From IMG/VR virus record IMGVR_UViG_3300026097_000078, positions 1 through 28,083 of that record: a DNA stretch of 28,083 bases; one strand, written 5' to 3'. Origin of the DNA: a virus. The notes under the pieces are model-generated. The model did not search any database, was not told the origin of the DNA, and saw nothing but the letters and a program-made list of their open reading frames with translations. Shown piece after piece: positions 1 through 28,083 of this stretch. Positions within the stretch are counted from its first letter, which is position 1. Each line of letters starts with the position of its first letter. The position numbers and the translations under genes are program-made.

Positions 1-1
1 C

Positions 2-472
2 TGGGACAGCTGGAGCGCCGATCACACACTGGCGGAGGTTATTTTGCCTGTGTTGGTGGATCTTAAACGCAACAAGCAGGGTGCTCCCGATGTGGATGCA
101 GAGGATGTGCCTGAGAATCTCCGACCCGGGAAACTTGAAGTTGAGCAGTATAAAAAGGACGGCACAACCGATGCCCTGTTCTTCAAGCGTTGGGATTGGG
201 TGCTGGATGAAATGATCTGGGCTTTTTCAGAACATACAAAAGACTGGGACGAAAGCGAAGGGCAGTTTCACACTGGCACACACGATATTGAGTGGACACC
301 CGTTGACGAGAACGGGAATGAAGTAGCAAAGGAAGACAGCAAATATTCTCGCATGGACCGTGGCCCAAACGACACTAGCCATTATGATGCGGAAGGGCAT
401 AGGGCATACTGGGAACGCAAGCAGAATGGCTTTAGACTGTTTGGCAAATATTACACAGCACTGTGGACTTAG
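2..472 (+). CDS. Conserved phage protein, 5'-truncated by the window edge
   Basis: The frame is open from base 2 to the TAG at 470-472, so the true start lies outside the window. A TTG at 44 is in frame but lies inside conserved sequence. The visible protein starts WDSWSADHTLAEVILPVL and continues with an EDVPENLR segment, an FKRWDWVLDEMIWAF segment and a C-terminal NGFRLFGKYYTALW. I recognise this pattern from a conserved orphan family in marine T4-like and other phages; its function is not known. It is rich in Trp, Asp and Glu, with no membrane segment. The next gene starts 2 nt after its stop, suggesting co-transcription. Confidence 0.8.
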   Translation, partial: WDSWSADHTLAEVILPVLVDLKRNKQGAPDVDAEDVPENLRPGKLEVEQYKKDGTTDALFFKRWDWVLDEMIWAFSEHTKDWDESEGQFHTGTHDIEWTPVDENGNEVAKEDSKYSRMDRGPNDTSHYDAEGHRAYWERKQNGFRLFGKYYTALWT

Positions 473-474
473 CA

Positions 475-864
475 ATGGTAGACGAAAGCACCGCCAAAGA
501 AGAATACAAAGAAGAGCGTCAGATGAGCAAGGCCGCAAGCCTTGCCATGGAGTTATCTAAAGAAAAGAAACGTCTACAAGAAGAACTTGAAGAGATGCAA
601 CATCAGTTTGAAGTTGTTGCACCATCAACACCTACAGGCGGCCCAGACAGTTATCTAAAATGGGTGGGGGTGATATTTGCAGTGATCGGCGTATTTGTTC
701 AGAGCGCAGGTTTCGATCTGTATGGAAAGTTGTGCTATTTGTTAGGCGCAACATCATGGACCGTGGTAGGAATTTATTGGAATGACAAGGCTGTTATGCT
801 GGGCAGTGTCATTCCTGCGACAGCAACAGCATTAGCAATTGCAAGAACATTTTTTGGAGGATAA
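475..864 (+). CDS. Coiled-coil membrane protein, unknown function
   Basis: About 129 aa from ATG 475, which directly follows the upstream stop; an in-frame GTG at 463 would overlap the previous gene and looks less likely. Residues 1-45 are highly charged (KEEYKEER, KEKKRLQEELEEMQ) and read as a coiled coil. After a Pro/Gly/Ser/Thr linker there are about three hydrophobic segments: YLKWVGVIFAVIGVFVQSAG, the LCYLLGATSWTVVGIYW stretch, and the C-terminal SVIPATATALAIARTFF. There is no signal peptide. The stop is immediately followed by the clpP ATG (TAA-ATG), so the two are probably translated together. A holin-like or membrane-anchor role is possible, but nothing specific proves it. Confidence 0.8.
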   Translation: MVDESTAKEEYKEERQMSKAASLAMELSKEKKRLQEELEEMQHQFEVVAPSTPTGGPDSYLKWVGVIFAVIGVFVQSAGFDLYGKLCYLLGATSWTVVGIYWNDKAVMLGSVIPATATALAIARTFFGG

Positions 865-1482
865 ATGCCCTTAGTACCTATTGTAGTAGAAAAAGAAGCC
901 AAAGGCGAACGCAGTTATGACATATACAGTCGTTTGCTCAAGGACCGAATCATCATGTTGAATGGTGCTGTTGAAGATCACATGGCTAATCTAATAGTTG
1001 CACAGTTACTTTTTTTAGAAAGCGAGAACAACGAAAAAGATATAAACTTATATATTAATAGCCCAGGCGGTGCGGTCACTGCCGGTCTAGCTATTTATGA
1101 TACGATGCAGTTCATAAAGTGTGATGTGCGTACAATAGTGTTAGGGCAAGCCTGTTCAATGGGGAGTTTTTTAGCTCAAGCAGGCACACCAGGTAAGAGG
1201 ATAGTTTTGCCAGAGAGTCGCACAATGATTCACCGTGTAAGTAGTGGAACTCCGGGTACAAGCGGCAGTGTGCATGTTCAAGAACTACAATTTGAAGATG
1301 CAAAAAGACACTATGAAGAATCGCAAAAGATTAACAAACGATTAACTGAATTATATGTTAAACATAACAGTGCTGATAAAAGCTACCAAGAACTTTTTGA
1401 AACTATGAAGTTTGACACATTCTTGACCGCAACCGAAGCAATAGAAAACGGCTTTGCTGACAAGGTAATGGAATCAAGATAA
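865..1482 (+). CDS. clpP: ClpP-like serine protease
   Basis: A 205-aa protein, the usual length of ClpP (about 195-210 aa). ClpP is a self-compartmentalised serine peptidase that degrades peptides fed to it by Clp ATPases. Visible hallmarks are the oxyanion-loop [17 protein letters not shown] (residues 65-81), the nucleophile motif GQACSMGS with Ser98, MIHRVSSG with His123, and [17 protein letters not shown] with Asp184. The triad is therefore intact. The residues after the His (RV) differ from the usual QP, and the N-terminus ([25 protein letters not shown]) matches the ClpP start region. No Clp ATPase lies nearby, so it may use a host ClpX/ClpA or act alone. A role in host protein turnover or virion protein processing is inference. 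Its last base is the first base of the next start codon. Confidence 0.95.
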
Positions 1483-1637
1483 TGTCGGGCAAATGGCACG
1501 GAGGTAAAGGTGACCAACCGAGAAAAAACAGTGATGATAGAAAATATGCAAAAGGATGGGAAAGCATCTTTAAAAACAAAGATAGCACAAATAAAACAAA
1601 TTCCAACAGAAAAGGAATTGACAAATCTACTCAATGA
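1482..1637 (+). CDS. Small conserved MSGKW-GGKG phage protein
   Basis: A 51-aa ORF from the ATG that shares one base with the clpP stop (TAATG). It starts [20 protein letters not shown] and continues with a KYAKGWESIFKNK segment. I recognise this small basic type (M-x-x-KW-x-GGKG, then Y..GW..IF) as widespread in marine T4-like phages; its function is unknown. The notable feature is that its reading frame is overlapped over bases 1510-1637 by the next gene in a different frame, if that gene starts at GTG 1510. The GGAGG that encodes part of its GGKG motif (1500-1504) is also an excellent Shine-Dalgarno for that GTG. Confidence 0.75.
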   Translation: MSGKWHGGKGDQPRKNSDDRKYAKGWESIFKNKDSTNKTNSNRKGIDKSTQ

Positions 1638-1848
1638 AAGTACACTAGTTGTAACTTTTAAAAAATTAGACGGTGATGAAAGAAAAATGACCTGCACTAG
1701 ATCTTTCGATGTCATACCTGAAGAAATGAAGCCTAAAACTAACAAAGAGTCCAAACAAGGAACAATCACAGTTTGGGATATCAATGCCAGAGGATGGCGA
1801 AGCTTTAAATATGATAGAGTAACAAAGGTAACAAGCAATGAAGTTTAA
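1510..1848 (+). CDS. DUF2693/SH3-barrel-like phage protein
   Basis: 112 aa if begun at GTG 1510, which has GGAGG at 1500-1504 and a 5-nt spacer. ATG 1534 and TTG 1618 are alternative starts. The C-terminal part, from about residue 47 (LVVTFKKLDGDERKMTCT) through a WDINARGWRSFKYDRVTKV end, matches the small beta-barrel family I know as DUF2693 in many T4-like marine phages (VVTF.K.DG..R.M.CT, IP, SVWD....WRSF..D). The first 45 residues are basic, overlap the preceding gene out of frame, and are not typical of the family, so the true start may be the TTG at 1618. Function unknown. It overlaps the next gene by 11 nt. Confidence 0.75.
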   Translation: MTNREKTVMIENMQKDGKASLKTKIAQIKQIPTEKELTNLLNESTLVVTFKKLDGDERKMTCTRSFDVIPEEMKPKTNKESKQGTITVWDINARGWRSFKYDRVTKVTSNEV

Positions 1849-2275
1849 AGAACTATATTTTCACACAGCAGTAGTTGCAGTATGTTCTAGTTTGTTAACT
1901 AGCATCGCAGTTGCTGATTCAAATAATGTAATGGGAGTAGTAGAAGATCATTATAAAAATGTAATCAAACAAAGACCTTATACTGTAGAGGTTTGCAAAG
2001 AAGTTGCAGTTTCAGGTGATAAAACTGGCGACACTCTTAAAGGTGCAATTATCGGTGGAATCATTGGTCATCAAATTGATCACGACAAAGGATCTGAGAT
2101 TGGAGCAATTCTAGGAGGAGCGATTGGTCACAACAACTCAGATGCTATAGGCGGCACTAGAACACAGTGTCACACAGAAACTCGATACGACGAAGAACGC
2201 ACTACTGTCTACAGCCACAGCACTGTAACATTTTGGGATAATGGGCAAGAATACACATTAAGGTTTAATCGGTAA
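1838..2275 (+). CDS. Secreted glycine-zipper (17 kDa antigen-like) protein
   Basis: 145 aa with a clear Sec signal peptide: basic MKFKE, a hydrophobic core of about 15 residues and an AVA-D signal peptidase I-type site near residue 26. No proper lipobox is seen (Cys16 sits inside the core after Val). Residues 63-106 form a glycine-zipper 2TM segment (LKGAIIGGIIGHQIDHDKG, then EIGAILGGAIGHNNSDAIGG), as in the Rickettsia 17 kDa surface antigen family. Two Cys (53 and 111) flank the zipper. Such proteins act in the bacterial outer membrane or periplasm. In a phage this suggests modification of the host envelope, lysis assistance or superinfection exclusion (inference). It is the last gene before the tRNA array. 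Confidence 0.85.
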   Translation: MKFKELYFHTAVVAVCSSLLTSIAVADSNNVMGVVEDHYKNVIKQRPYTVEVCKEVAVSGDKTGDTLKGAIIGGIIGHQIDHDKGSEIGAILGGAIGHNNSDAIGGTRTQCHTETRYDEERTTVYSHSTVTFWDNGQEYTLRFNR

Positions 2276-2282
2276 AAGTTAA

Positions 2283-2373
2283 GGAGATATGGCAGAGTGG
2301 TCGATCGCGCTCCCCTGCTAAGGGAGTAAGGGTTAATAGCCCTTCGAAGGTTCGAATCCTTCTATCTCCGCCA
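2283..2373 (+). tRNA. tRNA-Ser (GCU anticodon)
   Basis: Class II tRNA folded by eye. The acceptor stem GGAGATA (2283-2289) pairs with TATCTCC (2363-2369), followed by discriminator G and an encoded CCA (2371-2373). The anticodon stem CTCCC/GGGAG (2310-2314/2322-2326) encloses loop CTGCTAA, with anticodon GCT at 2317-2319, reading AGC/AGU serine codons. A long variable arm (AAGGGTTAATAGCCCTT region) and a T arm with GGTTCGAATCC are present. It starts 7 nt after the glycine-zipper gene. Confidence 0.95.
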
Positions 2374-2558
2374 GAATACACCCGCCCTGCCTCTTAACAA
2401 TGCACACTGCGGCGCCTACACCCAAGGGCGGTAGGGTAAATGCTGTATAGATTGGTTGACTATACGGAGTGGTGAGTCTAGACTGAGTTTGTAAGCCCTG
2501 TGTGTACAGCAGGCAGATAATGAGGATAAGGATCGCAAGGTCGACTCCCTCACTTTAT
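2374..2558 (+). other. Structured gene-free segment within the tRNA array
   Basis: 185 nt without a convincing ORF, lying between tRNA-Ser and tRNA-Gly. It is dense in potential RNA structure. A 7-bp GC-rich helix can form between 2382-2388 and 2425-2431, and a competing 7-bp helix between 2385-2391 and 2430-2436. An 8-bp hairpin forms at 2443-2450/2460-2467. CTGT/ACAG forms at 2498-2501/2506-2509. A GATC-GCAA-GGTC hairpin with a GNRA loop (2531-2542) sits inside a TGAGG/CCTCA stem (2521-2525/2548-2552). No canonical tRNA cloverleaf fits. It may be a small non-coding RNA, a processing spacer or a decayed tRNA. Confidence 0.4.
2456..2484 (+). promoter_or_regulatory. Possible sigma70-type promoter
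   Basis: TTGACT (2456-2461), a 17-nt spacer and TAGACT (2479-2484). The -35 is good and the -10 matches four of six consensus bases. It would start transcription just before the GNRA-hairpin part of the tRNA spacer and tRNA-Gly. The -35 box overlaps the 3' arm of a hairpin, which weakens the call. Confidence 0.35.
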
Positions 2559-2632
2559 GCGGGTATGGTGAAATGGTATCACAGGAGCCTTCCAAGCTCT
2601 TAGCACGAGTTCGATTCTCGTTACCCGCTCCA
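2559..2632 (+). tRNA. tRNA-Gly (UCC anticodon)
   Basis: Acceptor stem GCGGGTA (2559-2565) pairs with TACCCGC (2622-2628), followed by discriminator T and encoded CCA (2630-2632). The anticodon stem GGAGC/GCTCT encloses loop CTTCCAA, with anticodon TCC at 2591-2593, reading GGA/GGG glycine codons. The T arm ACGAG-TTCGATT-CTCGT is perfect. Confidence 0.95.
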
Positions 2633-2639
2633 TTTTAGG

Positions 2640-2667
2640 TTGACACGGTTATTGAAAACTGTATACT
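2640..2667 (+). promoter_or_regulatory. Sigma70-type promoter inside the tRNA array
   Basis: TTGACA (2640-2645), a 16-nt spacer and TATACT (2662-2667). It lies in the 44-nt gap between tRNA-Gly and tRNA-Trp, with the predicted start just at the tRNA-Trp 5' end. It would drive tRNA-Trp, tRNA-Cys and the small-gene operon beyond, using host RNA polymerase. Confidence 0.65.
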
Positions 2668-2676
2668 GTAACAAAT

Positions 2677-2752
2677 GCCCAGTTAGCTCAATTGGAAGAG
2701 CACCGGTCTCCAAAACCGGCGGTTGGGAGTTCGAGGCTCTCACTGGGTGCCA
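2677..2752 (+). tRNA. tRNA-Trp (CCA anticodon)
   Basis: Acceptor GCCCAGT (2677-2683) pairs with ACTGGGT (2742-2748, first pair G-U), then discriminator G and encoded CCA (2750-2752). The D arm is GCTC-AATTGGAA-GAGC. The anticodon stem CCGGT/ACCGG encloses loop CTCCAAA, with anticodon CCA at 2710-2712. The T arm contains GTTCGAG. Confidence 0.95.
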
Positions 2753-2757
2753 ATTTT

Positions 2758-2832
2758 GCTACGGTGGCTGATTGGTTAGGCGACAGACTGCAAATCTGTT
2801 CTAGGCTGGTTCGACTCCAGTCCGTAGCTCCA
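2758..2832 (+). tRNA. tRNA-Cys (GCA anticodon)
   Basis: Acceptor GCTACGG (2758-2764) pairs with CCGTAGC (2822-2828), then discriminator T and encoded CCA (2830-2832). The anticodon stem ACAGA/TCTGT encloses loop CTGCAAA, with anticodon GCA at 2790-2792. It lies 5 nt after tRNA-Trp, so the two are probably co-transcribed and processed from one RNA. Confidence 0.95.
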
Positions 2833-2849
2833 CTTTATATGAGGTGTTT

Positions 2850-3215
2850 ATGACAGACTTACATGAAATGGCAATTGAACTTGCCCAAGATAAACTGGCA
2901 AATGTCAATAGATTAGAAGTAATCGATGAAGACGGTCGCAGTTATACCCGCTATTTCAAAGAAAGCGAACGGTTACAATATCAATTCCAAGATGACGACC
3001 AAACACTTAAAATCTTTGTAGGCGAACACGACTGGGGCTTTGGCGAAAGCACAGCAGGAGACAGTCGAGAAGAGATAGAAGTTGACTTCACCGACGAAGA
3101 ACTGCTACAATATATGAAACAGGCACACGAGATGGATATCACATTTAATCAGTTTGTGGAACAGGTTTTAAGAAAATATATGGGCAAGAAGATAAATCAT
3201 GAACAAACCAATTAA
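2850..3215 (+). CDS. Conserved phage orphan, acidic
   Basis: 121 aa from ATG 2850, which has GAGGTG immediately upstream (2841-2846); a GTG at 2844 is in frame but is part of that ribosome site. The protein starts MTDLHEMAIELAQDKLANVN, has a DEDGRSYTRYF segment, a KIFVGEHDWGFGES segment and ends in a helix (DITFNQFVEQVLRKYM). It resembles orphan proteins of T4-like marine phages. Strongly acidic, no membrane segment, no recognised domain. First gene of a seven-gene run whose members overlap or abut, and it overlaps the next start by 17 nt. Confidence 0.75.
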   Translation: MTDLHEMAIELAQDKLANVNRLEVIDEDGRSYTRYFKESERLQYQFQDDDQTLKIFVGEHDWGFGESTAGDSREEIEVDFTDEELLQYMKQAHEMDITFNQFVEQVLRKYMGKKINHEQTN

Positions 3216-3405
3216 AGAACTTGCTGAACAGGCAGGATTGGAATATGGTTCATATGATAGATATGGACTATTTGATGAAGAAAAGTTCGCTCAGTTGATT
3301 GTGCGAGAGTGTGCTGACATTGCAGATTTTTGTGATCAAGTAGAATCTGTTGAGGCGGTGTCCTCTGTGTTAAAAAGACATTTCGGAGTAAATGATGAGC
3401 ATTGA
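3199..3405 (+). CDS. Small conserved phage orphan
   Basis: 68 aa. Pattern: IKELAEQAGLEY, then FDEEKFAQLIVRECADIADF and a terminal LKRHFGV. This 'ELAEQAG...FA.LIVRECA' layout is a common small orphan family in tailed phages of marine bacteria; function unknown. Mostly helical and acidic. The start codon lies within the end of the previous gene, and the next gene begins before its stop, consistent with translational coupling. Confidence 0.8.
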   Translation: MNKPIKELAEQAGLEYGSYDRYGLFDEEKFAQLIVRECADIADFCDQVESVEAVSSVLKRHFGVNDEH

Positions 3406-3610
3406 AGTAGCACAAAGACGAGCAGTATTTGCCGAACTCAAACCCTACTGCTTCCATGCTGGTGAAAATGACTACATGGAGGTCACTGAGTGGAGCAATG
3501 GCGAAGGGTTTGACATTGTGATCGATCGCAAAGGCGACACAGAACGGTTTAGTCTTACTCACGGTGAGCTGGAACTGCTCCAGGTTTTGTTAAACTGGAA
3601 AGGTGAGTGA
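3392..3610 (+). CDS. Small phage orphan
   Basis: 72 aa with tandem ATG codons at 3392 and 3395 and a CGGAG ribosome site about 6 nt upstream. Acidic protein with an alternating strand-like middle (YMEVTEWSNGEGFDIVIDRKG) and a helical C-terminus (LTHGELELLQVLLNWKGE). I do not recognise a domain. It overlaps the upstream gene by 14 nt and joins the next gene through TGATG at 3608-3612. Confidence 0.7.
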   Translation: MMSIEVAQRRAVFAELKPYCFHAGENDYMEVTEWSNGEGFDIVIDRKGDTERFSLTHGELELLQVLLNWKGE

Positions 3611-4104
3611 TGGCTATAAGTTATTCAACTAACTGGATGGGAGTTGCTAATATTCAGTGGTACAAAGAACGCGGACTGACCGAAACAGTTACGCACACTG
3701 TGGAAAGTGAACGACAACGTGATATCCTCCGCAACAGTCGTCCCGATATTGAAATTGGCGATACTTTTGAACGACAAGAAGTCACCGAAGATTATTCAAC
3801 AGGTCGTATTGACATTCGGAATGTTCCGGGCGATGAGTATTGGAACGGTTGGTACGAATACAGTCTTGCACCAATGCGAACCGAAGATTGGAATGACTTT
3901 GGTGATTGGTTAGACGACTTTGAAACAGAAGAACTGTGGGAGTTTGATGACATCATCGCAAAGTATGAACAAGACAGTGGTAAAAAGATTCGGTGGGCAG
4001 ACGACGTTTGGTATCAGTGTCATGGGTGTGGATTGGTAACTGACTTACGAGAAACCAAAGAGCATATTCACAAAATGGATTGCACGAGGAAAAATGATGA
4101 GTAA
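3610..4104 (+). CDS. Conserved phage protein with C-terminal zinc-finger-like Cys/His cluster
   Basis: 164 aa from ATG 3610, sharing one base with the upstream stop. The N-terminus (SYSTNWMGVANIQWYKERGL) and a middle segment (TGRIDIRNVPGDEYWNGWYEY, then a DWNDFGDWLDDFETEELW stretch) match a family I know from cyanophages and other tailed phages, function unknown. The C-terminus adds CHGCG plus HIHKMDC (roughly residues 138-158), a plausible zinc-binding C-x2-C...H-x5-C cluster not always present in the family. Ends in AATGATGAGTAA, which overlaps the next start by 11 nt. Confidence 0.75.
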   Translation: MAISYSTNWMGVANIQWYKERGLTETVTHTVESERQRDILRNSRPDIEIGDTFERQEVTEDYSTGRIDIRNVPGDEYWNGWYEYSLAPMRTEDWNDFGDWLDDFETEELWEFDDIIAKYEQDSGKKIRWADDVWYQCHGCGLVTDLRETKEHIHKMDCTRKNDE

Positions 4105-4333
4105 ACAAGCGGCAGAAGAAAGAATCGGTGCTTGGTTGTCGGCGGCATTAGAAGACCCAAGTGTTTGTCAGTCAATGAAAGATGACATCAATGAATGGTT
4201 CAAATGGATCGAGCATGAGAAAGAAGTTCCATGCAAGACACACCCAGACGCACCGCACGGATTCAATCGCAATGCAAGTCACTCAATGGGTCGTTATGTT
4301 TGTAACTGTGAGTTTTGGGAAAAAGATGAGTGA
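4094..4333 (+). CDS. Small phage orphan rich in Cys/His
   Basis: 79 aa with tandem ATG codons at 4094 and 4097. N-terminal helix (EERIGAWLSAALEDPSVCQ), a WFKWIEHE segment, then a Cys/His-rich C-terminal half (PCKTHPDAPHG, then SMGRYVCNCEFWEKDE) that could bind a metal. No named domain recognised. Overlaps the previous gene by 11 nt and the next by 8 nt (ATGAGTGA at 4326-4333). Confidence 0.7.
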   Translation: MMSKQAAEERIGAWLSAALEDPSVCQSMKDDINEWFKWIEHEKEVPCKTHPDAPHGFNRNASHSMGRYVCNCEFWEKDE

Positions 4334-4553
4334 AACTGGACACACTTTGGATGTAACTTGGGAACAAGTTGATTACATTATTATTAGCGAACTTAAGAAA
4401 CATGTTGATGATCTAAATCGAAACTTAGAACACAGAGAAGCAGGTCATGGCACTGTTGTTTTCGAACATGATATTGATAAAGATGTTGCCATGATCCGTG
4501 ACCGTGTTCGCAGTTTTGAACAGGTCTTGGAATACTTTGGAGAAAAGACATGA
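4326..4553 (+). CDS. Small conserved phage orphan
   Basis: 75 aa from ATG 4326. A longer in-frame extension back to 4182 exists but would run entirely through the previous gene and looks spurious, since the recognisable family pattern begins here (TLDVTWEQVDYIIISELKKH). This 'L.V.WE.VD.I....LK' layout with a paired acidic helix later (DIDKDVAMIRDRVRSFEQVL) occurs widely in T4-like cyanophages and relatives; function unknown. Stop and next start overlap as ATGA (4550-4553). Confidence 0.75.
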   Translation: MSETGHTLDVTWEQVDYIIISELKKHVDDLNRNLEHREAGHGTVVFEHDIDKDVAMIRDRVRSFEQVLEYFGEKT

Positions 4554-4990
4554 CTGATAAACTAACAGATAACGAAATCCGAGAACTTCAAGCAAAGAAA
4601 CAAGCAATTAAAGAAGAACTCTATGACAAGGTAAAAATGGAAATGTTTGAGGCAAGCAGTGCGTTAGAAGGATATACTTCTATGCAACCAGAAGAAGGTA
4701 TCTCACCAAATACTTGGGTAATTATCGAAGTCAATCACGAAGGCAAACAATTTCAAAAGATTCTGTCAGGTTGGAGCGGAGGCTATTTGGATGGTGACAG
4801 TTGGCGTATGAGCAGTCCTATTAAAAATTTAGAAATCGACATTGACAGTGAATGGATTATTGCTACAACAGAAAGTGGTAGCACATACCGCTTGTTGAAA
4901 GAATCTCAGGGGTTGCGTATGAGTAACGCAGGCATTTGGAATAAACTCAAAGAAAAGTTTGGCGACAGTGTGGAGATTGTACAAATTTAA
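4550..4990 (+). CDS. Phage orphan, coiled-coil N-terminus plus beta-rich domain
   Basis: 146 aa. The first 35 residues are helical and charged (NEIRELQAKKQAIKEELYDK). The rest looks beta-rich, with WVIIEVNHEGKQFQKILSGW, a SEWIIATTESGSTYRLLKES stretch, and a C-terminal helix (IWNKLKEKFG). No named domain recognised. The ATGA overlap with the upstream gene argues for translational coupling. It is the last gene of the small-orphan run; the next gene starts 12 nt on, after an A-rich spacer, with a different base composition. Confidence 0.7.
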   Translation: MTDKLTDNEIRELQAKKQAIKEELYDKVKMEMFEASSALEGYTSMQPEEGISPNTWVIIEVNHEGKQFQKILSGWSGGYLDGDSWRMSSPIKNLEIDIDSEWIIATTESGSTYRLLKESQGLRMSNAGIWNKLKEKFGDSVEIVQI

Positions 4991-5002
4991 AAAAATAAAA
5001 AA

Positions 5003-5986
5003 ATGAACAGAAACAATATTTGGAGGATTAGAAATAAAAATAGTGAGTGGTTTGTTCCTTTTGTAAGTAGAATTAAGAACACTACTGATAAAGGGTTTAT
5101 ACTCTGTCCCGAAGAAACTAGAATACACGGCAAACAAAGATTCAGTTTTATGTATTCACCCCACACTAAATTTAGTCTCGTATTCGGTGCTTACGATTAT
5201 GATTGGTATGCCAAGAACACAGATATCTACAACACACCAAATCTAGAATTGATATTGTGGCAAGATTTTTTTTTGTATTTTTCTATATATACGGCAAATA
5301 GTATTGATTATCTTTGCAATGATAAAATACTATGTTTGTTTGCATGCATGAACAACAGAGCACATTTACACAGATTATATCTAATGGATGATCTTGCTCA
5401 GCACAATTTATTATCAGATAATTTTTACAGTTGGCATAACAATGATGTGGACCCCAAAATCCAACAAACAGGTTTTCTACCTAGATATTTTGATAACAAA
5501 ACGAAACTTATAGACGGACCTTACACAAAAAACAGTCAACAATATTTTCCTACCGAAGTAATTGAATCATGTATTAATCTGGTTACTGAATCAGAGTTGG
5601 ATTGTCCGTTCATTACAGAAAAAACTTTCAATTGTTTTTTATTTGGCAAAATACCAATAATATACGGTTATCCAGGTATACACAAAAAATTGAAAGATAT
5701 GGGGTTTAAATTACCTTATAATATTATTAATTATCAAAAAATTGATAACGAAAAAGATTCAAGGAAGCGTTCAAAAGTAATTGCGGAGGAAATTCTTAGA
5801 CTTAAACATGAACATATCGACTTGAATAAACTGCACACGGAATTTTTACCTTTGGTACAACACAACAGGAGTTTGATGTTCAGCAAAGCTAAGAAGCAAG
5901 ATGGCATTCCTGATGAAGTACTTTTTGATGATTACTATTTAAATTTTCTACAACAATGCAAAAACAAAGTAATTAATTACAGCTAG
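5003..5986 (+). CDS. Glycosyltransferase-like protein (GT10-type C-terminal motif)
   Basis: 327 aa. Residues 195-236 carry the diagnostic stretch: TESELDCPFITEKTF, then FLFGKIPIIYGYPGIHKKL. It resembles the fucosyltransferase family 10 core (F-x-TEK......G..PI.YG.PG), where the GDP-sugar binds. The N-terminal half (about 1-180) has no clear family signature. The gene is more AT-rich than its upstream neighbours, has an A-tract instead of a good Shine-Dalgarno before ATG 5003, and looks like an independently acquired unit (inference). Likely role: adding a sugar to phage DNA, virion or host surface; the acceptor cannot be read from sequence. Two further sugar-type enzymes occur at 10717 and 11951. 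Confidence 0.7.
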   Translation: MNRNNIWRIRNKNSEWFVPFVSRIKNTTDKGFILCPEETRIHGKQRFSFMYSPHTKFSLVFGAYDYDWYAKNTDIYNTPNLELILWQDFFLYFSIYTANSIDYLCNDKILCLFACMNNRAHLHRLYLMDDLAQHNLLSDNFYSWHNNDVDPKIQQTGFLPRYFDNKTKLIDGPYTKNSQQYFPTEVIESCINLVTESELDCPFITEKTFNCFLFGKIPIIYGYPGIHKKLKDMGFKLPYNIINYQKIDNEKDSRKRSKVIAEEILRLKHEHIDLNKLHTEFLPLVQHNRSLMFSKAKKQDGIPDEVLFDDYYLNFLQQCKNKVINYS

Positions 5987-6008
5987 CCAGTTAACATGCA
6001 GATATCGG

Positions 6009-6037
6009 TTGACTCTTACTGTATTTCCTAATATAAT
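6009..6037 (+). promoter_or_regulatory. Strong sigma70-type promoter
   Basis: TTGACT (6009-6014), exactly 17 nt, then TATAAT (6032-6037): eleven of twelve consensus bases with optimal spacing. It lies in the only real gap between the glycosyltransferase and the next gene, and should drive the 6066 gene and the DNA ligase early in infection through host RNA polymerase. Confidence 0.75.
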
Positions 6038-6065
6038 TATAAAAAATACAGAAGAGGCCTTTCTT

Positions 6066-6368
6066 ATGAGAAGAGCACAACATATTGACTACAGAAACTA
6101 CGACAAAGAAGCCAGGGAAATGCTACGCGGCTTATCAGACAACGATCTCTATAAGCTATACGATATCGTGCTTAAACAAAAGCAAAAAAGCAACAGCGAA
6201 GAAAGAGATAAAGAATTATTTGCTGTCCAAAAGGCCATAGAAAAAACACAAAACATTGACAAATATCGTTTGTTGCATTTAAGCAGAGGATACAAAAGTT
6301 CTATGGCACAAGACGCAGGACTAGGGGATCTTATTGCAAATAATAATCCAAAAAAGAAAAAATCATGA
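6066..6368 (+). CDS. Small charged phage orphan
   Basis: 100 aa from ATG 6066, preceded by AAGAGG about 9 nt upstream. An in-frame TTG at 6009 would place the start on top of the -35 box, so it is rejected. The protein is helical and very basic/acidic: DYRNYDKEAREMLRGLSDND, then YKLYDIVLKQKQK and a Lys-rich tail (NNNPKKKKS). No domain recognised; a nucleic-acid-binding role would be a guess. The DNA ligase ATG follows 9 nt after its stop, after a GAGGGGGCG ribosome site. Confidence 0.75.
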   Translation: MRRAQHIDYRNYDKEAREMLRGLSDNDLYKLYDIVLKQKQKSNSEERDKELFAVQKAIEKTQNIDKYRLLHLSRGYKSSMAQDAGLGDLIANNNPKKKKS

Positions 6369-6377
6369 GGGGGCGAA

Positions 6378-7697
6378 ATGCGTACTCAACCTACCTGGTA
6401 TATTCACAATCTTGAAACCCACAACAGTCGCATAAACAAAGAGCAAATCCTCGAAGCGGCACTGGAAGACAATGTGCCAGAGTTCTGGGAAGGACTGAGA
6501 ATGGCGCTGGATCCTCTCATAACTTTCGGTGTAAAACAGGTGCCTGCCACCGCAGGAGAACATGAGAATGCCCAGGGACTCGGCTGGGAAGTTTTCAAAG
6601 ATCTTGCAGAAAAACTACAACGCCGTGAGCTGACAGGACATGCGGCTAGAGACGCAATTGAACTAGCACAAAGCATCGCAACGGAAGAACAGTGGAATGG
6701 ATGGTACCGCAGAATCCTCATGAAAGACCTGCGCTGTGGTATAAGCGAAAAAACTGTTAACAAGGTAGCTCCTGGAACCGTGCCTGTGTTCACATGCGCT
6801 CTGGCACACGATAGTGCCAATCACGAAAAGAAAATGACAGGCAAGAAGCATATTGAAATCAAACTTGACGGTGTGCGTGTACTGGTTGTTATCCACGATG
6901 TTAACGGCAACAAGATTGAAATGTACAGCCGCAACGGAAAACAGTTTCACAACTTTGATCACATCATTGAAGAAATTCGTGCTGTGGTTAAAGAGAACCC
7001 TGTACCATATCCGCTGGTGCTAGACGGCGAAGTGATGAGTGCTAACTTCCAAGATCTCATGAAGCAGGTACATCGTAAAGACAATGTAGCGGCAAAGGAT
7101 GCTGTACTGCACTTGTTTGATACTATTCCACTAAAAGACTTTCAAAAAGGTAGTTGGGACAAGCCTCAGAGCTTCCGCAGTCTTATTACCAAGCACTGGG
7201 TTGAAGAGCACAAAGACGTCTTAGAGCATGTACAAGCGTTGGATTGGGAAACAGTAGACTTAGATACTCCTGAAGGACAAACACGCTTTGTAGAGCTTAA
7301 TAAAGCGGCTGTAGACGGTGGATATGAAGGTGTAATGATCAAAGACCCGGATGCACCATACGAATGTAAAAGAACACATGCCTGGTTAAAGGCAAAACCA
7401 TTTATCGAAGTAACACTAAAGGTAGTTGAAGTTGAAGAAGGTACTGGAAGAAATGCTGGGCGACTTGGCGCAATCGTTTGCGAAGGGATCGACGACGGAA
7501 AAGATATTTGCGTCAATGTGGGCAGTGGCTTTTCTGATGTTCATCGTGATGAGTATTGGGATAACAGAGATACTCTTATAGGTAATTTAGTCGAAGTAAG
7601 AGCGGATGCTGTGACTCAGAATCAGGATGGTACCTACTCATTGCGATTTCCAAGATTCAAAACATTCCGCGGATTTAAGCCAGGCGAAAAGGTTTGA
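6378..7697 (+). CDS. ATP-dependent DNA ligase (T4 gp30 type)
   Basis: 439 aa (T4 gp30 is 487 aa). It seals nicks in DNA through an enzyme-adenylate. Motif I is EIKLDGVR with the adenylated Lys162; motif III is around YSRNGKQFHNF; LDGEV (residues 214-218) is the next acidic motif; motif IV is YEGVMIKDP; motif V is WLKAKP; and the C-terminal OB-fold ends with LRFPRFKTFR (motif VI region). The first 140 residues are the helical N-terminal domain seen in phage and archaeal-type ligases (RILMKDLRCGISEKTVNKV). Ribosome site GAGGGGGCG lies just upstream. All catalytic motifs are intact. Stop codon overlaps a TTG start of the next gene. Confidence 0.95.
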   Translation: MRTQPTWYIHNLETHNSRINKEQILEAALEDNVPEFWEGLRMALDPLITFGVKQVPATAGEHENAQGLGWEVFKDLAEKLQRRELTGHAARDAIELAQSIATEEQWNGWYRRILMKDLRCGISEKTVNKVAPGTVPVFTCALAHDSANHEKKMTGKKHIEIKLDGVRVLVVIHDVNGNKIEMYSRNGKQFHNFDHIIEEIRAVVKENPVPYPLVLDGEVMSANFQDLMKQVHRKDNVAAKDAVLHLFDTIPLKDFQKGSWDKPQSFRSLITKHWVEEHKDVLEHVQALDWETVDLDTPEGQTRFVELNKAAVDGGYEGVMIKDPDAPYECKRTHAWLKAKPFIEVTLKVVEVEEGTGRNAGRLGAIVCEGIDDGKDICVNVGSGFSDVHRDEYWDNRDTLIGNLVEVRADAVTQNQDGTYSLRFPRFKTFRGFKPGEKV

Positions 7698-7933
7698 AAT
7701 CTAAGGTAGTCTTACACGAATTTAGAATAGGAGATGTAGACGATATCGAAGTCTATGCCGCACACCCTATATATCAATGGCAACAAACATCAGCAGGCAA
7801 ATGGGCGATGGAACATGCCGAGGATGTAACCTGGCAATCTTACATTGAACCTGGTTATTACGGATGGACTGTGCAAATCACAGGGATATTGGAAGACAAG
7901 TACGCTACCTATTATACACTCAAAAATTGTTGA
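7694..7933 (+). CDS. Small conserved phage orphan, TTG start
   Basis: 79 aa starting at TTG 7694, which overlaps the ligase stop (TTGA). There is no upstream ATG in frame. The pattern GDVDDIEVYAAHPIYQWQQT, then GKWAMEHA and a C-terminal YGWTVQITGILEDK...YYTLK region is one I know from many cyanophages and marine T4-like phages (orphan, function unknown). The conserved part begins within about 10 residues of the TTG, which supports this start. Translation is probably coupled to the ligase. Confidence 0.75.
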   Translation: MKSKVVLHEFRIGDVDDIEVYAAHPIYQWQQTSAGKWAMEHAEDVTWQSYIEPGYYGWTVQITGILEDKYATYYTLKNC

Positions 7934-7958
7934 CAACTTGAATTATGTTATATATACT
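7930..7958 (+). promoter_or_regulatory. Strong sigma70-type promoter
   Basis: TTGACA (7930-7935, perfect), exactly 17 nt, then TATACT (7953-7958). It sits in the 51-nt gap upstream of the 410-aa gene, followed by an AGGAG ribosome site at 7973-7977. It gives that gene its own host-type promoter. Confidence 0.75.
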
Positions 7959-7984
7959 GTCAGCACACTTTTAGGAGATATCCA

Positions 7985-9217
7985 ATGGCTGTAAAAAAAT
8001 CCCGTCCAAGAGCACCCAAAGCGCAGATTCCTGATATGACAGGATATGAAAATTGGAGCCCGCAAAAGTTTCATCATGTTCGAACCCAGATGCGCGATTA
8101 CATTTACGAAAACTTCAAGCTCAGCGACTTGTTGCCTGGTGTCTGGAAGTGGATGAAGAACCAAGAATACTCGGCGGCAGATATCAAAGCCGCAAAAGCC
8201 GCAACAGGTACGGACTCGGTAAGAACCGTAGCGGCTATCTGTGTGCGTATGTTAGACATGGGGGTTCCTGACTATTATGAAAAACACGCTGAATATTGGG
8301 AATCACTTGAAGGAACAAGCGGCACAATGAAACCTCTGTCTGAATACATCAAAGCAGAGATTGCACGAGCAATCGAAAACGGCAAGGGTGTTGTGGTAGA
8401 AGAAGCAAAGGCAGAAGATGAAAACAAGAATGTATATGTTCCTACCATCCAGGATCGCATTCGCGAACAAGCACAAAATGCCTGTCACGCTATTGACCAA
8501 TGGTTAGACGATTATGCCGAACACAAAAAAGATTTTAACTTTACAGGACATTTTACTGAGCTGGGAATCACACAGGCTCACGCTCGCAAAATAAAAGAGT
8601 TCTATACTGGCGAATATGAAGAATACACTGAAGTTGTAAATCATATGCCTACACCTCAGCAGATTGCAAAAATCACAGACGAAAAACAAAAGGATCTTGC
8701 CCAACAGTTTCGAGAAGGATATGCACACTTCAGCAAAGCAGACGCTAGAAAGATGCTGGAAGGACTAGAAAAGGTCCTCAGCGCCTGTGACATGGTAATA
8801 GAAAAAGCAAAAACCACCCGCAAACCTCGTGTTAAGAAAGCACCAAGCAAAGAAAAACTGGTTGCTAAGGTAAAGTATAAAAAGCAGGATGACAAATACT
8901 CGATTGTGTCAGCAAATCCTGGAGAGTTAATTGAAGCAAAAGAAGTTTGGGTGTTTAATTGTAAAACACGAAAACTGGGCAAATACATCGCAGACGACAT
9001 GACGGGTCCTATAACTGTGAAGGGCACTTCGTTGGTAGGATTTGATGAGCACAAAAGTGTGCAAAAAACTCTACGCAAACCAGAACAACAACTGAAAGAC
9101 TTCAAATCCAGTGGTAAAGTAGCATTGCGTAAATTCCTAGAAGATATTAATACTACCGATACAAAACTTAACGGTCGACTAAACGAAGAAACAGTGATAC
9201 TAAAGGTAAGTAGATAA
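7985..9217 (+). CDS. Large conserved phage orphan (410 aa)
   Basis: 410 aa from ATG 7985, with AGGAG about 7 nt upstream. Layout: basic N-terminus (MAVKKSRPRAPKAQIPD), a helical region (about 20-110), acidic helical stretches (about 130-275), a Lys/Arg-rich linker (TTRKPRVKKAPSKEK, near 280-295), and a C-terminal beta-type domain (about 300-410) with EVWVFNCKTRKLGKYIADD, then ITVKGTSLVGFD and a NGRLNEETVILKV end. I recognise this C-terminal pattern from a conserved orphan of T4-like marine phages. The basic linker suggests nucleic-acid contact but no function is known. Promoter at 7930-7958. Confidence 0.8.
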   Translation: MAVKKSRPRAPKAQIPDMTGYENWSPQKFHHVRTQMRDYIYENFKLSDLLPGVWKWMKNQEYSAADIKAAKAATGTDSVRTVAAICVRMLDMGVPDYYEKHAEYWESLEGTSGTMKPLSEYIKAEIARAIENGKGVVVEEAKAEDENKNVYVPTIQDRIREQAQNACHAIDQWLDDYAEHKKDFNFTGHFTELGITQAHARKIKEFYTGEYEEYTEVVNHMPTPQQIAKITDEKQKDLAQQFREGYAHFSKADARKMLEGLEKVLSACDMVIEKAKTTRKPRVKKAPSKEKLVAKVKYKKQDDKYSIVSANPGELIEAKEVWVFNCKTRKLGKYIADDMTGPITVKGTSLVGFDEHKSVQKTLRKPEQQLKDFKSSGKVALRKFLEDINTTDTKLNGRLNEETVILKVSR

Positions 9218-9220
9218 ATA
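9214..9220 (+). promoter_or_regulatory. T4-type late promoter
   Basis: ATAAATA, 30 nt before ATG 9244, overlapping the stop of the 410-aa gene. It matches the T4 late -10 element (TATAAATA) read by a gp55-like sigma and has no -35 box, and it recurs before other late genes in the window. Confidence 0.7.
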
Positions 9221-9243
9221 CTGCTATAAGCAGGGATTTATCA

Positions 9244-10335
9244 ATGACAGACATTCGCAAAACTTTAGATACTCTAGCAGATGCAATAGAGCAAATTGCT
9301 TCTACTCCAGCACCAGAACCTATCATTAAAGATCGTTCTTTGAGTGGTAACAAAATCAATGGCGGCATTATTACTAATTTTGCTAGCGCAGGTATCAAAG
9401 ATAATTCAACTCATAAAAAAACCCCTGTTTTATCTGTTGAAGATTTTGGAATCATAACCTCCGCAATACAAACTCCTTTAATTAAAAGCTCAACCAAGAT
9501 TGAGGGTAATTTAGATGTTGATGGTGAAATTACTGCAAAGAAATTACATGTAGACGAAATTACGGCAGATATCCGTCATGAAAGAACAAGCCCGCTGGAG
9601 TTTAAAGCAGAAGATGGATCAGCGCAAGGAAAAGGTCTCCTATGGACTGGAGGAGGTTATACCAAGCAGTTTGTGCTACAAAAAGGTGATAAACTTTTTA
9701 GTTCGGAGCACTTAGATCTTCACAGAGACAGAGAATACAAAATAAATAACCAAACTGTCTTGTCACAAAATTCATTAGGACCTACTGTGACCAAGAGCAA
9801 TCTCAAACAAGTAGGTATTTTACAAGACCTTAATGTAACAGGCAGTTTTGTTGTAGACCAATATCTGTTTTGGGACGGAAACACACAGAGATTAGGTCTA
9901 GGCACGGACCAGCCCAATGGTGATTTTAGCATAGGAAGTTTAGATCATGAATTTGTAATAGGCGCAACTGACAATCAAAATTTTAAATTAGGAACCTGGA
10001 CAACAAGCGGCTTAGAAATTATTACAGATGACACCGTCAGATTAGGCATAGGACCTAATGGGCATGTCACTTTGTATAACAAAACAACCGTTGAAGGTTC
10101 ATTAGGCATAAATGTAAAGAACTTTTCCACTGATGCGGATATAACAACAGCAGGGCCTGTAAGATTTCAGGACAAAAAATTTGAAGTTTCTCGAGAAATT
10201 CCAGTTAGTGGGCAATACAAACAGGGTGATGTTGTTTGGAACGCCAATCCAATACCAACCGGATATGTAGGCTGGGTGTGTGTGCGAGACGGAACTCCTG
10301 GTGAATGGAAACCGTTTGGGCAAATAGCGTCATAA
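9244..10335 (+). CDS. Tail fibre-like structural protein
   Basis: 363 aa. Residues 1-30 are a charged helical segment (IRKTLDTLADAIEQIAS). The rest is repetitive and beta-rich, with phrases common in phage fibre and appendage proteins: KIEGNLDVDGEITAKKLHVD, RLGLGTDQPNGDFSIG and TVEGSLGINVKNFSTDADIT. The C-terminal segment (about 325-360) KQGDVVWNANPIPTGYVGWV, then CVRDGTPGEWKPFGQI, is a recurring ending in phage tail and surface proteins. It follows a late promoter, so it is expected in virions. The exact position in the tail cannot be determined from sequence. Confidence 0.75.
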   Translation: MTDIRKTLDTLADAIEQIASTPAPEPIIKDRSLSGNKINGGIITNFASAGIKDNSTHKKTPVLSVEDFGIITSAIQTPLIKSSTKIEGNLDVDGEITAKKLHVDEITADIRHERTSPLEFKAEDGSAQGKGLLWTGGGYTKQFVLQKGDKLFSSEHLDLHRDREYKINNQTVLSQNSLGPTVTKSNLKQVGILQDLNVTGSFVVDQYLFWDGNTQRLGLGTDQPNGDFSIGSLDHEFVIGATDNQNFKLGTWTTSGLEIITDDTVRLGIGPNGHVTLYNKTTVEGSLGINVKNFSTDADITTAGPVRFQDKKFEVSREIPVSGQYKQGDVVWNANPIPTGYVGWVCVRDGTPGEWKPFGQIAS

Positions 10336-10365
10336 TCCGATTGTTTATTTTTATAGTTTCTCTCA

Positions 10366-10372
10366 ATAAATA
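10366..10372 (+). promoter_or_regulatory. T4-type late promoter
   Basis: AATAAATAT with core ATAAATA, 26 nt before ATG 10392. An AAGGAGAG ribosome site lies between the motif and the start. Confidence 0.7.
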
Positions 10373-10391
10373 TTTGTACAAGGAGAGTGCT

Positions 10392-10733
10392 ATGAAAGAT
10401 AAAAACGAACATGTAAATATGCAGCACCTGTTTTATAAAATCTCGAACAGTATCAGATGGTGGGCTTATGCGGCATGGTCTCTTCCTTTTATATCTTTGG
10501 CTGTTTTGTTGATAGAAAAACTTGCTGGCTTGGAATCTTTATATCATAATACCGCATTAATGATTTTATTTTGCTTTTTTGTTGCATCTACTTATTGGTG
10601 GTGGTGGGCTATGGATACAATTTTTAGAATAGTAAAGCAATTAAATTCAGCAGAATCAAGAATACTCGAAATAAAAAGTGAAATATCGCAGACTAGATTA
10701 ATCATAAAAAAAGATCATGTTGATTATAGGTAA
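10392..10733 (+). CDS. Two-helix membrane protein, unknown function
   Basis: 113 aa from ATG 10392, preceded by AAGGAGAG (10380-10387). An in-frame extension upstream to 10305 would overlap the fibre gene and cross the late promoter, so it is rejected. Two hydrophobic segments, about residues 25-45 (AAWSLPFISLAVLLIEKLAG) and 53-75 (TALMILFCFFVASTYWWWWA), followed by a C-terminal amphipathic coiled coil (IFRIVKQLNSAESRILEIKS). N-in/C-in hairpin topology with a cytoplasmic coil is likely. Holin or membrane-anchor functions are possible; neither is proved. Overlaps the next gene by 17 nt. Confidence 0.8.
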   Translation: MKDKNEHVNMQHLFYKISNSIRWWAYAAWSLPFISLAVLLIEKLAGLESLYHNTALMILFCFFVASTYWWWWAMDTIFRIVKQLNSAESRILEIKSEISQTRLIIKKDHVDYR

Positions 10734-11298
10734 TGGCGAAAGCAGGCTCAGAGTCGATCTTAAAAGAATAAAGCAACCAAAAATTGGTTGTAATGCAATC
10801 CACAGGGATATGTTGGTTGATCATCTTGTATGCGTCGACCGTAGAATGGTCACAGAAGCTCTAAAAAACAATGTTCATGAATTCTGTAAAATTTACACAC
10901 GAAAAGATTGGGGGTACGATTTCGACACAATAGATAATCTACATCCAGTACCTGATCTGCCCTACCAAGGGTCGACCAGACCCGACGAACCATTTCAGTG
11001 GGGGAGCGGACCTTATGCGGTATTATTAGGTGCAATGTTTTCAAAAGATGTAAACATAGTAGGATTTGATCTTTACGGAAATAACAATAAAATCAATAAT
11101 GTCTACAAAGATAGCTTTGGATATGATTCAAAAACAAAAAATGCAGTGGATCCTAGATATTGGATATACCAAATTGCCAAAGTATTTGAATGCTATCCAG
11201 ATGTGTCATTTAGGATTTTACAAGATACTAATTGGCAGATTCCTGAAAGTTGGAAAAAATCTAATGTAATGCTTGACAGTATAAGTAATATCATATAA
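10717..11298 (+). CDS. IIGNGES-motif protein, sugar-transferase or DUF115-like
   Basis: 193 aa. It opens directly with a Rossmann-type first strand and loop (MLIIGNGESRLRVDL), then GCNAIHRDMLVDHLVCVDRR, a YTRKDWGYD segment, and SGPYAVLLGAMFSKDVNIVG followed by FDLYG. This order (nucleotide-binding loop, 'N.I.RD', 'D..VCVD.RM', 'G..A..LA....K.V...GFDL') resembles the phage and bacterial proteins related to the MptE/DUF115 and sialyltransferase-like folds. The specific substrate is not visible. It sits in the late region next to a membrane protein and upstream of a QueD-like enzyme and a DXD glycosyltransferase. Confidence 0.55.
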   Translation: MLIIGNGESRLRVDLKRIKQPKIGCNAIHRDMLVDHLVCVDRRMVTEALKNNVHEFCKIYTRKDWGYDFDTIDNLHPVPDLPYQGSTRPDEPFQWGSGPYAVLLGAMFSKDVNIVGFDLYGNNNKINNVYKDSFGYDSKTKNAVDPRYWIYQIAKVFECYPDVSFRILQDTNWQIPESWKKSNVMLDSISNII

Positions 11299-11329
11299 TA
11301 TAATCAAAGTGGTCTAGAGCTCATCCCAC

Positions 11330-11337
11330 TATAAATA
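11330..11337 (+). promoter_or_regulatory. T4-type late promoter (full TATAAATA)
   Basis: A perfect TATAAATA, 44 nt before ATG 11374, with an AAGGAGAGG ribosome site in between. The distance to the gene is the longest of the late set. Confidence 0.75.
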
Positions 11338-11373
11338 TTCTGCGCATCAAACTTACTCAAGGAGAGGCAAGAG

Positions 11374-11958
11374 ATGTCTATAAAAATTAAAGCAACAAAA
11401 GTATACAAGAATTTACCGTGCGGTCACGCACAACACTTCGATACAAATCCAGACGGTACGCCTGGACATTGTGCGCAGGTGCATGGCTATGACAGAAGCG
11501 TAGAGTTTACATTCGCAGGTGAACCAGATGAACATGGTTGGATTGTTCCGTTCGGTGGGCTTAAGCCTGTAAAAGAATTTTTAGAATATTATTTTGATCA
11601 TGTAACTGTGCTACCGGCAGATGATCCTCGCATAGAAAGTATTCCCGACACAATGACAGACGCAGGGGGTCTGTTAGGAACCTTGCGTGTTTTGCCCAGT
11701 GGCGTAAGCATGGAGATGAGCTCACTGTTTATTTGGGAACATGTGAATCATTACATTTATAAAATCACACAAGGTCGTTGTTATGTAGAGCGTGTGCGTG
11801 TGTATGAACATGACCGCAACGATGCTATGGTAGAAGTTGACGAACAAACTGCTAAAGCAGATGCACAATGGAAAATGCCTAGCGGAAAACTTCTTCCTAA
11901 AAAGCCGCGTTGGGATTGGGAATCACCTCAGGATGCAATGCATAGACTAAATGGCTAA
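11374..11958 (+). CDS. QueD/6-pyruvoyl-tetrahydropterin synthase-like protein
   Basis: 194 aa, longer than bacterial QueD (about 120 aa). Members of this family make 6-carboxy-tetrahydropterin for 7-deazaguanine (queuosine) synthesis or a pterin. Visible signatures: zinc-region His18 (PCGHAQHF), presumed catalytic Cys33 and His37 in CAQVHGYDRSVEF, GWIVPFGGLKPVKEFLEYYF with Asp75-His76 (FDH), ADDPR (82-86), MEMSSLFIWEHVN, and the presumed catalytic Glu145 in VRVYEHD. The usual HGH zinc motif reads HGY (Tyr39), so one of three zinc ligands is replaced. I recall the same variant in other T4-like marine phages. A role in phage DNA 7-deazaguanine modification or pterin supply is inference; no other queuosine gene is present here. 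The stop overlaps the next ATG (ATGGCTAA). Confidence 0.75.
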   Translation: MSIKIKATKVYKNLPCGHAQHFDTNPDGTPGHCAQVHGYDRSVEFTFAGEPDEHGWIVPFGGLKPVKEFLEYYFDHVTVLPADDPRIESIPDTMTDAGGLLGTLRVLPSGVSMEMSSLFIWEHVNHYIYKITQGRCYVERVRVYEHDRNDAMVEVDEQTAKADAQWKMPSGKLLPKKPRWDWESPQDAMHRLNG

Positions 11959-12766
11959 GATTGATAAAGATCAATATTCCAAAGAAGAATGGCGCAAGAT
12001 TCGTGATGAAAGACGACTTAAAAAGAAATCGCAACAGATCGTGAGCAGTCACGATCTTGCCTATAAAAACTATGTGTTGTGTTTAAAGCATGGGCCTAAG
12101 TATTCATCTGAATATGTAAATAAATTATACAACATGGTGCAACGCAACACCACCATAGACTTAGAATTTGCATGTCTCACTGATAATCCATCTGGAATAA
12201 ATTCTAATGTAAAAATATTGCCTTTACCTGCAGGTCTACAAGGATGGTGGTGCAAGCCATATATGTTTTCAAATGACCTTCCTATCAAAGGAACTATTCT
12301 TTACATGGATCTTGATGTGGTCATTGCAGGAAATATAGATAAGTTATTTCAGTACGAGCTCCAAAGATGGTGTGTGATCCGAGATTTTACGAGAGCAATG
12401 CGTCCTAAATGGCAGAAATATAACAGCAGTGTTGTTAGATTCCAATCAGGACAATTAGATCATGTATGGGAAAATTTTGAAAAAGACAAAGAAAAAATCC
12501 AAAGAAGATTGCATGGTGATCAAGATTGGTTGTACGAAGCTACCAGAGAGACCCAGGCAGTTTTTTGGCCCGACAGTTGGATATTGAGCTGGAAGTGGGA
12601 AGTAAGAAAAGATAAACAGTTTGCTCCGGGAGCAGTTAGAGGAAATAGGAAGTTCAAAACTATCGAACATGTCAAGCCAAGAGTAGAGTGTTGTGTTTGT
12701 GTGTTTCATGGAGATCCAAATCCTCATAATTGCGATGATCCATGGGTGATTGACAATTGGCATTAA
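11951..12766 (+). CDS. Glycosyltransferase with DXD motif (GT8-like)
   Basis: 271 aa. A basic N-terminal tail (EEWRKIRDERRLKKKSQQ), then YVLCLKHGPKYSSEYVNKLY, FACLTDNPSG (about 74-83), LPLPAGLQGWWCKPYMF, and the nucleotide-sugar/metal motif LYMDLDVVIAGNID (DLD at 120-122). NSSVVRF (158-164), GDQDWLYEA (189-197) and FWPDSWILSWKWEVR (205-219) follow. These match a family of sugar-nucleotide-dependent transferases known in marine bacteria and their phages. Acceptor unknown. Overlaps the QueD-like gene by 8 nt and so is probably in the same late transcript. Confidence 0.8.
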   Translation: MAKIDKDQYSKEEWRKIRDERRLKKKSQQIVSSHDLAYKNYVLCLKHGPKYSSEYVNKLYNMVQRNTTIDLEFACLTDNPSGINSNVKILPLPAGLQGWWCKPYMFSNDLPIKGTILYMDLDVVIAGNIDKLFQYELQRWCVIRDFTRAMRPKWQKYNSSVVRFQSGQLDHVWENFEKDKEKIQRRLHGDQDWLYEATRETQAVFWPDSWILSWKWEVRKDKQFAPGAVRGNRKFKTIEHVKPRVECCVCVFHGDPNPHNCDDPWVIDNWH

Positions 12767-12783
12767 GGTGTTAAAATACTAGT

Positions 12784-13857
12784 ATGGAAAAAAAGCGTAT
12801 TGGATTCGCATGCAAGTTCATGCACTCAGATCAAAGCCAAAAAAAGAAAGTGCTGGAAGAAATCCAGCGTCCACTCAATACTAGATGCACGACTGTTGCT
12901 TGGCTTAATCGTCAAACTCGCGAAGATGCAGAACAGCGTCTTTGGGAGTTAATGGAACATAACATTCAAAGTTATTACAATCTTATAAAATATGTAGGAG
13001 GTTTGCCCGATGGGCTTAGAATGGTTCGGCTGGGGAGTGATTGTCTTCCTGTTTATACTGAACGCAGTTGGAGCTACTTTTGGAAGCGTAGCGACGTGCG
13101 CGACTATTGTGAACGAGCGTTTGCAAGGGTTGGGGATCTTGCTCGCGATCTTGACGTCCGTTTATCTTTTCACCCTGGTCAGTTTACTGTACTTGCTAGC
13201 GAAAGTGAAGATATAGTAAATAGAAGTATCGAGGAGTTTGAATATCATGTGGATATGGCAAGATGGATGGGCTACGGCAAGACATTCCAAGACTTCAAAT
13301 GCAATGTACACATATCGGGTAGAAAAGGGCCACAAGGTATCAAAGACGCCCTCAAGAGACTTTCACCAGAAGCAAGAAACATCATCACAATCGAAAACGA
13401 TGAAATGTGCTGGGGCACCGACGCAAGCCTTGAACTCGTCGATCATTGTGCCCTCGTGTTGGATATACACCATGAATGGATCCGTGAAGGATATTACATT
13501 ACACCCGATTCAGATAGATTTAAGCGTATAATGGATTCATGGCGCGGTGCCCGGCGTCCTGTTATTCATTATTCACTCAGTCGTGAGGACTTGCTTAATC
13601 TACATCCCGCAGATAAACAACCGGATATGGAAGAATTACTAGATTGGGGATACAAGAAACAAAAACTCCGTGCTCACTCTGATTACATGTGGAACAGGGC
13701 ATGCAACGACTGGGCTTTGGAATTTTGGGAATACGCTGACATAATGACAGAGGCTAAATGTAAAAACTTAGCCAGTGCAGAGTTGTATAAATACGCAGTA
13801 GGAGATAAGAATGAGCTATTTAAACAAGATGTATGGCACGAAAAAATCCCAGCCTAA
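12784..13857 (+). CDS. UV damage endonuclease UvdE
   Basis: 357 aa TIM-barrel UVDE family protein, which nicks DNA 5' to UV photoproducts and other lesions. Signatures: IGFACKFM N-terminus, TTVAWLNRQTREDAEQRLWE (37-56), LRMVRLGSDCLPV, SFHPGQFTVLAS with metal ligand His130, His176 (NVHISG), ENDE with Glu204, LVLDIHHEW with Asp227 and His230, and PVIHYS with His262. All expected Mn-binding positions are occupied. Active in the phage it would provide repair under sunlight, fitting a surface-ocean lifestyle (inference). The start ATG 12784 lacks a strong ribosome site. A hydrophobic ORF with an ideal Shine-Dalgarno lies in another frame at 13010-13216, and the next gene overlaps its end by 47 nt. 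Confidence 0.92.
   Translation: MEKKRIGFACKFMHSDQSQKKKVLEEIQRPLNTRCTTVAWLNRQTREDAEQRLWELMEHNIQSYYNLIKYVGGLPDGLRMVRLGSDCLPVYTERSWSYFWKRSDVRDYCERAFARVGDLARDLDVRLSFHPGQFTVLASESEDIVNRSIEEFEYHVDMARWMGYGKTFQDFKCNVHISGRKGPQGIKDALKRLSPEARNIITIENDEMCWGTDASLELVDHCALVLDIHHEWIREGYYITPDSDRFKRIMDSWRGARRPVIHYSLSREDLLNLHPADKQPDMEELLDWGYKKQKLRAHSDYMWNRACNDWALEFWEYADIMTEAKCKNLASAELYKYAVGDKNELFKQDVWHEKIPA
13010..13216 (+). CDS. Possible nested membrane protein gene within uvdE
   Basis: A 68-aa ORF in a different frame from uvdE. It has a consensus Shine-Dalgarno AGGAGGT (12996-13002) with a 7-nt spacer before ATG 13010. The product would be strongly hydrophobic: WGVIVFLFILNAVGATFG (about 7-24), then a long segment GILLAILTSVYLFTLVSLLY (about 42-61) and a basic end AKVKI. 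That is a size and shape seen in small holins or anti-holins. Caution: shadow frames of soluble proteins often read as hydrophobic, and the AGGAGG also encodes a conserved Gly-Gly of UvdE. Confidence 0.3.
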   Translation: MGLEWFGWGVIVFLFILNAVGATFGSVATCATIVNERLQGLGILLAILTSVYLFTLVSLLYLLAKVKI

Positions 13858-14098
13858 AGAATCTAATAAAAATCCTAATCGTGTAACAGGCGGCCTTAGA
13901 GCTCAAAATGTTGATAAATTCACCATGATAAGTGAGGACGGAAGCCATCAAGATGTGCCTACTCTTGAATATGTGAGAAGCCTAGAAGATCAGTCAAAAA
14001 AACAGCGAGCAGCCATCGATATTTTAGAACGAAAACTTGCTCGCCAAGAATCAGCATTACAACAACTTGTATCTACAGTTAGCCGTTTTTCACACTAA
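13811..14098 (+). CDS. Small phage protein with C-terminal coiled coil
   Basis: 95 aa. Ribosome site AGGAGA (13800-13805) lies 5 nt before ATG 13811. The N-terminus is basic and disordered-looking (SYLNKMYGTKKSQPKESNKN), followed by NRVTGGLRAQNVDKFTMISE, and a heptad-patterned C-terminus (QRAAIDILERKLARQESALQ). I recall similar proteins in T4-like marine phages, function unknown; a virion scaffold or adaptor is conceivable. It begins within uvdE (47-nt overlap, other frame) and its 3' end overlaps the convergent gene on the minus strand by 20 nt. Confidence 0.75.
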   Translation: MSYLNKMYGTKKSQPKESNKNPNRVTGGLRAQNVDKFTMISEDGSHQDVPTLEYVRSLEDQSKKQRAAIDILERKLARQESALQQLVSTVSRFSH

Positions 14099-14441
14099 GA
14101 CTTAAAACTTCATTCACAAGATCTGCTTTTTTCTTTCGCTTGTCAATATCAACTCGATATTCCTTCTTAGCGTAATCTTCTAGTTCATCTTTGGTCATTT
14201 TATTAAGATCAGTTTTAGTAACTCCGGACTTTTTACGGCCACGCTTCTTTTGTTCTATTGTAGTTTCCTTTTCAGATTTCTTCTTGCCAGATTGAGTTTT
14301 CCTAACCTGAGTTGCTTCAGATTTTGATTCTTCGATCGTAGGAGTGATCTTAGGCCTTTCAATTCCGATTGTTCCTTCGCTTTCTCTTTGTGTGTAAAGT
14401 GATTCTTCTGTGTTGAATAATTTTTTTAACCAGTTAAACAT
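14079..14441 (-). CDS. Minus-strand basic protein with AT-hook-like motif
   Basis: 120 aa read from 14441 down. The start ATG has AAGGAGGAATAAA just upstream; a longer in-frame extension to 14483 would cross the promoter region and is rejected. The N-terminus is MFNWLKKLFNTEESL (amphipathic helix). A long Lys/Glu/Thr-rich disordered middle contains KKRGRKKSG (66-73), an AT-hook-like DNA-binding motif. The C-terminal 40 residues (MTKDELEDYAKKEYRVDIDK, then RKKKADLVNEVL) look like a small SAP/Rho-N-type helical domain. Likely nucleic-acid binding. A late-type element for it lies at 14464-14470 on the minus strand. It converges on and overlaps the 13811 gene. Confidence 0.75.
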   Translation of the reverse strand: MFNWLKKLFNTEESLYTQRESEGTIGIERPKITPTIEESKSEATQVRKTQSGKKKSEKETTIEQKKRGRKKSGVTKTDLNKMTKDELEDYAKKEYRVDIDKRKKKADLVNEVLSLSVKNG

Positions 14442-14463
14442 TTTATTCCTCCTTAAGGACAAA

Positions 14464-14470
14464 TATTTAA
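14464..14470 (-). promoter_or_regulatory. Late-type promoter variant, minus strand
   Basis: TTAAATA read on the minus strand, 23 nt upstream of the minus-strand ATG at 14441. It differs from ATAAATA at one position. It abuts a plus-strand late motif at 14470-14476. Confidence 0.45.
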
Positions 14471-14476
14471 TAAATA
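14470..14476 (+). promoter_or_regulatory. T4-type late promoter
   Basis: ATAAATA, 29 nt before ATG 14499, with an AAGGAG ribosome site in between. It shares base 14470 with the minus-strand late-type element. Confidence 0.65.
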
Positions 14477-14498
14477 CTGACACAAGGAGTTTTAAAAA

Positions 14499-14675
14499 AT
14501 GGCCGCTGTATACAAAGGAAGATTAGAACTTGATCGAATAGTCGGTATAAGGCACGACCTAGGTCAAAAAACTATTCCTGCAAAAAGCTTGCTTAAACCG
14601 GATACACAATTTAAGCCTGCACAAAAAAGCATGAAAACCACAGAAAATATTTTCAGAGGGAAAAAATATCAATGA
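14499..14675 (+). CDS. Small phage orphan (58 aa)
   Basis: 58 aa from ATG 14499, behind AAGGAG at 14484-14489. It starts MAAVYKGRLELDRIVGIRHD and continues LGQKTIPAKSLLKPDTQ before a basic tail (MKTTENIFRGKKYQ). No domain recognised. Real coding is supported by its late promoter, its ribosome site and the ATGA overlap with the next gene (14672-14675). Confidence 0.7.
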   Translation: MAAVYKGRLELDRIVGIRHDLGQKTIPAKSLLKPDTQFKPAQKSMKTTENIFRGKKYQ

Positions 14676-14839
14676 TCAAATCGTGGATAAAATCGAGACT
14701 CAAAGAACGCACTACTTGGGATGGAATCGGTCTTATTGTTATGGGACTTGTTGCTATCTTTGCCGCAAACCTTGCCAAGTTTGCAGGATTGATCGCCGTT
14801 GTGTACGGTGCATGGACACTTTGGAAGAAAGAAGACTAA
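14672..14839 (+). CDS. Small membrane protein (55 aa)
   Basis: 55 aa. It starts MIKSWIKSRLKERTTWDGIG, followed by a hydrophobic stretch (IVMGLVAIFAANLAKF and AGLIAVVYGAWTLWKKED) that forms one or two membrane helices. The basic amphipathic N-terminus then 'ERTTWDG' then membrane helices and a terminal 'YGAWTLWK' is a pattern I recall in small membrane proteins of marine T4-like phages. Holin-like function is possible but unproved. ATGA overlap with the 58-aa gene; its stop overlaps the convergent minus-strand gene by 4 nt. Confidence 0.75.
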   Translation: MIKSWIKSRLKERTTWDGIGLIVMGLVAIFAANLAKFAGLIAVVYGAWTLWKKED

Positions 14840-15123
14840 AGTTTACTGATAGGTAAATCGGAACTAGCAGAAAGGTCCCATATTTTTCTTCGTTCCACTC
14901 CCCTTTTCTGAGCAAACTTTTTCGGATCGCATTGTTTACACACATGGAAATAATTGTTGTTCAGCCGCTTAGGATCCATTTTCCCCCGTTCTCTAATAAA
15001 ATCTTTATCACAACTGTCACATCTAAATTTTGCATAGGTTTTGTATCTATGATATAAATGTAATTTACCTAATTTGCTCTTGCGTTCGTGTGTTGTTTTC
15101 ACTTCAAATTCTTCAATGAACAT
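14836..15123 (-). CDS. Minus-strand zinc-ribbon protein
   Basis: 95 aa read from 15123 down. It has a basic N-terminal third (ERKSKLGKLHLYHRYKTYAK) followed by a zinc-ribbon-like pair of knuckles, CDSC (35-38) and CKQC (62-65), spaced by 23 residues, then KFAQKRGVERRKIWDLSASS. This layout, with '.F.RERGKM.PKRL...FHVC..CDPK', is one I recognise from T4-like marine phages. Possibly DNA or RNA binding, specific role unknown. There is no clear ribosome site before the ATG; a TATAAT on the minus strand (15141-15146) is a weak promoter candidate. Confidence 0.75.
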   Translation of the reverse strand: MFIEEFEVKTTHERKSKLGKLHLYHRYKTYAKFRCDSCDKDFIRERGKMDPKRLNNNYFHVCKQCDPKKFAQKRGVERRKIWDLSASSDLPISKL

Positions 15124-15156
15124 AATGTATTTACATTAAGATTATAAAAATATTCA

Positions 15157-15163
15157 CTAAATA
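15157..15163 (+). promoter_or_regulatory. Late-type promoter variant
   Basis: CTAAATA, 31 nt before ATG 15188; one base off the ATAAATA core seen at the other late genes. A CGGAG ribosome site follows at 15176-15180. Confidence 0.5.
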
Positions 15164-15187
15164 GTTTTACAAACTCGGAGTATTCTA

Positions 15188-18100
15188 ATGGCAAGACAAG
15201 AAGTTAATATCGGCGTTGAAGGCAACGACGGAACAGGCGATAGCATACGGGAATCGTTTCGTAAAGTAAACGAAAACTTTGTAGAACTGTATGCTGTATT
15301 TGGGCAAGGAGGAACTATTAGATTCACCGCTCTTAGTGATACTCCTGATGAACTATCCCCAAATTCTATTCCCTTGGTAAATGATGCAGGAACTTTTATT
15401 CAATTAGTAGAGTTAGCGTCTAATTCTGCCTTAGATGAAACAAAAAATGATACTATTACTTTTAGTTATGATGCCGCAGGCAAATTGGTTATTTCAACAG
15501 CATTTACTCAATTGGCAGACGATCCTTCTCCTAGCCTAATTGCTCCTTTGAATGCCGCAACTAAGGGCATAGGTCGTGTTTCAATCACAACAGCGGCTGC
15601 ACAAGAATTTAACGATAACTATGGCACTAATATAACAGTTGATGATTTGGTAATCACTAAAGGTTACGCCGATAGAAGGTATATCACCACAGGCTTACCT
15701 TTAAGAATATCAGAAGAACCTGCTACAGTTAGTCAATATTTCTTGACCATAAATCGATATGTGGGCGGAGATGTTGAAATTCTTTCTCATGGGTTTGACA
15801 GTGGTGTTAACGGAACTCCTTATGTATATAACGCAGAAGACACTGATGCAAATAATTTAACTACCGGTCAAATTTATTTTATTCGTTACAAGGACGACGA
15901 TACTTTTACTCTGCATAACACACAACAAGAAGCACAAGAAGAAAGTAACACAGTAGCTGAAACAACCAAGGTTATTGCTAGCGGTACCATTGCGGGTGAC
16001 GATGTGCATACTTTGATCGATGCGGCATATGATGAAGATCTAGCTGGCAACTTCTTAGACAATGTTGCGTTGCCTCGTAAAAGTATTGTACGCCGACAAG
16101 GCGACAGCATGGAAGGCACTCTGTTTTTGAATGATCATCCAGGAGACTTAGCCGGGCAAGGATTCCCTAATGGTATTGAAGATTTGCAAGCAGCTACAAA
16201 ATTTTATGTCGACAATACTTCTTACAGTTCTCCTTCGAATTTGTTTGTGAGCACCAATGGAAATGACAATATGGTGGGTGTTCCAGAAGGTAAAGAAGGA
16301 TCGTCCTTTACCTATGCTTATAGAACAATCAATGCCGCTGCACAAAGAGCCGCAGAAATTATTGCGGCGGCGCCTGCGGAGCCTGGTCCATACATGCAAA
16401 CAATTACTAGAGACAGCGGCAATGCCGACGCAACAGTTGTTGACGCTGATGTTGATAATGCAGTATTTGAACAAGCAAGAAATTTAATAGAGCAGAATCG
16501 TGATTATATATTGAGTGAAGCCCAGGGATTTATACAATTTACATATCCAGATTTCATCTATAATGAAGCAGACTGGGAGAATGATCTATTACAAATACTG
16601 AAATCAATTGAATTAGATATAAATCGTGGTCAGAACGCAAACTATTTGACTAGACTTACAGCACAGCGATATTATGAAGATTCTGTAGGACGGTTAAAAA
16701 TTACTACACAGATAGCTCAAACTTCTGCATATATCGGATTTGCCAGAGACTTAGTAAATTCTATACTTACCAATAACCTTTATCAGGAAAAAAATATAAC
16801 TGCTATAAGCAAAGATGCATTTCCACTGGTAACAACGTCTACAAATCATGGCCTAGTTAATGGCAATCAGGTTTTATTTAAAAATGTAGGTGGTATGGTG
16901 GAAATTAACGATGCCACCGCATTTGTAAAGGTAATAACAAATCAGACCTTTGAGCTCTTTACAGATTCGGCTCTGACCATTCCTTTTGATAACAGTGCTT
17001 TTACTAACTACACCACAGGTGGTATTGTAGGTTTAATTTATCAAACCAAGGAACAACAATTTACTGACTCAGTAGATGCAGATGCTCAAGCAATAGCTGG
17101 AATTGAAGACAAATTTAATCTTGTTTTGAACATAGCCCAAAATGGAATAAATGCAGGTGCTGGTATCGTTTTCGGAAGCACATATAAAGTAGTTGTTGAT
17201 AACGGTGCACTAAATTATATTGATCAGGGAAATCCTACGAACACAGATACATTGCCAGGTAAAGTTTTAAGAGGAAAAATATCTGGAGCTCACGGCCAAA
17301 TAGTAAGTTTGACCAACAACGATCCCAGTGAAAGCGGTAATGACACATTCCAGTTGCATTTGCTTTCCCCTGAAGATTTTATTGCCGACGAACCTCTCGA
17401 ATTTGGAAATTTTGTAAAGAAAAAACATATAACAATTTTTGTTGAATCAGGAATTTATGAAGAAGATTACCCTATAAGATTAACAAAAAATGTATCTCTT
17501 AAAGGTGATGAATTCCGTAGAGTAATTGTGAGACCTAAAAACAGGGTTTCGCAATCAGTTTGGTCCGATTTATATTTTTATAGAGATGCTGAATTTGACG
17601 GACTGACAGTAGCCAACCAAGGTACAGTGTTTTTAAATCAGATAAACCAACCACAAGGATTTTTTGGAAGACATTACTTAACTGATCCTACAGTAGAATT
17701 AGATGTTGGGTCAACAATAACCAATCAGGGCGGATTTACTAATGCCGCAAATATCTTAGATGAAAACAAAGAATTTATTCAAGAAGAAGTTATAGAATAC
17801 ATTGATGCCAATTATCCAGCATTGTCTTATTCAGAATCTAGTTTTCGCAGAGATACCGGTAAGATAGTCGATGCATTGATTGCAGATCTAAATATAGGTG
17901 GTGACGAATTTTCTTTAGAGGTTCAAGGAAATATATTTACTGATTATGTTGGCTCAGGTATAGAGTCTGAGACCGAAGATGCAATTCAACACATTGCAAC
18001 TTTATCTGCTTTGCTTCTAACAGGAACGGCACCTACACAAAACGGTACAGAAGAGCCAGACATTACTTTAGGGAGTGGCGAATCAGGAACTGTGAGTATT

Positions 18101-21100
18101 GTTGGTAACTTAGTTGATAAAATTACATTTGCATTCGATTCAGATTATAATCCTCCAAAACATAACAACGAACTAGATGTATTTTTATTAGATGATGCAA
18201 CTATTGTGAGAAATATTACTGCACAAGGACATGGCGGGTTTATGTGTGTTCTTGATCCGGAAGGACAAATCCTAACCAAATCTCCATACATCCAGACAGG
18301 ATCAAGTTTTTCTCAATCACTTAATCGCAAGGCATTTAGAGGAGGAATGTTTGTTGATGCGTATGTGGGCAATTTGCCTGCAACCATTCCAGCAACTATC
18401 GATCCAGGGGCAAATCTAGGAGGCCCACAAAGTGGAAAGATAAACAATTTTACTCTGTGGATTCAAAGTGATCCTGGGGAAGGATTAAGGATTAGACCTC
18501 CTGAGTTGCCGTGTCCTTTTTATATTGACGGCAAAAGATTTCAGGTTAATGCTATTTCGGATTACGATCAAGCCAATGGATGGTGTATAATTTATTTAGA
18601 TGCAGACTCCAATGATGGGGACGGGTACGACGAATCTCAATTTGATACAAATCCAGGGGTGATCCAACGAGACATATTCTTGCAAACTGCTGGTAACAGA
18701 TCAATGCTTGCCAATGATTATACACAAATTAATGACATGGGTTACGGGCTGGTTTGTACAAATGGAGCTTTTTCTGAGCAAGTATCTACATTTACCTATT
18801 ATTGTCATGTTGCATATTACGCAAAAAACGGTTCAGAAATTAGATCGCTTAACGGATCCAACGGTTATGGTAATTTCGGATTGGTGTCAGAAGGTGCTGA
18901 TCCAAATGAAGTTCCTGATCAGGTCACTTTGCGTGATAACACTACGCAGTCTATAAAAGCGTTTACAACCCCCATTTTTGCAAATGCATTTGACGAACCT
19001 AGTATTACAGTTACTGATTGTAAAATTCCGCCGTTGGCAAATAGTTTAATTACGATAGACCACGGAGGACCTGTGGGAATATTAAATTATAAAATTGCCA
19101 ATGTTGACAATTTATCAGACCAAGACAGTGACGGGGATGTAGGTGAAGCAGGAGACATCATAGTCACAGGGTTAGAATCAATCACAGGAATAAGCGCAGC
19201 TGATCCAACTAGAACAGCAGGTACATATGAAAATGTATCACAGTTTAGTTCCACTGGTACTGGCACAGGCGCAACATTTAACATTATCATAGATGGGGCA
19301 GGAGATGCCACAGTTACAGTGGTTCGACCAGGTTCAGGTTATGTTTCTGGTGATGCTATTGTGGTAGAGGCTGCAGACATAGGAGGCACAGGCTCTGACT
19401 TGACTTTCAATGCAGATGATGTATATGGAGCAGGCACAACTAACATATTCAACAATCTAGTATATAAATTAGATATTACTGGTGATGATGTCCAACCAGA
19501 TGATTTTTATAATACATTGCAAGATACAGTTGCAAATAACACTATATTAGAGTATAGAAACAGTAAAAACTTTATTTTTGATGCTGTAAATTCTCCTAGT
19601 ACATTGGTCACTAGACCCAGCACTGCGGTCAACTTTGATGAAAGCGATGAAATTACCTACAGAAGCATAAGTTTTGCCACCACTGATGATGTAAACACTA
19701 GTCTAGGTGCGGACGAGATTCTTACCTCTTTTGAGGTAGATTTTGATTATGCAGAAGTATCTATTGACACAACAAATTTGGCAGGCGGAAACGGCAGTGC
19801 CCAAGGTGACACATCAATTGCAGTGCAAAATAATCTATCAACAGAAGAAATATCTAGGATCACGAGAGACATAGCTGGTAACCAACCAGGTGATGTAGGG
19901 TATTCTGGTGGTATGATTTTTGTATGGGACGGAAAAACACACCAAGTCACAAACATAACAGATAATACATCATATCTTACTATAGATTTCACTGATATAG
20001 CCAATACAAATATCAATCCGTCCTACGGTGGATCTGGTTTGAACAGTGCTATTCCTGCATCGGATAGAATCATAAAACTAGGTCTTCCTACTGGTACCAC
20101 GGCAGAAATAACTGTGGCGATTTCCTTATTGCGTGCAACAGGACATGACTTTACCCAGATAGGTACAGGCTCCTTCAACGACAGCAACTATCCAAATGTT
20201 TTATTAGGACAACCTGAGAATGCATTGGCAGATTTTTACAGTGACTCTCCTAGTGCAACAAACGCTCAAGTATGGGAGCGTAGAAAAGGTCGTGTGTTCT
20301 GGGTAAGCACAGACCAATTTGGTTTCTTCCGTGTAGGTAAGTTTTTTAATGTTGATCAAGCTACTGGAAGTGTAACACTGGCAGGTGAACTAGGTTTATC
20401 TAATGCAACCCAGTTAGGCTTTACCAAAGGAGTAACAATCGACGAATTCTCAGCAGACGACGCATTTGCAGACGACTCTGGTACGGCTGTACCTACTGAA
20501 AAGGCAATTGGCTCATATGTTAGCAGAAGACTAGGACTTTCGATTGCAGGGAATCAAATACAACCGACACCGTCTGGAAATAGAATTGGTCCTGGATTCC
20601 TTCCTTTAAATGGTGTAAATGAAATGGAAGGCAACATGGACATGGGGTCTAACAAGATAGAAAATCTTGCTGCTCCTGCAAATCTTTCTGATGCAACAAA
20701 TAAAGCCTATGTTGATGACAAAGTAAGCGCCTATGATCAACTCGATGATCTTAGAGATGTGGAGATTAACAGTGTTGCACAAAATGATCTATTTGTTGCA
20801 ACTGGTTATAAGAGAATTTATGTAGATCTTGCAGGAACAGGAGTTTGGAATATAGGTGATGAAATCTACATAGATGGTGCTTCACCAGGATCAACTCCTA
20901 ATGGAACAATTATAGATATAGAATCTTACACAGATGAGATTCTAGGAGCCTTGGTAATTGTAACATATTCGGAAGATAGCGGAGCATTTTCCATCGGAGA
21001 TACCTTGGATAACGGCACAGCAACAGGAAGTATAGTGGATGGTCCTGTTGACGAATTTGCAAACGCTTCAGAAAATTCCTCAAGTGTTATAAATGTTACC

Positions 21101-22858
21101 ATAGACAGGTCAGCAGGCGGTAAGGCTACTTATGATTTACAGATAGAAAACGACAGCATTGTCAATGCTGATGTCAATTCAAGTGCAGCTATTGCACAAA
21201 GTAAGTTGAACATGAATGCTGCTACTACAAGGAATGATGCAGTAGGAATAAGTCAAAGTGATTTAGGTCTAGTGAGTTTCGACAGCGGGGACTTTACTAC
21301 CACAGACGGGTGGGTTACACTTAAAACAAACGGTATAGATTTATCTGATATACAAGAACTAAACAGTTTAACTGTCATAGGTAATAAAACTTCTAGTCAG
21401 GCAACTTCAACAGAAGTGCCATTTAGCGATGTAGTTGATCTTGGACTAGGACTTGAGGATAAAGATTTTAGTAACAGCCAAATAGACATTATTATAGGAA
21501 CTGTGCTTACTTTGACTGGGGATGTAACAGTATCTGATGGTGAGACCATTACCCAGGCGGCAAGCGGTGCAACAGGAACCGTTCAAGGTTCTGTGCACAG
21601 TGAAAATAAAATTATATTAGTTAATACTTCTGGGTCATTCAACACCACAAATCAACTCACGGCATCTAGCACAGGAGCTTTAGGTGCTGATAGTGTCCCA
21701 ACCTTAGTATCAAGCGGAACTTCTTTGCTAGGTAGTACACTCGTAAAAATCACCGATGAAGTATACGGCACAACTCCTATATCTATTTCGAATGCTGGCA
21801 ATAGTATGGCTAGGAGAACCAGTTCAGGTGCACTCCAAGCGAATAGCTACATCATAGGCGGTAACAGCAATTACGAAATATTGTCAGAAAGCTCAGGTAC
21901 TTTAGTATTTAAAACTCCAGGGCAAGGAGTAATTTTAACATCAAGTGGCACTACCAAACCCACTATTGACACAGGCGGACTAATTAATGTAGGAGACATT
22001 GGAAATACAGCATCTAGTCAAAGTGTTCTTCAACAAGGCAGTGATTTCTCAAGTGAAGTGTCTGGTCTTGCATCTAGGTGGATTTACACATCGTTTATTG
22101 AAGCACCGGGCGAAAAAGATCTTAATGGCACAGGCATAGGCATAGGCGCAGGGACAGGATTTGCCGGTGCGGCTGCGGATGTTGTACAACTTATTACCGG
22201 TGGAAGTGTACGAATCCAAACAAACAATACTTCTACTACAATTACAAATGACGCGGACATCGACGGCGCTTTAAATGTGGACGGTGCAACAACACTCAAT
22301 GGTGCTGTGACATTAGGTAATGCATCAGGAGACAATATTGTTTTTTCGGGAAGAGTAAATTCTAATATACTACCTAGTGCTAATAACACAAGAAACATAG
22401 GGCAGGGAGGAGGATCACCGTTAAGATTTAACACCGTATATGCTACTATTTTTGATGGGACAGCAACCACCGCTAGATATGCTGACTTAGCAGAAAATTA
22501 TCTAGGTGATGAATCTTACGAACCTGGCACTGTTCTAATATTTGGCGGTGAGCAAGAAGTAACCACAACAAGTATTAAGGGTGATAGCAGGGTGGCAGGT
22601 ATCGTGTCTACAAATCCAGCATACTTGATGAACAATGATTTACAAGGAGAAAATGTTATTGCTGTTGCATTGCAAGGCAGGGCTCCTTGCAAAGTCTTAG
22701 GCAGGGTATCAAAAGGTGATATATTAGTATCAAGTGCTATACCAGGATATGCTATAGTTAACAATTCTCCAAATATAGGCACTGTAATAGGTAAATCTGT
22801 TGGTGAAAAATTAGACGACGGCAAGGGTATTGTGGAAGTAGTAGTCGGACGGGTGTAA
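15188..22858 (+). CDS. Giant tail fibre/baseplate structural protein (2556 aa)
   Basis: 2556 aa, over a quarter of the window. N-terminus (1-40): VNIGVEGNDGTGDSIRESFR, then KVNENFVELYAVFG, a likely tail-attachment module shared with the 22882 gene. Around residue 350, LFVSTNGNDN...TYAYRTINAAAQRA, and near 745, ITIFVESGIYEEDYPIRLTK followed by NVSLKGDEFRRVIVRP, are typical of right-handed beta-helix (pectate-lyase-like) appendage proteins. KAFRGGMFVDAYVGN lies near 1050, and a DATNKAYVDDK fibre phrase near 1830. The last ~130 residues (ARYADLAENYLGDESYEPGT to EVVVGRV) resemble the intramolecular-chaperone Peptidase_G2 type domain, suggesting trimer assembly and possible self-cleavage. Probably the receptor-contacting appendage of the virion. 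Confidence 0.85.
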   Translation: MARQEVNIGVEGNDGTGDSIRESFRKVNENFVELYAVFGQGGTIRFTALSDTPDELSPNSIPLVNDAGTFIQLVELASNSALDETKNDTITFSYDAAGKLVISTAFTQLADDPSPSLIAPLNAATKGIGRVSITTAAAQEFNDNYGTNITVDDLVITKGYADRRYITTGLPLRISEEPATVSQYFLTINRYVGGDVEILSHGFDSGVNGTPYVYNAEDTDANNLTTGQIYFIRYKDDDTFTLHNTQQEAQEESNTVAETTKVIASGTIAGDDVHTLIDAAYDEDLAGNFLDNVALPRKSIVRRQGDSMEGTLFLNDHPGDLAGQGFPNGIEDLQAATKFYVDNTSYSSPSNLFVSTNGNDNMVGVPEGKEGSSFTYAYRTINAAAQRAAEIIAAAPAEPGPYMQTITRDSGNADATVVDADVDNAVFEQARNLIEQNRDYILSEAQGFIQFTYPDFIYNEADWENDLLQILKSIELDINRGQNANYLTRLTAQRYYEDSVGRLKITTQIAQTSAYIGFARDLVNSILTNNLYQEKNITAISKDAFPLVTTSTNHGLVNGNQVLFKNVGGMVEINDATAFVKVITNQTFELFTDSALTIPFDNSAFTNYTTGGIVGLIYQTKEQQFTDSVDADAQAIAGIEDKFNLVLNIAQNGINAGAGIVFGSTYKVVVDNGALNYIDQGNPTNTDTLPGKVLRGKISGAHGQIVSLTNNDPSESGNDTFQLHLLSPEDFIADEPLEFGNFVKKKHITIFVESGIYEEDYPIRLTKNVSLKGDEFRRVIVRPKNRVSQSVWSDLYFYRDAEFDGLTVANQGTVFLNQINQPQGFFGRHYLTDPTVELDVGSTITNQGGFTNAANILDENKEFIQEEVIEYIDANYPALSYSESSFRRDTGKIVDALIADLNIGGDEFSLEVQGNIFTDYVGSGIESETEDAIQHIATLSALLLTGTAPTQNGTEEPDITLGSGESGTVSIVGNLVDKITFAFDSDYNPPKHNNELDVFLLDDATIVRNITAQGHGGFMCVLDPEGQILTKSPYIQTGSSFSQSLNRKAFRGGMFVDAYVGNLPATIPATIDPGANLGGPQSGKINNFTLWIQSDPGEGLRIRPPELPCPFYIDGKRFQVNAISDYDQANGWCIIYLDADSNDGDGYDESQFDTNPGVIQRDIFLQTAGNRSMLANDYTQINDMGYGLVCTNGAFSEQVSTFTYYCHVAYYAKNGSEIRSLNGSNGYGNFGLVSEGADPNEVPDQVTLRDNTTQSIKAFTTPIFANAFDEPSITVTDCKIPPLANSLITIDHGGPVGILNYKIANVDNLSDQDSDGDVGEAGDIIVTGLESITGISAADPTRTAGTYENVSQFSSTGTGTGATFNIIIDGAGDATVTVVRPGSGYVSGDAIVVEAADIGGTGSDLTFNADDVYGAGTTNIFNNLVYKLDITGDDVQPDDFYNTLQDTVANNTILEYRNSKNFIFDAVNSPSTLVTRPSTAVNFDESDEITYRSISFATTDDVNTSLGADEILTSFEVDFDYAEVSIDTTNLAGGNGSAQGDTSIAVQNNLSTEEISRITRDIAGNQPGDVGYSGGMIFVWDGKTHQVTNITDNTSYLTIDFTDIANTNINPSYGGSGLNSAIPASDRIIKLGLPTGTTAEITVAISLLRATGHDFTQIGTGSFNDSNYPNVLLGQPENALADFYSDSPSATNAQVWERRKGRVFWVSTDQFGFFRVGKFFNVDQATGSVTLAGELGLSNATQLGFTKGVTIDEFSADDAFADDSGTAVPTEKAIGSYVSRRLGLSIAGNQIQPTPSGNRIGPGFLPLNGVNEMEGNMDMGSNKIENLAAPANLSDATNKAYVDDKVSAYDQLDDLRDVEINSVAQNDLFVATGYKRIYVDLAGTGVWNIGDEIYIDGASPGSTPNGTIIDIESYTDEILGALVIVTYSEDSGAFSIGDTLDNGTATGSIVDGPVDEFANASENSSSVINVTIDRSAGGKATYDLQIENDSIVNADVNSSAAIAQSKLNMNAATTRNDAVGISQSDLGLVSFDSGDFTTTDGWVTLKTNGIDLSDIQELNSLTVIGNKTSSQATSTEVPFSDVVDLGLGLEDKDFSNSQIDIIIGTVLTLTGDVTVSDGETITQAASGATGTVQGSVHSENKIILVNTSGSFNTTNQLTASSTGALGADSVPTLVSSGTSLLGSTLVKITDEVYGTTPISISNAGNSMARRTSSGALQANSYIIGGNSNYEILSESSGTLVFKTPGQGVILTSSGTTKPTIDTGGLINVGDIGNTASSQSVLQQGSDFSSEVSGLASRWIYTSFIEAPGEKDLNGTGIGIGAGTGFAGAAADVVQLITGGSVRIQTNNTSTTITNDADIDGALNVDGATTLNGAVTLGNASGDNIVFSGRVNSNILPSANNTRNIGQGGGSPLRFNTVYATIFDGTATTARYADLAENYLGDESYEPGTVLIFGGEQEVTTTSIKGDSRVAGIVSTNPAYLMNNDLQGENVIAVALQGRAPCKVLGRVSKGDILVSSAIPGYAIVNNSPNIGTVIGKSVGEKLDDGKGIVEVVVGRV

Positions 22859-22864
22859 TAAATA
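22858..22864 (+). promoter_or_regulatory. T4-type late promoter
   Basis: ATAAATA, 24 nt before ATG 22882 and overlapping the stop of the giant fibre gene. A CGGAG ribosome site follows. Confidence 0.7.
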
Positions 22865-22881
22865 CATAAACGGAGAATATA

Positions 22882-23595
22882 ATGTCGATAGAAGTAGTAA
22901 ACATTGGTAACATCGCAAATGATGGCACGGGAGACGATCTCCGTGAAGCTTTTAGAAAAGTAAACGATAACTTTGAAAATATAGATCTTAGAGTGGCACA
23001 AGTTACATTTGAGCCTGTATCAGGTGAAAATCTTGGTGCAATAGGAGAAGGTCTATACACTAGCACGCAGGATTCTGTGCTTAAATTTAAAAAGCTTGTA
23101 AGTGGATCTAATATAAATTTGAATGTTACTGATACAAGTATTACTTTAGATGTTCCTACATTTTTAGATCAACTAATTGCTGTAACTGATAGTGGAAGTG
23201 TTGTAGTACAGAACGGACAGAGCATGACTGTAACCGGTGGCACTGGAATAACAACTGAGGCTAATGGACAAAATCTGATTATCAGTGCAGGAAATGGAAT
23301 ATTATCTACTGATCATACTCCTAGACTTGTTGCTAACCTAGATGCACACGGTAATGATATTTTCAATGCTACAGATATTGTAGCTAATACTTTTTTTGGA
23401 TCGTTGGAAGGTTTAGTTTATGGCGTAGATGTAAGAGACCTAACACCTTTTTTGACGGGATTCAATTTCGGAGCAATTACACCAGTATATGATAATGCAT
23501 TCGAATTCCTGCTTTCTCAAATAGATATTGATTTTGGTTCAATTGTCGGTCCAAATATCAGTCCAGTAGTAGTAGATCAAGGTTCTTTTGTTTAA
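22882..23595 (+). CDS. Tail structural protein sharing the fibre N-terminal module
   Basis: 237 aa. Residues 1-35 (VVNIGNIANDGTGDDLREAF, RKVNDNFENID) are clearly paralogous to the start of the giant fibre protein. The rest is beta-rich: SVLKFKKLVSGSNINLNVTD, SGSVVVQNGQSMTVTGGTGI, and a C-terminal segment FFGSLEGLVYGVDVRD with a DIDFGSIVGPNISPVV end. A short appendage or adaptor using the same attachment site is plausible. No enzyme motif seen. Confidence 0.8.
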   Translation: MSIEVVNIGNIANDGTGDDLREAFRKVNDNFENIDLRVAQVTFEPVSGENLGAIGEGLYTSTQDSVLKFKKLVSGSNINLNVTDTSITLDVPTFLDQLIAVTDSGSVVVQNGQSMTVTGGTGITTEANGQNLIISAGNGILSTDHTPRLVANLDAHGNDIFNATDIVANTFFGSLEGLVYGVDVRDLTPFLTGFNFGAITPVYDNAFEFLLSQIDIDFGSIVGPNISPVVVDQGSFV

Positions 23596-23604
23596 GAACA
23601 CACG

Positions 23605-23611
23605 ATAAATA
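23605..23611 (+). promoter_or_regulatory. T4-type late promoter
   Basis: ATAAATA, 28 nt before ATG 23633, in the short gap after the 237-aa gene. Confidence 0.7.
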
Positions 23612-23632
23612 CTTTGCAGTCAGGAACAAAGT

Positions 23633-25975
23633 ATGTCAGATTTATGGTCTCTACCATCAGGAACTTTATTAACTACTTTACAAGAAAGAGTTACTACCAG
23701 CGTTCCTCTTCCTTTGATAGAACCCGAAGCAGAAGTATCTATAATCAGCGGTAACATTCCAAGAGGAATGAGACTAGAGAATGGAGCAATTGCAGGAACA
23801 CCTTTTGAAGTGCCTAGGGAAACAGAGTTTCGCTTTGTAGTTAGGGCATTGTATAACGGAAATATAAAAGATAGAACATTTAAAATTATTGTGCAGGGGG
23901 AAGACGCACCGGTCTGGCAGACTGCGGAGGATCTTCTACCTATAGGTAATAACAATACGTTTTATATTCTAGATAGTGCACCGATAGATTTTCAATTGTT
24001 AGCTACAGACACAGATACTGCGGCTGGAGAAGTTTTAGAATACTTTGTAGGAAGTGGAGACGGGGAGCTTCCACCAGGCATACAATTAACTATAGATGGC
24101 AGATTAGTAGGTGTAGTAGACCCTATTCTAGCTTTAGACAAAGCTGCTGGCGGTGGATTTTATGACACAAATGGTTTTGGATCATATCCTTTCGATTTTG
24201 GATTGAAATCTAACAATGGATTTGATAGTTTTTTTTACGACACAACCATATATGACCTTAGTATTCCTAGTAGAAGTCCAAAAAAATTAAATCGGTACTA
24301 TCAATTTACTGTGAGTGTAAGTGATGGGGATACAATCAGCAGACGCACCTTTAGAATATTTGTGGTGGGTGACGACTTCCTGCGAGCAGATAACACTATA
24401 ATGCAGGTTGCTACTAATGTGTTCACAGCTGACAACACATATATTAGAACACCTATCTGGCTCACGCCTGGTAATTTAGGATTTAGACGAGCTAACAACT
24501 ATGTAACATTATTGTTAGAAGTTATAGATGTTAATACACTTAGCGGGGTGATAAATTACACTTTGCAAGAATTCAACGATGATAATTCACCGAGCGAATT
24601 ACCTCCAGGTTTAGAACTAGACACAGTTAATGGAATTGTTGCAGGGAAAGTTCCTTATCAGCCAGAGGTAACAAAACAATATAAATTCACAGTGAGAGCC
24701 TTGAGAACCATTGCGAATGAAGAGGAAGTTGCCTTTAAGGATAAAACATTTGTAATTAATTTGTTAGGCGATGTTGATTCTACTATTACATGGTTGACTA
24801 ACCCAAATTTAGGAAATATAAGTTCTAACTATATATCAACACTAAAAGTAGAAGCAAATACCACTGTGCCTAATGCTAGGTTGCTCTACAGTTTAGTTGA
24901 TGGAAGATTGCCACCGGGACTGTCTTTGAGCTTTGACGGCGAAATATTAGGAAAGATAAACAGTTTCGGTAATGCTGATAACCTAGGCTTGACTGTGTTT
25001 GACAGTGCCGACATGACCTTCGACGGCAATACCACGACCATAGATAGAGAATACTCCTTTACTGTAAAAGTACAGGATTTATTTGGCTACAGTGCAGTCG
25101 AAAGAGAATTTACAGTAAAGGTAAGCGACCCTGATGACAAATTATATTCAAATTTATATTTGAAACCTTTTTTAAAGCAGGCACAACGCACTGAATACAT
25201 AAGATTAGTAAGTGATCCAGAAATATTTTTACCAGAATATATATATCGTCCTAACGATACTAATTTTGGGATACAAAGAGATATTAAGATTTTGTTGTAT
25301 GCTGGAATTGAAACAAAACAAATTCAAGAATATGTAGCCGCTAGTGCAAAAAATCACAAAAGGAAACAGTATAAATTAGGACAAGTAAAAACAGCAGTGG
25401 CTAAAACTCCCGGCACAAACGATATTGTGTATGAAGTAGTGTATGTAGAAGTGATAGATCCAGCCATGCCTAAAAAAGGTAAAGCAAGAAAACAATTTAA
25501 TATTAACACCAAAAAACAAATTAAAGTAAGCAAAGTGTCATATAACAGCGATGATGATAACACAGGTTTACAAAACACAGAACCTATGCGACTTCGACCT
25601 GATGTTTCAAACACATATAAGGTTGACAGTGATGCTTTATTAGCCAGTCAAAGTTTAGATAACAGAAAATATATTTCTAACATTAGGAATATGAGAGAAA
25701 ACTTAAACAATATCGGCGAAACCGAACGGAATTTTTTGCCTTTATGGATGCGAACAGCCCAAGAAGATAGCATTCAAGAATTGGGTTTTGTACCTGCTAT
25801 ACCATTGTGTTATTGCAAACCTGGAACTAGTAAGATAATTGCCAATGCAATTAATTTTAACGACTTTGACTTTAGCCAATTTAATTTAGATATTGACAGA
25901 TATTTGATTGACAGTACCACAGGGGTATCCAATGAACAATATATCTTGTTCGCGAATTACAATTTTAATGCATAA
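23633..25975 (+). CDS. Virion protein with four putative Ig (He_PIG) repeats
   Basis: 780 aa. Four modules of the He_PIG/cadherin-like type, each with a 'LP-x-G-(I/L)-x-L...G-x-(I/L)-x-G' signature: NIPRGMRLENGAIAGTP (41-57), ELPPGIQLTIDGRLVG (145-160), ELPPGLELDTVNGIVAGK (322-339) and RLPPGLSLSFDGEILGK (425-441), each followed by a strand like YQFTVSVSDGD or YSFTVKVQDLFG. The remainder (about 500-780) is non-repetitive and includes a basic tract (KKGKARKQFNINTKKQIKVS). Such proteins occur in the tails of marine T4-like phages and probably bind surface carbohydrates or support the fibres. It follows a late promoter. Confidence 0.8.
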   Translation: MSDLWSLPSGTLLTTLQERVTTSVPLPLIEPEAEVSIISGNIPRGMRLENGAIAGTPFEVPRETEFRFVVRALYNGNIKDRTFKIIVQGEDAPVWQTAEDLLPIGNNNTFYILDSAPIDFQLLATDTDTAAGEVLEYFVGSGDGELPPGIQLTIDGRLVGVVDPILALDKAAGGGFYDTNGFGSYPFDFGLKSNNGFDSFFYDTTIYDLSIPSRSPKKLNRYYQFTVSVSDGDTISRRTFRIFVVGDDFLRADNTIMQVATNVFTADNTYIRTPIWLTPGNLGFRRANNYVTLLLEVIDVNTLSGVINYTLQEFNDDNSPSELPPGLELDTVNGIVAGKVPYQPEVTKQYKFTVRALRTIANEEEVAFKDKTFVINLLGDVDSTITWLTNPNLGNISSNYISTLKVEANTTVPNARLLYSLVDGRLPPGLSLSFDGEILGKINSFGNADNLGLTVFDSADMTFDGNTTTIDREYSFTVKVQDLFGYSAVEREFTVKVSDPDDKLYSNLYLKPFLKQAQRTEYIRLVSDPEIFLPEYIYRPNDTNFGIQRDIKILLYAGIETKQIQEYVAASAKNHKRKQYKLGQVKTAVAKTPGTNDIVYEVVYVEVIDPAMPKKGKARKQFNINTKKQIKVSKVSYNSDDDNTGLQNTEPMRLRPDVSNTYKVDSDALLASQSLDNRKYISNIRNMRENLNNIGETERNFLPLWMRTAQEDSIQELGFVPAIPLCYCKPGTSKIIANAINFNDFDFSQFNLDIDRYLIDSTTGVSNEQYILFANYNFNA

Positions 25976-25980
25976 ACACG

Positions 25981-25987
25981 ATAAATA
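25981..25987 (+). promoter_or_regulatory. T4-type late promoter
   Basis: ATAAATA, 24 nt before ATG 26005. A CAGGAG ribosome site follows at about 25992-25997. Confidence 0.7.
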
Positions 25988-26004
25988 ATTGCAGGAGACA
26001 ACAT

Positions 26005-26586
26005 ATGGCCAGTAATATAATTTCAAACACAATTGATGCAGAATATCCAGTGGCAGGTCAGGACAACGACAGCCAAGGATTTCGAGATAATTTTTCAGTA
26101 ATCAAAACAGGGTTAACAACTGCTGCAACTGAAATTACCGAACTTCAAAATAATACCGCAAAATTAAATGAGAACAACGATTTTAACGGTAATAATATTC
26201 AAGAAGCTAATTTTATTGCCACCACTGAAGAAGTTAGATCAAATGGCAATGTGACTGCCAGTCAAAATATTAGTTTTTCTGCTGGACATTATCAAACAAT
26301 TCAGATAGGCAACGATTTGACCCTTACATTAACCGATTGGCCAGAAAGCGGTTTGATGGGAAGAATTAGACTAGTTATCACAAAAGACGGTACAATTGCT
26401 TCGCCTGGATCTGACAGAACGATCACATGGAGCGTAGGCGGTGGCGGCAGTCTAAAAACTAACAGCTCTTGGCCTGATCCGTTTACTTTAACCAGCTCAA
26501 ATGTGACTAACCCTGTGATTGTAGACTTTTGGACTTCTGATTCTGGCATCACTGTGTATGGATTGTATCATGGTGTTTTTGACTAA
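26005..26586 (+). CDS. Small tail fibre-like structural protein
   Basis: 193 aa. N-terminal ~50 residues (EYPVAGQDNDSQGFRDNFSV, then a TELQNNTAKLNE coiled segment) resemble the attachment modules of the two proteins encoded upstream (xNDSQGFRxNF versus NDGTGDSIRESF..NF). The C-terminal part is beta-rich and Ser/Gly/Thr-rich (GRIRLVITKDGTIASPG, TITWSVGGGGSLKT) and ends in SGITVYGLYHGVFD. Ends TAATG, sharing one base with the next gene. Probably a virion appendage. Confidence 0.75.
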   Translation: MASNIISNTIDAEYPVAGQDNDSQGFRDNFSVIKTGLTTAATEITELQNNTAKLNENNDFNGNNIQEANFIATTEEVRSNGNVTASQNISFSAGHYQTIQIGNDLTLTLTDWPESGLMGRIRLVITKDGTIASPGSDRTITWSVGGGGSLKTNSSWPDPFTLTSSNVTNPVIVDFWTSDSGITVYGLYHGVFD

Positions 26587-26819
26587 TGTTTAATCCTTTG
26601 GTTGATAAAATTGAAAGTTTGTCTGACGCAGAATTAGAAACGAAAATAAATGATCTTTCAAAGAAATTCTTCATGAGTAAAAATCCACAAGTACATTCGC
26701 AAATTTCTGCAATTTTAGATATGTACAAAGAAGAGTTAAGATGTCGTCGTGCAAAAGAACAACTCAAACAACAACAAAACAACGATGACGATCTTGACAA
26801 TTTAATCAATATCAGTTAG
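26586..26819 (+). CDS. Small conserved phage orphan, helical
   Basis: 77 aa; ATG shares one base with the previous stop (TAATG). Pattern: LSDAELETKINDLSKKFFMS, then KNPQVHSQISAILDMYKEEL followed by RCRRAKEQLKQQ. This 'LSD.EL...I..L..K.F...NP.V..QI...LDMYK.EL..R' layout is familiar from T4-like cyanophages, with no known function. It is all-helical and ends in an acidic tail. Confidence 0.8.
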   Translation: MFNPLVDKIESLSDAELETKINDLSKKFFMSKNPQVHSQISAILDMYKEELRCRRAKEQLKQQQNNDDDLDNLINIS

Positions 26820-26828
26820 TATAACTGT

Positions 26829-27353
26829 ATGCTTATGAAAACAGATGAACTAGGTATTCCACGATTCTCTAATCGCGATCTTATCGATATGATCTATTCG
26901 GGTCATGCGGATAAGGTCCATGTGGTGTTGTGTGATGCAAACGACGATGTAGATCGTTTTAATGCCGCCATGGAAGAGCAAGGCATGGACCCACTGCAAA
27001 AGTATATTCCGCTGGATGTTGATCAAAAGACTTTTGACGGTGTATGTCAAAGTGAATGGTTTATGCCCGATGAATACAAAACGCTGAATGTTTATGATTA
27101 TGTCATGAACAAGGCAGGTGATGATTTAGCAGAGCTAGAAAGAGTTGAGGAAGAACTTGCACAGTTTAAAGTGCGAGGCATGGATAATTTATTGCGCTAC
27201 ATGATCTATCTCGTGGACTACATGCGTGAGAATGGAATTGTGTGGGGTGTAGGTCGCGGAAGCTCGGTGGCAAGCTATGTACTGTACTTGATAGGTGTGC
27301 ATAGAATTAATTCAATCCAATATAATCTAGACTGGCAAGAGTTCCTGCGATAA
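26829..27353 (+). CDS. DnaE-like fragment protein (C-family polymerase core motif)
   Basis: 174 aa. The C-terminal third, MRENGIVWGVGRGSSVASYV followed by LYLIGVHRINSIQYNLDWQEFL (residues 132-173), closely follows the DnaE core '[32 protein letters not shown]', the start of the C-family replicase palm. The acidic catalytic PDxD stretch that should come later is absent because the gene ends here. The N-terminal part (ELGIPRFSNRDLIDMIYSGH) is like the region preceding the palm in DnaE. ATG 26829 is followed by an in-frame ATG at 26835, with no strong ribosome site. A cofactor or remnant role is more likely than polymerase activity. I recall similar short proteins annotated as DnaE-like in T4-type cyanophages. 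Confidence 0.7.
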   Translation: MLMKTDELGIPRFSNRDLIDMIYSGHADKVHVVLCDANDDVDRFNAAMEEQGMDPLQKYIPLDVDQKTFDGVCQSEWFMPDEYKTLNVYDYVMNKAGDDLAELERVEEELAQFKVRGMDNLLRYMIYLVDYMRENGIVWGVGRGSSVASYVLYLIGVHRINSIQYNLDWQEFLR

Positions 27354-27356
27354 ATA
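27350..27356 (+). promoter_or_regulatory. T4-type late promoter
   Basis: ATAAATA, 32 nt before ATG 27382, overlapping the stop of the DnaE-like gene. An AGGAG ribosome site follows about 12 nt before the ATG. Confidence 0.7.
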
Positions 27357-27381
27357 TACGCACATAATAGGAGATATTGTT

Positions 27382-27723
27382 ATGCCAATGAAACAAACCG
27401 GACGCAAAGTTTACAAAAGCATGCAGGGCAAAACCATAGACATGGATTTGTTGCGTCAAAGAAATGAACTTACTCCTGCAGTAGGAAATGCTCGAGTAAA
27501 CGCTCGCGGCGACGAATTAGGGCCAGGCGGAAAAATTATTCGCAAAAGAGAAGAAGTATTAAAAGATTACTACGAAGATTCAAACAAAATGCCTGATGTA
27601 AATCCTGTAAACAAGTCGCATTCAACTTTAGCAGGAAAAGACTTAACAAACGACTGGGTGGATCCGGAAGACCAATGGATAGAAGACGACGATGGAAACT
27701 TTGTAAAAAAAGGTGAATCATGA
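27382..27723 (+). CDS. Conserved phage orphan (MPMKQT family)
   Basis: 113 aa. The N-terminus MPMKQTGRKVYKSMQGKTID, then MDLLRQRNELTPAVGNARVN and ARGDELGPGGKIIRKREEVL, is strongly conserved in T4-like marine phages (MPMKQT.RKV.KSMQGK.IDM). Function unknown. The C-terminal third is acidic and disordered (WVDPEDQWIEDDDGNF). Late promoter at 27350. The stop overlaps the co-chaperonin start as ATGA. Confidence 0.8.
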   Translation: MPMKQTGRKVYKSMQGKTIDMDLLRQRNELTPAVGNARVNARGDELGPGGKIIRKREEVLKDYYEDSNKMPDVNPVNKSHSTLAGKDLTNDWVDPEDQWIEDDDGNFVKKGES

Positions 27724-28083
27724 CTTTGAATATAAACAAAATTTCAGTTAAGAAGTTAAAAGCCATAGGCAACAGAGTCTTGGTTACTGATATGAATTTC
27801 GGCGAGCAAAAGACTTCTGGAGGAATTGTGTTAACCAGTGACGACGGCAAAACCAGAGGTATCTATCCTCGCTGGGGTAAAGTTTATCATAAAGGTCCTG
27901 ATAACAAGGATTCATATGATGTAGGAGATTGGATTCTTGTAGAACACGGCCGCTGGACTAGAGGAATTGCTTTAGAGGACGACACTGGAGAATTTGAAGT
28001 GCGCATGGTAGAAGCAGAAAGTGTTTTAGCAGTGTCTGATAGCAAACCCGAAGAAGCAAACATTGGTGGAGAGTTTACCGATG
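27720..28083 (+). CDS. GroES/gp31-like co-chaperonin, truncated at the window end
   Basis: The first 121 codons of a longer gene; the 3' end is outside the window. Start ATG 27720 overlaps the previous stop. KLKAIGNRVLVTDMNFGEQK, then TSGGIVLTSDDGKTRG with YPRWGKVYHKGPDNKD is the GroES fold layout: strand 'RVLV', a mobile-loop segment with SGGIVL (binds the GroEL apical domain), then 'GKV...G'. VGDWILVEHGRWTRGIALED and FEVRMVEAESVLAV complete the beta barrel. T4-like phages use such co-chaperonins (gp31) with host GroEL to fold the major capsid protein. Cotranscribed with the MPMKQT gene. Confidence 0.85.
   Translation, partial: MTLNINKISVKKLKAIGNRVLVTDMNFGEQKTSGGIVLTSDDGKTRGIYPRWGKVYHKGPDNKDSYDVGDWILVEHGRWTRGIALEDDTGEFEVRMVEAESVLAVSDSKPEEANIGGEFTD

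Follow-up and report, generated by a model that had tools for sequence, protein, structure and literature searches.

What occupies the 185 nt between two neighbouring tRNA genes in a phage tRNA array? The window (the whole stretch of DNA analysed here, a viral record of 28,083 nucleotides) carries phage genes, among them those for a Clp-type protease, a WYL_2 protein, a DNA ligase and tail proteins, and it has an array of four tRNAs (Ser, Gly, Trp and Cys) at positions 2283-2832. ARAGORN and Rfam place tRNA-Ser(gct) at 2283-2373 and tRNA-Gly(tcc) at 2559-2632, both on the plus strand, and the ARAGORN positions bear out the 185-nt interval (2374-2558) that the original prediction had picked out between them. 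The segment is gene-free, as had been claimed (there is no ORF of at least 60 aa within it), and its GC content is 50%, compared with 39.5% for the whole 28-kb window. Because tRNA-Ser and tRNA-Gly are usually 1-8 nt apart in relatives (22 of 30 related loci, not all of which are independent), the segment is probably an insertion between them, judging from these sequence comparisons.

The statement that no tRNA cloverleaf fits also holds: tRNA-Ser and class-I tRNA covariance models run on the segment with filters off gave at best 1.5 bits (E 2.5; R1) and 1.0 bit (E 6.4-6.5; R2), and nhmmer with a tRNA profile gave no match. A promoter had been suggested at 2456-2484; a 9/12 site is present at that place, but it is one of three such sites in 1.5 kb, where 2.9 are expected. 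Beyond the segment, a strong sigma-70-like promoter (TTGACA-16-TATACT, 11/12) lies at 2640-2667, just 5' of tRNA-Trp, and similar promoter-like sites precede tRNAs in some related arrays.

The folding energy of the segment is ordinary (z 0.15; 111 of 200 shuffles were equally stable), and the segment has no more 7-bp helices or 8-bp hairpins than chance would give (the fraction among 500 shuffles is 0.28 for the helices and 0.42 for the hairpins); the occurrence of two GC-rich 7-bp helices is mildly unusual (fraction 0.026 of 500 shuffles). The energy test and helix counts alone would have given a wrong negative for this segment (below). BLAST with the segment gave no match among 100 related-phage loci and 50 whole viral records, nor in INPHARED and PLSDB, and when set against seven spacers of relatives that are GC-rich or structured, the segment is no more similar to them than shuffles are.

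Homologues and conserved structure

A scan of IMG/VR with an exact 17-mer from the 3' half of the segment yielded two true homologues (L155 and L157) and one chance match (L156). One other 17-mer scan yielded just a chance match (L154), no viral or genome contig contained the exact 23- to 27-mers taken elsewhere in the segment or a 25-mer from tRNA-Gly, and a 21-mer of the 3' core described below was absent from the genome contigs. By blastn, L155 matches the segment at 82% over 180 nt (E 6e-41) and L157 at 84% over 128 nt plus a 38-nt piece. These are the two full-length homologues known, one of them on an 8-kb contig, and with them the conserved part of the segment runs from ~2378 to 2556 on the plus strand; 136/177 (L155) and 145/176 (L157) aligned positions are identical to the window, and the middle of the RNA is variable among the three. 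Neither homologue lies beside a tRNA: the nearest is ~1 kb downstream in L155 (the only tRNA in its fetched 7 kb) and ~6.6 kb away in L157, and tblastx of the fetched DNA on either side of the RNA gave a single weak protein-level match between the window and L157, and no match to L155. Since the homologues do not adjoin tRNAs and the flanks are barely shared, the RNA seems to travel independently of its neighbours.

Is a secondary structure conserved among the three sequences? In their alignment (A5) a five-helix structure has 96.2% of its cells paired and 7 pairs changed on both sides, compared with a shuffle mean of 3.0 (the observed count was reached by 1 of 500 shuffles), counts that lean towards the structure because the alignment has just three sequences and the choice of helices was made with the RNAalifold result in view. 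When the structure is slid by 1-3 columns, pairing drops to 30-49%.

The elements of this structure, all on the plus strand, are as follows: The 5' hairpin (2383-2414), separated from tRNA-Ser by 9 nt, has an outer stem CGCC/GGCG (2383-2386/2411-2414), an inner stem TGC/GCA (2388-2390/2402-2404), the loop CTCTTAACAAT (2391-2401) and a 3' bulge at about 2405-2410, and its inner stem shows a compensatory change, being TGC/GCA in the window versus AGC/GCT in L157. The predicted 8-bp hairpin at 2443-2467 (2443-2450/2460-2467) is real and has been maintained through two-sided changes in L155 and L157; in its helix 4 of 10 pairs have changed on both sides and 90% of cells are paired over the three sequences. 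It is followed by a near-invariant 3' core of 46 nt (2482-2527), identical at 45/46 positions between the window and L155, 45/46 between the window and L157 and 46/46 between L155 and L157, which is in no Rfam family. The GNRA-loop hairpin inside a further stem (2521-2552), also anticipated from the single sequence, is maintained in the same way: the outer stem (2521-2525/2548-2552) is invariant, and the inner stem (2531-2534/2539-2542) keeps its pairing through changes of GC to UA and AU to GC. Its tetraloop is GCAA in the window and GAAA in L155, and L157 reads TGT-TTCG-GCA by eye. A possible upstream repeat of the 3' domain in L157 or L155 was not significant.

The helices named in the original prediction are all present in the sequence at coordinates exact or within 1 nt. 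The two mutually exclusive GC-rich helices among them, from which a switch had been proposed, are broken in both homologues: the first (2382-2388/2425-2431) loses 5 of 7 pairs in L155 and 4 of 7 in L157, and the second (2385-2391/2430-2436) loses 3 of 7 in each. As neither is conserved, a switch or riboswitch is unsupported, and the real 5' element is the two-stem hairpin at 2383-2414, not the GC helices.

Could the segment instead be an HDV-like theta ribozyme that trims the 3' trailer of tRNA-Ser? P1 of theta ribozymes begins with G, and we took membership to mean a P1 starting with G no more than 5 nt from the tRNA end and a catalytic C in J4/2. Theta ribozymes have been counted as tRNA-associated if a tRNA lies within 5 nt of the cleavage site (PMC10879173). 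A loose descriptor does find 22 nested matches in 2367-2558, above the number in each of 60 shuffles, but all 22 begin with a letter other than G and more than 5 nt from the tRNA end, and the matches shown rely on helices that the homologues do not support. This candidate was rejected on the starts of all 22 loose matches, and we regard it as barely credible.

The suggestion of a decayed tRNA fares similarly. An ungapped tRNA-Ser profile scores 22.5 bits at 2541-2556 (a score that 1 of 300 shuffles and 2 of 300 real pieces also attain), and these letters might be the scar of an older, second tRNA-Ser that stood 1-8 nt before tRNA-Gly, the spacing seen in the 22 related loci above. The same letters are, however, present within a paired hairpin in L155, whose fetched 7 kb contains no tRNA-Ser, and the covariance models yield no tRNA. 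Because 2541-2556 is conserved in L155 without an adjoining tRNA, it belongs to the 3' hairpin of the RNA itself. The scar idea, to which we give next to no credence, was dropped on finding the same 3' end away from tRNA-Ser in L155 and L157.

Conservation and covariation in relatives, the check that had been proposed for the segment, were both found in L155 and L157, and together with the Rfam family relation described below they leave little doubt that the segment is a real, conserved phage RNA. What had been observed from the single sequence is thus confirmed in part (the interval, the 8-bp hairpin and the GNRA hairpin stand, the alternative GC helices do not), and its interpretation is supported in part, as a small phage RNA and not as a switch or a decayed tRNA.

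Relation to the abiF RNA and the search for a toxin gene

The 5' part of L157 scores 45 bits against the Rfam abiF RNA (RF03085), above the curated cut-off of 37, and the hairpins of the window (2383-2414) and of L155 give partial matches below that cut-off (20.2 bits, single-family E 0.0067, and 20.6 bits, single-family E 0.0052, respectively). We also aligned 15 abiF RNAs of other phages that had been found by BLAST and scored with RF03085 (alignment A6). Their stems covary (90.7% of cells paired and 22 cells changed on both sides, compared with a shuffle mean of 8.0; 0 of 500 shuffles reached this), and a model (R3) was built from these 15 with the window, L155 and L157 excluded. R3 matches the window hairpin at 24.4 bits (E 7.3e-6), the best match in the 28 kb (the next has E 0.058), over model positions 9-40 of 49 with all drawn pairs standard; by this model the window has the outer and inner stems with an 11-nt conserved loop by which we recognised an abiF RNA. 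Among 96 of the fetched loci R3 finds L157 (E 3e-9) and L155 (E 3e-6), and every other match has E 0.03 or above. A 17.5-bit R3 match at L002:6185-6222 reads as a terminator-like hairpin and was not counted as an abiF RNA.

The features that the window shares with RF03085 are the outer stem, the inner 3-bp stem (TGC/GCA or AGC/GCU), the 3' bulge and the 11-nt loop of the CUCUYAACRAU type. It differs in that its outer stem has 4 bp rather than the family's ~7, and at the inter-stem position where all 15 phage copies have A, the window and L155 have C (L157 has A). The closest abiF copies by eye are those of PZL-Ah8 and CGphi29 (GCACACTTTGGCG against GCACACTGCGGCG). We are highly confident that the window RNA is related to the abiF RNA.

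AbiF is described as a type III toxin, a HEPN RNase that is silenced by RNA (the antitoxin AbiFr), functions in abortive infection and is regarded as the ancestor of Cas13 (PMC12737573). RCd22 of C. difficile, which has two abiF motifs, is reported to bind AbiF directly and thereby neutralise it both in cis and in trans, with stem pairing required (PMC12373285). The window RNA differs from these systems in having no AbiF gene that we could find, an extra conserved 3' domain and a position in a tRNA array.

Do phages that carry abiF RNAs also carry the toxin? We searched six frames of whole records for the AbiF family, Abi_2 (PF07751). There are 0 matches in the 28-kb window (G000), G051 and G052, which are fragments, so that this result is not final for the whole genomes; since the window is such a fragment, an AbiF gene may lie elsewhere in its genome. 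Two motif sequences, L155 and L157 served as BLAST queries to find phages with abiF RNAs, and our count took in a selection of 15 of the records listed by these searches together with phage sk1. Eight of the first 20 viral records have an abiF match (6 above the cut-off) and 0 of 20 have Abi_2 above its cut-off (G002, which is without an abiF match, has a 16-bit Abi_2 fragment with stops); 10 of 10 further phage records have an abiF RNA (6 above the cut-off) and 0 of 10 have Abi_2. In total, 18 viral records have an abiF match at E 0.1 or better, and none of these has Abi_2 above the cut-off. The 12 with an above-cut-off abiF RNA (Acj61, CRP-143, CGphi29, PZL-Ah8, T7-Ah, G052, which is the record of L157, Thibault, S-SZBM1, PZL-Ah152, S-CREM1, S-SRM01 and PT2) represent fewer independent lineages because records of the same group are closely related (e.g., four Aeromonas phages); all but CGphi29 and G052 (10 of 12) are described as complete genomes.

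The positive control consisted of 4 of the 16 listed plasmid records, all four with an abiF RNA. Three have Abi_2 at 171-190 bits, and in two of those an annotated 'Abi family protein' starts ~20 nt past the abiF match; in pT75, also one of the three, the abiF RNA scores 36.7 bits, just under the cut-off. The Piscirickettsia salmonis plasmid NZ_CP039222.1 has a 54.6-bit abiF RNA at 3565-3601 that adjoins IS6 transposases, and no Abi_2 in the record. E. coli genomes searched with one abiF motif gave no match. The lactococcal phage sk1 is said, by the title of a paper, to be the source of a region that protects from AbiF; it has no abiF RNA match at E 10.

The window RNA might be what remains of an AbiF toxin-antitoxin module that was captured and then lost its toxin gene, the RNA being functionless or passively kept. 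Capture would be an easy source, as the plasmid abiF copies directly precede Abi_2 genes. The near-invariant 3' core and the compensatory changes point instead to selection, and the solitary state is common to 18 viral records of several families, a repetition not expected from decay; we therefore consider such a remnant quite improbable.

A putative role against host AbiF

What might a phage gain from an abiF RNA alone? In a lytic phage that has the abiF RNA alone there is no phage toxin for it to control, so the simplest use of the RNA would be to restrain the AbiF of the host. Our favoured reading, which we hold with modest confidence, is that the window RNA is a phage-borne antitoxin mimic against host AbiF, and we infer that it would function as follows: The segment would encode a small structured RNA made up of the abiF-type hairpin and then two more conserved elements. 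This RNA would probably be co-transcribed with the tRNAs of the array, and from its position it could be released by tRNA processing, that is, by 3' trimming after tRNA-Ser and cleavage by RNase P where tRNA-Gly begins. With just 2 nt between the conserved part and tRNA-Gly, the 3' end of the RNA would be the product of that RNase P cleavage. During infection the RNA would bind host AbiF and hold this abortive-infection toxin inactive.

Phages are known to use antitoxin mimics and RNA decoys against host defences, for example the ToxI pseudo-antitoxin and RNA anti-CRISPRs. The window RNA would be like these in that the phage would provide an RNA that inhibits a defence enzyme while lacking the enzyme itself, and unlike them in its toxin family, its fold and the putative nature of its activity. 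A closer parallel is the published abiF sRNA of cyanophage S-CREM1, whose motif is reported to occur also in Rfam sequences from three phage and 136 bacterial genomes (PMC9964418) and whose role a 2025 review, in restating it, calls unconfirmed (PMC12197685). As in the window, the S-CREM1 abiF RNA is among tRNA genes in a record without Abi_2. It is a 37-nt hairpin that scores 52.2 bits, above the cut-off, whereas the window hairpin is below the cut-off and comes with a 3' core. This placement recurs: the S-CREM1 copy lies between tRNA-Asn and tRNA-Gly and that of S-SZBM1 between tRNA-Pro and tRNA-Ala, each 4 nt before the next tRNA. As its next tRNA starts 4 nt after the hairpin, S-CREM1 has no room for the 3' core.

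The best-conserved part of the window RNA is the 3' core, and the task of the RNA may differ from AbiF binding. It could be a conserved phage regulatory or protein-binding RNA with a borrowed abiF-like hairpin, whose main job resides in the 3' core and does not involve AbiF. In keeping with this, the core (2482-2527) outdoes the abiF part in conservation (45/46 versus 28/34 identity to L157) and belongs to no Rfam family, and the abiF part of the window is divergent. Against it, the abiF loop and both stems persist in each of the three homologues and show a compensatory change, and unrelated phages hold solitary abiF RNAs in which BLAST with the segment found no 3' core. Since solitary copies recur in unrelated phages without a match to the core, the abiF hairpin alone seems worth keeping, and we think the borrowed-hairpin explanation unlikely. 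The 3' core might act as a further protein-binding module or as a stabiliser, or it might even be the most important part.

More tentatively than for the window RNA itself, we propose that lytic phages of several families carry toxin-less abiF RNAs as anti-AbiF mimics and that some, the window included, may keep them in a tRNA array for release by host tRNA processing; the window version would add a second, undescribed module with the near-invariant 46-nt core, possibly directed against a second defence protein. The literature searched (most subscription papers lay outside it) contained no proposal of an anti-AbiF role for solitary phage abiF RNAs. A phage antidote without the toxin would, if true, be an RNA counter-defence against a Cas13-like RNase, would account for some unexplained spacers in phage tRNA arrays and would provide an assay for the 3' core.

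Other RNA-like elements in related tRNA arrays

A conserved element just 5' of tRNA-Trp(-Pro)(-Cys) was seen in related arrays (e.g., L003:3693-3890, L027:7371-7577, L013:7320-7518 and L026:5789-5990); it is absent from the corresponding place in the window. Its parts are, in order, a promoter, an RBS, a mini-ORF of ~19-22 codons and an intrinsic terminator. The mini-ORF, found in 26 of 28 loci with BLAST matches, has Cys, Trp and Pro codons and an end that is mostly GMS. Pairing between the regions of the start and stop codons is backed by covariation in an alignment of 19 copies (columns 7-80 are GC in 10 and AT in 9; columns 12-75 are TA in 10 and CG in 8), and the element looks like a leader peptide or attenuator that reads the codons of the following tRNAs.

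A 67-nt conserved hairpin RNA (L004:3485-3551, core ACAGATCTGATAAACTGGGAGTGT) mostly lies immediately 5' of tRNA-Ser; it is also present in L003, L008, L009, L010, L014, L015, L033, L034 and L036-L038, and Rfam gave it no match reaching the gathering score in the loci that were scanned. The tRNA array of another related phage contains a GOLLD RNA (L020:7346-7810, 201 bits) that encloses tRNA-Asn. Two further spacers in tRNA arrays fold well below their shuffles, L017:6483-6714 (232 nt, GC 52%, z -3.3) and L008:3024-3106 (83 nt, z -7.2), and these are possibly further phage RNAs.
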